A stretch of DNA of 50,420 nt from IMG/VR virus record IMGVR_UViG_3300028025_005046, positions 1 to 50,420 of that record, one strand, 5' to 3'. Shown one piece after another: positions 1 through 50,420 of the stretch. The notes beneath the pieces were generated by a model. That model worked only from the letters and a program-made list of their open reading frames with translations, was not told where the DNA came from and ran no database searches. The DNA is from a virus. The translations under genes and the position numbers were made by a program. Within the stretch, counting starts at the first letter, position 1. Each line of letters begins with the position of its first letter.

Positions 1-79
1 CTGAATATAAGAACCAATGTCACTTTGACAATAAACAGCCGAGTACTAAGGTATTCAAATTCTGAAAGGTAGGCTGCCA

Positions 80-844
80 ATGAAAAAGCTCATTGCAATT
101 AGTGCGTTAGCACTAGTGATGATTACAGGAACCAAACCCCCGTTTGGAACCTCCGCCCAAGCAAGTGCGACGGTGGACCAAGCAACACAAGCAACACAAA
201 TAACACAAGTAAGAACTGCTCCAGGGCCAAAGGTTAGTGGCATCGTAAAGATGGAAGCTACTTTGGCTGGTCCCGTAAAGGTATCGGCCGTAAAGGCTGG
301 ACCAATCATTGAGACCGGAGAGCCTGTAATGGGTTCAATGGAATGGATGGCTAGGGAAAAAGCAGAAAAAGATAAGATTCAGTCAGACGCTGCCTCCACT
401 CAGGAGAAGCTAGAAGCGGAGATTGCTCGACTAGAGCGTATCGCCGAAGACACTAAAGAACTGAATCAAGCGGTAGTACTAGTGAAGAAGCAGGTCGGTA
501 AGACCTGGTACGCATTCAGTGGATCCACTCCAGATGGCTGGGACTGTTCAGGTCTCGTTCTCTGGATGTACGGAAAGATTGGATATAACCTAGAGCACCG
601 TGCCTCCCTGCAGAAGAACTCGGGAGAGTTGGTCGAGGAACCAAAAATCGGAGACATAGTAGCCTTTACATACAAGGGCTCTAAATCCGCATACCACGTG
701 GGTATCTACGTGGGACCAAATGAGATGATACACGCTGGCGGGAAACGAGGAGATAGGACAGAAATTGTGTCCATCGGCCAGTGGGCAAAAGGCAATGGCA
801 ACACCGTTGTAACATACACTCGTGTGATTGAGACTAATAACTAG
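80..844 (+). CDS. Secreted NlpC/P60-family cell-wall hydrolase
   Basis: 254 aa. Residues 1-30 form a signal peptide (KK, hydrophobic stretch, then ASA). Residues 85-130 are a charged predicted coiled coil. From about 133 the NlpC/P60 fold is recognisable: Cys156 in WDCSG, His206 in YHVGIYVG and His218 in MIHAG fit the catalytic Cys/His/polar residues. Family members cleave peptide bonds in peptidoglycan stems. The export signal implies action outside the membrane, as a wall-remodelling or superinfection-exclusion factor or an auxiliary lysin; the main endolysin candidate lies at 4733-5581. The ATG follows a GAAAGGTAGG ribosome site, and a terminator follows directly. The family call is firm, the role is inferred. 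Confidence 0.85.
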   Translation: MKKLIAISALALVMITGTKPPFGTSAQASATVDQATQATQITQVRTAPGPKVSGIVKMEATLAGPVKVSAVKAGPIIETGEPVMGSMEWMAREKAEKDKIQSDAASTQEKLEAEIARLERIAEDTKELNQAVVLVKKQVGKTWYAFSGSTPDGWDCSGLVLWMYGKIGYNLEHRASLQKNSGELVEEPKIGDIVAFTYKGSKSAYHVGIYVGPNEMIHAGGKRGDRTEIVSIGQWAKGNGNTVVTYTRVIETNN

Positions 845-862
845 GAAGTTATAAGTTGAAGA

Positions 863-893
863 ACCCCTCCTGCTACTTGGGAGGGGTTTTTCG
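863..893 (+). terminator. Rho-independent terminator after the NlpC/P60 gene
   Basis: Stem ACCCCTCC (863-870) pairs with GGAGGGGT (880-887), followed by a T run. Confidence 0.85.
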
Positions 894-933
894 CTCCCTA
901 ATTAGGCCAGCAATCTGGGGTAGAATAAGACCT

Positions 934-1020
934 ATGAATTCCTTTAGCATTGCCGCCTATGCGCTAGTTGTAGCGTTCCTCGGGCTGTTCATGCTTGTTA
1001 TAAATAGGAAAGATAAATAG
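934..1020 (+). CDS. 28-aa single-span membrane protein, leaderless
   Basis: A short reading frame with one hydrophobic helix (about residues 5-23) and a basic tail (INRKDK). A -10-like TAGAAT (921-926) lies seven bases before the ATG and no ribosome site is visible, which suggests a leaderless transcript. The next gene starts 3 nt downstream. Function unknown; it could be a small membrane regulator or a holin-type helper. Confidence 0.55.
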   Translation: MNSFSIAAYALVVAFLGLFMLVINRKDK

Positions 1021-1022
1021 TA

Positions 1023-1250
1023 GTGGACGCCCTAACCTTAGTTCCTATCCTGATTATTGCCTGTACTGGCTTCGTGGTTATTGCACTAGGGATGTGGAGT
1101 GAGTCTAAAGCCGCTCGTAGGAGTTGGATTTGGAAAGAGCGACAAGAAATAATAAACGCCATTATGAATATAAAACCCCTGTCTAGTAGTCCAGACGTGC
1201 GGGACACCAAAAACCAAATAATAGACGCCATTACCAAAAGGAGCCTCTGA
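1023..1250 (+). CDS. Small membrane-anchored protein of unknown function
   Basis: 75 aa from a GTG start. Residues 5-24 form a transmembrane helix, followed by a basic, cytoplasmic-looking tail. The stop overlaps the next start by one base (TGATG), so it is translationally coupled to the 1250 gene. The start and two internal stretches of the gene carry the GACGCC repeat described in the findings. No family recognised. Confidence 0.6.
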   Translation: MDALTLVPILIIACTGFVVIALGMWSESKAARRSWIWKERQEIINAIMNIKPLSSSPDVRDTKNQIIDAITKRSL

Positions 1251-1423
1251 TGACAGAGCACCGGATTAAATCGTATGACGAAGGTAAGCAAGACGCCCGT
1301 AAGGAAATCTTGGACTGGATTAAAGAGAACCGTAGCTTTATTGAGTTCGATGCCGGAGATGGTATCTACCGCGATCACTTCACTTCCAACGACTTGATTG
1401 CGTACATAGATAGTAAAAAGTAA
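1250..1423 (+). CDS. 57-aa charged hypothetical protein
   Basis: The frame overlaps the preceding stop (TGATG) and the following start (TAATG), the usual packing of a phage operon. The product is soluble and acidic/basic mixed, beginning MTEHRIKSYDEGKQDARKEI, and may be mostly helical. No family recognised. Confidence comes from the couplings on both sides. Confidence 0.55.
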   Translation: MTEHRIKSYDEGKQDARKEILDWIKENRSFIEFDAGDGIYRDHFTSNDLIAYIDSKK

Positions 1424-2004
1424 TGGACGCCCCTATCAAAGTAGCTCCTAACTTCATAACGGAGTCAGACTGTAAAGTCCTAATGGATTACATTGATTTG
1501 ATTGAGGGAACGCTGGGGGATAAGTTCGTATCTTGGCAGGAAGGTAGAAGGGTTGCCCTGCAGTTCGGGGAAGACTTGTACCACTCTGGTACTTCCTATC
1601 CGACCCTAGAGATTCTAGGTAAAGATAAACAGATAGTCGAGCGTCACTTCGAGCGAATTATTGATCGAGCTAAAGAGCTATTCGATGTGGCCGGGGATTT
1701 ATATATGTCATCGTTCTGGATTGCAAAGCAATATCCGGATGCAATAGTAGACAGTCACGAGGATACCGACGGTGGGTTCAACACTCACTTTAGGTACAGC
1801 GGTGTCTTGTACTTGAACAAGATGAGCGAGGGCGGAAAACTATTCTTTGATAAGTATCAATACTCCTACGCGCCTGAAGGCGGAGACCTTGTAATGTTCC
1901 CGTCTCAGGGGACTGGGAACCACGAAGTAACGGAGATAACTCAGCAGAGATACTCCTTGGTGTTCTGGCTAACGGACATAGAATCGATGGGAATTCCGAA
2001 ATGA
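1423..2004 (+). CDS. 2OG-Fe(II) dioxygenase (prolyl-4-hydroxylase-like)
   Basis: 193 aa. The double-stranded beta-helix iron motif is visible: His112 and Asp114 in SHEDTDGG as the HxD pair, His167 in GNHEV as the distal ligand and Arg176 in QRYSLVFWL as the 2-oxoglutarate binder. Such enzymes use O2 and 2-oxoglutarate to hydroxylate proteins, nucleobases or small molecules; the substrate cannot be told. Phage members are commonly found near structural or DNA-modification genes. Its ATG overlaps the upstream stop (TAATG), and its last codons overlap the recombinase start, so the two are co-expressed. Confidence 0.85.
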   Translation: MDAPIKVAPNFITESDCKVLMDYIDLIEGTLGDKFVSWQEGRRVALQFGEDLYHSGTSYPTLEILGKDKQIVERHFERIIDRAKELFDVAGDLYMSSFWIAKQYPDAIVDSHEDTDGGFNTHFRYSGVLYLNKMSEGGKLFFDKYQYSYAPEGGDLVMFPSQGTGNHEVTEITQQRYSLVFWLTDIESMGIPK

Positions 2005-2681
2005 CAGACGCGCCAACCAGTGGTAAAGCTATTCTCTATGCGCGAGTAAGTACCGCGATGCAGGTGGCTGATGGTGTTTCGTTGGATGTGCAGGAGCGCC
2101 AGATGGCAACGGCTGCTGAGTTCCACGGATTCGCTGAGTGGGAGTTGGTGCGCGAGGAGGGACGCTCGGGGAAGAGTATCTCGGGACGACCAGCGTTGCA
2201 GAGCGTTCTAAAGAGACTTGCGTCAAAAGAAGTAGACGCCCTTATCGTTACTAGAATCGATCGACTTGCTAGGTCAACAACAGACTTCTTGGACATTGTG
2301 GATAGAGCCAACAAAGAAGGTTGGCGCTTGATTATGCTGGACCTTAACCTGGATACGAGTACATACCAAGGACGCTTCGTGGTAACAGTGATGTCGGCGC
2401 TCGCGGAAATGGAGCGAGGAATTATTGCTTCGCGTCAGAAAGATGTGCATAAGGATAGACGTGACCGCGGAGTTGTATGGGGTGTGGACATGGGGCCGAT
2501 GAACAAGACTCCGGAAGAAGTTAAGACTCGGATTATGCACCAGAGAACTATGAAGATGAGCTTCCGGAAGATAGCCGACGGACTTAACGCGGACGGGATA
2601 CCTACGCAGAATGGTCGAGCGTGGCACCCTACGACGGTGAAGAATATAGTAGACGCCGCTACTGGACAAGAGCCTGAATAG
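2001..2681 (+). CDS. Serine recombinase (resolvase/invertase family)
   Basis: 226 aa. The catalytic domain is intact: LYARVSTAMQ with nucleophile Ser17, RSGKSISGRPAL, and the RIDRLARS helix. After the long E helix (about 105-145) a short C-terminal part (KTPEEVKTR to TVKNIV) resembles the start of the Recombinase domain with a DNA-binding helix. It is far shorter than large serine integrases (about 450-550 aa), so it fits a resolvase, invertase or transposon-type enzyme better than a standard phage integrase. The ATGA overlap couples it to the oxygenase. No inverted-repeat crossover sites were seen nearby. Confidence 0.88.
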   Translation: MTDAPTSGKAILYARVSTAMQVADGVSLDVQERQMATAAEFHGFAEWELVREEGRSGKSISGRPALQSVLKRLASKEVDALIVTRIDRLARSTTDFLDIVDRANKEGWRLIMLDLNLDTSTYQGRFVVTVMSALAEMERGIIASRQKDVHKDRRDRGVVWGVDMGPMNKTPEEVKTRIMHQRTMKMSFRKIADGLNADGIPTQNGRAWHPTTVKNIVDAATGQEPE

Positions 2682-2734
2682 CCTGTAACATAGATATTGC
2701 ATTTCATATAAATATAAAGAAAGGTAAATGCAAA

Positions 2735-3073
2735 ATGGAAACATCTAAGGTATTCACCCCCGCGGTAGGTAAAGACGTAAAGTTTAAAGGTGCCTCTGAT
2801 TGGGGAAAGTTCTTCCACCGAGTCACTTTAAAAGACGGCCGTGATATCGGCTTCTCGGCAGATAAAGTAGCGGTAACTGATAACGGTGATTTAATTGCCA
2901 TATCTAACAGTCACTACAATTCAGAGACTAAAAAATATGACCCGCTTGAGACCCCAAAAACAATAGTAGCTTTAGCAAAAGGTGAGTGGATTTGCTTCTA
3001 CTCAGCCAGTGTACTTACTGGTGATCCAATCGGTATCGACTGGTTTGAAAGCACTGAACCAGCAGCTAGGTAG
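2735..3073 (+). CDS. Conserved-looking hypothetical protein (112 aa)
   Basis: A good AAAGAAAGGT ribosome site precedes the ATG, and a strong terminator follows the stop. The product has an alternating beta pattern, for example VKFKGASDWGKFFHRVTLKD and ICFYSASVLTGDPIGIDWF, which suggests a small beta-rich soluble domain. No signal peptide, membrane helix or catalytic motif. Function unknown. Confidence 0.7.
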   Translation: METSKVFTPAVGKDVKFKGASDWGKFFHRVTLKDGRDIGFSADKVAVTDNGDLIAISNSHYNSETKKYDPLETPKTIVALAKGEWICFYSASVLTGDPIGIDWFESTEPAAR

Positions 3074-3083
3074 TTAAAAGATA

Positions 3084-3116
3084 ACCGGGCAGTCGAATTG
3101 ACTGTCCGGTTTTTCT
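3084..3116 (+). terminator. Terminator upstream of the tRNA
   Basis: ACCGGGCAGTC (3084-3094) pairs with GACTGTCCGGT (3100-3110), followed by TTTTC. Confidence 0.85.
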
Positions 3117-3135
3117 TTGCTAGGTTTTGTATAAA

Positions 3136-3209
3136 CGAGGCTTAGCTCAGCTGGTTAGAGCCCCGAACTCATAATTCGGTCGTCGTGGGTTCAAGTCCCA
3201 CAGCCTCGA
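3136..3209 (+). tRNA. tRNA-Met (anticodon CAT), elongator type
   Basis: All arms fold by eye. The acceptor is CGAGGCT/AGCCTCG, the D arm GCTCAGCTGGTTAGAGC, the anticodon arm CCGAA-CTCATAA-TTCGG and the T arm GTGGG-TTCAAGT-CCCAC, with an A discriminator. No CCA is encoded. The C1-G72 pair argues against an initiator tRNA. A CTCATAA loop fits elongator Met, but lysidine-modified Ile2 cannot be excluded. Confidence 0.93.
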
Positions 3210-3250
3210 CGTATAATAGTAAACGCAGTTATGAATAGAAAGAGAAGCCG

Positions 3251-3409
3251 ATGAGCGACGACCGCGAATGGATTTACGAGAAGTGGGAAGAAATTAATGC
3301 CCGCGCTAACAAAGCTCAGACGGACCTGAATGAGGCCGAGCGAATGGCTAAACAACTGCTGGTGGACTTAGAGTTCCTGAATATCATGTTCGAGGAGGAC
3401 CTCCTCTAA
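3251..3409 (+). CDS. 52-aa helical hypothetical protein
   Basis: Starts MSDDREWIYEKWEEINARAN after an AGAGAAG site and continues as a predicted amphipathic coiled coil. The stop overlaps the next ATG (TAATG). It lies directly downstream of the tRNA. No family recognised. Confidence 0.6.
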   Translation: MSDDREWIYEKWEEINARANKAQTDLNEAERMAKQLLVDLEFLNIMFEEDLL

Positions 3410-3594
3410 TGAAGGAGGGGCCGGCTAAGCCGCCGCCACGTAAAGAACGTAAAGTAGTAGACGCCGTTAAGGTTGCAGGCAGGAGAGAGGCCTTCCAATA
3501 CTTACACGAGCTGGGCATCATAAACTACACCAGTTGGGACGATGTCTACTTCCTGGACAAGGATGGCGTACTTCTTATATTCAAGTACGAATAG
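3409..3594 (+). CDS. 61-aa hypothetical protein
   Basis: Coupled to the preceding gene through TAATG. The N-terminus is basic and proline-rich (residues 1-15), the rest is a small alpha/beta unit ending DGVLLIFKYE. One GACGCC repeat lies inside it, encoding VVDAV. Function unknown. Confidence 0.55.
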   Translation: MKEGPAKPPPRKERKVVDAVKVAGRREAFQYLHELGIINYTSWDDVYFLDKDGVLLIFKYE

Positions 3595-3623
3595 ACCTTT
3601 CCGGCGTTAAGTAAAATAGAGGT

Positions 3624-3806
3624 ATGACTAATCTACCTCCATATTTTCAGAGCAGCGTTGAACAGCAGAAGTGGGACGACGGGTTTAAAGCCGGTCTTAA
3701 AGAGAACATTTCTGACATTGCTGACATCTTAGAAGACACTACAGACGCCAACACTGCTAAGCAGCTTGAGGCGCTTCTAGTTAAAATAGACCGTCGCCTA
3801 GCCTAA
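3624..3806 (+). CDS. 60-aa helical hypothetical protein, leaderless
   Basis: A TAAAAT hexamer (3612-3617) lies six bases before the ATG with no ribosome site, so a leaderless transcript is likely. The product is soluble and helical (QKWDDGFKAGLKENISDIAD). The next gene starts one base after the stop. Function unknown. Confidence 0.6.
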   Translation: MTNLPPYFQSSVEQQKWDDGFKAGLKENISDIADILEDTTDANTAKQLEALLVKIDRRLA

Positions 3807-3807
3807 T

Positions 3808-4029
3808 ATGGGTGAACTAGCGCCGGGAGACATCAATCAAGACTTGATTGGTAAAACCGTGACGCTCCATGCACCCTACTTCCCTAGCCTCCCTGAGAGA
3901 GTTAGCGGTACCGTAACCTATGTAGAGAGCTCGGAGATACCTCATATGGTGGTAATCCAAGAGCCAGGGGCCGGGACAATGAATCTTGTAGACATTGATT
4001 TATACCAAAACCGCGAAATTGAAGACTAA
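3808..4029 (+). CDS. 73-aa hypothetical beta-rich protein
   Basis: Begins one base after the previous stop. The pattern GKTVTLHAPYFPSLPERVSG then TVTYV and MVVIQEPGAGTMNLVDI suggests a small SH3- or OB-like barrel. No catalytic motif; function unknown. Confidence 0.55.
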   Translation: MGELAPGDINQDLIGKTVTLHAPYFPSLPERVSGTVTYVESSEIPHMVVIQEPGAGTMNLVDIDLYQNREIED

Positions 4030-4036
4030 ACCTTAG

Positions 4037-4064
4037 TTGACAATTAGTTGTCGGGTGCTATAGT
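4037..4064 (+). promoter_or_regulatory. Sigma70-type promoter with a long leader
   Basis: Consensus TTGACA (4037-4042), 16-nt spacer, TATAGT (4059-4064). The start codon it would serve is at 4209, leaving a leader of roughly 135-140 nt. The leader holds no obvious gene; the imperfect repeat TATCGTATAGGATACGAT near 4158-4175 could form a small hairpin. Confidence 0.75.
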
Positions 4065-4208
4065 CCGGAGAACACTTGGTTGGATACGTATAAACGATGG
4101 TTGCAGGATAAAAATATAATGCTACAGTTCGGAATCCGGTAAGCAATCAGAAGGTTATCGTATAGGATACGATGTAGATATAAGATTTGTCGCGAAGGGC
4201 AGAGTTAA

Positions 4209-4496
4209 ATGAACGAACGTCACGTACGTAAGGTACAAAAGAACCGCCACATGACTGAAATCCAGCTAAATATTGCTGCTAACTCTGTATTTAAGAACCT
4301 ATCGCATCGGGACCGCTTAAAGCTGGCAAAGATTATCTACAAGGCCGAGATGGTAGAGTTCTATATCCGCGAGAAGGATTTGAACAAGGTAAGCACTGCC
4401 TTCCAAGAAATGATTGCAAACGCCCTTAGGAACATCGATGAGGCCTTTGAAGAAGACGAAGACGGCGAAGAAGACCCTTTTAAAAAGTTTGATTAA
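4209..4496 (+). CDS. 95-aa hypothetical protein with acidic tail
   Basis: Expressed from the consensus promoter at 4037 and preceded by GAAGGGCAGAG. The N-terminus is basic, the middle is helical (HRDRLKLAKIIYKAEMVEFY) and the last 15 residues are strongly acidic. It could bind nucleic acid or act as a protein mimic, but no family is recognised. Convergent with the minus-strand lysis block. Confidence 0.6.
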   Translation: MNERHVRKVQKNRHMTEIQLNIAANSVFKNLSHRDRLKLAKIIYKAEMVEFYIREKDLNKVSTAFQEMIANALRNIDEAFEEDEDGEEDPFKKFD

Positions 4497-4549
4497 GCTT
4501 CGGCGTGTCTAAATAATAGACGCTCCCCTATGGTAATAGACTCTCAATT

Positions 4550-4648
4550 GCTCGAGGTTTTCGTGATTTTCCTCCGAGCGTTTTCATGGGAGAGATACAC
4601 GCCCTCACGGTTTTTAATTCCTTTCAAGCCGTGAGGGACTCTCTTCCC
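4550..4648. other. Nested hairpin region between convergent genes
   Basis: Three inverted repeats follow one another: GCTCGAGG/CCTCCGAGC (4550-4557/4571-4579), an outer GGGAGAGA (4588-4595) with TCTCTTCCC (4640-4648), and inside it CCCTCACGG/CCGTGAGGG (4602-4610/4629-4637). There is no reading frame and no good U-run after the outer stem, so this may be a structured RNA or just convergent termination signals. Confidence 0.4.
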
Positions 4649-4675
4649 GTTTGTTACTCCTTTCTGTTGATACAG

Positions 4676-4717
4676 AAAAACCCCCCAGTTGACTGATAGG
4701 CCGGGGGGTTTTTTTTT
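4676..4717. terminator. Bidirectional terminator
   Basis: AAAAACCCCCC and GGGGGGTTTTTTTTT flank a short loop between two convergent operons, so it would work on both strands. Confidence 0.85.
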
Positions 4718-4732
4718 GCTCGAAGTGAGTGT

Positions 4733-5581
4733 TTAGTCTAGGAACGCCCAGGTCTTAGGGCCAATGATTCCATCAACCTTTAGACCGTGCTTAGCCTGAA
4801 GCTTCTCGACTGCTTCGTGAGTTGTCTCGTCGAAGTCACCGGTAATCTTCACGTTTACCTGCTGCTGTACGAACTTAACTTCTGGGCCGATAGAACCCTT
4901 CTGGATGTAGCGACCAGGGTAGCCAGGGTTCTTAATCTCAATAACGACTGGAGCTGCGACAGTCTTAGGAGCTTCAGCTTTAGCTGCTTCCTTCTTTGCG
5001 ACTAGTTCTGCATCTACCTTTGAAGCCTGTGCTTCGTTGTGCTCTGGTGCCTCTGCTACTGGGTCGGTCTCAGTTGCAACAACTGCTGCTGAAGCAATAG
5101 CCTTCTCCTTGGCAATAAGAGCCTTGAAGAAACCGATTGGTTCGATGTAGTTCTTACCATCAGCTGCCCACGTGTGGACCTTGCCTAGACGAAGCTCCCA
5201 GTGGAGGTGCTTACCTGTTGACATACCGGTGGTGCCCATCTTGCCAAGCATCTGACCAGCTTCAACTTTCTGGCCTTTCTTGACCTTGATTGAGCCGTCC
5301 TTCATGTGAGCATAAAGGGTTGTGTAGTGCTTGCCATCAATCTTGTGAAGAAGGATTACGTAGTTACCAAAGCCACCACCTGCGGCGGTTGACTTCTTAG
5401 CCTCTAGTACCTTGCCGTCGTACGGCGCTTCGATGATGCATGGTTCGTGTGGAGACCAGATGTCGGTCCCGTTGTGGTGCTTCTTTTGCTTGGTTACAGG
5501 GTGGATACGCATACCCATAAGGCTGGTTGCCTTGAAGTCCTTGCCAAGCTTTCCGTCGATTGGATATTGTGCTTTCGCCAT
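4733..5581 (-). CDS. M23 metallo-endopeptidase endolysin with peptidoglycan-binding domain
   Basis: 282 aa, no signal peptide. The LytM/M23 zinc site is visible as His36 and Asp40 in HHNGTD, His92 in LYAHM and His125-x-His127 in GKHLHWEL. An alanine/glutamate-rich linker (about 155-210) leads to a C-terminal PG_binding_1 repeat (GSIGPEVKFVQQQV to DGIIGPKTWAFLD). The family cuts peptide cross-bridges of the wall. The missing export signal plus a holin-like gene upstream in the same block fit a holin-dependent endolysin. GAGGAC before the ATG is the ribosome site. Confidence 0.92.
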   Translation of the reverse strand: MAKAQYPIDGKLGKDFKATSLMGMRIHPVTKQKKHHNGTDIWSPHEPCIIEAPYDGKVLEAKKSTAAGGGFGNYVILLHKIDGKHYTTLYAHMKDGSIKVKKGQKVEAGQMLGKMGTTGMSTGKHLHWELRLGKVHTWAADGKNYIEPIGFFKALIAKEKAIASAAVVATETDPVAEAPEHNEAQASKVDAELVAKKEAAKAEAPKTVAAPVVIEIKNPGYPGRYIQKGSIGPEVKFVQQQVNVKITGDFDETTHEAVEKLQAKHGLKVDGIIGPKTWAFLD

Positions 5582-5590
5582 TTTGTCCTC

Positions 5591-5797
5591 TTACCTTGTT
5601 TGAGCTAGTTTGTTGGTTGCTATTTCACTGCAGCGCTGGTTCTTGTATCCTCGTTGGAAGTACTGGAACTCGAGCGAAGTATGCTCCCGGGTAGCGTAAT
5701 ACTTCTTAGCAGCGTTGAATGCTTCGATTCTTAGTTCTTTTGTTTCAGCTTTGAGAAAGAAATACACATAGCTGAAAACGCGGGAGATTGTCTTCAT
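5591..5797 (-). CDS. 68-aa hypothetical protein in the lysis block
   Basis: Starts inside the ATGA overlap with the preceding 53-aa gene and ends nine bases before the endolysin start. Residues 1-18 are hydrophobic/aromatic (FSYVYFFLK), the rest is basic and aromatic. A TAAAAT sits exactly six bases before the ATG, so a leaderless internal start is possible as well as translational coupling. Could be a lysis accessory; no family recognised. Confidence 0.6.
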   Translation of the reverse strand: MKTISRVFSYVYFFLKAETKELRIEAFNAAKKYYATREHTSLEFQYFQRGYKNQRCSEIATNKLAQTR

Positions 5798-5955
5798 GAG
5801 CCAATTTTACCAGGGTTCTGGGCCTCGTATTCGGCCATGTATGCCTTCAGGAAGGCGCTACGCTCTGAGTCAGTAAGGGTATGCCCCAGGGCACCTTCAT
5901 GGCGTCCTAGGGCATAATGAGCCTCTAGCCAGAGCTGATGGCTGGTATTAGTCAT
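5794..5955 (-). CDS. 53-aa hypothetical protein in the lysis block
   Basis: A short frame bridging two accepted genes: its ATG overlaps the end of the holin-like gene by 8 nt and its TGA overlaps the next ATG. The product is soluble (MTNTSHQLWLEAHYALGRHE to AYMAEYEAQNPGK). Unknown function; included because the gap would otherwise be empty and both couplings are tight. Confidence 0.6.
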   Translation of the reverse strand: MTNTSHQLWLEAHYALGRHEGALGHTLTDSERSAFLKAYMAEYEAQNPGKIGS

Positions 5956-6130
5956 CTTTTGGACGACGCAGAGGGAATGTTAGTACCCAGACTGCAAGCG
6001 TGATAAAGATAAGGTTCCCTGTTAGTTCCTTGGCTGAACCCTCTAGTACGAGCCATGCAACGGTCATACCTAGGAGTGTCCATGCTTGGCCAACGATGTC
6101 GTTAAATAGTTCCTTTAGAAACTTCTTCAT
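5948..6130 (-). CDS. Holin-like small membrane protein
   Basis: 60 aa with a basic N-terminus, two hydrophobic helices (about 16-31 and 36-53) and a charged C-terminus (RRPKDD), the general form of small class II holins. Holins assemble in the inner membrane and trigger release of the endolysin. It lies two small genes upstream of the M23 endolysin on the same strand. Sequence alone cannot separate it from other two-span proteins. Confidence 0.6.
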   Translation of the reverse strand: MKKFLKELFNDIVGQAWTLLGMTVAWLVLEGSAKELTGNLIFITLAVWVLTFPLRRPKDD

Positions 6131-6142
6131 GGTTTGTTCTTT

Positions 6143-6550
6143 CTACTTAGTGTTCTTTGCGCGGATTGCTTTTAGTGCTTCAAAGTCTTTAACCTTGGTG
6201 TCTCCCATATATCCCCATGCGTAACCACCTGCGATGAGAGCTTCGTTTACTGAGAGCTCTGCACCGTCGAGGTAAATCCAACCAAGGATGCGGCCATACT
6301 TTTCTGTTGAGTCAGGAAGCTGTGTCTTGATGACAATGGTCTTAGCTTCCTTCAACTTCTTCTTAAGAAGTTCCTTGACTTCTAGGCCGAGGACTTTCTC
6401 TTCTTTGTTGGTTGTGCGCGATTCTGGGGTATCAATCCCCGCAAGACGTACACGCTTTGTTAGTGAGATGTCGAAGCCGAGGTCAATGTCTACATCGATT
6501 GTGTCCCCGTCAACAACGGTTAGTACTGATTTAACTCTGTACTCGTACAT
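6143..6550 (-). CDS. Staphylococcal-nuclease-like (SNase/thermonuclease) protein
   Basis: 135 aa, no signal peptide. Asp21, Arg35, Asp40, Thr41, Glu43 and Arg87 all fall at the same numbers as the catalytic and Ca-binding residues of mature staphylococcal nuclease (VRLAGIDTPES and EKYGRILG), so it should be active. Such enzymes cut DNA and RNA to 3'-phosphates. It is co-directional with the lysis genes and starts 2 nt after the giant surface gene. Possible roles are host nucleic acid degradation or debris clearance; both are inference. Confidence 0.9.
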   Translation of the reverse strand: MYEYRVKSVLTVVDGDTIDVDIDLGFDISLTKRVRLAGIDTPESRTTNKEEKVLGLEVKELLKKKLKEAKTIVIKTQLPDSTEKYGRILGWIYLDGAELSVNEALIAGGYAWGYMGDTKVKDFEALKAIRAKNTK

Positions 6551-6552
6551 TG

Positions 6553-9500
6553 TTAGTCCTGCTTTCTTGTTGGTGCTGATGCTCCGCCTGTTGGAGCTGA
6601 TGGAGCTGATGGGGTTGAAGGAGTGCCTGCGTTGATAACAACTGATGCGCTCATTGCCATCTGTGCAACCTGTCCAGCAACAACGGCTGAAACAACTACC
6701 TTCTCGGAGTCTTCACGAACCTGAGGAGACATGTCAGCACCAACGTTAGACATGAAGTTAATAGCGTCAACCAAGGCAGCAGCACCAGGGATTGCTGCAA
6801 GTTCTGCCGAGATAACAATGTCATCTTGCTGTGCTGCAACATAAAGGGCGTCAAGAGCTTGCTCGTACTCTGGGCTTCCAGCTTCTGCTGTCTCAAAAGT
6901 TTCAAGGGCTGCCTCGACTAGAGCTTCAGCCTGTGCTTCTGTTAAGTCAGTTGCAACAAGTTCAGTGAGGTCAATCTTCGAGAGAAGTTCTGCGCTGATG
7001 ATCTCTGGAAGATCTTCGGCCTTGATAACTTCCTTCTCTTCTTCCTCTGGCTTAGCTGATTCTTCTGGTTCCTTCGTTGGTTCTACAACAGGTTCCTCGG
7101 TAGGTTCTGGGGTAGGTTCCTGAGTAGGCTCCTCTGTTGGTTCCGGTGTTGGTTCTTCAGTAGGAGTTGGCTCTGGTGTAGGCTCAACGGTTGGTTCTGG
7201 ATCTGGTATCACGACGGGAGGAACGATGATTACTGGAGGAGTAACTACTACAGGTGCTGCAACTTCTGCTGTGGCAGTAGTTGATGTTGGGGAATACAAC
7301 GCAATAGTGTCGTTGTCTGCGCGAACTGTGAATGTGTAAGTCTTACCTAGACCACCAGTTGTTGAGAAGACTTCACGTGGCAAAGTAATTGATGTGGTGG
7401 TTGAAGCAACTCCCCAGCCGTTTGCGCCTTCTGTTGTCCAACTAACCGCGTAACGTTCTACTGTTGTGTTAGTTGCAACTGCTGGTTCCCAGGTGAGTGT
7501 CACTGAGCCATCTTGGTTTGAAGTGGCAGCAACATTTGTTGGAGCAGTGATAACTGGTTTGATGCTTGTTGGAACTGTGTATGTAAATGGTGGAGTAACT
7601 TCTGGGGTAGCTACGCTAAGTAGGTAGGTTGGACTTGTTCCAAGGGTTGAGTCGTAGTGCTTGTAGTTTACGAAAGCAGGAGTTGACTCGTCCCATGTGT
7701 TGCCCGTGATAAGGGCAGTAAGGGCAGTCTTCTTGCCATCGTTCATGCTGTCATCGATGTAGATTGGTGTGTTGGTGCCACGCTTAAAGGTGTTACCAGT
7801 GATGACGCGAGATGGGTATGAGAAGAAGGTTGTCCAGTTTGTTGGAATCCAAGATGAGGTGTAGACACCAATCTGGTTGCCATCGAACATGGAGTTGGTT
7901 ACGCGGTGCTTGTTGATGCCCTGCATACGGAAGCCGTAACCGTTGTTCTTGAATGTAGACGAGTCAACAAGAACCGTGCGCTCGCCGTAGATACCAGCGC
8001 CGTTTGACTCAAAGAGTGTGTTGGTGATTGTGATGCGGTTGTCGTACTGAGTGTCAGCTTCAGTAGTTGTTGAAGGAGTTCCTCCGTAGTTAGAGAAGAC
8101 ACCATACTGTGCAATTCGTTTGAAGCTAGAAGCTGTGATGTTGATGTAGCTTGAGCCTTCCTTAGAAGATACGGCCGATCCGGTCTGGATGTCTTCGAAT
8201 GAAACTCGTGTGATGTTAGCTGTTCCTCGTGCGACGAATACTGCAGAACCCTGCTGCCAGTCAGCACGCTTTGTATTCTTGATGGTTATCTCGGAGATGT
8301 TAAGGGTGGTCGATGCATTTGATACGAAGAATGCTGAGTAAGTGTTTGCACCGTCGATGCGAACTACTTGGTTAGTAGGGCCAAGGATAGTCACTGTGCT
8401 TGCGATAGCTGGAAGGTTTGAGGTAAGAGTTATTGTTCCCTCGGTCTTAATCTTGATGCGGTCGTAGATAGAACCAGATACCGCGTTAGCTTGAGTCAAT
8501 GCCCAGCGGAGAGTTCCTTCAACGTACTCGTCACTTGTCGAGGTAACTTCCAACGAGTCTGGTGGAAGAACGATTGCTGCGAGCGCTGCGGCGATAACTT
8601 CCTTCGAAGCAAGTGCATTGGTGATGGCTGTCTGAGTTGCAAGCAATGCTGCATCGTATGCTGCTTGTTCGGAAGTTACGAGCGCTTCAAGTGCTGCCGT
8701 CGTGCTGGCATCGCGTGCTGTATTGTAGGTTGACTCTGCTAGTGAAAGAGTTGCAACGGCTGCGTTGTATGTGTTGGCAGCTGGTGTGTATGTAGTTAGG
8801 ATGCTGTCAAGTGCTGCTTGCTTGTCTAGGTAAGTCTGGTAAAGAGTTGCGTTGAACACCTGCGAGGTAAATACAAAGTTGTCCATGTAGTAGTAATCCC
8901 AGTTTGACGGGATTGTGATGGACTGGATGTACTTACCTGAAGGGGCTGTGATTGCCTGAGTAAGTGTGTAGATGGTTGATTGGTTTGCTTCGTATACTCC
9001 GTTAGGCGCTAAGAAGGATCCAGTCGAACCGTCGGTGTATGTGACCGCTACAGTCATGTTTCCATTAAGTGCACCCGTTGCGAACTGGAAGAACGTGGTG
9101 GCTGTTCTGTTTGGTGGAACAATGACAAGCGAACCTGATGGGCTGTAAGCCTTGATAGAACCACCAGACATGTAAGTACCTGAGAACTCGTTGTTAGTGA
9201 TCGAGTAGCCTGCGTTGTCACTGGTTGAAAGTGGGGTCGAGCCGTTTACCAAGAACTGTGCTGTGGTGTTCTGGACGCGGTTGGTGAAGGTTTCAGTGAC
9301 TGTGCCACCCTGTGCAGTCGCTTGGTAGTCAGCGTAGGCTGTGTTGCGTTCTGCTAGGGCTGTGGTGTAAGAAGCGTGGAGCGGGGTATAAGTGGCAACG
9401 GCTGTGTCATAAGCAGCGCGAGCAACGTCGACCGAAACGGCAGTAGTTGAGATAACGGTTGGCTGATTTGCTAGATTTGCCTGTGCTGTTGCAAGGTCAG

Positions 9501-9801
9501 TGGTGTCCTGGTTAAGAGTGGCAACTGCACTACCAAGTACAGAAACGTCTGCTGTAAATGCTGTGAGGGCATCTGAAGCAGGGGTTAGTTCTGAGATAAG
9601 GGCTGGAGCGTATGTCTGATAGTGAAGCTGGTATTGGTTGTACTGGGCTGTGTATGCCGCTAGGTTGCCCTGTAGGGCTGTTAGCTGTTGCTGTGGGGTA
9701 AGTGGGTCAGCGAAGGCTGAAGACGCGCTAAAGACTGGCATTACTGCTAGTGAGATAGCGACGTAAAGACGAGTAAGCTTGCGTGATTTAAAGTTAAACA
9801 A
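6553..9801 (-). CDS. Secreted surface protein: coiled coil, beta-helix, FnIII, PE/T-rich linker
   Basis: 1082 aa from TTG, with AAGGAAG before it. Residues 1-31 form a signal peptide ending ASSAFA. A helical alanine/threonine-rich region follows, with two related blocks around a beta-rich insert. About 420-700 is a right-handed beta-helix (repeated ITITNT, NITASSF, TNSMFDGN turns). One FnIII-like domain follows (PTNVAATSNQDGSVTLTWEP). About 50 residues are PE/T repeats, and the C-terminus is helical. Phage virion proteins normally lack signal peptides, so this is probably exported by the infected host as an adhesin, receptor mask or wall-associated factor. No sortase motif or terminal anchor seen. 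Confidence 0.8.
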   Translation of the reverse strand: MFNFKSRKLTRLYVAISLAVMPVFSASSAFADPLTPQQQLTALQGNLAAYTAQYNQYQLHYQTYAPALISELTPASDALTAFTADVSVLGSAVATLNQDTTDLATAQANLANQPTVISTTAVSVDVARAAYDTAVATYTPLHASYTTALAERNTAYADYQATAQGGTVTETFTNRVQNTTAQFLVNGSTPLSTSDNAGYSITNNEFSGTYMSGGSIKAYSPSGSLVIVPPNRTATTFFQFATGALNGNMTVAVTYTDGSTGSFLAPNGVYEANQSTIYTLTQAITAPSGKYIQSITIPSNWDYYYMDNFVFTSQVFNATLYQTYLDKQAALDSILTTYTPAANTYNAAVATLSLAESTYNTARDASTTAALEALVTSEQAAYDAALLATQTAITNALASKEVIAAALAAIVLPPDSLEVTSTSDEYVEGTLRWALTQANAVSGSIYDRIKIKTEGTITLTSNLPAIASTVTILGPTNQVVRIDGANTYSAFFVSNASTTLNISEITIKNTKRADWQQGSAVFVARGTANITRVSFEDIQTGSAVSSKEGSSYINITASSFKRIAQYGVFSNYGGTPSTTTEADTQYDNRITITNTLFESNGAGIYGERTVLVDSSTFKNNGYGFRMQGINKHRVTNSMFDGNQIGVYTSSWIPTNWTTFFSYPSRVITGNTFKRGTNTPIYIDDSMNDGKKTALTALITGNTWDESTPAFVNYKHYDSTLGTSPTYLLSVATPEVTPPFTYTVPTSIKPVITAPTNVAATSNQDGSVTLTWEPAVATNTTVERYAVSWTTEGANGWGVASTTTSITLPREVFSTTGGLGKTYTFTVRADNDTIALYSPTSTTATAEVAAPVVVTPPVIIVPPVVIPDPEPTVEPTPEPTPTEEPTPEPTEEPTQEPTPEPTEEPVVEPTKEPEESAKPEEEEKEVIKAEDLPEIISAELLSKIDLTELVATDLTEAQAEALVEAALETFETAEAGSPEYEQALDALYVAAQQDDIVISAELAAIPGAAALVDAINFMSNVGADMSPQVREDSEKVVVSAVVAGQVAQMAMSASVVINAGTPSTPSAPSAPTGGASAPTRKQD

Positions 9802-9860
9802 TGGGGGCTTCCTTTAGAGATGCCCTCTCCCTCCCTCTATTTTACAGGATTTTTTGGTAC

Positions 9861-9889
9861 TTGACATTAATCAAAATTGATACTAATGT
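9861..9889 (+). promoter_or_regulatory. Promoter of the 9926 operon
   Basis: TTGACA (9861-9866), 17-nt spacer, TAATGT (9884-9889). The same TAATGT -10 recurs in several array units further right. Confidence 0.75.
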
Positions 9890-9925
9890 TGTGGTACAGT
9901 TTCAAAAACTATGGAAGGAAACAAC

Positions 9926-10114
9926 ATGGCAAAGACAAATCCACTTATCGAAATGGCTGAAGAGTTTGCAGATGAGATGCTAGCCTGTGGTCACGATGAC
10001 GTTACTGTGCTGGATATCTTGGACGTATTAGCAAGTACAGGGCTAACCCTCGTATCGGCTGAAGGTGCGCGAGATGCATACGTAGAAGCACTTGGAGTAA
10101 AGGTAGTTAGTTAA
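9926..10114 (+). CDS. 62-aa hypothetical protein
   Basis: The ATG at 9926 is chosen over the in-frame ATG at 9911 because GGAAGGA lies 6 nt before it. The product is acidic and helical (IEMAEEFADEMLACGHDD, then VTVLDILDVLAS). The stop overlaps the next start (TAATG). Unknown function. Confidence 0.65.
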   Translation: MAKTNPLIEMAEEFADEMLACGHDDVTVLDILDVLASTGLTLVSAEGARDAYVEALGVKVVS

Positions 10115-10254
10115 TGGAGATTTCATTCGTACTTGACTGGACGTCGTTCTGGATTGGTGCTGTGGCAACAGTAGTGGTTGGCTTTATTGGGCTGGTCGCT
10201 ATTGCCGCTGTTCAATATCGTAGACAGAAGCGTGGCGGAATCAGACTTAAGTAG
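10114..10254 (+). CDS. 46-aa single-span membrane protein
   Basis: Coupled to the upstream gene by TAATG. It has one long hydrophobic helix (about 10-34) and a basic C-terminus (YRRQKRGGIRLK), so N-out/C-in by the positive-inside rule. A UUCG-loop terminator follows. Function unknown. Confidence 0.6.
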   Translation: MEISFVLDWTSFWIGAVATVVVGFIGLVAIAAVQYRRQKRGGIRLK

Positions 10255-10272
10255 TCTTTAGAAAAAAGAAAG

Positions 10273-10295
10273 GCCGTCCTTCGGGGCGGCTTTTT
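10273..10295. terminator. Bidirectional terminator with UUCG loop
   Basis: GCCGTCC-TTCG-GGGCGGC (10273-10290) then a T run, with A-rich sequence on the other side, between convergent genes. Confidence 0.85.
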
Positions 10296-10297
10296 CT

Positions 10298-10537
10298 TTA
10301 TAGTTCGTGGTAGTAGGTTTCTTCTTCTTCGTCTGGGCCCCATGCGTAAAGACGGGCTGTCTGAAGAAGGTCAACCGCTTCGCCTGTAAGACGTTCAACC
10401 GCTAGCAAAAGGTCAGCCTTAAGTTCTGGGTCAGTAGGATACTCGACTTCTAGATGCGCTTCCTGAATGGCATAGGTGCATAACTCGATGCGGTCGAGTG
10501 CCCTGCGAAGTGGGTCGCGTGTATCTGTAGTAGCCAT
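10298..10537 (-). CDS. 79-aa acidic helical hypothetical protein, leaderless
   Basis: Reading from the minus strand, TACAAT lies six bases before the ATG and there is no ribosome site, so a leaderless start is likely. The product is helical with an acidic C-terminus (PDEEEETYYHEL). No family recognised. It is transcribed away from the repeat-rich control region. Confidence 0.65.
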   Translation of the reverse strand: MATTDTRDPLRRALDRIELCTYAIQEAHLEVEYPTDPELKADLLLAVERLTGEAVDLLQTARLYAWGPDEEEETYYHEL

Positions 10538-10612
10538 GCGTCAATTGTAAATGTTTGTTGGTTAGGTTATTTGGGTTGCTAAACAATCGTATGTGTGATT
10601 ATATTGTTACCT

Positions 10613-10625
10613 AACTTCGAACGAA
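10613..10625 (+). promoter_or_regulatory. AACTTCNAACGRA site (exact)
   Basis: AACTTCGAACGAA, upstream of the minus-strand 10298-10537 gene. Part of the operator-like family in the findings. Confidence 0.6.
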
Positions 10626-10739
10626 GACTGCTCTCCACTATGTTCATAAATAAGATTATAAAAAGTGGAAAGCATAAACCTTATAAATAAAGGGATGCGT
10701 GGCTGTTCTCCAGTGCTCTGCATAAGCTATATGTAAAGC

Positions 10740-10768
10740 AACTTCGAACGAAGCGTTCGTTGGAAGTT
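10740..10768. promoter_or_regulatory. Paired inverted AACTTCNAACGRA sites
   Basis: AACTTCGAACGAA (10740-10752, plus) faces TTCGTTGGAAGTT (10756-10768, the same motif on minus) with 3 nt between, giving a 29-bp dyad. It is the only exact pair this close in the window and may be the strongest binding site. Confidence 0.65.
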
Positions 10769-10997
10769 ATTTGATGTGTTTTTGGTGCGTTCGAACGGAT
10801 TTAGGGGGATTATTTGTGGATAACTCTAAATGGGTGGTGTTCGTTAGAAGTGGTGAGTAGGATAGTAATCGCCATATCGTTAGTTTCATTAAGTGAAAGA
10901 TAGTTTACGTTTAATGAAAACTAGCATGGTTGGCGGCGGAGATGCAAAAATAGACGCCCTTATAAATAAAGGGATGTAGAGGTGCTAGTGTAGCATA

Positions 10998-11168
10998 GTG
11001 AAAGGGAAAGGTAGCAGGGTAATTGGAAAGGTTCAAGAAAGGGTATTAGCAGAAATGATGGACGTCGTTATGAAAAAATCTGCTAATAGAAGAGGCAGGT
11101 TATTAGCAGAAAATGAGAGCGTAGGAAAAAAATCCTTGCTAATACCTAACTTAAATATATACTTATAG
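10998..11168 (+). CDS. Candidate 56-aa basic protein, leaderless GTG start
   Basis: An open frame beginning GTG AAA GGG inside the repeat region. TAGTGT (10986-10991) lies six bases before the GTG, the layout of other leaderless genes here. The product is basic and helical (VIGKVQERVLAEMMDVVMKK). Two TATTAGCAGAA repeats encode LAE twice. The frame may be incidental to the inverted repeats; modest confidence. Confidence 0.35.
   Translation: MKGKGSRVIGKVQERVLAEMMDVVMKKSANRRGRLLAENESVGKKSLLIPNLNIYL
11044..11144. repeat. Two successive TATTAGCA inverted repeats
   Basis: TATTAGCAGA (11044) pairs with TCTGCTAATA (11079-11088), and TATTAGCA (11101) with TGCTAATA (11137-11144). Four arms of one 8-10 bp word with regular spacing of about 35 nt look like iterons or paired protein sites. 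Confidence 0.6.
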
Positions 11169-11333
11169 AGTTAGTAGATTAATAGTTTGGTTCGCATATG
11201 AAGCTTCCCTTCTTAGGTAGGCAGAATATAGGTCTACTAACAGTATAAATGTATAAGTCATATTTAAGTCAGATTTAAGTGGTATGATTTTAGTGAACTT
11301 GACAAATGAAAATACAAGAAAATGGAGATTGAA

Positions 11334-11834
11334 ATGTCAAATATTGGAGACTTCTTAGACGTGAGTTCGGAAGAGGCTGAAGAGGCAAAATTGATTGCTT
11401 CTAAACAGACTGCTTTGAAGGATGGACGAGTTTGTATCTGTGGACACTCAAGCAAAAGACACGAGATGAATGTGCGTGGAGTTTGGCAGTGCAGTGCTAA
11501 CCGTGGCAGTTGTATGTGTAAAGAGAACCGACCAGTTATCAAAGTTGATAATGCTCGTATCTTCTTGAGACGAACTGTGGGTGGTGGAGCATTGCACGCT
11601 TTGGCTCAAGGGATGGCAGATGCTTTAACTCCTAAGACCAAGAAGGATAGAAATGGCGATGACGTTGATGTGCCAGCTCAGAACATCGAATGGTTGATTG
11701 AACTTAAGTGTGATGCCTGTGGCAAAGATGCTGAGAAGTTGATTCCTGTTTGTATCAATGAGAACGGAACAATCATGGACCACTCAACGGCTAAGAGTTT
11801 GTTGATTTGTCGTAGCTGTCGCGAGAGCGTTTAA
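11334..11834 (+). CDS. Zinc-binding hypothetical protein with two Cys clusters
   Basis: 166 aa. The ATG at 11334 is preferred over 11322 because GGAGATT lies just upstream. Cluster one is CICGHSSKRHEM to CMC (about 33-60), and cluster two is CDACGKD with C-RSC near the end, both zinc-ribbon-like. The middle is helical. A nucleic-acid or RNA-polymerase-binding role is plausible for such phage proteins but not shown. First gene of an operon of five or six. Confidence 0.75.
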   Translation: MSNIGDFLDVSSEEAEEAKLIASKQTALKDGRVCICGHSSKRHEMNVRGVWQCSANRGSCMCKENRPVIKVDNARIFLRRTVGGGALHALAQGMADALTPKTKKDRNGDDVDVPAQNIEWLIELKCDACGKDAEKLIPVCINENGTIMDHSTAKSLLICRSCRESV

Positions 11835-11983
11835 TGTCTAGCCTGTGTGGCTGGTGCAACGATGGTATACACAAGAGTTGTAAAAAATCAATTAAGCACT
11901 ATGACAACATTTGGTACTGCAAGTGTGAGCAGTGCTACGAAGAACCTAAGGAAGTAGAGGCAGAAGATGAAGCCACACTATGA
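11834..11983 (+). CDS. 49-aa zinc-finger microprotein
   Basis: Starts in a TAATG overlap. Cysteines in CGWC, KSC and YCKCEQC could bind one or two zinc ions; the C-terminus is acidic. It overlaps the glycosyltransferase start by 17 nt. Unknown function. Confidence 0.6.
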   Translation: MSSLCGWCNDGIHKSCKKSIKHYDNIWYCKCEQCYEEPKEVEAEDEATL

Positions 11984-12623
11984 TGTGCTGATTGCTACAC
12001 CTGGAAAGATGATTCACGCTGAGTATGTGGAGAGTTTGTTTGCTACCCTTGCTTGGCTATCTGAGCAGGGTAAGACCTACAAGTTTCTAAACAAGCAGAG
12101 TTCATTCGTTCCAAGTGCTAGGGAGCTAACGGCCACTAATACTTACTCTCACAATTGGGATACCAAGGAAGTGGGAAGTGGGGAGTTCACCTATGGGTCT
12201 ATCTTCTGGATTGATAGTGACATCTCGTGGGATGTGGATGACTTCAAAGCAATCCTTGAATCTCCGTTTGATGTAACCTCCGGTGTGTATCAGACTCACC
12301 CTAACGGAACGGTTGCTATGGCAATGGCAGATGATGACGGTAAGCCTCGAAAGGTAAACAAGTCAGAGTTCATGCTCTGGTTCGACCACTTTGAAGTACT
12401 AGGAGTTGGGTTCGGCTTCGTGGCTATGAAGTCTGGTGTCTTTGAGGCCATACCTAGACCTTGGTTTGGAATTGACAAAATCCGATGGGAGGGCTATGAT
12501 TTTTATACCAACGTTGGAGAAGACTACTCATGGTGTAACCACGCCAGAGATGCAGGCTATAGAATCATGGTCGACCCTAATGTGAAAGTACTACACCACA
12601 AGGAAGCGATATATCAAATATGA
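11967..12623 (+). CDS. Glycosyltransferase family 2-like protein
   Basis: 218 aa. The GT-A fold is suggested by an N-terminal YDVLIATPGKMIHAEYVESL strand-helix, the metal-binding DxD in IFWIDSDISWD (about 88-98), and a late GEDYSWCNHARDAGYRIMVD block typical of inverting GT-A enzymes, followed by a VLHH metal ligand. It probably transfers a sugar from a nucleotide sugar to DNA bases, a virion protein or host glycan; the acceptor is not evident. Overlaps its neighbours at both ends. Confidence 0.8.
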   Translation: MKPHYDVLIATPGKMIHAEYVESLFATLAWLSEQGKTYKFLNKQSSFVPSARELTATNTYSHNWDTKEVGSGEFTYGSIFWIDSDISWDVDDFKAILESPFDVTSGVYQTHPNGTVAMAMADDDGKPRKVNKSEFMLWFDHFEVLGVGFGFVAMKSGVFEAIPRPWFGIDKIRWEGYDFYTNVGEDYSWCNHARDAGYRIMVDPNVKVLHHKEAIYQI

Positions 12624-12811
12624 TGAAGGAAGAAGCAGGGCGTAAGATTGAGGCCCACATTGCTATGCTTGTCGATTACGACGTGCTCAATGCGCAGGTT
12701 GCCGACACGCTGACTGAATACATCTGGAGTTTTATCAACGGCATTGATACAGTTGTCGATGTCGATCAACTAGAAGAAATATGGAAGAAGGATGAAGATG
12801 GGAATCTTTAA
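12620..12811 (+). CDS. 63-aa acidic hypothetical protein
   Basis: Starts in the ATGATG that overlaps the glycosyltransferase stop. Helical and acidic (DTLTEYIWSFINGIDTVVDV). Its 3' end overlaps the next start. No family recognised. Confidence 0.6.
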   Translation: MMKEEAGRKIEAHIAMLVDYDVLNAQVADTLTEYIWSFINGIDTVVDVDQLEEIWKKDEDGNL

Positions 12812-13112
12812 CACAATTCGCAAGGCTCTACGTAAGGGCAAAGCACTACCTAACGAGCACGGACCGATCTATGCTTTCAAGGATGCAGAAGCTGCAAAGC
12901 CAGCAAAGGTTTCAGTCAAGATTGTGAAAGCAACCACTGACGACAAGCCAACAACTATCCCTAGCGAATACGCTAAGGCAGTAGTTGCGAAGCAGAAGGC
13001 AGCAACTAAGGCAAAGCCTTCAAAGGATTCAGAGAACAAGAAGGCTCCAGCAAAGAAGGCTCCTGTTAAGAAAGCTCCGGCTAAGAAGGCAACTCCTAAG
13101 AAGGGCAAGTAA
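12798..13112 (+). CDS. Basic protein with histone-H1-like Lys/Ala/Pro tail
   Basis: 104 aa from the ATG at 12798, which has GAAGG six bases upstream; an in-frame ATG at 12792 is alternative. The last 35 residues repeat KKAPAKK and KKAPVKK units, as in bacterial histone-H1-like and HU C-terminal tails that bind DNA without sequence preference. No folded DNA-binding domain was recognised at the N-terminus. It could condense DNA or act as an RNA or protein binding tail. Confidence 0.65.
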   Translation: MGIFNTIRKALRKGKALPNEHGPIYAFKDAEAAKPAKVSVKIVKATTDDKPTTIPSEYAKAVVAKQKAATKAKPSKDSENKKAPAKKAPVKKAPAKKATPKKGK

Positions 13113-13315
13113 TGTCTGAGACCACACTAAAGGTACTAGAATACAAAGCCCTAAGTGCAGGTAGCGAAGAAGGTCTAACCAATCAGGTAAATAACTGGCT
13201 ATCCGCAGACCAGGGTTGGACTACAGTAGGCGGAGTCGTTATTGCACCGTACGGTGAAGATTACGGTGGCGGAGAGTTCCTTTACGCACAGGCGATGATA
13301 AGACTGTCCGAATAA
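13112..13315 (+). CDS. DUF1737-like small protein
   Basis: 67 aa. The pattern VLEYKALSAGSEEGLTNQVN, GWTTVGGVVI and YAQAMIRLSE matches what I recall of DUF1737 (Val/Asn helix, GGV turn, YAQAM ending). Function of that family is unknown. Coupled to the preceding gene by TAATG and followed by a terminator. Confidence 0.65.
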   Translation: MSETTLKVLEYKALSAGSEEGLTNQVNNWLSADQGWTTVGGVVIAPYGEDYGGGEFLYAQAMIRLSE

Positions 13316-13331
13316 GTTACTACTAAAGAAT

Positions 13332-13363
13332 AAGACCTTGGATTTGCGTCCAGGGTCTTTTTT
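13332..13363 (+). terminator. Terminator ending the 11334-13315 operon
   Basis: AAGACCTTGG (13332-13341) pairs with CCAGGGTCTT (13350-13359), followed by TTTTT. Confidence 0.85.
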
Positions 13364-13378
13364 CTTTATACTGGCGAC

Positions 13379-13822
13379 ATGGAATTACTATCTGCTAGAA
13401 AAGTTGCTAAGGCCCTCGGGGTAGATGTGGCTATGGTCCACTATTGGACTAAGAAGGGTCGCCTAACTAGATATCAGCCAGACCTGACAAAGAAGCGTTT
13501 CTTCTATGACATCGAAGAAGTGAGAGCAGTCCAAGGTCGAACCATGTATGACGGGGTGCCCGATAACTTCATAACAAGAAAAGAAGCAGCAGACTATCTT
13601 TGGGTGCAGGCTCCTCAGATTGGATACTACACACGGCGAGGTTATCTAACCAAACACTACATCCTCGGAAACGACTACAACTATATGCTAGATGAAGCAG
13701 AAGTCAAGAATGTACCAAAGATACTTCAGGACATTGAAATGCGTCGAATTGCCAATCTTAAGAAATTAGGCGATAAGATGAACCTGCATGGTGCAAACGG
13801 GAAGTACATCTCGAAGTCATAG
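13379..13822 (+). CDS. Tandem winged-helix (MerR/excisionase-type) DNA-binding protein, leaderless
   Basis: 147 aa. Two HTH_17-like units: residues 2-53 (LSARKVAKALGVDVAMVHYW, then a YDIEEV wing) and 63-120 (ITRKEAADYLWVQAPQIGYY, then YMLDEAEV). Proteins of this type bind direct repeats as excisionases or regulators. TATACT (13367-13372) is six bases before the ATG with no ribosome site. A similar one-domain gene follows, so the pair could form a small regulatory module. Confidence 0.78.
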   Translation: MELLSARKVAKALGVDVAMVHYWTKKGRLTRYQPDLTKKRFFYDIEEVRAVQGRTMYDGVPDNFITRKEAADYLWVQAPQIGYYTRRGYLTKHYILGNDYNYMLDEAEVKNVPKILQDIEMRRIANLKKLGDKMNLHGANGKYISKS

Positions 13823-13831
13823 AAGGTCCAA

Positions 13832-14104
13832 ATGAACGAGCCGATGGTCAAGATTTTAATCGCTGCTGATTCAGTGGGGGTCACCTACAAGACGATATAC
13901 AACTGGCTCGAAGACGGCTCGCTTAAGTTAGCCCATCCTGGATTTGTCTACATGAGCGATGTTCGTAGAGTCTGGATTCAGAAGCAGAACATCAAATCAG
14001 AAACCTCGAGAACGGTTAGTTCGATGTTCACCCGGGATGACCGAGGACGATTTAAACTTCTATCGGGTGGTATGAAGAACCGAACATACAAGGTTATCGA
14101 CTAA
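13832..14104 (+). CDS. MerR/excisionase-like DNA-binding protein
   Basis: 90 aa with AGAAGG before the ATG. Residues 5-50 fit a HTH_17 winged helix (VKILIAADSVGVTYKTIYNW, then the wing FVYMSDVRRVWI). The rest is basic. It is probably a paralogue of the upstream gene. Candidate excisionase or recombination directionality factor, but no integrase lies adjacent. Confidence 0.7.
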   Translation: MNEPMVKILIAADSVGVTYKTIYNWLEDGSLKLAHPGFVYMSDVRRVWIQKQNIKSETSRTVSSMFTRDDRGRFKLLSGGMKNRTYKVID

Positions 14105-14351
14105 TTACAAGTACGGCCTGCATAGGTTCGTTGTTAATGTAAAGAGAAAAAGGTAGTCGTCTCCCTATCCACGAGCAAAAAAACTTTTCAACTAACGAAG
14201 TCTCAACTCACAGGATTTGCCATAGCGTAAAATTAATAGGACGGTGGCCTGGATTCAAGTCCTCTCCCCGGTAATCTAGGTCATCGTCACCTAAACCTAA
14301 TGACGGCTTGCAACTTGTACAAAGTAGCGTATTGTAGCTTCCCTACAGCGC

Positions 14352-14364
14352 AACTTCCAACGGA
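14352..14364 (+). promoter_or_regulatory. AACTTCNAACGRA site overlapping a ribosome site
   Basis: AACTTCCAACGGA immediately precedes and partly forms the GGAGAG ribosome site of the 14372 gene. Confidence 0.55.
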
Positions 14365-14371
14365 GAGAACG

Positions 14372-15343
14372 ATGTTCGAAATAGAAGAAGACCCGGGAGA
14401 CACTCAACCGCAGGTTGATGCACCTATCGACCTCCGCCCAGATCTATCCGTCCTCGGTATTGAAGAAGTTGATAAGGGCGTTTGCCAGGACAACTACATA
14501 AACCGTGGTATATTACGGCGAGCAGGAATGTCTTGGGACCCTGTCTATTCAACAACGGGACAAACAACCGGTCTCATCTTCGCACGAAGCAAAGAGTCAC
14601 GGATGGAGCGCCGCCTCCAGTCCCTCGCTGAAAAGCGTCCATTACTTCAAGTTCCAACGGACAACAACTCCGATTACATAACCGGCCTGGATCTACTTGC
14701 TGAAGAAGCAACGGACTACTTAGTTCCACCATGGGTTGTTCACTCGACCCGCCTCTACCTCAAAGAGCAAGAAGAGGGTCACACAAATCCAAAGCGTCAA
14801 CCGCTAGCCCAACCGCATCGCTGCCGCCAGGTAAAAGATGACGGTATTCGTTGTATGTTGTGGAGCTCTGGACGGATCAAGGATGACGGCCTGTGCCGAA
14901 TACACCTGAGATCTACGCAGCACAAAACCTCCGATGACATCGAACGGGCTCGTGCGAAGTTAGTCCAGGCAGCTCCTTACGCGGTTGACCTCCTTGAAGA
15001 TCTGATGGAGAACGCGGAGTCAGAACCTGTGAAGTTGAAAGCTGCAACGGAGATCCTAGATCGAGCCGGTGTACGTGGTGGTATTGAGATCGACTCGACG
15101 GTTGTTCTTGACGCCCGTCCAGCGGCGAGCATCATTGCGGATCGACTTGACAGATTGGCACAAGGTGCTATAAATACCGCAGCACGTCTAGCGGAGGCCG
15201 GCCTGCATGTTGAACCGGACAAAGAGATTATTGATGCCGAGATTGTAACCGACGGTGAGAAGTTAGATCCCGCAGCTAAGCTAACTTCTAACGAATCAAA
15301 CGATGATGATATAGCAGCTACAGCTGAAGGCGGCCAGGACTAA
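14372..15343 (+). CDS. Possible terminase small subunit-like protein
   Basis: 323 aa from the ATG at 14372 (CGGAGAGAACG upstream), preferred over the in-frame ATG at 14300. A Cys/His cluster (HRCRQVKDDGIRCMLW to CRIHL, about 150-182) resembles a zinc finger. Residues about 200-240 (AAPYAVDLLEDLMENAESEP then VKLKAATEILDRAGVRGG) look like the helical segment common in small terminases. The large subunit is 24 kb away at 39135, which is unusual, so a different DNA-binding role is possible. Three operator-like sites lie in or before the gene. Confidence 0.45.
   Translation: MFEIEEDPGDTQPQVDAPIDLRPDLSVLGIEEVDKGVCQDNYINRGILRRAGMSWDPVYSTTGQTTGLIFARSKESRMERRLQSLAEKRPLLQVPTDNNSDYITGLDLLAEEATDYLVPPWVVHSTRLYLKEQEEGHTNPKRQPLAQPHRCRQVKDDGIRCMLWSSGRIKDDGLCRIHLRSTQHKTSDDIERARAKLVQAAPYAVDLLEDLMENAESEPVKLKAATEILDRAGVRGGIEIDSTVVLDARPAASIIADRLDRLAQGAINTAARLAEAGLHVEPDKEIIDAEIVTDGEKLDPAAKLTSNESNDDDIAATAEGGQD
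15283..15295 (+). promoter_or_regulatory. AACTTCNAACGRA site inside a coding region
   Basis: AACTTCTAACGAA near the 3' end of the 14372 gene, read as L-T-S-N-E; the other intragenic sites are read in different frames. Confidence 0.5.
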
Positions 15344-15345
15344 CA

Positions 15346-15528
15346 ATGAACGAAGACATTAAGCTAGCGGCCCGCATGTTGTACGAGAACATCAAAGCGG
15401 ATATCGAAAACGCAAGTACACGGATCGAGCACATCCGACTAACGACGTTAGCTCAGGAAGCTCAGAATCTTTTAACGGAGATCGAGAAGTTCAACGGTGT
15501 GATAGACTCACCCCGTGAAGAAATTTAA
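15346..15528 (+). CDS. 60-aa helical hypothetical protein
   Basis: Begins 2 nt after the previous stop and overlaps the following GTG start by 14 nt. It is entirely helical with heptad-like spacing (ARMLYENIKADIENASTRIE), suggesting a coiled-coil oligomer. No family recognised. Confidence 0.6.
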   Translation: MNEDIKLAARMLYENIKADIENASTRIEHIRLTTLAQEAQNLLTEIEKFNGVIDSPREEI

Positions 15529-16390
15529 CCCAGCAGATAATCTGATTGCAACGGCCCGCAAGTATGTGGGTTATAAATCAGATCTTGGTGGGCGTAACAT
15601 CTTCGGCGAGCGCGTTGGTTATGATGCGACGGTATGGTCTGGGGCATTCATTGATGTGATCGCCCGGGAGAGCGGCCTGGATTTACCAAGCTTCGTTTAT
15701 AGTCCAGCTGCGCTCGCCGAATTCTTCCGCCGCGGACAACTTCGAATGAAACCGCAGCCAGGTGACATTGCCATCTTTAACTTCGCATCGATCACAACAA
15801 CTAACGGATCTAACTTTGCAGCAGCACATGTCGGCCTGGTTGTAGATACCCGGGAGCTAACTTCCAACGGACGGTTCCTAACCATCGAAGGAAATGTAAC
15901 CGGATCAACTTCTTACCAACAGTTCGACGGCGTGCATCAGAAGATCCGATATACGACGGAGGTCATCGCCTTCGCGCGGCCCGCTAACTTCGAACGAGGT
16001 ATTCGGAAGTTTGTACGTACAGCTGCAGCGGCCAGCTTCAAACTAGTAACGGGTCTTCGTGCTAAGTTCAGCGCTGCAGATCGGATCGAGCTCAGCCAGT
16101 TAGCTGAAGCTGCATCCCAACTTCTAACGGTTGATATCAAGATGTTGCGGCCAGGTACCAAGAACAAACATGTAACCGCGGTCCAACTAGCGCTGTCCCA
16201 GGTAACCGACATCTCAGGAGCTGAAGAAGGCAAGTGGGATCAAGCTACGGCGAGCGCGTTTGCTCGCTTCCAAAGAAACATTGGACGTGTAGGATCTGCA
16301 GCTAACGGTGCCCCTGAGGTGAATTCACTGCAGCGGCTTGCACACGTAACGGGTTTGTTTGAAGTTGCAGCTAGTGCGTCAGCGAATTAA
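15515..16390 (+). CDS. CHAP-like endolysin homologue with Ser in place of catalytic Cys, plus PG-binding domain
   Basis: 291 aa from GTG. Residues 7-155 follow the CHAP layout: LIATARKYVGY, then VWSGAFIDVIARESGL where the family has WCGAFV, then PGDIAIF and AAHVGLVV with the expected His105. Position 42 is TCT (Ser), one base from TGT. Residues about 209-262 are PG_binding_1 (MLRPGTKNKHVTAVQLALSQ). No signal peptide. It may bind wall without cutting it, use Ser, or be decayed. It sits apart from the M23 lysis block. Two operator-like sites lie inside. Confidence 0.72.
   Translation: MKKFNPADNLIATARKYVGYKSDLGGRNIFGERVGYDATVWSGAFIDVIARESGLDLPSFVYSPAALAEFFRRGQLRMKPQPGDIAIFNFASITTTNGSNFAAAHVGLVVDTRELTSNGRFLTIEGNVTGSTSYQQFDGVHQKIRYTTEVIAFARPANFERGIRKFVRTAAAASFKLVTGLRAKFSAADRIELSQLAEAASQLLTVDIKMLRPGTKNKHVTAVQLALSQVTDISGAEEGKWDQATASAFARFQRNIGRVGSAANGAPEVNSLQRLAHVTGLFEVAASASAN
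15859..15871 (+). promoter_or_regulatory. AACTTCNAACGRA site inside a coding region
   Basis: AACTTCCAACGGA within the CHAP-like gene. One-mismatch copies lie at 15986 and 16119. Confidence 0.5.
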
Positions 16391-16682
16391 AGACGGCTTG
16401 CGCCAATACATAGCGCAGTTCAAACGAGCACCGTGGTGGGTTAAAGTCATCGCGACTATATGTCTTGCATATTTAGTCATGCCGATCGATCCATTCGATG
16501 TGCTCTTCCCATGGATGGCATTCAGTGACGATCTATTCATTGCGGGCCTGCTTCTTAAGCTTCTTCACAAGTACGGGTCCGTCCCATCTGATGAGAAGCT
16601 CACCCCGCTGCAACTTCTAACGAAGATCCTTCCACCCCGTCGTAAGAAGAACGTCGACTCGCAGCTTCGAAAGATTCGTTAG
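16374..16682 (+). CDS. DUF1232 (YkvA-like) membrane protein
   Basis: About 102 aa from GTG at 16374, overlapping the preceding stop; a TTG at 16359 is alternative. The family signature is clear: WWVKVIATICLAYLVMPIDP with the YLxxPIDxxP loop, then SDDLFIAGLLLKLL, giving two membrane spans. The tail is basic (PPRRKKN). DUF1232 function is unknown. An exact operator-like site lies near the 3' end. Confidence 0.75.
   Translation: MRQRIKDGLRQYIAQFKRAPWWVKVIATICLAYLVMPIDPFDVLFPWMAFSDDLFIAGLLLKLLHKYGSVPSDEKLTPLQLLTKILPPRRKKNVDSQLRKIR
16612..16624 (+). promoter_or_regulatory. AACTTCNAACGRA site inside a coding region
   Basis: AACTTCTAACGAA within the DUF1232 gene. Confidence 0.5.
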
Positions 16683-16699
16683 AGCTCGGCTGCCGGAAG

Positions 16700-16759
16700 A
16701 ACTTCCAACGAACCGATGTGAAGTTTAGATCCGGCCGCCGGCAGCTAACATCAAACGAA
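16700..16759 (+). promoter_or_regulatory. Two operator-like sites upstream of the HicA-like gene
   Basis: AACTTCCAACGAA (16700-16712, exact) and AACATCAAACGAA (16747-16759, one change) lie 31-90 nt before the -35 at 16790. Confidence 0.55.
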
Positions 16760-16789
16760 TGGTGCGACACACCGATGACAGCGGCCTGC

Positions 16790-16819
16790 TTGACAAATGT
16801 CACATTGCACTGCTACGGT
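16790..16819 (+). promoter_or_regulatory. Promoter of the leaderless HicA-like gene
   Basis: TTGACA (16790-16795), 18-nt spacer, TACGGT (16814-16819), then exactly six bases to the ATG. Confidence 0.75.
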
Positions 16820-16825
16820 TACAAC

Positions 16826-17044
16826 ATGGCTAATAACTATGTGAAACTCATGAAGCGCGTCGTGAAGATTGCGATTGAAAACGGGTGGGACGTCACGATG
16901 ACCTCACGCGGACACTATCGCTTTGTCTCTCCCGACAAGACTCAACCGATAATCCACTTAAGCGGCACGCCCTCAGATAGCAAGACTTACATCTGTGGCA
17001 TGGCTCAACTAAGACGGCACGGCCTGCCAGTTCCTAACCGATGA
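16826..17044 (+). CDS. HicA-like small protein, leaderless
   Basis: 72 aa. The pattern IAIENGWDVTMTSRGHYRFV with a conserved-looking GH and a following strand-helix resembles the dsRBD-like fold of HicA mRNA interferases, whose active His sits in a similar turn. Many actinophages carry similar solitary proteins. No HicB antitoxin is evident. The ATG at 16826 is chosen because a -10 lies six bases upstream; a longer frame upstream lacks signals. Confidence 0.6.
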   Translation: MANNYVKLMKRVVKIAIENGWDVTMTSRGHYRFVSPDKTQPIIHLSGTPSDSKTYICGMAQLRRHGLPVPNR

Positions 17045-17045
17045 T

Positions 17046-17074
17046 TTGACAACGGCCTGCTCTACACTTAACCT
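17046..17074 (+). promoter_or_regulatory. Probable promoter of the 17103 gene
   Basis: TTGACA (17046-17051), 17-nt spacer, TAACCT (17069-17074), directly after the preceding stop. Confidence 0.5.
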
Positions 17075-17102
17075 AAAAATGACGACCGAAAGGAAGGGAA
17101 CC

Positions 17103-17312
17103 ATGCCTACTAAGAAGAAGAAGAAGACCTACAACACACGGAGCATCGTTTCACTAGCAATCAACGTTGACAGCGTCAACGACAGAGAACCGCTGACCAA
17201 GTCAGAAATCAAACGGCGTGCGCTTGAGATGTTCATGTGGGAGATGAAGAATCACCCAGACACGTTCAAGAAGTACATAACCGTCACGGTCATTGACGAC
17301 AAGTACGTCTAG
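17103..17312 (+). CDS. 69-aa basic hypothetical protein
   Basis: The ATG at 17103 is chosen because AAGGAAGGGAA lies upstream. It starts MPTKKKKKTYN, followed by a helix (LTKSEIKRRALEMFMWEMKN) and a C-terminal strand. It could be a small ribbon-helix or nucleic-acid binder, but no family is recognised. Adjacent to the HicA-like gene but not HicB-like by eye. Confidence 0.6.
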   Translation: MPTKKKKKTYNTRSIVSLAINVDSVNDREPLTKSEIKRRALEMFMWEMKNHPDTFKKYITVTVIDDKYV

Positions 17313-17325
17313 AGATAAACGGCAA

Positions 17326-17350
17326 GCCCTCTGCTAAGCAGGGGGTTTTT
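17326..17350 (+). terminator. Terminator after the 17103 gene
   Basis: GCCCTCTGC-TAA-GCAGGGGG stem-loop followed by TTTTTG. Confidence 0.8.
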
Positions 17351-17405
17351 GTCTACGGCGAGCGCTTCTCCAATCACTATCTACAGAACGGGTTATGCTA
17401 ACCGT

Positions 17406-17681
17406 ATGAGAAACATAGAACTCCACGTGATGGAAAACAATGCAGATGTTGGTGACGGTATAACCTCAGGGTTACTCGAGATAGAGGAGCTTGACGGTGC
17501 CGAATGTGCAGCATGTGCTGAAGAGGTGGGGCACATCGCAGGGACGTTCTTTCCTTACGCAGTAGCGCTGGACGAAGAGTCCCAATGGTTGGTGTGCACC
17601 GAATGCGCTAGTGATGTTCTTGAGACCTCTCCGATAGACGAAGGACCTTTCGAATACTTCACCAAAGACGCCGACGACTAG
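17406..17681 (+). CDS. 91-aa CxxC protein, leaderless
   Basis: TATGCT (17394-17399) is six bases before the ATG at 17406, so this start is preferred to the upstream in-frame start at 17349. Cysteines in CAACAEE and CTECASD form a likely zinc ribbon; the rest is acidic. The first copy of the 16-mer repeat begins in its stop codon. Confidence 0.65.
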   Translation: MRNIELHVMENNADVGDGITSGLLEIEELDGAECAACAEEVGHIAGTFFPYAVALDEESQWLVCTECASDVLETSPIDEGPFEYFTKDADD

Positions 17682-17744
17682 TATTCATTTTTTATCAAAA
17701 CACCTCCGACACGATTTGTATTTGACATAGGATTCGTGTAAAGT
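17681..17744 (+). promoter_or_regulatory. Array promoter module 1
   Basis: 16-mer GTATTCATTTTTTATC at 17681-17696, ACACG at 17709, -35 TTGTAT (17716), -10 TAAAGT (17739-17744); 42 nt between 16-mer and -10. Drives the 17778 gene. Confidence 0.7.
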
Positions 17745-17777
17745 TCCGAGTAAGTAATCAAACTGAAAAGGACGAAA

Positions 17778-18311
17778 ATGCACGTATGTCAAATCATGCT
17801 TATTGAGGCGTCAAGCCCACAAGAAGCATTTCACGATGTCTGGTCTCTCATTGGCGACAGCACAGACGCAAACTGGTCAGACTGGAACAACACAGAGCCA
17901 AGTTCTATGAACTTCGCTGGACGCTGGTCTGGTTGTGTGTTTGGCGAAGTCAACGACGAGGGCGAGTTCATGAGGGTTGACACCAACCCAAATCACTTGT
18001 GCTATTCAGATGACCCTGCGCTCGCAGAAACAGTAATCACTCACTACTTAGAGGAACGAATCGCTACGATTCGCAAATACCAGCGTGAGGCGATTGACCT
18101 ATCTACTTATGCGTATGACCCATACACAGACAAGTTGGACATGCCTCTATACATGACCCACAAGTTGGCACAACTTCTGGACGACAAGTGGACTCCAGAC
18201 ACAGGTATCTATGACTTGATGAACTGGACTGGAAACTTGCGCTACTTCTTAGAGCGAGTAAAGAACAACCCAGACAAGCAGTTCCTAATCCCAGTAGATT
18301 TTCACTTCTAA
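17778..18311 (+). CDS. Hypothetical protein (177 aa), first array gene
   Basis: AAAAGGACG precedes the ATG. The N-terminal half has a pattern of aromatic residues and acidic loops (FHDVWSLIGDSTDANWSDWN), the C-terminal half is helical with VKNNPDKQFLIPVDFHF at the end. No signal peptide or membrane span. It resembles actinophage orphan proteins in style, but I recognise no family. Confidence 0.7.
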   Translation: MHVCQIMLIEASSPQEAFHDVWSLIGDSTDANWSDWNNTEPSSMNFAGRWSGCVFGEVNDEGEFMRVDTNPNHLCYSDDPALAETVITHYLEERIATIRKYQREAIDLSTYAYDPYTDKLDMPLYMTHKLAQLLDDKWTPDTGIYDLMNWTGNLRYFLERVKNNPDKQFLIPVDFHF

Positions 18312-18341
18312 GACACGCCAAAAAATAAATCACGAATGGAC

Positions 18342-18371
18342 TTGACAACTTCGAACGAATCATGCTAAGTT
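18342..18371 (+). promoter_or_regulatory. Promoter with an operator in its spacer
   Basis: TTGACA (18342-18347), 18-nt spacer, TAAGTT (18366-18371). The exact site AACTTCGAACGAA (18347-18359) fills most of the spacer, so a bound protein would exclude RNA polymerase. It drives the three-gene AAA+/VWA operon, and lacks the 16-mer. Confidence 0.7.
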
Positions 18372-18419
18372 CGACTTGTTGGAAAAATCCAGCACACCAA
18401 ATAGATAAGGACGAGAATC

Positions 18420-18962
18420 ATGGATTCAGAATCACTAGGAACTTTTGGGGAACTATCTCCAGAAGTAGCAGGGGCAGTTGCGCTCGCCGAGATGAGCAAC
18501 AAGCCAAAGGTAATGGGAATGGGTATCTACCTAGAGTTCCCAAAGGACGAGGGTAAATCAACTACACAGGTTCTAATTACTCCACAGGGAAAGAACGAAA
18601 AGGGAGAAGTCGTGGACATGGCAGTTATCTCTCGCACAGTTTCAGACTGGTCTCCAAGAAAGCAGTGGAGAGTGAACATGGTTCGACCAAGCGCACCAGC
18701 AGAGACACTAAGTTCAGACGATAAGGCGTTGGACATGGCAGGTCAGGTCGAGCGTTTTGTAAAGCGTCAAATGATGTATGGACTTACAAGTCTGCGTGGC
18801 GCACGACCAATCGTTTTCGAAATGACAGATGTGGACTTCACAGATGTTCGTTCATGGAAAGCACCTGCGAGCGCACTTCGCAGAATCCAGAAAGCACGAG
18901 TGGCAGTTGGATTCCCAGAAAAACTATTCGAAACACCAGCAACACCAACACCAACTATTTAG
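18420..18962 (+). CDS. Hypothetical protein of the AAA+/VWA operon (180 aa)
   Basis: AAGGACGAG precedes the ATG. A beta-rich middle (KVMGMGIYLEFPKDEGKSTT, VLITPQG, VVDMAVISRTVSDWSP) and a helical basic C-terminal part (APASALRRIQKARVAVGFPE) suggest a substrate-recognition or adaptor domain for the ATPase downstream. No family recognised; the functional link is inferred only from the operon. Confidence 0.65.
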   Translation: MDSESLGTFGELSPEVAGAVALAEMSNKPKVMGMGIYLEFPKDEGKSTTQVLITPQGKNEKGEVVDMAVISRTVSDWSPRKQWRVNMVRPSAPAETLSSDDKALDMAGQVERFVKRQMMYGLTSLRGARPIVFEMTDVDFTDVRSWKAPASALRRIQKARVAVGFPEKLFETPATPTPTI

Positions 18963-18983
18963 TCAGAAAAGGACGGAAAAATT

Positions 18984-20006
18984 ATGACTACTACAATCAC
19001 AACACCAGCACCAGAGCCAACTATTGACGACTTGTTCCCAGACTTGTCTGCGCTTGTTTATGGCGTAGCAGTTCAGGACTTGGACGCAACAAAAGTTCCA
19101 GCAGGTCTTAGTTCACTTATGCCAGCCAGCGCACGAGCAAATGTTCGTGCTAAAGTTGGAACTGGAACTCCAAAGGCAAAGGTAAACAAAGTGGTAAATG
19201 TTGGCGCATTAGAGGGCGTGGAAAAATACGCACGACCAAATGGTCAGGACTACTACTCTCGCACTTGGGGCGAACACACAGACATTGAGGTTCTGCGTAA
19301 AGCACGAGGCGCAGGTCAGTATGTTCTACTTTATGGCGCACCAGGAACAGGAAAAACAGCCTGCGTTGAGGGTGCGTTCCCAGACGAACTTTACACAGTT
19401 CTTGGTTCTGGCGACACAGAACTTTCAGACTTCATTGGTGGTTATGTTCAGACCCCAAGTGGCAACTTCGAATGGGTGGACGGCGCATTGGTGAAATCTG
19501 CCGAGCAGGGAAAAGTTTTGCTCATTGACGAAATTGGTTTGATTGACCCGAAAGTTCTATCTGCGGTTTATGGACTTATGGACGGCAGAAAAGAAATCAC
19601 AATCACACAGAATCCAGAGCGAGGCACAGTCAAAGCAAAGGACGGATTTTTCGTCATTGGTGCGACCAACCCGAACGCACCTGGAGTTCGACTTTCAGAG
19701 GCACTTCTATCTCGTTTCTCAATTCAGGTAGAAATGACGACAGACTGGGCATTGGCAAAGAAGTTGGGAGTTCCTGCGACAGCAGTTTCAGCCTCACAGA
19801 ACTTGGCAAAGAAACAGGCGAACGGCGAAACTTCATGGTCTCCACAGTTCCGAGAGTTGCTTGCGTTCCGAGACCTAAGCGAATTGTTTGGTTCGAAGTG
19901 GGCAGTCCAGAACTTGCTTGCCAGCGCACCAGAAATTGACAGAAGTGTCGTGGCAGATGTATTCACACGAGTTTTCGGTGAGGCAGTTCTGCCAGCGAAA
20001 ATCTAG
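18984..20006 (+). CDS. MoxR-type AAA+ ATPase (AAA_5)
   Basis: 340 aa. Walker A GAPGTGKT (118-125), Walker B VLLIDEIGLI with Asp182/Glu183, sensor 1 FFVIGATNPNAPG and the sensor-2/arginine region LLSRFSIQVE are intact. The insert-rich order (GDTELSDFIGGY then LMDGRKEI) is that of MoxR/CbbQ/CobS-type remodellers, which pair with VWA proteins to remodel or insert metal into partner proteins. A VWA gene follows directly, which supports the assignment. AAAAGGACGG is the ribosome site. Confidence 0.9.
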   Translation: MTTTITTPAPEPTIDDLFPDLSALVYGVAVQDLDATKVPAGLSSLMPASARANVRAKVGTGTPKAKVNKVVNVGALEGVEKYARPNGQDYYSRTWGEHTDIEVLRKARGAGQYVLLYGAPGTGKTACVEGAFPDELYTVLGSGDTELSDFIGGYVQTPSGNFEWVDGALVKSAEQGKVLLIDEIGLIDPKVLSAVYGLMDGRKEITITQNPERGTVKAKDGFFVIGATNPNAPGVRLSEALLSRFSIQVEMTTDWALAKKLGVPATAVSASQNLAKKQANGETSWSPQFRELLAFRDLSELFGSKWAVQNLLASAPEIDRSVVADVFTRVFGEAVLPAKI

Positions 20007-20026
20007 CAATTCCGTCCTGCTAGAAA

Positions 20027-20071
20027 TTGGCAGGGAACACGATTCGAAAATGAACTTGCGTTCCCTGCCAA
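20027..20071 (+). other. Strong intergenic hairpin between ATPase and VWA genes
   Basis: TTGGCAGGGAAC (20027-20038) pairs perfectly with GTTCCCTGCCAA (20060-20071). There is no T run after it, so it looks like an mRNA processing or stability element that could set the ratio of the two proteins. Confidence 0.7.
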
Positions 20072-20124
20072 ATCTGGTAAGGTTGGATTAGCAACAAATC
20101 AAGAGACAACGAAAGGACGAAATC

Positions 20125-21882
20125 ATGTCTCACTTTTCACGACTAGCAACACGCACCAGCACCACACCTAAAGAGTGGCTACGCACTTGTTCAGAGATTG
20201 GACAAGTTGTGAACGCATGGTCAGGCAGAAATGACTTGGCAGTTTACGCAGGTGAGGACGCAGTATCAGGCGAGGCAATCGCCGCATTTTATCACCAGAC
20301 AGCAGAAGTAGAAATCAACCTGCCAAAGGCGTTCGGAAAAGCAACGACCCCAGAAATGGTTGGCGACTTTTCAGACAGAGACACGCAATACGACTTCGCA
20401 GAGGCGACTGGCGTTATCTATCACGAGGCACTTCACGCTCGCTATTCGAACTGGGATTACGACCTGCTAGAAAAAGCAGACGAAAAAGTTGGCACAACTT
20501 TTATGTTGCTAGAGGAATCACGAATCGAACGCAGGGGCGTTATTGAGATTCCACAGAATCAGTTGTTCTTACGAGCGTCAGGTCTGAACTTGGCACTAGA
20601 GGGATTGGACGAGGAATCAGTTTCCATGTTGTCTGATGTTCGTGCTTGCGCTCGTGTATCTGCGTTGGCACTAGCACGAGTAGACGCAGGTGTTCTAAAA
20701 CTTTCAGATGTTCGTTCGACATACGACAAGGTTGTCGAAGTTCTTGGCGCAGACTTGTTCGGAAAGTTGCGAGCAATCTGGGTAGAGTTCCAGACACTTT
20801 CAGTCGCACAGATTGAGCGTGGAATTGCGCTCGCCGAAAAGTGGAATGACTTGCTAAAAGAGGCAGACCCAGAGGGCGAACAGCCTAGCGCAGGTGAGAT
20901 GTCAAAGATGATTCAGGAACTTATGGAATCACTTGGCGAGGATTCAGAGGGAACTTCTATGTCAGTCTCTATGGACTTGGGCGACCAGCAGACCAAAGAG
21001 GAAATGGACAAAGACGCAAAGACACGAGCGAGCGAAAGCAAGCGTCAGAACGAATCACGCAAAGACGCACAGGAAATCTTTTCTCGTTCGACTGGTTCGA
21101 ATGGCACAGACTCTAATTCGTCTCTAATGGAACAGCGCAACCCAACTGGACACGAGCGAGCAAGCGCAGTCAAGATTGGTCAGATGTTGGAAAAGGCAAA
21201 GTATCGTGAGCGTTCTGAAACTGTTGTGAAATCTCACGCACCAGCAGGGAAACTAAAATCACGAGTTCTGATTCAGAACAAGGCGTTAGAATCCAAAGGC
21301 GTTCGTGAACTTGCGCCAGCGTGGAGACACAAGACACGCAAGCACACAGACGACCCAACACTCTCTATCGGAATCATGGTGGACATTAGTGGCTCTATGA
21401 GTTCGGCTATGGAATCTATGGCAACGACAGCGTGGGTTCTCGGTGAGGCAGGGCGCAGGATTCAGGCTCGGACGGCTATGGTCTACTTCGGTTCAGATGT
21501 TTTCCCAACTCTCAAAGTTGGACAGAAGTTGGACAAGGTTTCGGTTTACTCCGCACCAGACGGAACGGAAAAGTTTGGCAAGGCGTTCCGAGCATTGGAC
21601 GGCGCACTTGACTTGACTTACGGCACAGGCGTTCGCTTGCTCGTGATTGTATCGGACGGACACTTCACAGGCACAGAGAGCGAGAACGCAAAACAGACGG
21701 CTCGCCTTTGTAAAGAGAACGGCGTGGCGGTGTTGTGGATTACGCCGAAAGAATGTATGGGCAGTCAAGGCTCGTATCTGCTAGGTGGATACGGCGAGGT
21801 TCTTGACAAAATGGAAACAGGCGAGATTGCGTTTGCGATTGGAAAGTCTGCGTCCAGCGCACTTGCGAAAGCGAGCGTGTAG
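20125..21882 (+). CDS. VWA-domain protein (CobT/ViaA-like) with HEALH motif
   Basis: 585 aa. An N-terminal helical part contains HEALHARYSNW (His100-Glu101-x-x-His104), a zincin-type motif, and LEESRIERR shortly after. An acidic, Glu/Ser-rich linker (about 245-345) follows. The C-terminal VWA domain has the MIDAS DISGSMSS (about 415-425) and VIVSDGHF. This layout is that of CobT/MoxR-partner proteins. With the AAA+ neighbour it probably forms a chaperone-like complex acting on an unknown target. GAAAGGACG precedes the ATG. Confidence 0.88.
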   Translation: MSHFSRLATRTSTTPKEWLRTCSEIGQVVNAWSGRNDLAVYAGEDAVSGEAIAAFYHQTAEVEINLPKAFGKATTPEMVGDFSDRDTQYDFAEATGVIYHEALHARYSNWDYDLLEKADEKVGTTFMLLEESRIERRGVIEIPQNQLFLRASGLNLALEGLDEESVSMLSDVRACARVSALALARVDAGVLKLSDVRSTYDKVVEVLGADLFGKLRAIWVEFQTLSVAQIERGIALAEKWNDLLKEADPEGEQPSAGEMSKMIQELMESLGEDSEGTSMSVSMDLGDQQTKEEMDKDAKTRASESKRQNESRKDAQEIFSRSTGSNGTDSNSSLMEQRNPTGHERASAVKIGQMLEKAKYRERSETVVKSHAPAGKLKSRVLIQNKALESKGVRELAPAWRHKTRKHTDDPTLSIGIMVDISGSMSSAMESMATTAWVLGEAGRRIQARTAMVYFGSDVFPTLKVGQKLDKVSVYSAPDGTEKFGKAFRALDGALDLTYGTGVRLLVIVSDGHFTGTESENAKQTARLCKENGVAVLWITPKECMGSQGSYLLGGYGEVLDKMETGEIAFAIGKSASSALAKASV

Positions 21883-21894
21883 AGGGAGACAGAG

Positions 21895-21986
21895 TTCGCT
21901 AACGGATTGGAGTTTGTTCGTCCTTTCGCCAGCCGTTAGCGAATAGAGATACCCGATAGCCCCAAGCGGGTTGTCGGGTTTTTTCT
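21895..21986 (+). terminator. Hairpin plus terminator ending the AAA+/VWA operon
   Basis: TTCGCTAACGG (21895-21905) pairs with CCGTTAGCGAA (21933-21943); then ACCCGA (21951-21956) with TCGGGT (21974-21979) and TTTTTT form the terminator proper. Confidence 0.8.
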
Positions 21987-22038
21987 CGCTCGTTTGATTT
22001 ACAAAATGCCATGCCACTTCTAACGGAGTGCCTGGTGA

Positions 22039-22051
22039 TTCGTTCGAAGTT
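22039..22051 (-). promoter_or_regulatory. AACTTCNAACGRA site (exact, minus)
   Basis: TTCGTTCGAAGTT, just upstream of array module 2. A one-mismatch plus copy lies at 22015-22027. Confidence 0.5.
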
Positions 22052-22073
22052 CTCCGCTACTTTTTTTCGCCGA

Positions 22074-22152
22074 GTATTCATTTTTTATCCGCGAAAAAGA
22101 AAAGAGAAACTTCCGACGAGTCGCTTGTATTTTTTATCGAATCTGGTAATGT
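22074..22152 (+). promoter_or_regulatory. Array promoter module 2
   Basis: 16-mer 22074-22089, -35 TTGTAT (22125), -10 TAATGT (22147-22152); gap 57 nt. Confidence 0.7.
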
Positions 22153-22188
22153 AGACCTCGTAAGAACTTTCCACGAAAGGGGAACGAA

Positions 22189-22461
22189 ATGGACGAACTA
22201 GATTCAATGGAACTCGGCTCGCACGAAATCGCTTGTATGTCATTGGCGATTCTCGGCGTGATGATTGAGGACTACTGCCAGAATGGCTACTGCGACCCAG
22301 TGATGTATAAGTCAATCGAACTGGCAGAGCGACTAGCTAAGAAGTTGGGCGAGCCTGAACTGGCAACACGATTGGCAACTGCCAAGATGTTCGCAGGCGA
22401 AACTGTAAACGAGATAATCGAACACAACGAACTAGATGTAGATAAGAGGGCGTGGTCATAA
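22189..22461 (+). CDS. 90-aa helical hypothetical protein
   Basis: GAAAGGGGAACG precedes the ATG. The product is helical (SIELAERLAKKLGEPELATR) and acidic at its end. The stop overlaps the next ATG (TAATG). No family recognised. Confidence 0.65.
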   Translation: MDELDSMELGSHEIACMSLAILGVMIEDYCQNGYCDPVMYKSIELAERLAKKLGEPELATRLATAKMFAGETVNEIIEHNELDVDKRAWS

Positions 22462-23300
22462 TGCCGAACTGGGTTTACAACAACATAACTGCTAGTGGCA
22501 CGAAAGAGGACTTGCTTGCGTTTCACGCAAAGGCGAGCAAGTTATCACCAAACGGAATTGCGGGGGACGGCTCGCTCACTTACAAGGATTCGGACGCACA
22601 AGCAATCTCGTTCTGGAACTTTGTAGAGCCGAGCAACAAGACGGCATACTATGAGGCGGCTCACGGCACAAAGCCAGAGGGCTACGAGGCGTGGACACCA
22701 GAGGAAAAAATGACATACGACTTGTCGTTCAAGACGGACGGCTGGTATGACTGGAATGTTCGTGAGTGGGGGACGAAGTGGGACGCTTGCGACGCTAACC
22801 TTGACGACAACACCGACGACGAGAATCCAAATCTCTACTATGCGTTCAATACGGCGTGGTCAATACCCGAACCGATTTACAACGCAATAGTTGACCAGCA
22901 CCCAGAACTAAGTTTTCAGTTCTACGCCGAAGAAGAACAGGGCTGGGGTGCTGAATACGAATCAACAAAAGGCGAGGACGGCTTGCCTGCGTTAGTGCTT
23001 ACTACGGAGTGGGACATTCCAGATAGCCACGCCGACTATGTGAACCGAGGTCGTGAATGTAATTGCGAACACGACGACGACGAGGACTACTGGTATGACG
23101 ACTGCCCTCGTAAGGCGAAAGACTTCGTTGTGATTGTCGAACGGAGATACATTGTGAAAGCAGAATCCGCTGAGAAAGCGTGGGAGATTACCCAAGACAC
23201 TTTGGACGAACTCACGCCAGAGGATTCCGATTCGTTCAGAGTTGTGGACGAAAACACAGGGGAACACTTGTTCCCAATTTACGAGGAGAGCGAGGCGTAA
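22461..23300 (+). CDS. DUF1281/YubB-like (Api92-type) ferredoxin-like-fold protein
   Basis: 279 aa, translationally coupled. It starts MPNWVYNNITASGTKEDLLA and has WNVREWGTKWDACD, YYAFNTAWSIPEPIY and the aromatic YAEEEQGWGAEYES, which match the DUF1281/YubB pattern of plasmid and phage proteins. A C-terminal beta domain follows a short Cys/His/acidic stretch (CNCEHDDDED). Function is unknown. The terminator overlaps the stop codon, with the TAA in the hairpin loop. Confidence 0.72.
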   Translation: MPNWVYNNITASGTKEDLLAFHAKASKLSPNGIAGDGSLTYKDSDAQAISFWNFVEPSNKTAYYEAAHGTKPEGYEAWTPEEKMTYDLSFKTDGWYDWNVREWGTKWDACDANLDDNTDDENPNLYYAFNTAWSIPEPIYNAIVDQHPELSFQFYAEEEQGWGAEYESTKGEDGLPALVLTTEWDIPDSHADYVNRGRECNCEHDDDEDYWYDDCPRKAKDFVVIVERRYIVKAESAEKAWEITQDTLDELTPEDSDSFRVVDENTGEHLFPIYEESEA

Positions 23301-23315
23301 GCCTCGTTTTTCTTT
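23291..23315 (+). terminator. Terminator overlapping a stop codon
   Basis: CGAGGC-GTAA-GCCTCG (23291-23306) with the stop codon in the loop, followed by TTTTTCTTTT. Confidence 0.85.
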
Positions 23316-23323
23316 TCTCCCCA

Positions 23324-23403
23324 GTATTCATTTTTTATCACGAAAAAAGATTTTCACGACACGCCCAGCACGATTTGTAAATGTCAGTCGAAAAGGGTAA
23401 TGT
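23324..23403 (+). promoter_or_regulatory. Array promoter module 3
   Basis: 16-mer 23324-23339, ACACG box near 23360, -35 TTGTAA (23375), 17-nt spacer beginning ATGTCAG, -10 TAATGT (23398-23403); gap 58 nt. Confidence 0.72.
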
Positions 23404-23444
23404 TGTTCTTGTAAGCCCAATGAAACTTTATGAAAGGAAATCAA

Positions 23445-23822
23445 ATGGCTAACACCACAAAGATTGCTAAGGCAATCACAATCACCAGCACCACACAGGA
23501 CAACCTAGTTGTCTTGACACCAAAGATTCAGCGACAGGTAAAAGTGTTGCGAGAATCACGCAACATCATCAAGCAGGCAAAGCCTCTAGAGGAAACTTCT
23601 CGCAAGGCGATTCTTGACTTCGTGGGGAACATCACACAGAAAACTATTGGAACAGACGCAAAGGGAACACGACTAATCAAAGTTAGCGTGGTCGAAACAT
23701 CAGAATCGTTTGACTGGAAAGGTCTGGAAAAGGACGACCCAGAACTTTACACGATTCTAAAAAAGAAATACACAATCGCAAAGGGTTCGGGAACACCAAG
23801 CCTGCGACTGGACATAATCTAA
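23445..23822 (+). CDS. 125-aa basic hypothetical protein
   Basis: The ATG at 23445 is chosen because AAAGGAAA precedes it (an in-frame ATG at 23430 lacks one). The product is Thr/Lys-rich with a central helix (VKVLRESRNIIKQAKPLEET) and a beta-like C-terminal half. No family recognised. Sole gene of its unit. Confidence 0.65.
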   Translation: MANTTKIAKAITITSTTQDNLVVLTPKIQRQVKVLRESRNIIKQAKPLEETSRKAILDFVGNITQKTIGTDAKGTRLIKVSVVETSESFDWKGLEKDDPELYTILKKKYTIAKGSGTPSLRLDII

Positions 23823-23839
23823 AAAGTCCAGAGAGAAAT

Positions 23840-23867
23840 GTCAGCGACCCCCTCGCTGGCATTTTTT
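23840..23867 (+). terminator. Terminator of array unit 3
   Basis: GTCAGCGA-CCCCC-TCGCTGGC followed by ATTTTTTC. Confidence 0.8.
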
Positions 23868-23879
23868 CTTTTCTGGCTG

Positions 23880-23961
23880 GTATTCATTTTTTATCACGCC
23901 TTCGCAACTTCACACGAAATACGACACGAAACTTGCTAACACGATAATTAGGAACTATGGT
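23880..23961 (+). promoter_or_regulatory. Array promoter module 4 with an operator-like site
   Basis: 16-mer 23880-23895; -10 TATGGT (23956-23961) is six bases before the regulator's ATG; gap 60 nt. AACTTCACACGAA (23906-23918) is a one-mismatch operator-like site, so the regulator may control itself. Confidence 0.6.
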
Positions 23962-23967
23962 TGAGGT

Positions 23968-24252
23968 ATGAAACTACAAGACGCTATTGGCGAAACTATT
24001 AGAGAACTAAGACACGAGAAGCAGATGACTCTGCGAACTTTGAGTGCGTTGTCCTTTGTTTCACTTGGACACCTGTCAGAGGTAGAGCGAAGTGTGAAAC
24101 TCGCAACACCAGAACTTTTGGAATGTATTGCTTTTGGGTTGGAGATGCCGACTTGGAAATTCCTAATGGAAGTTGCTATCAAGATGAGCGTAGACGAGGG
24201 CGTAGCAATACCAGACGACCTAACTGAACTACTAGAAAAGGAAATTATCTAA
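23968..24252 (+). CDS. XRE-family regulator resembling ClgR, leaderless
   Basis: 94 aa. Residues 5-60 form a clear XRE helix-turn-helix (IGETIRELRHEKQMTLRTLS, then VSLGHLSEVERS), close to the actinobacterial ClgR/PopR pattern (LRHE, TLRxLS, VSLGxLSEVER). ClgR proteins activate clp protease and stress genes. A phage copy could capture host proteolysis or act as phage repressor; the operator-like site upstream makes it a candidate for reading AACTTCNAACGRA, which is unproven. No ribosome site; -10 six bases upstream. Confidence 0.78.
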   Translation: MKLQDAIGETIRELRHEKQMTLRTLSALSFVSLGHLSEVERSVKLATPELLECIAFGLEMPTWKFLMEVAIKMSVDEGVAIPDDLTELLEKEII

Positions 24253-24599
24253 TGAGTGAACTACAATTCAGCAGAACTGTTTTTTACAATGGCAGAGAAG
24301 TTATCACAGCGTCAGAGTTTTCTACTCTCATAAGGAGTTATCCTGGCTATGTCGTGATAATGAAAAGGGCGACCACACCAGAGTTCCCCGCGCTCGCCGT
24401 AAAAAAGGGCAGGCGAGAATACTACTACTTTGACGATTTGATGGAGTGGTATGAGGAGTTCCTGAAACACAAAGCCGAACAGGTAAAAAAATACGAGAAG
24501 AATTTTGACAGAGTAAAAGAAGTCAATAAACTCAAGCAAGGAACAAACAGAGAAAGTCGTCAGGCTTTGTTAGACGCAATTAGAAGTAAGGGCGAGTAA
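24252..24599 (+). CDS. Winged-helix (excisionase/AlpA-like) protein
   Basis: 115 aa, coupled by TAATG to the regulator. The middle (RATTPEFPALAVKKGRREYY then YFDDLMEWYEEF) has the P-x-FP wing and the tyrosine-aspartate-tryptophan helix of AlpA/Xis-type domains. The C-terminal 45 residues are a basic helix. Probably DNA-binding; the partner is unknown. Confidence 0.6.
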   Translation: MSELQFSRTVFYNGREVITASEFSTLIRSYPGYVVIMKRATTPEFPALAVKKGRREYYYFDDLMEWYEEFLKHKAEQVKKYEKNFDRVKEVNKLKQGTNRESRQALLDAIRSKGE

Positions 24600-24742
24600 T
24601 GGACATCGAAAGATTGTTAGAACACGAGGGGCACTCCCTCACGATTGCGACATACGGCAAGGGTGATGTTGTATACAATGTATCGCTAGAGTGTGCGGAT
24701 TGTAGCGAAGTAGTTTGGGACGAGGAGTTAGATGATGAGTAG
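24599..24742 (+). CDS. 47-aa CxxC protein
   Basis: Coupled by TAATG to the preceding gene. It ends with LECADCSEVVWDEELDDE; the single CxxC pair plus His9/His12 could bind zinc. Overlaps the next start. Unknown function. Confidence 0.55.
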   Translation: MDIERLLEHEGHSLTIATYGKGDVVYNVSLECADCSEVVWDEELDDE

Positions 24743-25022
24743 TCTGGACCGAGATTTGATGATGCCCGACGAACCGCAAAACAAATGCACCTGCCGAGCG
24801 ACATCACTTGACGAATGTATTTGCGACTACGACCCGAACTACGGCGAGCCTAAGAAGTTTGCGTTCGACTTGGTTCTCCACATCAACGAGTTCGAAGCGG
24901 CGAGCATAGAAGAAGCAGAGAAAATTCTCAACGGATACATAGACAGGCTTGCTCAAGTAGAGGACGCTGTAATCCAATGGGATTCGCTAGACCTAACGGA
25001 GGTCGATACAAGACTTGCCTAA
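24735..25022 (+). CDS. 95-aa Cys-containing acidic hypothetical protein
   Basis: Two ATGs in tandem; 24735 is preferred since GAGGAG lies seven bases upstream. The N-terminal part has CTC and CIC pairs (about 17-31), the C-terminal part is helical and acidic (ASIEEAEKILNGYIDRLAQV). Followed by the structured gene-free stretch at 25041-25239. Confidence 0.6.
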   Translation: MSSLDRDLMMPDEPQNKCTCRATSLDECICDYDPNYGEPKKFAFDLVLHINEFEAASIEEAEKILNGYIDRLAQVEDAVIQWDSLDLTEVDTRLA

Positions 25023-25040
25023 GACGGAACCAGAATGCGC

Positions 25041-25239
25041 GCCGAGTCCGTTGCGTTTCTAGAACAAGAAACGGACTTACTAATCTTAGGGAAACCGACT
25101 GAACTCAGTCGCTAAACTACAAAACGGACACAGGATAAAACCGAAATACGCAACCTGAGAGATGATGTGGACTTGTCCACGATTCCGTTAGGGGAGCCAA
25201 GTACGTTGGAACTGATGTCCGTTTTGACTTTCTCGGACG
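25041..25239 (+). ncRNA. Candidate structured RNA with repeated CGGAC/GTCCG arms
   Basis: No reading frame. Hairpins seen: AGTCCG/CGGACT (25045/25072) with inner CGTTTC/GAAACG, CGACTG-AACT-CAGTCG (25096-25111), GTGGAC-TT-GTCCAC (25167-25180), and a long-range AAAACGGACA (25121-25130) with TGTCCGTTTT (25216-25225). A final CGGAC (25234-25238) can compete with earlier arms, allowing alternative folds. No family recognised; it may be a regulatory RNA or the 3' end of the unit 4 transcript. Confidence 0.45.
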
Positions 25240-25302
25240 GTATTCATTTTTTATCACACTTGCGGCGTGGCTTTTGACTTGACGGCTTGCTTGGGGTAAT
25301 GT
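25240..25302 (+). promoter_or_regulatory. Array promoter module 5
   Basis: 16-mer 25240-25255, -35 TTGACT (25274), 17-nt spacer, -10 TAATGT (25297-25302); gap 41 nt. TGAGG/CCTCA (25309/25325) makes a leader hairpin. Confidence 0.75.
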
Positions 25303-25343
25303 TGTGGTTGAGGTAAACGAAAAGCCTCAGAGGGAAAAGGATT

Positions 25344-25736
25344 ATGGCAGAGAACTTGACAGTATCGGGCTTGGTAGCAACTACGCCACGACACTTGATT
25401 ACGGCAGACGGCTTGCCGATTACTTCGTTCCGCTTGGCTAGTAGCAACCGCCGATTCGATAGAACTGCGGGCAAGTGGGTAGACGGAGAAACTAACTGGT
25501 ATACGATTACTTCGTTTCGCCAGTTGGCTATCAACTGTGCTGGTTCGGTGAACAAGGGCGACCGCATACTCGTTCAGGGTGTCTTGCGTGTTCGTGATTG
25601 GGATAATGGCGAGCGAGCAGGAACTTCTGTGGAACTTGAGGCAGAGGCGATTGGACACGACTTGACTTGGGGAACTTCGAACTTCACACGAACAGTCTTG
25701 GTTCGTGATTTAGAGCCAGAGCCAGAAATGGTTTAG
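25344..25736 (+). CDS. ssb: Single-stranded DNA-binding protein
   Basis: 130 aa. The OB fold is recognisable: LTVSGLVATTPRHL, ITSFRLASSNRRFDRTAGKW, NWYTITSFRQLAINCAGSVN, KGDRILVQGVLRVRDWDNGE and VELEAEAIGHDLTWG follow the standard SSB strand order with conserved aromatic residues. It would protect ssDNA during phage replication or recombination. The tail ends acidic (EPEPEMV) rather than with the usual DDDIPF tip, so its partner contacts may differ. Sole gene of array unit 5. Confidence 0.88.
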   Translation: MAENLTVSGLVATTPRHLITADGLPITSFRLASSNRRFDRTAGKWVDGETNWYTITSFRQLAINCAGSVNKGDRILVQGVLRVRDWDNGERAGTSVELEAEAIGHDLTWGTSNFTRTVLVRDLEPEPEMV

Positions 25737-25778
25737 GGAAACGGCGCGCTACGGCTCGCCTTTTCTCACCGCCGACTG

Positions 25779-25842
25779 GTATTCATTTTTTATCAGACAC
25801 GGCACGGCTCGATTTGCGAACGGCGTGGATTGGGTGTAATGT
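25779..25842 (+). promoter_or_regulatory. Array promoter module 6
   Basis: 16-mer 25779-25794, ACACGGCACGGC just after, -35 TTGCGA (25814), 17-nt spacer, -10 TAATGT (25837-25842); gap 42 nt. Confidence 0.72.
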
Positions 25843-25886
25843 AGATTTTGTAGACGGCAAGGGGTCGCTACGGAAAGGGGACAGAG

Positions 25887-26081
25887 ATGTCAGAGAACAA
25901 AGGGTCGTGCTACGACTGCGAGGTAGAACTAACGGACGAGAACACCGTAGACTTTGGTGGGTTTGACGGTGGTAATTACCTAGCCTCAAGAACTTATGGG
26001 GGCGGCGTGGATAAAGACCCATTTACAAAGTGCGATTCGTGTTTCGAAGCGGACATTGACCGACACTTGGACAACCAGTAA
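25887..26081 (+). CDS. 64-aa zinc-ribbon protein
   Basis: AAAGGGGACAG precedes the ATG. Two CxxC pairs, SCYDCEVEL (about 8-11) and KCDSCFEAD (about 49-52), flank a Gly-rich loop, the pattern of a zinc ribbon. It lacks the four-Cys WhiB pattern. Coupled to the next gene by TAATG. Confidence 0.7.
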   Translation: MSENKGSCYDCEVELTDENTVDFGGFDGGNYLASRTYGGGVDKDPFTKCDSCFEADIDRHLDNQ

Positions 26082-26293
26082 TGAGTGGCGTGTCTATGCG
26101 TGGGTCAGGTATTGACGGCGTGGATTACACAGCCGTTTTCTACTGCGACAACTGCCACAGAGAAACGGTGCTTGACGGGTCTACTAATGACGAACGGACT
26201 GTCGCCTATGCGACTTGCCGTTGTGGTCGTGAAATGGAAACGGACATTCCAGAACCAGAAGCCGAGTATGAGCCAGAGGATTATTTGGAATAA
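26081..26293 (+). CDS. 70-aa zinc-ribbon protein
   Basis: Starts in TAATG. FYCDNCHRET and ATCRCGREME give two knuckles; the tail is acidic (EPEAEYEPEDYLE). Similar in design to the preceding gene, so the pair may act together. Unknown function. Confidence 0.65.
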   Translation: MSGVSMRGSGIDGVDYTAVFYCDNCHRETVLDGSTNDERTVAYATCRCGREMETDIPEPEAEYEPEDYLE

Positions 26294-26300
26294 AAAGAAG

Positions 26301-26399
26301 TCGCTTACCTTATCCCCCTTTGGTAAGCGATAGAGATAAACGGAACACCCCCCTTAGTTCCTTTCTCCGAGAAGCCCGAACCTTGTGTTCGGGTTTTTT
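26301..26399 (+). terminator. Hairpin plus terminator of array unit 6
   Basis: TCGCTTACC/GGTAAGCGA (26301-26309/26322-26330), then CCCGAAC/GTTCGGG (26375-26381/26387-26393) with TTTTTT. Confidence 0.8.
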
Positions 26400-26413
26400 G
26401 TTTGGCGGAGGTG

Positions 26414-26475
26414 GTATTCATTTTTTATCTATGATTTGACGAACGCAAGAATTATTCGTTAGAAGTTAGTAGAAT
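26414..26475 (+). promoter_or_regulatory. Array promoter module 7 with operator and 5' hairpin
   Basis: 16-mer 26414-26429, -10 TAGAAT (26470-26475), gap 40 nt. The exact operator-like TTCGTTAGAAGTT (26455-26467, minus) sits just before the -10. AGTTGGA-GAT-TCCAACT (26482-26498) begins at the expected +1. Confidence 0.7.
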
Positions 26476-26510
26476 GTAAGTAGTTGGAGATTCCAACTGA
26501 AAGGGGAGTT

Positions 26511-26726
26511 ATGAAGTTTTATTTTCGTAGGGCGTTGTTTGCTCTAATCACCTTGCCAGCAGTTGTGTTGGCATACGCCCTAGTTTATTTTGGGCTAGGC
26601 GTTGTTGTTGATAGTGGTTCAGTTGGGGCGTTTGTTTCAGCAGTTCCAAGCGTTGCGATTGGATACACGATTCTTGTCGTAATGTTTCCACAGGTATCAA
26701 AACTAATCGAAAAGGTTGTGGCGTAA
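26511..26726 (+). CDS. 71-aa two-span membrane protein
   Basis: The ATG at 26511 has AAGGGGAG six bases upstream. Hydrophobic helices span about 8-31 and 37-60, with a basic N-terminus (MKFYFRRALF). The stop overlaps the next start (TAATG). A holin-like size, but with no link to lysis genes; function unknown. Confidence 0.65.
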   Translation: MKFYFRRALFALITLPAVVLAYALVYFGLGVVVDSGSVGAFVSAVPSVAIGYTILVVMFPQVSKLIEKVVA

Positions 26727-26848
26727 TGGTCGAATTTATTTTGGGCGTGGCAGTCGCTATGGTCGTAGGTGGAGTAATACTTTTGATTTGGACAATGCGT
26801 CAGCAGGGTCTAATCACCAGCAAGCCACGCTATCGCCGAAAGGGATAA
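26726..26848 (+). CDS. 40-aa single-span membrane protein
   Basis: Coupled by TAATG. One helix (about 3-23, FILGVAVAMVVGGVILLIW) and a basic tail (KPRYRRKG). With the upstream gene it makes a two-protein membrane unit. Confidence 0.6.
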   Translation: MVEFILGVAVAMVVGGVILLIWTMRQQGLITSKPRYRRKG

Positions 26849-26852
26849 CACG

Positions 26853-26876
26853 AACGCTCTCGCAAGAGGGCGTTTT
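26853..26876 (+). terminator. Terminator of array unit 7
   Basis: AACGCTCTC-GCA-AGAGGGCGTT followed by TTCC. Confidence 0.75.
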
Positions 26877-26891
26877 CCTTTAGAGAGGGTA

Positions 26892-26953
26892 GTATTCATT
26901 TTTTATCACAGAACACGACACGACTGGCGCTCGCCGAATGTTGTTGGTAAGTT
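26892..26953 (+). promoter_or_regulatory. Array promoter module 8
   Basis: 16-mer 26892-26907, ACACGACACGAC box, probable -10 TAAGTT (26948-26953); gap 40 nt; no good -35. Confidence 0.55.
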
Positions 26954-26996
26954 TGATTTGTTGGCGAAGTTCAGTAGCCAGAAAGGGGCAACAAAA

Positions 26997-27206
26997 GTGT
27001 TTGATACACAGGTGAAGTATCCAGAGGTTCACGTTCGTCTAGTTGGCGAAGATGGCAACGCGTTCGCGATTATGGCACGAGTTTCCAGCGCGCTAAAAGA
27101 GGCAGGCGTTCCACAGGCAGAGATTGACAAGTATTACGAAGAATCTACAAGTGGCGATTACGATAACTTGCTACAAACAGCGACACGATGGGTTCAGGTG
27201 GTGTAA
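26997..27206 (+). CDS. 69-aa hypothetical protein, GTG start
   Basis: GTG at 26997 with GAAAGGGG eight bases upstream is preferred to an upstream TTG. The fold pattern strand (VHVRLVGEDGNAFAIMARVS), helix (SALKEAGVPQAEIDKYYEES) and end strand suggests a small alpha/beta protein. Coupled to the next gene by TAATG. Confidence 0.65.
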   Translation: MFDTQVKYPEVHVRLVGEDGNAFAIMARVSSALKEAGVPQAEIDKYYEESTSGDYDNLLQTATRWVQVV

Positions 27207-27601
27207 TGGGTAGCCCAAGTTTTATTCAGATTACGAGTAAAGATTTTCAAGCACCGATTACCCTTTATGGGCACTGGTCAAGAAAAGATAATTTAGAAGC
27301 TGTCAAGACTGTCTTAGCACGAACAGATAGAATTGGCGACCCTAGTTATTTGGTGGCACAGATTTTCTATGAGTTTGCTATTGCGTTAGGTAAATACGAT
27401 GGCTCGTTTTCTTTCGGGATTGACGCTTTTGGACACGATGTAGAAAAGGCTGGCGATGTTGCGACTGTCTACGTAAATGCCGATACTGGCGTCTACACGT
27501 ATAAAGGCGCTGAATACGATGAATTTGAGCCAGAACACCACGAGCCAATGGCACGTTTAGTAAAGGGTAATCAACTAAAGACACCAATTAGTTTTAGTTA
27601 G
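27206..27601 (+). CDS. 131-aa hypothetical protein
   Basis: The ATG at 27206 overlaps the preceding stop. Mixed alpha/beta with a helix around AVKTVLARTDRIGDPSYLVA and a basic tail. Unlike many of its neighbours it has no Cys pair. No family recognised. Confidence 0.65.
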   Translation: MGSPSFIQITSKDFQAPITLYGHWSRKDNLEAVKTVLARTDRIGDPSYLVAQIFYEFAIALGKYDGSFSFGIDAFGHDVEKAGDVATVYVNADTGVYTYKGAEYDEFEPEHHEPMARLVKGNQLKTPISFS

Positions 27602-27654
27602 TCGAGAACACTCCTAACTAAAATGCTAGGGAATACCCCCTATCCCCTAGCGAG

Positions 27655-27689
27655 AAAACGACACCTGCCCCCTCGGGTGTCGTTTTTCT
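27655..27689 (+). terminator. Terminator of array unit 8
   Basis: AAAACGACACC (27655-27665) with GGTGTCGTTTT (27676-27686). A second hairpin GCTAGGG/CCCTAGC lies just upstream (27625-27651). Confidence 0.8.
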
Positions 27690-27701
27690 TTACCCAGAGT
27701 A

Positions 27702-27773
27702 GTATTCATTTTTTATCGCAATTTTAAAAACACGACGCTTGGATTTGGAAATGTCAGTTGCCGGCATTAGACT
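27702..27773 (+). promoter_or_regulatory. Array promoter module 9
   Basis: 16-mer 27702-27717, ACACGACG, -35 TTGGAA (27745), spacer starting ATGTCAG, -10 TAGACT (27768-27773); gap 50 nt. GACTA/TAGTC overlaps the -10, and GATTCTC/GAGAATC (27820-27838) lies before the ribosome site. Confidence 0.72.
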
Positions 27774-27855
27774 ACAAGGGTAGTCAGTTCAAGAAGCCAG
27801 AGGGGATTCGCTGATTACAGATTCTCTAGCTGAGAATCAGAGAGGGGCAGGCACT

Positions 27856-28170
27856 ATGTCTACCACCATTACCAATGGAATCGAGCAGGTCAGTTTTGAC
27901 CTAGAAGATTCAGAGTGCGCAACTGCGTCAGTTTCGATTGAGACTGGCAACGCCGGCAAAGGCTGGGCTAAGAGTTCGACAGAGTTTTTCCTATCTGCCG
28001 ACGCCGAGGAGCGTAAGGTGTGGGTGAACATTCGAACACACACTTACATTCGAATTGCCGGCGAGGGCCCGCTAAATGTCAATAACGACATTGCGTCACA
28101 CAGATTCACAGAGGCAGAGGCACGAGCCTTACTTGCGACGCTAGTTCACGAGTTAGCCAAACTCGACTAG
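27856..28170 (+). CDS. 104-aa beta-rich hypothetical protein
   Basis: GAGAGGGGCAGG precedes the ATG. Pattern of strands (QVSFDLEDSECATASVSIET, KVWVNIRTHTYIRIAG) then a helix (FTEAEARALLATLVHELAKL). Sole gene of its unit. No family recognised. Confidence 0.65.
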   Translation: MSTTITNGIEQVSFDLEDSECATASVSIETGNAGKGWAKSSTEFFLSADAEERKVWVNIRTHTYIRIAGEGPLNVNNDIASHRFTEAEARALLATLVHELAKLD

Positions 28171-28181
28171 GCGAAAGGGAG

Positions 28182-28205
28182 CCCCCTCGAAAGAGGGGGT
28201 TTCTC
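28182..28205 (+). terminator. Terminator of array unit 9
   Basis: CCCCCTC-GAAA-GAGGGGG with a GNRA loop, then TTTCTCC. Confidence 0.8.
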
Positions 28206-28218
28206 CTTACCCCCAGTG

Positions 28219-28298
28219 GTATTCATTTTTTATCGCGGCGGGGAACAACACACGACGATTCGTTCGAAGTTGGAGTTTTCTACAGTCGATGGTAAAAT
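28219..28298 (+). promoter_or_regulatory. Array promoter module 10 with operator
   Basis: 16-mer 28219-28234, ACACGACG, -35 TTGGAG (28270), 17-nt spacer, -10 TAAAAT (28293-28298); gap 58 nt. The exact operator-like TTCGTTCGAAGTT (28259-28271, minus) overlaps the -35. Confidence 0.72.
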
Positions 28299-28344
28299 TA
28301 CTGAGTAGTCAAAAGGCTGCGTAAAGATTAGTAAGGGGAAGTAA

Positions 28345-28620
28345 ATGGGCAGAATGTATGCCGAGGGCATTATCGAGTCAAGTTTGACACTGGAGCAACA
28401 ATTGGACTGGCACCTGCGGGGTAATCACTATCCACCGGTTCCGGCGTCAATGATTCCAGTGTGCCGAGATGTAATCGTTCACCTCAATGCCGGAGGCGAT
28501 GTTAATCAACACTTTAAGTTGCCGAAGCCTGCCACGTGGCGTGGAGAAGTTTCGGCACCGGCTTGGGCAATTGCTGAAGGTCATCACCTTGAGTCGTGGA
28601 TAGACAACGACGATGAGTAG
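28345..28620 (+). CDS. Conserved actinophage-type hypothetical protein (91 aa)
   Basis: AAGGGGAAG precedes the ATG. LEQQLDWHLRGNHYPPVPAS followed by a helix and AWAIAEGHHLESWIDNDDE matches, from memory, a family common in mycobacteriophages and relatives with unknown function. It supports an actinobacterial host. Its end overlaps the next start by 8 nt. Confidence 0.7.
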   Translation: MGRMYAEGIIESSLTLEQQLDWHLRGNHYPPVPASMIPVCRDVIVHLNAGGDVNQHFKLPKPATWRGEVSAPAWAIAEGHHLESWIDNDDE

Positions 28621-28849
28621 ATTACACCGGACTGCAGTCGAGATGTCAGACTTGGAGATTATGGAAGAAGTTTCGAAAATGTTTAATCGTTCGAAGTTCA
28701 TAACAGAGAATTCGTACGAAGTTTCATGCCGGCAATGCGACAAGGTGATTACCTTGGACGAACAGCAACACCGGCACTACGAAAACAACAACCTTAATGG
28801 GTTCGGGTTCACACTGCCTAAGTGTGCCGAATGCTGGGGAATTAGTTAA
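28613..28849 (+). CDS. 78-aa zinc-ribbon protein
   Basis: Starts inside the preceding gene's end. CRQCDKV (about 39-42) and KCAECWG (about 71-74) form the metal site. An N-terminal helix carries SDLEIMEEVSKMF. A one-mismatch operator-like site lies within it at 28686. Function unknown. Confidence 0.65.
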   Translation: MSRLHRTAVEMSDLEIMEEVSKMFNRSKFITENSYEVSCRQCDKVITLDEQQHRHYENNNLNGFGFTLPKCAECWGIS

Positions 28850-28856
28850 CACCAGC

Positions 28857-28891
28857 GAAAAGTCCGTAATCGAAAGGTTGCGGACTTTTTA
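28857..28891 (+). terminator. Terminator of array unit 10
   Basis: AAAAGTCCG and CGGACTTTT enclose an AATC-GAAA-GGTT inner hairpin; T run follows. Confidence 0.85.
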
Positions 28892-28903
28892 GCTATTAGG
28901 GTG

Positions 28904-28965
28904 GTATTCATTTTTTATCTCAAAATGCGCCGCGAGTGGAAAATTATTGACGCTTGGGGTATGCT
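28904..28965 (+). promoter_or_regulatory. Array promoter module 11
   Basis: 16-mer 28904-28919, -10 TATGCT (28960-28965), gap 40 nt. GCTTG-TCTTAT-CAAGC (28963-28978) overlaps the -10. Confidence 0.65.
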
Positions 28966-29021
28966 TGTCTTATCAAGCAAAAGGGGCGACGAAAAGAAGT
29001 AAGCGCTCAGAGGGGACACCA

Positions 29022-29174
29022 ATGAAAATTGGCCAGTTAGTTTCAGTCCACGGCGAATTAGGCCGTATCGCGCAACTCTATGTTGAAGGCAACAAGGTTG
29101 CAGTTCGTATGCGCAACACCCGCGACGTATGGGTCGTTCGCGAATCTTCAATTCAGAAGGTGGAGGAGGCATAA
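29022..29174 (+). CDS. 50-aa SH3-like hypothetical protein
   Basis: The ATG at 29022 has AGAGGGGAC upstream. MKIGQLVSVHGELGRIAQLY then GNKVAVRMRNTRDVWVVRES is a regular run of beta strands typical of small SH3/KOW barrels, which often bind nucleic acid. Coupled to the next gene by TAATG. Confidence 0.65.
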   Translation: MKIGQLVSVHGELGRIAQLYVEGNKVAVRMRNTRDVWVVRESSIQKVEEA

Positions 29175-29272
29175 TGCGTTGCGAATTATGCAAAGTAGAA
29201 GGCACCAACCTTTGCGTGCCTTGCGAGAATGTTGGCTGGAAGTTGGCTGGCGTGAGTTTGGAGGAGGCATAA
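29174..29272 (+). CDS. 32-aa zinc-knuckle microprotein
   Basis: MRCELCKVEGTNLCVPCENV holds two CxxC pairs, enough for one zinc site, in only 32 residues. Starts and ends in TAATG couplings between two accepted genes and keeps the GGAGGAGG ribosome site for the next gene, so it is likely real. Confidence 0.6.
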   Translation: MRCELCKVEGTNLCVPCENVGWKLAGVSLEEA

Positions 29273-29553
29273 TGGCAATTTACAGCGACAAGTATTTTGT
29301 AAAGGGCAACATTCCAGTTGCGCCCCTAGTGGTCGAGGAAACTGATTATCACGGAAACTTAGTGGATACACGCTCGTATGTTGGCGACCTAGAGGGGACT
29401 TTTATTCTTACCCTCGCTACTGATTCATTCCGCGACTCGCGAACATACAGCAACTTCCGCGACGCTATGAAAATGTCTAATGGCTACTGGGCGCGACAAG
29501 CAATTTGGCACCAAACACCCGCGGGGCGCAAGCGCGTAATTTGCTGGGCGTAG
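29272..29553 (+). CDS. 93-aa hypothetical protein
   Basis: GGAGGAGG precedes the ATG. Beta-rich first half (FVKGNIPVAPLVVEETDYHG) and an aromatic/basic second half (YWARQAIWHQTPAGRKRVIC). No family recognised. Last of a three-gene unit. Confidence 0.65.
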   Translation: MAIYSDKYFVKGNIPVAPLVVEETDYHGNLVDTRSYVGDLEGTFILTLATDSFRDSRTYSNFRDAMKMSNGYWARQAIWHQTPAGRKRVICWA

Positions 29554-29564
29554 AAAGTAAAAAG

Positions 29565-29598
29565 TTATCCTGCCGAAAGGTAGGGTAATTTTTTTTGT
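29565..29598 (+). terminator. Terminator of array unit 11
   Basis: TTATCCTGCC-GAAA-GGTAGGGTAA followed by eight or more T. Confidence 0.8.
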
Positions 29599-29606
29599 CC
29601 AGCGTG

Positions 29607-29669
29607 GTATTCATTTTTTATCTTACTTTCAAGAACCACACGGCGGCCGGGGAAAATAAATGTTAAAAT
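29607..29669 (+). promoter_or_regulatory. Array promoter module 12
   Basis: 16-mer 29607-29622, ACACGGCGG, -10 TAAAAT (29664-29669) with an extended TG, gap 41 nt. AAATAAAT/ATTTATTT (29654-29675) overlaps the -10. Confidence 0.65.
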
Positions 29670-29699
29670 TTATTTGTAATCGAAAGAGGGGAGGACCAA

Positions 29700-29900
29700 A
29701 TGGTCCTAGTTAAAAAGTTCATTGTTGGACGAAAGTTCGACTTGTTGAAGAATCACGGAATGTTGGATGCACACGTCCTTTACGTAGTCAACATCGGAGG
29801 ACGCGAGAAGAATTCCAAAATGTTTGCTTGGTCAGACGATGGTGAAGGATTCTTCTTCTACCCATCCATGGCAGCGTTCCGGGAAGCCGGCCACCTGTAA
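29700..29900 (+). CDS. 66-aa hypothetical protein
   Basis: AGAGGGGAGG precedes the ATG. The fold pattern is strand (VLVKKFIVGRKFDLL), strand (AHVLYVVNIG), strand (FAWSDDGEGFFFYPS), helix. Sole gene of its unit; no family recognised. Confidence 0.65.
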   Translation: MVLVKKFIVGRKFDLLKNHGMLDAHVLYVVNIGGREKNSKMFAWSDDGEGFFFYPSMAAFREAGHL

Positions 29901-29914
29901 AAGTTCACACGAAG

Positions 29915-29948
29915 AATTCCCGGGAGAAAGTTCCTGGGAATTTTTTTT
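29915..29948 (+). terminator. Terminator of array unit 12
   Basis: AATTCCCGGGA pairs with TTCCTGGGAATT, followed by a T run. Confidence 0.8.
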
Positions 29949-29966
29949 GCCAGGCGCCTTTTTCTA

Positions 29967-30060
29967 GTATTCATTTTTTATCTGTCTTAGGAAAAAATCC
30001 CGGGCGTGTCGTGGCATAATTTGTGTCGCCCTGGAATTTCGGCTACAGTTAGAACTGTAG
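29967..30060 (+). promoter_or_regulatory. Array promoter module 13 (atypical spacing)
   Basis: 16-mer 29967-29982. The -10 is unclear: CATAAT (30015) or TAGAAC (30050). CTACAG (30043), CTGTAG (30055) and again CTACAG (30083) give three arms of which the middle can pair with either side; the third abuts the ribosome site. Confidence 0.5.
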
Positions 30061-30103
30061 TCAGGAAGCAGATAGCGGAGGGCTACAGAGGGGAAAAGAG
30101 CCC

Positions 30104-30379
30104 ATGGCTATTTTCAAAGATGGTTCAACTATCGAGAATGGAACTTTTGGTGGCGAGACTGCGATGGACGTGTTCCGATTGATTCACGCTAAGTCATTCT
30201 TGAAACTAGAAATTGACACGGAACTTCGTATGAAGATGAGCCGTGCGGGGACAGCGCTACAACTGGCTGAAAACATTTCAGGCCTAACCTTCGGACGCGG
30301 TATCAAGGGACGCGAGAAGGCGCTGGAGTGGGTCGAGAACGAACTCGCCAGGATAGAGGTCGAGGAACGCCTGGACTAA
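30104..30379 (+). CDS. 91-aa hypothetical protein
   Basis: AGAGGGGAAAAG precedes the ATG. N-terminal beta turn (FKDGSTIENGTFGGETAM) and a long helical remainder ending acidic. No family recognised. Directly followed by a terminator and then the DnaA-box cluster. Confidence 0.62.
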   Translation: MAIFKDGSTIENGTFGGETAMDVFRLIHAKSFLKLEIDTELRMKMSRAGTALQLAENISGLTFGRGIKGREKALEWVENELARIEVEERLD

Positions 30380-30390
30380 GTTTCACCAGG

Positions 30391-30418
30391 AAACCCCCGG
30401 GAACTCCCCGGGGGTTTT
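30391..30418 (+). terminator. Terminator of array unit 13
   Basis: AACCCCCGGG/CCCGGGGGTT with a short loop and TTTT. Confidence 0.85.
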
Positions 30419-30426
30419 CCACACCC

Positions 30427-30479
30427 TGTGGACAACCCTGTGGATAAAGTTATTCACATGTGGATAAGTCTGTGGATAA
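30427..30479. promoter_or_regulatory. Cluster of five DnaA boxes (possible origin or titration site)
   Basis: TGTGGACAA (30427), TGTGGATAA (30439), TTATTCACA (30450, opposite strand), TGTGGATAA (30459) and TGTGGATAA (30471). Three are perfect complements of TTATCCACA, and TTGTCCACA is the preferred actinobacterial form. Starts are 12, 11, 9 and 12 nt apart. No coding sequence overlaps. It could be a phage origin using host DnaA or a sink that titrates it. Confidence 0.8.
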
Positions 30480-30493
30480 CTTTTGGGGGTCCA

Positions 30494-30543
30494 GTATTCA
30501 TTTTTTGTCAAGGGTTTGATTAATTTTGGCGAACTGGTAAACT
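30494..30543 (+). promoter_or_regulatory. Array promoter module 14 (variant 16-mer)
   Basis: The only altered 16-mer, ending TTTTTTGTC (30494-30509); -35 TTGATT (30516), -10 TAAACT (30538-30543); gap only 28 nt. GTCGAAA-ACG-TTTCGAC (30551-30567) starts at the expected +1. Adjacent to the DnaA boxes. Confidence 0.65.
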
Positions 30544-30583
30544 CTAAGTAGTCGAAAACGTTTCGACAAGAAGGGGGCCTCAA

Positions 30584-30928
30584 ATGGCTTACGCATTATC
30601 CGTAGCACCAGACTATGAGTTCGAAGAGATGGGCACAGACCTAGCAGAGATGCAGGGCGTCGTCGGTGGGTTGATTGAACCAATTGACCTAACACCATCG
30701 CTAACTATGTGGGTCAATGAAGAATTTATTTTCATGCCTCAACTGGAACTCAACCCACTAGCCTCAGCGTTCTTTCAACTCATGGCTGGCGGTAATTACG
30801 CCATACACGGCAATGTCGTCTTTACAGGTGGCGCTGATGAAAATGGAAACCTCAAGGACTTGAGTAGTGAAGACGCTAGCCAAATAAAACTGGCTGCCTC
30901 CGAGGCATACGCCAAATTCAAAGCGTAA
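30584..30928 (+). CDS. DUF3846-like protein
   Basis: 114 aa with AAGGGGGCC before the ATG. GLIEPIDLTPSLTMWVNEEF then LNPLASAFF and HGNVVFTGGADENGN match the DUF3846 layout as I recall it (VNEEG strand, N-x-x-A helix, G-x-VVxTG strand). Function of the family is unknown; it is frequent in phages and plasmids. Confidence 0.72.
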   Translation: MAYALSVAPDYEFEEMGTDLAEMQGVVGGLIEPIDLTPSLTMWVNEEFIFMPQLELNPLASAFFQLMAGGNYAIHGNVVFTGGADENGNLKDLSSEDASQIKLAASEAYAKFKA

Positions 30929-30939
30929 ACAAAAAACAA

Positions 30940-30965
30940 AGGTTGGGCTTCGGCCCAATTTTTGT
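30940..30965 (+). terminator. Terminator of array unit 14
   Basis: TTGGGC-TTCG-GCCCAA (30943-30958) then TTTTT. Confidence 0.85.
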
Positions 30966-30977
30966 TTGCGGAGTCGA

Positions 30978-31050
30978 GTATTCATTTTTTATCTTGGTAT
31001 CCGAAACGACACGGCTTGGATTAGGTTTTGACACTAGGTAAGACTATGCT
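30978..31050 (+). promoter_or_regulatory. Array promoter module 15
   Basis: 16-mer 30978-30993, ACACGGC, -10 either TATGCT (31045-31050, gap 51) or TAAGAC (31039, with -35 TTGGAT at 31016). GCTTG-TATTAG-CAAGC (31048-31063) mirrors module 11. Confidence 0.65.
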
Positions 31051-31115
31051 TGTATTAGCAAGCAAAGATGACTTGTTGAACCAAAGCAGTATCTAACAGA
31101 AGGGGGATTAGTCGA

Positions 31116-31439
31116 ATGGCTAATTCAGTAGTTATCGCAAAGACAAACAAGGCTGTAGAAGGCGTTGAGTTGTCATCAAAGGCAGTAAAGGCTCTAGCAA
31201 CATTCAACAAGGCTAAAGAGGCAGAGGCTAAGGCTAAGGCTCTAAAGTCAAAGGCAGAGGCTATTCTGCGTGAGGCTCTAGGTGAGGCTAAGGCTGGAAT
31301 TGTTGAAGGCGTAGTTGCCGTTCGTGTTGTATCAAGCCACAACACCTCATTCGATAGGGAACTAATGAAAGAGGCGTTTAGAGAGGCATACGACGCAACC
31401 CTGCGAACCACCGAATACGATTACCTAAGAACTCTCTAA
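31116..31439 (+). CDS. 107-aa Ala/Lys-rich coiled-coil protein
   Basis: AGAAGGGGG precedes the ATG with a rather long gap. Residues 25-60 are a heptad-like coiled coil (KAKEAEAKAKALKSKAEAIL), followed by a small beta unit and a tyrosine-rich C-terminus. The layout recalls helper proteins encoded beside phage exonucleases, but no nuclease is adjacent, so this is only a guess. Confidence 0.6.
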   Translation: MANSVVIAKTNKAVEGVELSSKAVKALATFNKAKEAEAKAKALKSKAEAILREALGEAKAGIVEGVVAVRVVSSHNTSFDRELMKEAFREAYDATLRTTEYDYLRTL

Positions 31440-31452
31440 GGGATAGGCAAAG

Positions 31453-31475
31453 CCCCGCTTCGGCGGGGTTTTGTT
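31453..31475 (+). terminator. Terminator of array unit 15
   Basis: CCCCGC-TTCG-GCGGGG followed by TTTTGTTTT. Confidence 0.87.
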
Positions 31476-31488
31476 TTGCCCTAACCCA

Positions 31489-31551
31489 GTATTCATTTTT
31501 TATCAGATGTCAAAACAAATACCAAAAAATGTCAGTAGCGAATGCGAGAAT
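31489..31551 (+). promoter_or_regulatory. Array promoter module 16
   Basis: 16-mer 31489-31504; AATGTCAGT aligned as in modules 3, 9 and 17; -10 GAGAAT (31546-31551), gap 41 nt, then six bases to the ATG. No clear ACACGRC box. Confidence 0.6.
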
Positions 31552-31557
31552 GGAATT

Positions 31558-31806
31558 ATGAATAATTCAAATACAACACGGGTAGTTGCTAACAATGACA
31601 ACTACCTAGAACTACTGAGCATCATGAGCCCGTTCGTGGTTCTTGCACACGCGTGCAACATCGCTAGTCGCCTTCGCGACATTCGCTATTACGTGGATGG
31701 CGACGATTTATACTGGATGGAAAAGCCCCACAAGTTTCCTGAATTCTGGGTTGCCGCTATCAACGGAACTTTAGAAGAAAACGATTTCGAAGAAGAAGAA
31801 GAGTAG
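31558..31806 (+). CDS. 82-aa hypothetical protein, leaderless
   Basis: Start at 31558 chosen from the -10 spacing; 31507 is an in-frame alternative. The core is helical (YLELLSIMSPFVVLAHACNI) and the tail strongly acidic (EENDFEEEEE). No family recognised. First of two genes. Confidence 0.55.
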   Translation: MNNSNTTRVVANNDNYLELLSIMSPFVVLAHACNIASRLRDIRYYVDGDDLYWMEKPHKFPEFWVAAINGTLEENDFEEEEE

Positions 31807-31815
31807 GGGGCGCGC

Positions 31816-31974
31816 ATGTCTGAACTAGTTAGCCCGCGGCTACTTGTCTCGCGCTTGTCTGCGGAACTTTTTATTGACGCGTATCTTCTGATGGAAGATG
31901 AAGAACTTGTGGCGATGGTTCAAAGGGGCGCGTCATACGAAGAACTAAAAGACTACGCGGATAACGCCTACTAG
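31816..31974 (+). CDS. 52-aa hypothetical protein
   Basis: Weak GGGGGCG upstream of the ATG. Two helices (PRLLVSRLSAELFIDAYLLM and YEELKDYADNAY). Ends just before a strong terminator. No family recognised. Confidence 0.55.
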   Translation: MSELVSPRLLVSRLSAELFIDAYLLMEDEELVAMVQRGASYEELKDYADNAY

Positions 31975-31979
31975 ATTGA

Positions 31980-32003
31980 AACCCCTGCCTTCGGGCGGGG
32001 GTT
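31980..32003 (+). terminator. Terminator of array unit 16
   Basis: AACCCCTGCC-TTCG-GGCGGGGGTT followed by TACT. Confidence 0.82.
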
Positions 32004-32020
32004 TACTAGCTATCAGGGGC

Positions 32021-32093
32021 GTATTCATTTTTTATCAGAGATTCGAAAACACACGGCGAAATCTTGCGTAATGTCAGAGGGCGGGACTAGACT
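32021..32093 (+). promoter_or_regulatory. Array promoter module 17
   Basis: 16-mer 32021-32036, ACACGGCG, -35 TTGCGT (32064), AATGTCAG, -10 TAGACT (32088-32093); gap 51 nt. CTAGCC/GGCTAG overlaps the -10, and GCTAGCC-AAAGG-GGCTGGC (32102-32120) forms an alternative hairpin at +1. Confidence 0.72.
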
Positions 32094-32136
32094 AGCCGTA
32101 GGCTAGCCAAAGGGGCTGGCAGATAGGGGCAACAAA

Positions 32137-32259
32137 ATGGCAGGCAACAAAGTCTGGCTTCACTGCTACAACTGCGGTGAGCAATTTTTGACCGTTGTGG
32201 GTTATTCTTATTCATCAAAGCAACTCTGCGAGGGTTGCCGTAAAGGGGCTACAAAATGA
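32137..32259 (+). CDS. 40-aa zinc-ribbon microprotein
   Basis: AGGGGCAAC precedes the ATG. HCYNCGEQF and LCEGCRKG are the two CxxC knuckles of a minimal zinc ribbon. The ATGA overlap couples it to the next gene. Confidence 0.65.
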   Translation: MAGNKVWLHCYNCGEQFLTVVGYSYSSKQLCEGCRKGATK

Positions 32260-32573
32260 ATCGCTACGAACTACGCAAGTTCAACGCTAAAAAAGCACGA
32301 GGGCTTATTGGGAGCAAGAGCGCCCTATCTACGGCGCTAGGGCTAAACAAAGGAACGCTTGACGCTTATGCGTTCCGCCACCCAGAATCGTTTCCTAAGC
32401 CTGCCTATGTTGTTGAAACCTCAACGGGCGGGGTTCGTATGCTTTACAACAAGAGCGAGGTTGTTGCGTTCCTAGAGGCACACAAGGGCGTGCGTAGAAC
32501 TAAGCGTGCCGTTCCTAAAAATGCTGGCGTATCTAAATACACCGATTTCCTACAAAGATTAGAGGCGAAATAA
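32256..32573 (+). CDS. Excisionase/AlpA-like DNA-binding protein
   Basis: 105 aa. A helix-turn-helix-like start (LIGSKSALSTALGLNKGTLD), the ESFPKPAYV wing, MLYNKSEVVAFL helix and a basic tail fit small winged-helix proteins of the AlpA/Xis class. Candidate regulator of recombination or transcription. Coupled at both ends. Confidence 0.65.
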   Translation: MNRYELRKFNAKKARGLIGSKSALSTALGLNKGTLDAYAFRHPESFPKPAYVVETSTGGVRMLYNKSEVVAFLEAHKGVRRTKRAVPKNAGVSKYTDFLQRLEAK

Positions 32574-32692
32574 TGCGGGGCTGGTTTTTAGTTCAACACA
32601 AGTTTTGGGCGTGGGTTTCGGACACGGCGTATCGCCTATTCAACCACGCAAGTTATGAGGCTTACACCGCCCGCAAGCGAGCAACCAAGTGA
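32573..32692 (+). CDS. 39-aa basic aromatic microprotein
   Basis: Starts in TAATG and its TGA overlaps the next GTG. Rich in Trp, Phe, Arg (MRGWFLVQHKFWAWVSDTAY). Could associate with membrane or nucleic acid; no family recognised. Confidence 0.55.
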   Translation: MRGWFLVQHKFWAWVSDTAYRLFNHASYEAYTARKRATK

Positions 32693-32856
32693 GGGCTTAC
32701 AAAGAGTTCGCCATAGTTGCGTGGGGACTGTGTGCGGGGCTGGGTTTCGTGTGGCTGTTTAGTTTTGCCATTGGCAATTCGCCCGTGGCTGGCTGGGTGT
32801 CTTTCGTTCTTGCGTGCGGGGCTGGTTGGTTGGGCTGGAAACTAGACCGCTCGTAA
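32689..32856 (+). CDS. 55-aa two-span membrane protein, GTG start
   Basis: The GTGA overlap couples it to the preceding gene. Two hydrophobic spans (FAIVAWGLCAGLGFVWLFSF and VSFVLACGAGWLGWKL) with a short loop. Last of four genes in unit 17. No clear terminator before the next 16-mer. Confidence 0.6.
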   Translation: MRAYKEFAIVAWGLCAGLGFVWLFSFAIGNSPVAGWVSFVLACGAGWLGWKLDRS

Positions 32857-32870
32857 AAAAATCCCTCGGG

Positions 32871-33102
32871 GTATTCATTTTTTATCTGAGTGTTTACGAA
32901 CACCGGTGATAACACGGCGTTGATTGTTAGACTGTTCCTACAGTCGTCCAAGGCTTCTTCGGAATTGTCCGGTCGCACCTGTTCGTTCCTTCGTAATTTC
33001 ATAGGCTCAAATTTTCCCCCTCTAGGGTTTTCCCTAGGGGGCATTCGTATTTTCTTTTAGGGGAGGCTGGCAACCATAACTGCCGGAATAGGGGTGATTT
33101 TT
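32871..33102 (+). promoter_or_regulatory. Array promoter module 18 with a long structured leader
   Basis: 16-mer 32871-32886, ACACGGCG, -10 TAGACT (32928-32933); gap 41 nt. GACTGT-TCCT-ACAGTC (32930-32945) overlaps the -10. The leader is about 160 nt, against roughly 25-80 in most other units, and contains CCCC-CTAGGG/CCCTAG-GGGG (33016-33041), which may act as an attenuator. Confidence 0.6.
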
Positions 33103-33357
33103 ATGATTCATTATCCAACTGATTACTGGTGCGGCAGCGTGCTAGTGTCCGTGGACAACCAGAAAGCCACCAAGGTTTCTGTTTGGGTCGACGGTGAGGC
33201 AACACCACGCAAGAAGTTTGCGGGGGATGACGCTTACAATGACGCTATGGACTTCGCTATGGAGTTGTCCGAGAGCGTCGGCGATGAGTTTGAAATGCCT
33301 ACTGCTGAGTCTGTAGCAATCTCTCTAGGAGGGGCTACATTCGACACAGAGTATTAG
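33103..33357 (+). CDS. 84-aa hypothetical protein
   Basis: The ATG at 33103 has AGGGG eight bases upstream. Beta strands (GSVLVSVDNQKATKVSVWVD) then an acidic helix (YNDAMDFAMELSESVGDEFE). No family recognised. Confidence 0.65.
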   Translation: MIHYPTDYWCGSVLVSVDNQKATKVSVWVDGEATPRKKFAGDDAYNDAMDFAMELSESVGDEFEMPTAESVAISLGGATFDTEY

Positions 33358-33410
33358 CCACTTTGAGCCTATGAAATTCGTTGGAACTATTTTTTTTTAT
33401 TCCTGCGGCA

Positions 33411-33472
33411 GTATTCATTTTTTATCCGAGGTCGCCCGAGCACACGGCGCGAGCTGCGCGCTTCGATAGACT
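33411..33472 (+). promoter_or_regulatory. Array promoter module 19
   Basis: 16-mer 33411-33426, ACACGGCG, -10 TAGACT (33467-33472); gap 40 nt. GGGGC-TAT-GCCCC (33474-33486) and CCCCGA-GAT-TCGGGG (33483-33497) share an arm. Confidence 0.68.
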
Positions 33473-33518
33473 TGGGGCTATGCCCCGAGATTCGGGGTCG
33501 CTTTTGAAGGGGGTCATC

Positions 33519-34277
33519 ATGACTACTGCAACATCCGTATCACCTGCAACACTCAACGCGACCGCGCACAAGTTGGCCGCGATGTTCACTGAAAACACGG
33601 GGCGCTCGATGCTCGACTCGGGTGGCGCTTATGGGCGCGCTTGGGAGCGCAACCAAGGGCTAACCGTTGGCGACTTCTTAGCCCGTCCCGAGGTCACCGT
33701 TGAGCCTGACGGTGAACTTACCGTTGACATGTTCAACTTCTTGAATGAGCGCCTAACGTACGAACCTCGACTCGATGGGGCTTGGGCGGCTTTTGACGCT
33801 GAGCACCCCGAATTGTCATGGAGCGAGTCGCTGAATGAGTGGCTTGATTCAATCGGAGTCCCGTCCGAAGGTGATGGCGACTTCTACTCGGACGCTCGAT
33901 GGGACTTCAACACTTACAACTTCGATGGATGTCTGTTGAATGGGACGTTCCAAGGTGTGAAGTTCGGACTCGATGGCGCTGAGTATCTCGCGCTACAGAT
34001 TCACGGCGGGTGTGATGTTCGCGGCGGGTATACCAAGCCCGTAATCTTCACGGGTGACATGGAGATGGCAATCATGGATGTAAGTTCTGCATTCATGAAG
34101 TGCCCCGAGTCCGAGTGTGAATTCTATGCTTCATACTCACACGGCCAGATTGACGCCTACCTGCCAGACTCGGACGCTAGGCCAGACATGCTGATTGAAG
34201 TCTCAGTGCCTACCGTGATGCCCGAAGAGTGGCACTTCGGGAATGGGTGCCCACTGCACAAGGTGCCGCTGATTTAG
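33519..34277 (+). CDS. Conserved actinophage-type hypothetical protein (252 aa)
   Basis: The ATG at 33519 follows GAAGGGGG. TGRSMLDSGGAYGRAWERNQ is a signature I recall from a family common in actinobacteriophages with unknown function. Other landmarks are LQIHGGCDVRGGYTKPVIFT and a Cys pair near residue 195 (KCPESECEF). Longest protein of the array after the DUF1281 and AAA+/VWA genes; soluble. Confidence 0.75.
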   Translation: MTTATSVSPATLNATAHKLAAMFTENTGRSMLDSGGAYGRAWERNQGLTVGDFLARPEVTVEPDGELTVDMFNFLNERLTYEPRLDGAWAAFDAEHPELSWSESLNEWLDSIGVPSEGDGDFYSDARWDFNTYNFDGCLLNGTFQGVKFGLDGAEYLALQIHGGCDVRGGYTKPVIFTGDMEMAIMDVSSAFMKCPESECEFYASYSHGQIDAYLPDSDARPDMLIEVSVPTVMPEEWHFGNGCPLHKVPLI

Positions 34278-34291
34278 TAAGCCCCCTACAA

Positions 34292-34316
34292 AGTTCCCGC
34301 CCTTCGGGGCGGGTTC
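34292..34316 (+). terminator. Terminator-like hairpin of array unit 19
   Basis: CCCGCCC-TTCG-GGGCGGG (34296-34313) with a poor T run. Confidence 0.65.
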
Positions 34317-34331
34317 TGCGTTGCGGTGCGG

Positions 34332-34393
34332 GTATTCATTTTTTATCCGAGGTTGTAGCAAACACGGCAAAAGTTTGGCAGCTCGATTAGACT
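34332..34393 (+). promoter_or_regulatory. Array promoter module 20
   Basis: 16-mer 34332-34347, ACACGGC, -10 TAGACT (34388-34393); gap 40 nt. GACTTG (34390), CAAGTC (34402) and GGCTTG (34413) give three arms with the middle one shared. Confidence 0.68.
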
Positions 34394-34434
34394 TGGAGTA
34401 TCAAGTCAAGGTGGCTTGGTGGATAGGGGTTCAG

Positions 34435-34635
34435 ATGTCAAAGCGCAACAATCGTGCGGGATGGGCTTTAGCGGCTCTAGCGGTATCAGCTTTTATGTTG
34501 GCAGACTTTGTTGGCTACGGCAGCGACAAGGGCTACAACACCGAACTAGCCCTAGGGGCTAGCTCAATCTTTGCGGCGATTAGCATTGGGCTATTCGCTT
34601 GGAACGTAGCAACTTACAAGAATCAAGGGAGGTAA
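34435..34635 (+). CDS. 66-aa two-span membrane protein
   Basis: The ATG at 34435 has AGGGGTTC upstream. Helices at about 9-26 and 38-57 with a basic N-terminus (MSKRNNR). Followed after 4 nt by a zinc-ribbon gene. Unknown function. Confidence 0.65.
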   Translation: MSKRNNRAGWALAALAVSAFMLADFVGYGSDKGYNTELALGASSIFAAISIGLFAWNVATYKNQGR

Positions 34636-34639
34636 TTCT

Positions 34640-34864
34640 ATGGCTAGGTCAGGTCACCTAAGTTGCGCCAAGTGCGGCGTGAATGATGGCACGAACTTTG
34701 TTTGGGTAGGCGGTTCTATGGGGTGCGTGAATTGCGACAAGTTCGCAACCTGCACTCACGAATCTCCGGAGGACTTTGGAGCGAGTCAGGTTAGCGACGG
34801 GGTTTTGGTTCACCCGTGCGCCGATTGTGGAACCGTGATGGCGTGGCAGGTGTCTGCGGCGTAA
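34640..34864 (+). CDS. 74-aa zinc-ribbon protein with three CxxC pairs
   Basis: GGGAGG precedes the ATG. CAKCG, CVNCD and CADCG plus a TCTHE motif could hold two zinc ions. Similar in style to other Cys-rich genes of the array. Strong terminator follows. Confidence 0.68.
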   Translation: MARSGHLSCAKCGVNDGTNFVWVGGSMGCVNCDKFATCTHESPEDFGASQVSDGVLVHPCADCGTVMAWQVSAA

Positions 34865-34874
34865 TTTCAAAATC

Positions 34875-34908
34875 GTTGCCCCGTGATTCGTTGCGGGGCA
34901 ACTTTTTT
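34875..34908 (+). terminator. Terminator of array unit 20
   Basis: GTTGCCCCG (34875-34883) pairs with CGGGGCAAC (34894-34902) then TTTTTT. Confidence 0.87.
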
Positions 34909-34920
34909 ACCTTGGTGCGG

Positions 34921-34982
34921 GTATTCATTTTTTATCTGACTTCTAACTAAACACGGTGAAACTTTGGGTCATCGAGTAAGCT
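34921..34982 (+). promoter_or_regulatory. Array promoter module 21 (last copy)
   Basis: 16-mer 34921-34936, ACACGGTG, -10 TAAGCT (34977-34982); gap 40 nt. GCTAG arms at 34980, 34990 and 35001; GCTAGC-AAGTA-GCTAGC forms a hairpin at +1. Confidence 0.68.
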
Positions 34983-35022
34983 AGTAATAGCTAGCAAGTA
35001 GCTAGCAGATAAGGGGTTCAAA

Positions 35023-35238
35023 ATGTTCGGTCAATTCACTGGTTTCACTGGTTCTACCACCACCGTTTTCGAGGCTTTCATGGAGAACGAAGGTGAGTTC
35101 GTTCTTACCGCGTCAGTGGATGGCGTGGAGACTAGCCGCGTGGTCCTGCCAGAAGGTTTTGCTCTAGCTCTAGCGGACTTGTTTGACCGCGATGCGGCTA
35201 CTGCCTCAACGCTTGCTCTAGCGGCCCTATCCCGCTAG
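35023..35238 (+). CDS. 71-aa hypothetical protein, last array gene
   Basis: AAGGGG precedes the ATG. Beta strands (GEFVLTASVDGVETSRVVLP) then a Leu/Ala-rich helix. The DNA is rich in CTAG (for example GCTCTAGCTCTAGCGG), like the spacer that follows. Unknown function. Confidence 0.65.
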   Translation: MFGQFTGFTGSTTTVFEAFMENEGEFVLTASVDGVETSRVVLPEGFALALADLFDRDAATASTLALAALSR

Positions 35239-35252
35239 CAGCATCAAGTAAG

Positions 35253-35280
35253 CCCCCACTTCGGTGGGGGTTTTCTTTTT
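35253..35280 (+). terminator. Terminator closing the array
   Basis: CCCCCAC-TTCG-GTGGGGG then TTTTCTTTTT. Confidence 0.87.
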
Positions 35281-36032
35281 GCCGTGATGCTCTACGCGGC
35301 CCTACAAGCTTGTGCGGATAGGTTCTACAGGATTGCTCCCAGTATCCTGAGCTAGCCCGTCACGGCCCCTGGGACTAGCCCTAGAGTCTGTATTGGCTAG
35401 CAACCCTAGGGAGCTAAGTAATTGGTCTATAGCCCAGTGAAGGCCCCTAGGGGTCTCTAGGGACTCTTTAGGTCTCTATAAAGGTGATTCTTTAGGAGTG
35501 ACTAGATAGCCCTTGTATGACTCAAGCTTGAGCTCAGTGAGTGTGCTTAGGCCCAGGAGACTAATGGCTAGTTAGTTGCTAGTTGGGTTAGCTACTAGTG
35601 CTCATCAAGCTCAAGGGTGATTGACTACTAGAGACTCTTGGTTAGTAGTTGTCTCTTTGCTTGTCTAGCTATCTATCTTTGTCTGTTTGTTTCTTTGTTG
35701 ATAGTTGTTTGTCTTTTCTCTTGCTCTTTCTATTTTTTGTATGTCTCTTATTAAGTTTGAAAACAAAAAAGCTATAGACCCCCTGGGGTCATTTTAGGAA
35801 ACAATTTCGACGCGTCCCAGAATCAACAACTGCCGTCTCGCACCCCAAAAGCATTTCAACGTCAATCTTACCCTATACCCCCCTTTATGCAAATTCCTCC
35901 CATCCTGAAGACCCCCTCTTTTAAAAATGGCTCTCCACAAATTTTCAAAAAATTCCTCCTCTACTTACCATAGGAGCCAAGATTATTCAAGATAATGGAC
36001 GCCCCTACCGATCCCTATGCTATGATTAGCGC
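35281..36032. other. Gene-free CTAG-rich then pyrimidine-rich spacer
   Basis: About 750 nt without a plausible gene. From 35341 to about 35670 the tetranucleotide CTAG occurs 13 times by my count, with words such as GGCTAG, CCTAGG and ACTAGT. From about 35650 to 35760 the plus strand is T-rich (runs of TTTG and TCTTT), then C-rich to about 35950. A short GACCCC-CT-GGGGTC palindrome lies at 35777-35790. The right edge carries a GACGCC repeat and the promoter of the 36033 gene. It separates the array from the structural genes and could hold a packaging or replication site. Confidence 0.55.
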
Positions 36033-36263
36033 ATGGACCAATTCATTTTTGTTTTTTATATTTTGTTTTTTGTCACGTATGTTGTAGCAACTACCTCGTT
36101 ACTCATCTATGCAAGCGTTCTACGTGACCGCCTCATCAAGGTAGAGGCCGAGGCTAAAGAACACCGCAACCAACTCTGCTCCCACGCTCACGGGAATGAG
36201 AGCACGCACAAGAGCGATCCGCTTACTCCGTTGCTCGGAGTAGTAACCCCTAGGGACCAATGA
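36033..36263 (+). CDS. 76-aa membrane-anchored protein, leaderless
   Basis: TATGAT (36021-36026) is six bases before the ATG. An N-terminal membrane helix (about 4-28) leads to a helical, charged part and a short polar tail. The stop overlaps the next ATG. Possibly a spanin-like or regulatory membrane protein; not recognised. Confidence 0.62.
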   Translation: MDQFIFVFYILFFVTYVVATTSLLIYASVLRDRLIKVEAEAKEHRNQLCSHAHGNESTHKSDPLTPLLGVVTPRDQ

Positions 36264-36433
36264 TGGAAATCTTTTTAACTTTACTTGCAATTTTTAGTGT
36301 ATCCGTTATAGTCTTATTTGGATTCGCGTGGCTAGCAGTAGTCCTAGCGTTTCTTGAACCGGACGTCCACGGCGACCTACTACTAGATGGAGAAGATTTT
36401 GACAATAAAGCTAAGGGTAGCCTCGGCCGATGA
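36260..36433 (+). CDS. 57-aa single-span membrane protein
   Basis: ATGATG start overlapping the previous stop. One long hydrophobic helix (about 4-31), then an acidic tail. It overlaps the next gene by 47 nt in a different frame, unusually long here, so the true end or the next start is less certain. Confidence 0.5.
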   Translation: MMEIFLTLLAIFSVSVIVLFGFAWLAVVLAFLEPDVHGDLLLDGEDFDNKAKGSLGR

Positions 36434-36683
36434 TTTAAGGGACACTCTCCCTGTTAGTGGCGTCTTTGATATGAACGACTGCGTAGTTGTAATTGACTGC
36501 CCGCTCGACGCTCAAGCTGACGAAGTCCGAAAGATGGTCGCCATCCTAGAGTCTGTAATTCATGTTGTAGACGTAAAGGTAACCGGGACCGTAGACAACG
36601 ACGGATTAGAATACCTAGTCAAAATAACCGAGGTCCCTGTAGAGGTGGCTGAAGGTAAAAAACCAAGACGTTCAAAATTCTAG
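36387..36683 (+). CDS. 98-aa hypothetical protein
   Basis: Soluble alpha/beta pattern (LTIKLRVASADDLRDTLPVS, CVVVIDCPLD, VDVKVTGTVDNDGLEYLVKI) with a basic tail, ferredoxin-like in rhythm. No family recognised. The next gene's promoter overlaps its stop. Confidence 0.6.
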   Translation: MEKILTIKLRVASADDLRDTLPVSGVFDMNDCVVVIDCPLDAQADEVRKMVAILESVIHVVDVKVTGTVDNDGLEYLVKITEVPVEVAEGKKPRRSKF

Positions 36684-36712
36684 TTGACAGCGAAAACTTA
36701 ACCTAGTACACT
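36684..36712 (+). promoter_or_regulatory. Strong consensus promoter
   Basis: TTGACA (36684-36689), 17-nt spacer, TACACT (36707-36712). Drives the regulator genes at 36742-37799 and perhaps those beyond. Confidence 0.8.
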
Positions 36713-36741
36713 CATAACGACAATAAGACGAAAGGATTGAC

Positions 36742-37299
36742 ATGACAGCTACTGAAAGCATTTACGTCAAGAAAAACCAGCAGCTTCCCGACTACATCAC
36801 CGAAGCGTTTAAAGAAACAGCTTCCGATGAAGATCGCAATAATCTAATCTCTGCACTACGCAAAGCGGACTGGACCCTAGAGGCAATCTCTACAGCGTCT
36901 AAGCTAACCCGCGAGCGCGTTCGTCAGATCGCAGCTGCACACCAGGACACAGGACTCTCACTCACCGTTGAGATCCCAGAACCTCCACTTAAGCCGGAGC
37001 GTCCTAAGCCAATCTACATTGAACCAACTCCTGCAACTCTCGAGCGTCTACTAGAACTCCAGCCTTATGCACAGCAGGTACGTTCAAATGGAAAGAAGTA
37101 CCGTGAGGAAGCTGAGGAGTATACCAAGCTGCTCAATTATGCGCACACTGTGGAAGGTGTGACGCTATACCGCTTAGCCAAGCGTCTCGGCGTAACTCAC
37201 GGTGCGCTACGTTTCCGTCTTGTACGCTACGGCTACAAGAAACCAGTTACAGCAACCTCAAAGGTCTACACCCCGATTCTTAAGGAGAACCGCCTGTGA
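36742..37299 (+). CDS. DNA-binding protein with two helix-turn-helix motifs
   Basis: 185 aa with CGAAAGGA upstream. Residues about 45-70 (DWTLEAISTASKLTRERVRQ) resemble sigma70 region 4, and about 140-165 (VTLYRLAKRLGVTHGALRFR) is a second HTH. A proline-rich linker lies between them. It may be a late regulator, sigma-like factor or DNA recruiter for the structural region. Overlaps the next GTG start by 4 nt. Confidence 0.72.
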   Translation: MTATESIYVKKNQQLPDYITEAFKETASDEDRNNLISALRKADWTLEAISTASKLTRERVRQIAAAHQDTGLSLTVEIPEPPLKPERPKPIYIEPTPATLERLLELQPYAQQVRSNGKKYREEAEEYTKLLNYAHTVEGVTLYRLAKRLGVTHGALRFRLVRYGYKKPVTATSKVYTPILKENRL

Positions 37300-37799
37300 T
37301 TATTAAACCAAAAGGCGATGCCAGGATTTATGAAGGCAAGAAGATTTCTTTTGGACCAGACACCGACGACGTTATCCAGCTAGAGCTTCCAAAAATTGTT
37401 ACTCGCTCTGTTGACTACGAAGACCTAGGGTTCAAAGCCGATTACACGTTTACCTTTGATGGACGAAACTTGAAGCTTGACTCTATGACTGTTTTTGAGG
37501 TGACTACAGAAGAGGGTCTTTCTACTAGAGCGCTTACTCAGCTTAGAATTCCAGAAGTTATGCAGGGGATTGTCTACGAATACAATCCAATTCTTTCAGC
37601 CACCGTAAAACGAGGTGAAAAGACTGCAGGAGTTCTTGCTCAGATTTACTGGGCAGAGTTTGTATGCAACGGATCACCACGCAGAGCAGTTATGGACCAC
37701 ATGGGGTGGTCACGCACAAACGCCAACTATCACTTGACCAAGCTTTCTAAGGCAGGTCTAATCCCAGCAGACCGCGACCGCAATCGCGTAACTAAGTAA
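37296..37799 (+). CDS. Probable winged-helix regulator (167 aa)
   Basis: GTG start in a 4-nt overlap. The N-terminal 100 residues are beta-rich, and the C-terminus (SPRRAVMDHMGWSRTNANYH then LTKLSKAGLIP) looks like a winged helix that reads DNA. With the upstream two-HTH protein it may form a regulator pair. No family recognised. Confidence 0.62.
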   Translation: MIIKPKGDARIYEGKKISFGPDTDDVIQLELPKIVTRSVDYEDLGFKADYTFTFDGRNLKLDSMTVFEVTTEEGLSTRALTQLRIPEVMQGIVYEYNPILSATVKRGEKTAGVLAQIYWAEFVCNGSPRRAVMDHMGWSRTNANYHLTKLSKAGLIPADRDRNRVTK

Positions 37800-37809
37800 G
37801 GAATTTATT

Positions 37810-38166
37810 ATGTTTAGCCCAGTACTATTTTCAATCGGAATTGTTACAGCAACCGATCCAGATGTTGACCTAGCAAAACTTCGCGACGCCCTTAGCGCCG
37901 TTACCACTCCGTCTGATTCAGGATTCATCATCGACCCAGAGGTAGTTGCGTTTGCCAATCGCCACCCTGACCCAGCTAAGGATATCCTTGTTGAAGTGCA
38001 GGCTCTTACTGAAGAGGCTCGCACCAGAGGACTTGAACTAGTTACCACTTTAGTTCTGGAGACTACCGGATCTAGCTTTATGTGGGATGACGTTACTGAA
38101 GCAGCTCTTGCCTATCACCTAGAACTTAGAAACTCGGATGGCAAAACTGAACTAGTCGGAGGCTAG
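37810..38166 (+). CDS. 118-aa hypothetical protein
   Basis: TAAGGAATTT lies before the ATG. Helical, Ala/Leu-rich and acidic (DVDLAKLRDALSAVTTPSDS, DILVEVQALTEEARTRGLEL). Soluble; no family recognised. Confidence 0.65.
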   Translation: MFSPVLFSIGIVTATDPDVDLAKLRDALSAVTTPSDSGFIIDPEVVAFANRHPDPAKDILVEVQALTEEARTRGLELVTTLVLETTGSSFMWDDVTEAALAYHLELRNSDGKTELVGG

Positions 38167-38170
38167 CTCT

Positions 38171-38872
38171 GTGAGCGTTGTTCGGTTTTATCAGTCGTAC
38201 GAGAAGATAGAGCTACTGCACGAACCACCATCGCCCGCCTCTAGGAATGTACCCGAGTGGTACAAGAGCCAGAACTCGGCAATGGGGGAGTTTGGTAGCA
38301 CCATCAAACGTTGCATGCCAGTCTTTGATGCTATGACCCTAGGTTATACGTTGACCCTACCTTGCGACATTCACGTAGACGCCACTAACCCGGACAAGCT
38401 TGAATACTTTATTGCTCCTAACCCACTTAAGGAACTAGAGGGCGAAGTTTTTGCTAGCCACCTAAAAGAGCAGTACTCAAGCTACCCGATTGATACCGGC
38501 GTCTATCACAAAGATCTGATTCGCATCCACCCGCTATATTCTGTTGGCACCGAGAAGGGTTACAGCTGCCTATTTACTCAGCCAGTGCACAGTGACCCAA
38601 CTCCGCTAGAGGTTTTCTCTGCAGTTATTGACACGGACAGATTTATCTCTGACGGCCACTTTTCTTTTACCGTTAAGAAAGGCTTCCGTGGACTTATCAA
38701 GCAGGGTACACCCCTAGTTCAGGTAATCCCGTTCAAGCGCGAAGCATTCACCTCGGAGGTGGTTCCTTTCGAAGTAGCCGAGCAAAAGCTAATCGATCAG
38801 GGCATAAGAATCTCTAGCTCTTTTATAAACCGCTATAAGAATAAGTTCCGAGTCAAAAAAGAGTACAAGTAG
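38171..38872 (+). CDS. Conserved phage protein (DUF6065-like, 233 aa)
   Basis: GTG start. PSPASRNVPEWYKSQ, IKRCMPVFDAMTLGYTLTLP and LIRIHPLYSVGTEKGYSCLF followed by a cupin-like region (PLVQVIPFKRE) match my memory of a family spread through cyanophages and other tailed phages, near structural genes, with unknown function. The DUF number is from memory. Soluble; C-terminus basic. Confidence 0.6.
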   Translation: MSVVRFYQSYEKIELLHEPPSPASRNVPEWYKSQNSAMGEFGSTIKRCMPVFDAMTLGYTLTLPCDIHVDATNPDKLEYFIAPNPLKELEGEVFASHLKEQYSSYPIDTGVYHKDLIRIHPLYSVGTEKGYSCLFTQPVHSDPTPLEVFSAVIDTDRFISDGHFSFTVKKGFRGLIKQGTPLVQVIPFKREAFTSEVVPFEVAEQKLIDQGIRISSSFINRYKNKFRVKKEYK

Positions 38873-38876
38873 AAAA

Positions 38877-39089
38877 ATGCCAGAAGATTTATTCGAAATG
38901 TACGGCAGAGAGTTTCAGCAGGAAGCGTTCGGCGCACTAGTTGCTGCCCGTGTTAATGACATTCTTTCTGGAAACGCAAGGGCGTTAAATATAAGACCTG
39001 CCGACGGAACAAGCCACACCGTTGCCGAGAAAACACTAATCTTTGCAGACACGGTAGCACGGGTTGTCTGCGCAAATTTAATTAACTAA
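38877..39089 (+). CDS. 70-aa hypothetical protein
   Basis: Starts 4 nt after the previous stop. Helical (LFEMYGREFQQEAFGALVAA). A weak CCTC/GAGG hairpin follows. No family recognised; last small gene before the terminase. Confidence 0.58.
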   Translation: MPEDLFEMYGREFQQEAFGALVAARVNDILSGNARALNIRPADGTSHTVAEKTLIFADTVARVVCANLIN

Positions 39090-39134
39090 GACCTCTACGC
39101 AAGCGAGGCTTTTCTTTTAGGGTAGTATAAATCT

Positions 39135-40547
39135 ATGGGTAAAAGCATTATGGAAATTCTCTCCGGACTATCCGAGGAGGAGCGTAGTGCTGCGCTCGAG
39201 GGTGTAGACCCCGAACAATTACTTTGGGACTGGTCCGTCTGGGGACGTCCAGAGCAACAGGCTCCCGAGGGCGACTGGAACATCTGGCTTGTACTTGCAG
39301 GCCGTGGTTTCGGTAAGACTCGTCTAGCCTCAGAGTGGGTTCGCGAACAAGCGAAATACACCACCGACGGCCAACGCCGTTTCGCACTTGTTGCCCGTAC
39401 CGCAGCTGACGTACGTGACGTTATCGTTGAAGGTGAGTCCGGCATCATGAATGTCACGCCTCCTTCTGAGAAACCTCTATACGAGCCTTCCAAAAGAAGG
39501 TTGACTTGGCCTAACGGAAATACAGCCACACTCTTTACAGCGGATGAGCCTGACTCGCTTCGTGGTCCGCAGTTCACTCACGCGTGGGGCGATGAGATTG
39601 CAGCTTGGCGTCAAACCCCCGATGCCGCGGGTATGACCGCGTTCGACAACTTACGTGTTGGTACTCGTCTTGGTGCAAAGCCAAAGATTCTTGTCACCAC
39701 CACTCCGAAGCGCACTCCGCTTCTCTACAAACTTATTGAAGAGCAAAAGACTGGTCGCGTTGCGATTACTCGTGGTTCAACCATGGACAACGCTGGTAAC
39801 TTGTCTGGCGCTTATATGGACACAATGCTCGGCGTATACGAGGGAACCTCTCTTGCACGCCAGGAGCTCTATGGTGAAATGCTTGAAGCCATGGAAGGAG
39901 CAATGTGGACAGAGGAGATGATCGAGGCTGGACGTGAAAGCATCTACCCTTTCTCAACTCCCCTTAGAATTATCGGTGTAGATCCTTCCGTTGCCGAAAA
40001 CCCGAGAGATGAGTGTGGAATTGTTGTTGTTGCGTCTTCAGCTGAAGGTGATCTTTACAAACGTAATGCGTGGGTTCTTGAAGACGCTTCGGTACTTGGT
40101 TCGCCTACCGTTTGGGCTCAAAAAGTTGTCGAGATGGCTCGCAAATGGGGCTGTCCGGTTGTCGCCGAGGTTAATCAGGGCGGTGCAATGGTACGCAACG
40201 CGATCAACACCATCGACCCCACAATTAAAGTACTTGAAGTCCACTCCAAACAAGGAAAACAGCTCCGAGCAGAGCCGATCTCTCTGGCTTACGAGCAGCA
40301 GCGAGTTCATCACGTCGGCTATCTTGCGGATTTGGAATCGCAAATGATTTCTTGGGTGCCTGGAGAGGGTAAATCGCCTGACCGCATCGATGCACTCGTT
40401 CACGCACTCACTGCGCTCCTAATTAAGCCTCCAGCAGGCTTTTCCGGTGGAAAACTACGTGCAAAGAGCATGGGAGACCGTAAAATTGGTCTTCCGGGCA
40501 TGAATAGGGGCTCTACCAACCGCGGTGGCACCTTCCGAGTCCGATGA
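39135..40547 (+). CDS. terL: Terminase large subunit, leaderless start
   Basis: 470 aa. Packaging ATPase: Walker A AGRGFGKT (55-62), Walker B HAWGDEIAAW with Asp153/Glu154, coupling motif LVTTTPKRTPL. C-terminal RNase H-like nuclease: IIGVDPSVAE (first Asp) and SPDRIDALVHALTAL (late acidic residue). It cuts and pumps DNA into the prohead through the portal encoded at 41205. TAGTAT (39123-39128) is six bases before the ATG, so the transcript is probably leaderless. Length is normal. Confidence 0.95.
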   Translation: MGKSIMEILSGLSEEERSAALEGVDPEQLLWDWSVWGRPEQQAPEGDWNIWLVLAGRGFGKTRLASEWVREQAKYTTDGQRRFALVARTAADVRDVIVEGESGIMNVTPPSEKPLYEPSKRRLTWPNGNTATLFTADEPDSLRGPQFTHAWGDEIAAWRQTPDAAGMTAFDNLRVGTRLGAKPKILVTTTPKRTPLLYKLIEEQKTGRVAITRGSTMDNAGNLSGAYMDTMLGVYEGTSLARQELYGEMLEAMEGAMWTEEMIEAGRESIYPFSTPLRIIGVDPSVAENPRDECGIVVVASSAEGDLYKRNAWVLEDASVLGSPTVWAQKVVEMARKWGCPVVAEVNQGGAMVRNAINTIDPTIKVLEVHSKQGKQLRAEPISLAYEQQRVHHVGYLADLESQMISWVPGEGKSPDRIDALVHALTALLIKPPAGFSGGKLRAKSMGDRKIGLPGMNRGSTNRGGTFRVR

Positions 40548-40891
40548 AAATAGTAAAAGACGTCTTTCCAGCCCACTTGGCAGTCGTTCCAGCCGGTTTT
40601 TTGGACGATGTCTATGATTTGAAGTCTGCTCCAGCTACTGAAGGCGCTTACTACCTTGCAACCACTCGTGTAATAGTCACAGAAGACACCGTCATCGTTG
40701 CGCAAGACTCTCCCGAGGGTGCAAAAATTGTTTTTCAAGAAAAATACGAGGTATTTTTGACCGAAGGCGAGTTTAGGGTTGTAACTCTAAGCGGAAAGAT
40801 GCTAGCCTTCAAGAAAGACACCAACTGCGGCTGCGGTTCTCGCCTTCGAAGCTGGAATCCGTACAAAACGCTTAACTCTATAAAGGATTAA
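40544..40891 (+). CDS. 115-aa hypothetical protein in the packaging operon
   Basis: ATGA overlap with the terminase stop. Beta-rich (GAYYLATTRVIVTEDTVIVA, AKIVFQEKYEVFLTEGEFRV) with a late CGCGSRLRSWNPYKTL. Possibly a small accessory virion or packaging protein; no family recognised. Confidence 0.62.
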   Translation: MKIVKDVFPAHLAVVPAGFLDDVYDLKSAPATEGAYYLATTRVIVTEDTVIVAQDSPEGAKIVFQEKYEVFLTEGEFRVVTLSGKMLAFKKDTNCGCGSRLRSWNPYKTLNSIKD

Positions 40892-40892
40892 A

Positions 40893-41192
40893 ATGACATC
40901 AGTGCAAGAAATCTCAGTTTTCTATTACATCATCTTCACCTTAGCCTCTTACCGACTGACTAGACTGTTAGTTGTTGACGTAATCTTTGAGCCACTACGC
41001 GAAAAGGTGTGGAAGAAGTTTCCGCCATCGACAAAGGTCGGCTACGTGTTCACTTGCATGTGGTGCATGAGCATTTGGGCCACTCTTTCATTGATTTTGC
41101 TTGCCTTAGTAGTACCGCCACTTGCATATGTGGTATCATTAGTGTTGTCTATCTCAGCAATTGTTGGGGTTATCGCAGCACGTCTCGACTAA
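40893..41192 (+). CDS. DUF1360-like membrane protein
   Basis: 99 aa. ASYRLTRLLVVDVIFEPLRE, then FTCMWCMSIW (CxxC) and a long double membrane helix match the DUF1360 pattern. The family is common between terminase and portal in actinophages; function unknown, perhaps head assembly at the membrane or superinfection control. Confidence 0.72.
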   Translation: MTSVQEISVFYYIIFTLASYRLTRLLVVDVIFEPLREKVWKKFPPSTKVGYVFTCMWCMSIWATLSLILLALVVPPLAYVVSLVLSISAIVGVIAARLD

Positions 41193-41204
41193 CAGGGAGA
41201 CCCC

Positions 41205-42944
41205 TTGGGAATTTTCAAACGTACCCCGAAGAGTAACCAGCCGACTACACGTCAGGCTGGGCTTCGCGCTTCTGCTGCTCGTAACGCAACCCCGATTGCT
41301 CCTGGAATAACTGTAGATTCATTCGGAATCGTTCGCGCAGAAGCAGTTGCATTTAACGCTCCACGTCCGCTAACTGCAGCCGCGGCTCAGTTGAAGATGA
41401 ACGATGTAAATGAAGCCGAACAATTTAAAGCTCGTCGTCGTTCTGCTGCCGGATCTTGGCAGACAGAGGCGTGGGAATACTACGATGCCATTGGAGAAGT
41501 AAAATATGCGTTCAATCTTGTTGCGTCTGTGGTATCTCGCATCCGCCTTTACGCGGCTGTTGTAGATGACCCGGCCGAAGCGCCAATCCCAATCGACAAA
41601 TCAGCCAGCGTTGATCCAGATCTAGCTTCTGCAGCGCAGCGTGCGCTAGATCGTCTTGACTCTGCATACGGAGGCCAAGCTGGTCTTCTAAAAGATGCTG
41701 CTCTTAACTTGCAGGTCACCGGAGAGTGCTACCTGATCCAAGTTCCAGAGCGTATCGGCTCGGGACTTCCAGAATCGTGGGACATCCGATCAGTTGATGA
41801 ACTTCAAGTTGATCAAAAGGGTAACTACATAATTAACCCAGTGCGCGACGTTGGCGGAGGCTCCTCTATGGGCGCATCCAAGTCCGCGATCCGTCTTCCG
41901 AAAGATGCGTTCATCGGACGTATGTGGAAGGCACACCCTCGCTACTCAATGGAGTCAGATTCTTCACTACGCGGTCTTCTTGATCTTTGTGCTGAGCTTC
42001 TACTTCTAAACCGCACTTTCCGTGCAACTGCACGTTCACGCTTGAACGCTGGTGCTCTTTACTTGCCAGATGGTTTGAGCGTTGCAGCGTCTCCGGACCC
42101 AGACTACCCATACGACGAAGACGGCGAATTCAACGAGCAGTACAACACTGAAGAAGCGGCTGACGACTTCGAAGATCAACTGATCGACGCGATGACCACT
42201 CCGATTAAGGACGAGGACTCTGCTTCTGCAGTTGTTCCGCTAATCATTCGTGGTCCCGCAGAGCTTGGTGACAAGATCAAGCAGTTCAAGTTCGAGCGTT
42301 CATTCGACGACAGCCTTGTTTCTCGTGCTGATCGAGTACTAGAGCGCATCATGCAAGGTCTAGACGTCCCTAAGGACGTTGTGACGGGCCTAGCAAACGT
42401 TAAGTACTCTAACGCTCTTCAGATCGATGAAGCCCTGTACAAGGCGCACATCGAGCCTCTGATGCTTCTTATTGCTGACGCACTAACTGTTGTCTACCTA
42501 CGCCCATACCTAATCTCGGTTGGATACTCAGAGGTCGAAGTAAAGCGTATCCACATTTGGTACGACCCGTCTCAGGTTGCTACTCGTAACGACCGCGCTG
42601 CAGATGCAGACAACGGTTTTGACAAGATGGCCGTATCGTTTGACACATGGAGACGTGCTCACGGGTTCTCGGACCAGGATGCCCCAACCCCAACAGAGCT
42701 CGCTATGCGACTTGTAGTGAACAAGGGCGCAATTACTCCAGAGCTAACCGAAAACCTTCTTGCCGCAGTCGCGCCTGACATTATGAAACTAATCAAGGGC
42801 ATGGACCAGGCTGCTGCCGTAGGCCCAATTCCGCCAGAGATCGATCAGTTGCTTAGTGGAGAAGTTCCGGCCGCAGGTGAATCAACTGAACCAATCGCAC
42901 CAACAGCAGCTCCTCCCGTACCGCTAGCAGAGCCAGAGGCATAA
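41205..42944 (+). CDS. Portal protein
   Basis: 579 aa from TTG (ACAGGGAGACCCC upstream). Placed after the terminase, with the portal-like helical wing (WEYYDAIGEVKYAFNLVASV), the long central region (LLDLCAELLLLNRTFRATAR) and the late FKFERSFDDSLVSRADRVLE then LDVPKDVVTGLANVKYSNAL, which are typical of Gram-positive phage portals. It forms the dodecameric ring for DNA entry. The C-terminal Pro/Ala-rich tail is probably disordered. Confidence 0.88.
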   Translation: MGIFKRTPKSNQPTTRQAGLRASAARNATPIAPGITVDSFGIVRAEAVAFNAPRPLTAAAAQLKMNDVNEAEQFKARRRSAAGSWQTEAWEYYDAIGEVKYAFNLVASVVSRIRLYAAVVDDPAEAPIPIDKSASVDPDLASAAQRALDRLDSAYGGQAGLLKDAALNLQVTGECYLIQVPERIGSGLPESWDIRSVDELQVDQKGNYIINPVRDVGGGSSMGASKSAIRLPKDAFIGRMWKAHPRYSMESDSSLRGLLDLCAELLLLNRTFRATARSRLNAGALYLPDGLSVAASPDPDYPYDEDGEFNEQYNTEEAADDFEDQLIDAMTTPIKDEDSASAVVPLIIRGPAELGDKIKQFKFERSFDDSLVSRADRVLERIMQGLDVPKDVVTGLANVKYSNALQIDEALYKAHIEPLMLLIADALTVVYLRPYLISVGYSEVEVKRIHIWYDPSQVATRNDRAADADNGFDKMAVSFDTWRRAHGFSDQDAPTPTELAMRLVVNKGAITPELTENLLAAVAPDIMKLIKGMDQAAAVGPIPPEIDQLLSGEVPAAGESTEPIAPTAAPPVPLAEPEA

Positions 42945-42945
42945 A

Positions 42946-43428
42946 ATGGAAGACTATTCAACACCTACCCCTAAAGAGGCTACTGCAGCCGAACTAGGCA
43001 TGAAGTTGGCACATACCCTGTCTGATGTAGTTACTGCTAAGTTTCTAGCACACGGATACCACTGGAATGTAATGGGCCCAGACTTTAGTCAGCTACATGC
43101 TTTCTATGCAGCTATCTACGAAGACATCGACGGCTCAATTGACCCTATTGCAGAGAATATTCTAAAGCTCGGCTACGACGCTCCATACCTGATGCAGGAC
43201 TTCCAGGAGTTGAGCTGCATCCATGAGGAGCGTATTGATGGTGGCAACTCACAGGCGATGAACGCTTCTTTGCTAAAGGTCAACGAAACCCTAGTTAAGT
43301 GCTTCACTGAAGTGTTTGAGCTAGCAGATCTTCTTAATTTCCAAGACATTGCCGACTTCGCAGCTGGGCGAATTGACGCTCACGCCAAGTGGGTTTGGCA
43401 GCTAAAAGCCACTCTAGGCATCCGCTAA
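42946..43428 (+). CDS. dps: Dps-family ferritin (DNA-protection protein)
   Basis: 160 aa. All ferroxidase residues of Dps are present with exact spacing: His39, His51, Asp66 and Glu70 (HGYHWNVMGPDFSQLHAFY, then DIDGSIDPIAE), matching His31/His43/Asp58/Glu62 of Listeria Dps. Such proteins form 12-mers that oxidise and store iron and shield DNA from Fenton damage. It starts one base after the portal stop in the head operon, an odd place; it may protect virion DNA, be a virion component, or sequester iron in the host. Confidence 0.9.
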   Translation: MEDYSTPTPKEATAAELGMKLAHTLSDVVTAKFLAHGYHWNVMGPDFSQLHAFYAAIYEDIDGSIDPIAENILKLGYDAPYLMQDFQELSCIHEERIDGGNSQAMNASLLKVNETLVKCFTEVFELADLLNFQDIADFAAGRIDAHAKWVWQLKATLGIR

Positions 43429-43522
43429 CAAATAGCCTTCCAAAAGGTTCTGTAAACTTTTAATAGGCGTTTTTGTACGCTAACCTTATCTTAGTTTTTT
43501 CAGTATCAAAAGAAGGATACTC

Positions 43523-46500
43523 ATGTCTTATCTGGACAAGTTCAAATTAGAATCTCTAGTCGCAGCACTCGGATTTAACGATGGTGCCAACAAGGGTTTC
43601 TGGAGAATCCAGCCTCGCGTCCCAGCCCGCCGAGAAGGCGCTGGTCAATGGATCGAGATGGGTGCCGAGCTTCGTGCACTACTAAAGGTTAACGGCAAAC
43701 TTGTCAGCGTTATCGGACGCTCTGTTGGTTCCAACGGAACTCCAGACGGCGTTCGCGTTCTTTTCCAGGGCCTTGCTGATCAGGGTATCCCTGATAGCAT
43801 CGTAGAAATTCCTACTCGTTTTCTTGACCTTGTTAGCGCGTCTATCCCGGAAGAACTTCTAAAGAAAAAAGGCATCGTTAAACCTGACGCCGTAGAAGAG
43901 ATCGATCAAGACGCCCCAAACTTTGAAGACCTAGCACGTACAGAAATTACTCCGGACGATATCCGTATTGCCAACGAAGGCATCAACTCTCCAGAGGGTA
44001 AAGAGCAGGCTGCCTTTAAGGACTCTGCAGAGGGTAAAGCTATTGAAGCTGCTGAAGCCGCCGGGGAAAAATCTCCGGCTGATACTACAGCCGAAGAGCC
44101 TCAAGCGGAGCCAGAGCTCGATAGCTACCAAAAGAAGCAGGCTGCTGAAGAGCAGCGTGTTGCAGAAATCATAGACCCTATTGCCAAGGCACTACTTCCT
44201 TTTAACGAAGAAGAGGGCATATTCCAAGATGCCATAGATGCAATTGCTGACGATATCCTAACCGGCGACGAAAAACTTCAAGCTGTTGCAAACGCAATCA
44301 AGCTTCAGAAGCTTGGCGGAATTAAAGGCTCTAGAGAAAAAGCCCGCAATGCCAGTTACAAATCCCTAAAGTCCCTAGAGGCTGAAGGTGTCGACATTGG
44401 TAATATCAATCGTCTAGGCTCTACCCCTGCCGAAGACCGCGAAATTGATGGCGCACGTGCAGCATCTAAGAAAGAAAAAACAGAGGCTGCAGCGAAGAAG
44501 GCATACGAAGATGCAATTGCCGGTAATCCAGTAAGTCTAGATGGAACTATTGACTATGCATCCAAAGGCGAGCCTAAAGCTATTGTCAAGCCTGTCGGTA
44601 AGAAGCTAAGTCTGAAGGGTCTTTCCCTCGAGCCAGGAGATATTTTTGAAGCACGCGGTGGTAAGGAATACTCCTTCATCGAGCGTGGAGAGCGTGACCG
44701 TGCTTCTGGCACTGTAGAAGTTAAGGCTAAAAACCTAAAGACTGGTAAAACCGAGACCGTTAGCGTTGACACAGATACAGCATTTCCAGTTCTTCGTCCT
44801 GATAAGAACCAGCCTGCCCCTAAGCCAGAGCCAACCCCAGAACCAGTAGCGCCTAAGGCTGCACCTGAAGCCCCTAAAGCTCCAGTAGCACCAGTGGCAC
44901 CGGCAGTGCCTGCCCCTAAGGCAGACGCCCCGGTAGATCGTAAGCCAGTTGCTAAAGAAGTACCAGCTCTTCCTAAAAAAGCAGCCGCTCCTAAGGCCGA
45001 AGAATTGGCTGCACCAGAGCGCGTAGATAATGGTCAGGACATTGCATTCTCACCCCTAACCGATGAAGAGCTATACAACCGTCAGGTCGCATTCGTGGTC
45101 CCAGATGCCAATGGCAAGACCAAGAAGGCTTACAATCCAATCACTGGAAAAATGGAAGTTGCTCAGGATGCTGACGCAATTGTTACCACACTTCTACAAG
45201 ACCACCCAGACGCTGTTATTAAACCTAACGGCGAGATCGTCCTTCAGCGCAAGAGTTTTACCGACGGTGCTGGCGAAGAGTGGAAACTCGAAAGCTTCGT
45301 TGTTCGTACCGACGGTGCTAACTTTATGGTTGGATACCGCCTAAACCGCGCATCAGACGGTAAAGAACTTACTTACTACAGCTACGACTACCGTGACTCC
45401 TATGCGTCTATATTTGGAAAGCCAGCTGATCCTAAGACCGGGCTTTACACCAAGAACAACGGTATTAGAAGAATTTCAGATGTTCTAACTGGTGAAAAAG
45501 AGATCCTACAGAACCAGGAATCTCCAGAATTTAAGAGCTACTTTGGAGTAGATAAGGGTGTTGAAAACCGCGCTGCATACTTCCGCGACAAGTTCCGCTC
45601 GAAGGCGACAGAAGAGTCTCTAGCAAAAGACCTAGAGAAGGCTAAAGCTGGCGGTAAGACTGACGTCATCGCTGAGGCCCAGGCGCGCTATGACATGCTG
45701 TTCGACAAGTTCGAGGGCGACATTGATCGTTTCCGCCAATGGGATACCATCCAAGAAATGCGTTTCCTAACAATCGAAGAAACTGCTAGAAAGTTCATTT
45801 CTGGCCGTCCTCGCCGATTGAACGAGAGCAAGTCAACAAAGAGCGGGGAGAACGCTAGCCAAGAAGCAAACGTTCTTCGTAGTGCAGTCCCTAGCTTGGT
45901 TGATGCGATCCTCACTCAGGACACTGCAACAATCACCGAGCACATGGTCGCGGTTCAGGGCAGAATGCCTATGCTTTCTAAGAACCCTGAAATTGCAAAA
46001 CTAATGCTTGACATGATTTCAGAGGAAGTAAATGCTCGCATACCTAAGGGTAGCCGCAGAAAGCTAGCTGGTTACAAGACCGCAGCATACAACCAATGGA
46101 TCGACACAACCTACACCCCAGACAATGCCAATTCAGTCCCTCACGTTGGTTCTGACGGCACGGTTATTAAGCCTGGGTACTTTGTCGAGTATGACAACTC
46201 TCAGGGCGTTAAATCTCGCGGCTACGTAGTAAGTACCAACGAGCGCGTCGCTAACCCAAGCAAGCCTAACGAGTACTTCGATACGGTTAACGTTAAGTTC
46301 CTCAATTCCGATGGCACCATCAGCCGAGCAACTGCCCGCCTATGGGCAAAGAACCTGACCACTTACGACAAGACTGGTGACAACGACCAAGCTCGTTCAC
46401 AGATGACTCAGTACGCTCCTAACCCTAAGGGTGAGGATAAAATTGCTCAGCGTTTCGGTGAGGACTACCTGCAGTACAGAAGCGAAGACCCTAACCTTGG

Positions 46501-46735
46501 ATCTGACGGTGAAGAAGGCGACGAGGCAGGATCTGACGGCAAGATTGTTGACGACTATGAAGAAGGCGACTTGCACTACAGCAAGGATGGCGAGCTTCTA
46601 GGTGAAGTTGTAGACGTCACCCCTGTTACCAACAAAAAAGGCCAGAGTGGATTTATCATCACCTACCTAGACGAGAATGGCGACCTACAGCGCGACACCG
46701 TCAAGGCTGGTGAATTCCGCGGCCCAAAACCCTAA
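43523..46735 (+). CDS. Very large head-region structural protein (zero-frame product)
   Basis: 1070 aa. AGAAGGATACTC precedes the ATG. The N-terminal ~110 residues (KGFWRIQPRVPARREGAGQW) are folded; long acidic/alanine-rich and Pro/Ala-rich regions (about 130-500) follow, with a folded middle (WKLESFVVRTDGANFMVGYR) and a C-terminal domain with repeated SDGEEGD and GDLHYSKDGELLGEVVDVTP. No signal peptide. Likely a virion or scaffold-type protein. The stop at 46735 lies just after a -1 slippery site, so part of the product is probably extended by 449 aa (next entry). Confidence 0.72.
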   Translation: MSYLDKFKLESLVAALGFNDGANKGFWRIQPRVPARREGAGQWIEMGAELRALLKVNGKLVSVIGRSVGSNGTPDGVRVLFQGLADQGIPDSIVEIPTRFLDLVSASIPEELLKKKGIVKPDAVEEIDQDAPNFEDLARTEITPDDIRIANEGINSPEGKEQAAFKDSAEGKAIEAAEAAGEKSPADTTAEEPQAEPELDSYQKKQAAEEQRVAEIIDPIAKALLPFNEEEGIFQDAIDAIADDILTGDEKLQAVANAIKLQKLGGIKGSREKARNASYKSLKSLEAEGVDIGNINRLGSTPAEDREIDGARAASKKEKTEAAAKKAYEDAIAGNPVSLDGTIDYASKGEPKAIVKPVGKKLSLKGLSLEPGDIFEARGGKEYSFIERGERDRASGTVEVKAKNLKTGKTETVSVDTDTAFPVLRPDKNQPAPKPEPTPEPVAPKAAPEAPKAPVAPVAPAVPAPKADAPVDRKPVAKEVPALPKKAAAPKAEELAAPERVDNGQDIAFSPLTDEELYNRQVAFVVPDANGKTKKAYNPITGKMEVAQDADAIVTTLLQDHPDAVIKPNGEIVLQRKSFTDGAGEEWKLESFVVRTDGANFMVGYRLNRASDGKELTYYSYDYRDSYASIFGKPADPKTGLYTKNNGIRRISDVLTGEKEILQNQESPEFKSYFGVDKGVENRAAYFRDKFRSKATEESLAKDLEKAKAGGKTDVIAEAQARYDMLFDKFEGDIDRFRQWDTIQEMRFLTIEETARKFISGRPRRLNESKSTKSGENASQEANVLRSAVPSLVDAILTQDTATITEHMVAVQGRMPMLSKNPEIAKLMLDMISEEVNARIPKGSRRKLAGYKTAAYNQWIDTTYTPDNANSVPHVGSDGTVIKPGYFVEYDNSQGVKSRGYVVSTNERVANPSKPNEYFDTVNVKFLNSDGTISRATARLWAKNLTTYDKTGDNDQARSQMTQYAPNPKGEDKIAQRFGEDYLQYRSEDPNLGSDGEEGDEAGSDGKIVDDYEEGDLHYSKDGELLGEVVDVTPVTNKKGQSGFIITYLDENGDLQRDTVKAGEFRGPKP

Positions 46736-46750
46736 GGGCCGAGTCGGCCC
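46723..46750 (+). promoter_or_regulatory. Programmed -1 frameshift signal
   Basis: Slippery heptamer C-CCA-AAA (46723-46729, zero frame CCA AAA), six-nt spacer holding the zero-frame stop (46733-46735), then hairpin GGGCCG-AGT-CGGCCC (46736-46750). This is the canonical X-XXY-YYZ plus hairpin layout. Confidence 0.75.
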
Positions 46751-48078
46751 CGACCGACAAGACTCCTCAAGAAGTTGACTTCGACTTCGATGATGAGGAC
46801 ATTGATCTTAGCCAGGTAAAGTTTAAGTACGAAACGGCTGCAGATATTTACAAGGCTAAAGGCTACCCGGCACTAGATCCAACCACTGCAGATCAAACTG
46901 CCGGCAAAATCATAGAAGAGATGTCAGAGAAATTTTTCTTGGCATATGGCACAGACGAGCTTAGGGCGCTAGGGACTTCAGCCGCTAGCGTTAAAGCTCT
47001 TGCTGCAGAGATCCTTGACAATCCTGCCGACAAGGACAAGCGCGAAGAATACAAGTCAGCTCTTCGCAGTCTTGCCATAAAAGCAAACAACATTGCAGAT
47101 GACAAGCTCCCCTATAAGTTTGCCTTCTCCCCTTCTCTAATTAAGGAAGACTCTATCCTGAGCAAGGTAGAGCTGAAGAAGCTTAACGATGAGATAAAAG
47201 ACGCCACCCCCTCCCGCGACGGTGGCATGAAGGTGCCATCTGCATCTGAACTAGAGCAGATGATTAAAAACTCACCGGCACCTGCATCTACATCTGTCCC
47301 TGAGGGCTGGAAGATTCAAACGGACTGGGATGCTTATCAAGAAGAACTAGAGAAGCAAAAGCTAGACACGTGGCGTCTAGCCAGCCAAATAGGTTACGAA
47401 GACCGTCAAGTATCTGACGCTGCCGCTAGGCGTTTAATTCTAATGAAGAGCTGGGATAGGTTCCGCTTTAAGTACGATCCAGCCACATCAACTAAAATCA
47501 TCTCTCCTGAAGGTACCGTACTTAAGGTGGATAGAAGGGCATCCTCAAATAAGCCAATTGCTCAGGATGTAGACATCCTCGTTACCGCCGAAACTATTGA
47601 CTTGGTATTCTCCAAAATCAATATGCCAGCAAAAACTAAGTATTCTTTAGTATCAAGCGGAACTAGTCGACAAAGGCCAAATGTTCTTGGCTATGCAAAT
47701 GCCGTAGCTGGGGGTCACACTATTGTTGACCGAGTCCGTAAAGCCGAGAAGAGGGACGCTTCGCAGAAGCCAAAGTTTGTTGAAAACGAGTCTTGGCACT
47801 CTACTGACACATATAAGCGCCTGGGGGACTACTTCCGCCACACCGCTGCTCATGAGCTTGGTCACGTAGTGGCCTTTGAGGTTTGGCCGAGCGAGTCTCA
47901 GATGAATCAAGAGTATGCCGCAATGCGTAAGCAGGAGATTAGCCGATACGGTAAAGAATCTGCTCACGAACACTTTGCCGAGGCGTTTGCCAAATACGTC
48001 CTTACAGGTAAGGCAACTCCGGAGTTCCTGGACCTTCTCCGTAGTAAAAACTTACTTAAGTCTCAGCAGAGCGACTAG
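46729..48078 (+). CDS. -1 frameshift extension with zinc-metalloprotease domain
   Basis: The frame is open from the slippery site and has no good start of its own before 46921. Slippage at CCCAAAA would give a 1069 + 449 = 1518-aa fusion. The extension begins TLRAESAPTDK, carries acidic and helical parts, and ends with a zincin: HELGH (nt 47851-47865) and the distal SAHEHFAEAFAKY glutamate. Such domains occur at the ends of MuF-type and head proteins, where they may be maturation proteases or injected toxins. Independent initiation at ATG 46921 (GAAGAG upstream) cannot be ruled out. Confidence 0.7.
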   Translation, partial: TLRAESAPTDKTPQEVDFDFDDEDIDLSQVKFKYETAADIYKAKGYPALDPTTADQTAGKIIEEMSEKFFLAYGTDELRALGTSAASVKALAAEILDNPADKDKREEYKSALRSLAIKANNIADDKLPYKFAFSPSLIKEDSILSKVELKKLNDEIKDATPSRDGGMKVPSASELEQMIKNSPAPASTSVPEGWKIQTDWDAYQEELEKQKLDTWRLASQIGYEDRQVSDAAARRLILMKSWDRFRFKYDPATSTKIISPEGTVLKVDRRASSNKPIAQDVDILVTAETIDLVFSKINMPAKTKYSLVSSGTSRQRPNVLGYANAVAGGHTIVDRVRKAEKRDASQKPKFVENESWHSTDTYKRLGDYFRHTAAHELGHVVAFEVWPSESQMNQEYAAMRKQEISRYGKESAHEHFAEAFAKYVLTGKATPEFLDLLRSKNLLKSQQSD

Positions 48079-48088
48079 GATAGAGATT

Positions 48089-48271
48089 ATGACGGAAAAA
48101 CCTTATCAAACAAAGATTCGAACTATCTCAGACTCATTCGACCCTAATGATCCAACCCCCGCGGAAGAGATCATCGACCTAGAACTGCTTTCCGTCTCTG
48201 AGCTCGAAAAACTAGTAGAAGATATCCCTGAAGCTGGGCTAGAGTTGTTGTACAGATCACTCACTAAATAG
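48089..48271 (+). CDS. 60-aa acidic hypothetical protein
   Basis: AGGATAGAG precedes the ATG. Helical and acidic (PAEEIIDLELLSVSELEKLV). It could be a small head-associated or chaperone protein; no family recognised. Confidence 0.58.
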   Translation: MTEKPYQTKIRTISDSFDPNDPTPAEEIIDLELLSVSELEKLVEDIPEAGLELLYRSLTK

Positions 48272-48339
48272 CTATCTCAGGCTATGATAAAATTAAACTA
48301 ACTATAGTAGTATTTTAGATACAACTAGAAAGATAAAAA

Positions 48340-48696
48340 ATGGCCGAACTTGATGTCACTTTTGACGTACATATGTTTATCAACCCTGAAACTCGGGAAG
48401 TTGATGAGATGTATGCCTACCACTCGTTTGGTATTTCCCGCCGAGAGAATGGCACCTGGGAAGCATACACGCGTGAAGACTCCAATCTAGCTGACCTTGC
48501 AAACCACATTGAATACGCTATTGACTGGGAAACCGACTACTTGGCTAACGAAGATGCTGCCGATGACGACTACGACGAGCACGCGGCTGTCCTCGCTTTT
48601 GATGCAGATACCTTAGATGAAGAAGGCGTTAAACAATACGGAACCTTGGTATACGACCCAACCAGCGACGAAGACGAAGTAAATTTCGACGACTAA
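48340..48696 (+). CDS. 118-aa acidic hypothetical protein
   Basis: AGAAAGAT precedes the ATG. Beta-rich start (LDVTFDVHMFINPETREVDE, SFGISRRENGTWEAYTRED), then a very acidic second half (DYLANEDAADDDYDEHAAVL). Possibly a DNA-mimic or scaffold helper; no family recognised. Confidence 0.6.
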   Translation: MAELDVTFDVHMFINPETREVDEMYAYHSFGISRRENGTWEAYTREDSNLADLANHIEYAIDWETDYLANEDAADDDYDEHAAVLAFDADTLDEEGVKQYGTLVYDPTSDEDEVNFDD

Positions 48697-48719
48697 TAGC
48701 TTCACTCAGGAACGGTAAA

Positions 48720-50420
48720 ATGCTAGAATACATCGGCTCTTCTGGAGACCTCTCGCTATTTAAGAGCGGTGAGTCTGGCGTTGTCGTCGACACATCGATC
48801 GACATGGTTGTAAACTATGGGTCAATCATTGACATCTCCGAAAGCACCATTTGGGTAGCTGACGGAAAAGAATTTTCTAGTGCGGTTACAGAGCTTGCAC
48901 TGCAGATAGTATCTATCAACCAAGAGTCAGAGCCGGTAGTTGCTGCTGCAACCAGAATGTACACTATTCCTGGTGGCGTCCAAGCCGAAGCTAAAAAGGC
49001 TCTTGCTTGGCGCAAAGAAGAAAAGCGCGGTGGAACCCCGGTAGGCATCAACACTGCTCGCACCCTTGCAAAGGGTGGACAGATTGGCCTTGAGAAGATC
49101 CGACACATTGCTAAGTACTTCCCTCGTCACGAAGTTGACAAGCAGGGCAAGGGTTGGAAGCCTGGAACTTCTGCATTCCCATCTAACGGTCGCATCGCCT
49201 GGGCCCTTTGGGGTGGTGACGCCGCTTGGCGTTGGGCAGAGGCAATCGTAGAGCGTGAAAACAAAAAGGCAGTGACTGCTGGTGCTTACGGTTTTGTAGA
49301 CAACCAACAAAAGCCTAACGAGTTTAAGATCGCTCACGAGCTAGATCTAAATATGGGTCCAGAGTTTTTGGCCCGTGTTCGCCACGATGGCACTGGAATT
49401 GATCGCCTATATAAGATTGAAATCGAAGGCGACGTTTATGTTTGGGACGACTGTGCCTGGGACTCGTTAGGTCACGTAGATGGGGACATCTATACTTACG
49501 ATGCTGCTCTTGATGATGTCTACGACACTTGCGAGAAGACTCACGTAATTATTGACCCTAGCTCAGCGGTTGTCATTTCTGCGATTATGCAGAAGTACCC
49601 TTTTGAGTCAGTGCCACTAGAAGCAATCAGTGAAGAAGAGGCAATGCTTGTTGCCGATGCTCTAGGTCAAATAGACTTTGAAATCGTAGACCGAGCGATG
49701 TTTGCCGCTGCTCCCGCTCCAGGCGGTGCAATAAACCCTAATGATGGTATAGACACCCCTGCTGAAAAATCAGAGCGCTCGCAGAAGCAGGTTCGTAATG
49801 CTGTTGGCCGCTTTGCTGCCGTAGGGCAAGAAGTTGCTGTTGGTGGCGACACCGAGCGTGGTGCCGGCACTATCGTTAAGGTTGATTCCAAAAATGGACT
49901 CGCTGATGTCAAGCTAAGAAGCGGAAGAGTCATCACCGTCGGCATTCAGTACACTAAGCCACTTGCTGCCCAAAACACCAGAGGTAACGCAGTTCGTGTC
50001 TCCAATAACGAGAACGCCCCCCTAGACATCTCGGGCATCTTAGGTGAGCCTCGTACTCCTATTAACCAACCTAAGGCTCATTTGCCAGGCACCCTGCCTC
50101 CGCTAACGGATGACCGCCTAAAGGATCTACTCAACAACTTCCCTAAGTACGTTGAGGATATGCGTAACTCCTACAAGCCATCAAGCGCTGCCGACAAGGC
50201 TCGCGTTCAGAAGCAATGGGGAGTAAAGAAGTTTGCTAGCGAGAACGCTATTCTTGCTTCGGGCGATGCAGATAAGCCGATGAACCCGACCACATCGGAT
50301 GTAAAGCCTAAATACCTAGCAATTGTCCTACCTACTGACCCTCAGGCAGTTATGGATCTAGTTGCCATCACCCCTGCAACTGCAACTGACCCTTCGCCAA
50401 GAACGTTTAAACGTAAAGAC
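48720..50420 (+). CDS. Large head-associated protein, partial (runs off the window)
   Basis: At least 567 codons from an ATG with GGAACGGT upstream and no stop before the edge. Residues about 85-175 carry GGVQAEAKKALAWRKEEKRG, IRHIAKYFPRHEVDKQGKGW and NGRIAWALWGGDAAWRWAEA, a block I recall from phage head proteins often annotated as head-maturation-linked or minor capsid proteins. A later SH3-like stretch (GQEVAVGGDTERGAGTIVKV) may bind a partner. Probably followed by the protease/scaffold and major capsid genes outside the window. Confidence 0.72.
   Translation, partial: MLEYIGSSGDLSLFKSGESGVVVDTSIDMVVNYGSIIDISESTIWVADGKEFSSAVTELALQIVSINQESEPVVAAATRMYTIPGGVQAEAKKALAWRKEEKRGGTPVGINTARTLAKGGQIGLEKIRHIAKYFPRHEVDKQGKGWKPGTSAFPSNGRIAWALWGGDAAWRWAEAIVERENKKAVTAGAYGFVDNQQKPNEFKIAHELDLNMGPEFLARVRHDGTGIDRLYKIEIEGDVYVWDDCAWDSLGHVDGDIYTYDAALDDVYDTCEKTHVIIDPSSAVVISAIMQKYPFESVPLEAISEEEAMLVADALGQIDFEIVDRAMFAAAPAPGGAINPNDGIDTPAEKSERSQKQVRNAVGRFAAVGQEVAVGGDTERGAGTIVKVDSKNGLADVKLRSGRVITVGIQYTKPLAAQNTRGNAVRVSNNENAPLDISGILGEPRTPINQPKAHLPGTLPPLTDDRLKDLLNNFPKYVEDMRNSYKPSSAADKARVQKQWGVKKFASENAILASGDADKPMNPTTSDVKPKYLAIVLPTDPQAVMDLVAITPATATDPSPRTFKRKD

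Follow-up and report, generated by a model that had tools for sequence, protein, structure and literature searches.

The window, by which we mean the whole analysed stretch of 50,420 bases, is a virus record from IMG/VR; it is probably a fragment, since the record is classed as linear. It carries genes for a terminase, a portal protein, an SSB and a MoxR-type ATPase, and on the basis of these four genes it was grouped with the large actinophages. An array of short genes spans about 22.0-35 kb, and every unit of this array holds a terminator and a 16-mer. Besides one variant copy, 20 exact copies of the 16-mer GTATTCATTTTTTATC were counted in the window. In a non-coding gap of the array, between the terminator hairpin of one unit and the putative promoter of the next, six predicted DnaA boxes are clustered within 65 bp (30415-30479). 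The features of the locus and the corresponding clusters of related phages are listed in Table 1.

Table 1 Features of the window around the DnaA-box cluster and positions of the cluster in related phages
Feature	Position	Strand	Remarks
MoxR-type ATPase gene	18984-20006		
SSB gene	25344-25736		
Small gene upstream of the cluster, phrog_19182	30104-30379	+	function unknown; homologues found ahead of the cluster in G004 and G078, too
Terminator-type hairpin of the preceding array unit	30389-30419	+	T-tract after the hairpin doubles as part of box 1
DnaA box 1, TTTTCCACA	30415-30423	+	triad 1, box I; fits TTWTNCACA; overlaps 3' arm of terminator
DnaA box 2, TTGTCCACA	30427-30435	-	triad 1, box II
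DnaA box 3, TTATCCACA, perfect	30439-30447	-	triad 1, box III
DnaA box 4, TTATTCACA	30450-30458	+	triad 2, box I
DnaA box 5, TTATCCACA, perfect	30459-30467	-	triad 2, box II
DnaA box 6, TTATCCACA, perfect	30471-30479	-	triad 2, box III
Variant array 16-mer GTATTCATTTTTTGTC, 1 mismatch	30494-30509	+	14 bp past the last DnaA box
Candidate promoter of the following unit, TTGATT - 16 nt - TAAACT	30516-30543	+	by eye, weak
DUF3846 gene downstream of the cluster	30584-30928	+	PF12957, E 3e-15; not constant behind the cluster among relatives
CTAG-rich non-coding stretch after the array	35239-36030	.	13 CTAG, 3.6 expected; GC-skew maximum at 35710
Terminase gene	39135-40547		
Portal gene	41205-42944		
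Cluster in G018	27513-27566		five perfect boxes
Cluster in G077	51665-51715		
Cluster in G004	74074-74094		
Cluster in G078	13355-13387		
Cluster in A3Wally	13739-13771		cultured phage
Cluster in Big4	15949-15969		cultured phage; plus weak box

Five boxes between 30427 and 30479 had been described in an earlier note on this DNA and were found as described, three of them perfect (TTATCCACA) and two close to it (TTGTCCACA and TTATTCACA). The variant 16-mer and the DUF3846 gene near the boxes were also given correctly. The count itself was slightly low, as a sixth box (TTTTCCACA) was detected at 30415. Five of the six boxes fit TTWTNCACA, the exception being TTGTCCACA; this consensus is that of E. 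coli. The boxes follow each other in the order + - - + - - with offsets of 0, 12, 24, 35, 44 and 56, which corresponds to two "+ - -" triads. The spacings I-II/II-III are 12/12 in the first triad and 9/12 in the second. In 60 order-2 Markov shuffles of the window the largest cluster per 70 bp consisted of one box (56 times) or two boxes (4 times), compared to six observed. Nowhere else in the window do even two boxes fall within 70 bp.

For the hairpin in front of the boxes a stability of -25.8 kcal/mol (z -3.96) was calculated, and none of 200 shuffles was equally stable; a simple terminator scan did not list it. A consensus promoter scan found nothing for the candidate promoter behind the boxes, and no known RNA element was detected at the cluster site. 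The 16-mer is uniform inside each genome and differs among relatives (GTATTCGTTTTTTCC, GTATTTATTTTTTCT, TAGTTATTTTTTCTG and GTATCCACTTTTTGA; G001, G004, G018, G022 and G012), a pattern that looks as if the motif had co-evolved with a phage-specific binding protein. When viral contigs were scanned with only the 16-mer, nearly all matches were single and probably due to chance, which is explained by every relative carrying its own version of the motif.

Relatives were collected by means of the terminase, for which 524 were found in viral contigs and 80 were kept, with identities of up to 96%. The nearest terminases of the annotated collection belong to Actinomycetia phage DSL-LC01 (72%) and to the Microbacterium phages A3Wally, Big4 and Zooman (62-63%). 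On the DNA level, no close relative in the phage collection was matched by the region 28.5-32.5 kb of the window.

The cluster was found in the same slot, i.e. terminator, boxes and then motif or promoter, in G077, G018, G004 and G078 and in the cultured Microbacterium phages A3Wally and Big4. In each of the seven family members examined, a terminator precedes it and the next unit follows. In the window, G077, G018 and G004 it is located 5-15 kb downstream of the SSB gene and 9-12 kb upstream of the terminase gene. A + - - triad at 0/11-12/23-24 is present in six of the seven phages including the window, with two mismatches in box I of G004 and Big4; the exception is G077 with an inverted triad of the 9/12 form. 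The distance between cluster and array 16-mer amounts to 14-17 bp in the four phages that have the 16-mer. Like the window, A3Wally and Big4 show the slot upstream of the terminase, the order terminator-boxes-promoter and the + - - triad at 0/12/24, but they have three boxes instead of six and no 16-mer. In A3Wally (L551) the annotated start of gp40 (13714-13771) includes the DnaA boxes and the likely promoter, so that this start is probably set too far upstream.

Twelve relatives lack the cluster. Among them is the complete genome of DSL-LC01, in which no two boxes occur within 70 bp. In eleven further large relatives no cluster was detected across up to ~40 kb around the terminase, G003 being uncertain as its contig begins ~9 kb before this gene. 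For Pumpernickel and Cece, a strict box pair was absent from the whole genome. On a terminase tree with 20 tips, which is too small for a rate and demonstrates patchiness, the presence of the cluster requires at least five changes; 254 of 500 label shuffles were as low, hence presence is not clustered on the tree. The module is strongly non-random, conserved in place and patchily distributed.

G004 with the cluster and DSL-LC01 without it are 64-81% identical in primase/helicase, polymerase, helicase and RecA. The replisomes of both phages are thus alike, which indicates that the cluster is dispensable for this replisome. The genes flanking the cluster vary among relatives on both sides. Together with the inversion in G077, this suggests that the cluster behaves as a free module. 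A constant upstream partner gene was considered and rejected: two families precede the cluster (A in the window, G004 and G078; B in G018 and G077), and members of both also occur without an adjacent cluster. DUF3846 was discarded as partner as well, many DUF3846 genes being found without a cluster.

A3Wally possesses an exact direct terminal repeat of 15,503 bp, which contains the cluster and thus provides two cluster copies per genome. The right end of the repeat is located in a CTAG-rich non-coding stretch, where the skew maximum (15435) is also found. By analogy, the CTAG-rich stretch behind the array of the window is likely the right end of a terminal repeat, and the early-gene array is probably a terminally redundant region. 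DnaA clusters near both genome ends were also observed for DT57C, a T5-like and unrelated phage.

The earlier statement that few phages carry such clusters could not be maintained. The 76-bp stretch is matched by 282 phage records at E<=1, many of them at tandem boxes, and DnaA-box clusters are carried by T5-like, Lactococcus, Streptomyces and Vibrio phages, too. DT57C, Lactococcus phage WRP3, Streptomyces phage Annadreamy and Vibrio phage phi-Grn1 are large phages with tandem TTATCCACA boxes ~12 bp apart in non-coding DNA, as in the window; they differ in being unrelated, in having mostly head-to-tail boxes and in the genomic setting. In WRP3 (L556, 2649-4128) and Annadreamy (L555, 2573-4058) the clusters lie in non-coding gaps of ~1.5 kb, that of WRP3 at a convergent gene switch. 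These two gaps are perhaps better origin candidates than the site in the window. Furthermore, an actinophage contig without protein matches to the window (L128, 10753-10822) shows a near-identical layout of six boxes behind a hairpin and before a promoter. The 129-kb contig of a large phage (G068, L591, IMGVR_UViG_3300042505_000752) contains 31 perfect DnaA boxes. In this contig 21 boxes, largely repeated + - - triads, are found within 340 bp (C1:115399-115737), and further clusters lie at 0.3, 101.7, 106-107 and 127 kb.

The exact 12/12 triad with 3-bp spacers was detected in 31 viral stretches, and a perfect triad, with a 5-bp spacer, in one of 247 Actinomycetes genomes; the host search pattern was looser than the viral one, which makes the contrast conservative, and the collections are unequal in size. 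All triad searches began from pairs spaced by 12 bp, so the frequency of this spacing is partly due to ascertainment. As a general viral signature the + - - triad was rejected, since the additional box at 208 non-redundant viral pair sites mostly stands head-to-tail. Host contamination was dismissed as source of the viral contigs with DnaA boxes, because no DnaA C-terminal domain above the cut-off was found in 50 of them. Among the papers searched, none dealt with the titration of DnaA by phage boxes. For a Pseudomonas phage, an origin with DnaA boxes was predicted by software (PMC11512268).

A phage-encoded DnaA was tried as binder of the boxes and rejected. DnaA domain IV (PF08299) was detected in none of nine records including the window, G004, G018, G077, G078, DSL-LC01 and A3Wally, while the controls were positive; DSL-LC01 and A3Wally are complete, and the window and most relatives are incomplete. 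In small-genome Actinomycetes (1.2-1.5 Mb), TTATCCACA boxes are located between dnaA and dnaN, genes that were recognised by reading the flanking proteins. These host boxes and the lack of a DnaA gene in the phage records searched make the host DnaA the expected ligand, and we infer that it binds the predicted boxes. The oriC regions concerned resemble the phage site in having several TTATCCACA boxes close together. Their boxes are 10-11 bp apart and in one direction, whereas the phage site has no DnaA-trio, skew inflection, dnaA or dnaN.

We favour the interpretation, at a probability of roughly 0.4, that the cluster is an accessory docking site which would sequester or alter host DnaA after amplification of the phage DNA; it is preferred to an origin or a promoter of the DUF3846 unit. 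The two phased triads, in which box I faces boxes II and III, should hold about six DnaA molecules next to one another. As an accessory module inside the early-gene array the cluster would be multiplied with the phage genomes, which may then bind and hold host DnaA or shift its nucleotide state. Initiation at the host oriC would be delayed or stopped, and the phage would replicate with its own primase-helicase and polymerase. Several results argue for such docking: the six boxes are far above chance, slot and triad recur in relatives, and A3Wally holds two copies per genome through its terminal repeat. The accessory character is suggested by the pattern of gain and loss on the terminase tree. 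The stack of 21 boxes in G068 is hard to reconcile with a promoter element. Known effects of datA and of DnaA-box clusters on initiation point in the same direction (PMC5742627): in E. coli additional plasmid-borne copies of datA restrain initiation, and the DnaA-box clusters of B. subtilis and Streptomyces act as repressors of initiation at the wrong time.

Other observations weigh against this docking reading. Six boxes are insufficient for titration at one genome per cell, so that it is workable only after amplification. The + - - spacing is conserved, which a decoy would not need. T5-like phages carry clusters as well, although a block of host initiation would be of little use to phages that destroy the host DNA. 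Several relatives manage without the cluster. Sequestration as a benefit to the phage is a conjecture with less support than the binding of DnaA. Of the three readings proposed in the earlier note, i.e. origin, titration site and promoter of the DUF3846 unit, titration is the best candidate.

According to the first of these readings host DnaA would melt the AT-rich DNA next to the cluster and load a helicase for the first rounds of phage replication. Several strong boxes are helically phased as in oriC, an adjoining stretch ranks at the 97th percentile of the window for duplex instability, the SSB gene is located 5 kb upstream and one cluster per genome copy is present across the phage group. 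We nevertheless regard an origin at this site as unlikely. The predicted change of skew was not seen at 30.4 kb, whereas the conservation of the boxes, looked at in the same check, was clear, although patchy, and in the same slot. GC skew is positive on both sides out to 5 kb without change of sign in the window, G077, G018 and G004. Its maxima lie 5-8 kb downstream, at the end of the array, in the window, G077 and G018, and its minima elsewhere. The two most complete relatives, DSL-LC01 and G004, have their minimum at the primase/helicase gene. For DSL-LC01 the detrended minimum (128375) falls into the divergent gap before this gene. In G004, where the gene occupies 14416-16986, skew reaches its lowest raw value shortly ahead of it (14147), at a distance of 60 kb from the cluster; after detrending, the minimum moves to 19761, shortly behind the gene. 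In phages skew also tracks transcription, so these origin tests are indirect. No run of at least three DnaA-trios was found within 100 bp of the cluster in the window, G077, G018 and G004. G078 has two such runs, and 25% of the 264-bp windows of the 50-kb stretch hold one. The least stable 50 bp near the cluster reach the 89th-99th percentile, but they lie at promoter or gene-start regions, and in a promoter region such instability would be ordinary. Relatives with the same replisome genes lack the cluster. Taken together, the tests all point away from the cluster as the only essential origin, and its role as main origin was not supported.

The position of the boxes would also be compatible with transcription control, in which DnaA bound upstream of the next promoter or behind the terminator tunes or insulates expression according to the DnaA-ATP level of the host. 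The constant place behind a terminator and before the next unit (7/7), the narrow distance to the 16-mer in four phages and the overlap of box 1 with the terminator T-tract in the window, G077 and G018 favour this explanation. Position is weak evidence, though, because the array has no free place other than the intergenic gap. Six boxes are many for a promoter, none of them overlaps the presumed one, and the module is inverted in G077. A gene-specific switch for the DUF3846 unit was not supported, since the DUF3846 genes of ~20 relatives lack a cluster and other genes follow it in G077, G018 and G004. The boxes may influence the next promoter in a less specific way; as the function of the cluster, transcription control seems doubtful to us.

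The triads resemble the cores of E. coli DARS1 and DARS2, which were recovered as a control in the same scan (+ - -, 14/12): three boxes with the first one facing the other two, and 12 bp from start to start between II and III. By such a mechanism DnaA would assemble head to head on boxes I and II and release ADP, and host DnaA would be recharged instead of trapped. The conservation of the triad in the phage family is in line with this. Boxes I and II are spaced by 12 bp (9-11 in places) and not by 14 as in both DARS cores, and a benefit for a phage with its own replisome is not evident, so recharging is very unlikely. The phage triads are moreover arranged in tandem. Membership in DARS was rejected, the orientation fitting and the spacing failing, and the cluster is better called DARS-like. 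It also shares features with E. coli datA and with the DnaA-box clusters known from B. subtilis and Streptomyces, likewise non-coding clusters of strong boxes outside oriC. Those are chromosomal and more widely spaced; the essential boxes of E. coli datA point in one direction and need IHF, in contrast to the mixed + - - + - - of the phage. Finally, the cluster may be a relic or be carried along neutrally, for example as a piece picked up from a host DnaA-box region. Its patchy presence and the similar boxes at oriC of hosts of this kind agree with that. But the boxes are near-perfect and in register although terminases differ by up to ~40% and spacers vary. A perfect triad occurred in a single Actinomycetes genome (5-bp spacer), so the cluster was not copied from a site that is common in hosts. 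A relic is therefore highly improbable.

With considerable reservation, a wider generalisation may be put forward: large phages of actinobacteria would share an interchangeable DARS-like module, TTATCCACA-N3-TGTGGATAA-N3-TGTGGATAA (at least one triad), in a terminally redundant early region; by binding host DnaA during infection the module would alter its availability or nucleotide state, and unrelated phages would have acquired it several times. The arrest of host chromosome initiation by virulent phages is known mostly via proteins. A short DNA module engaging the initiator itself, fixed in position yet won and lost among related phages, would be a cis-acting interference with the host cell cycle. 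As a caution, a DnaA-box cluster in a phage genome should not automatically be taken for a replication origin. The cultured relatives A3Wally and Big4, phages of Microbacterium foliorum, make the module experimentally accessible.

Two further genes of the window were noted. A small serine recombinase of 226 aa (2001-2681) has conserved counterparts close to the primase/helicase gene in DSL-LC01 and G004. Directly behind the portal gene, a Ferritin/Dps-like gene (42946-43428; PF00210, E 2e-14) was identified, which is conserved in G077, G018 and G004.
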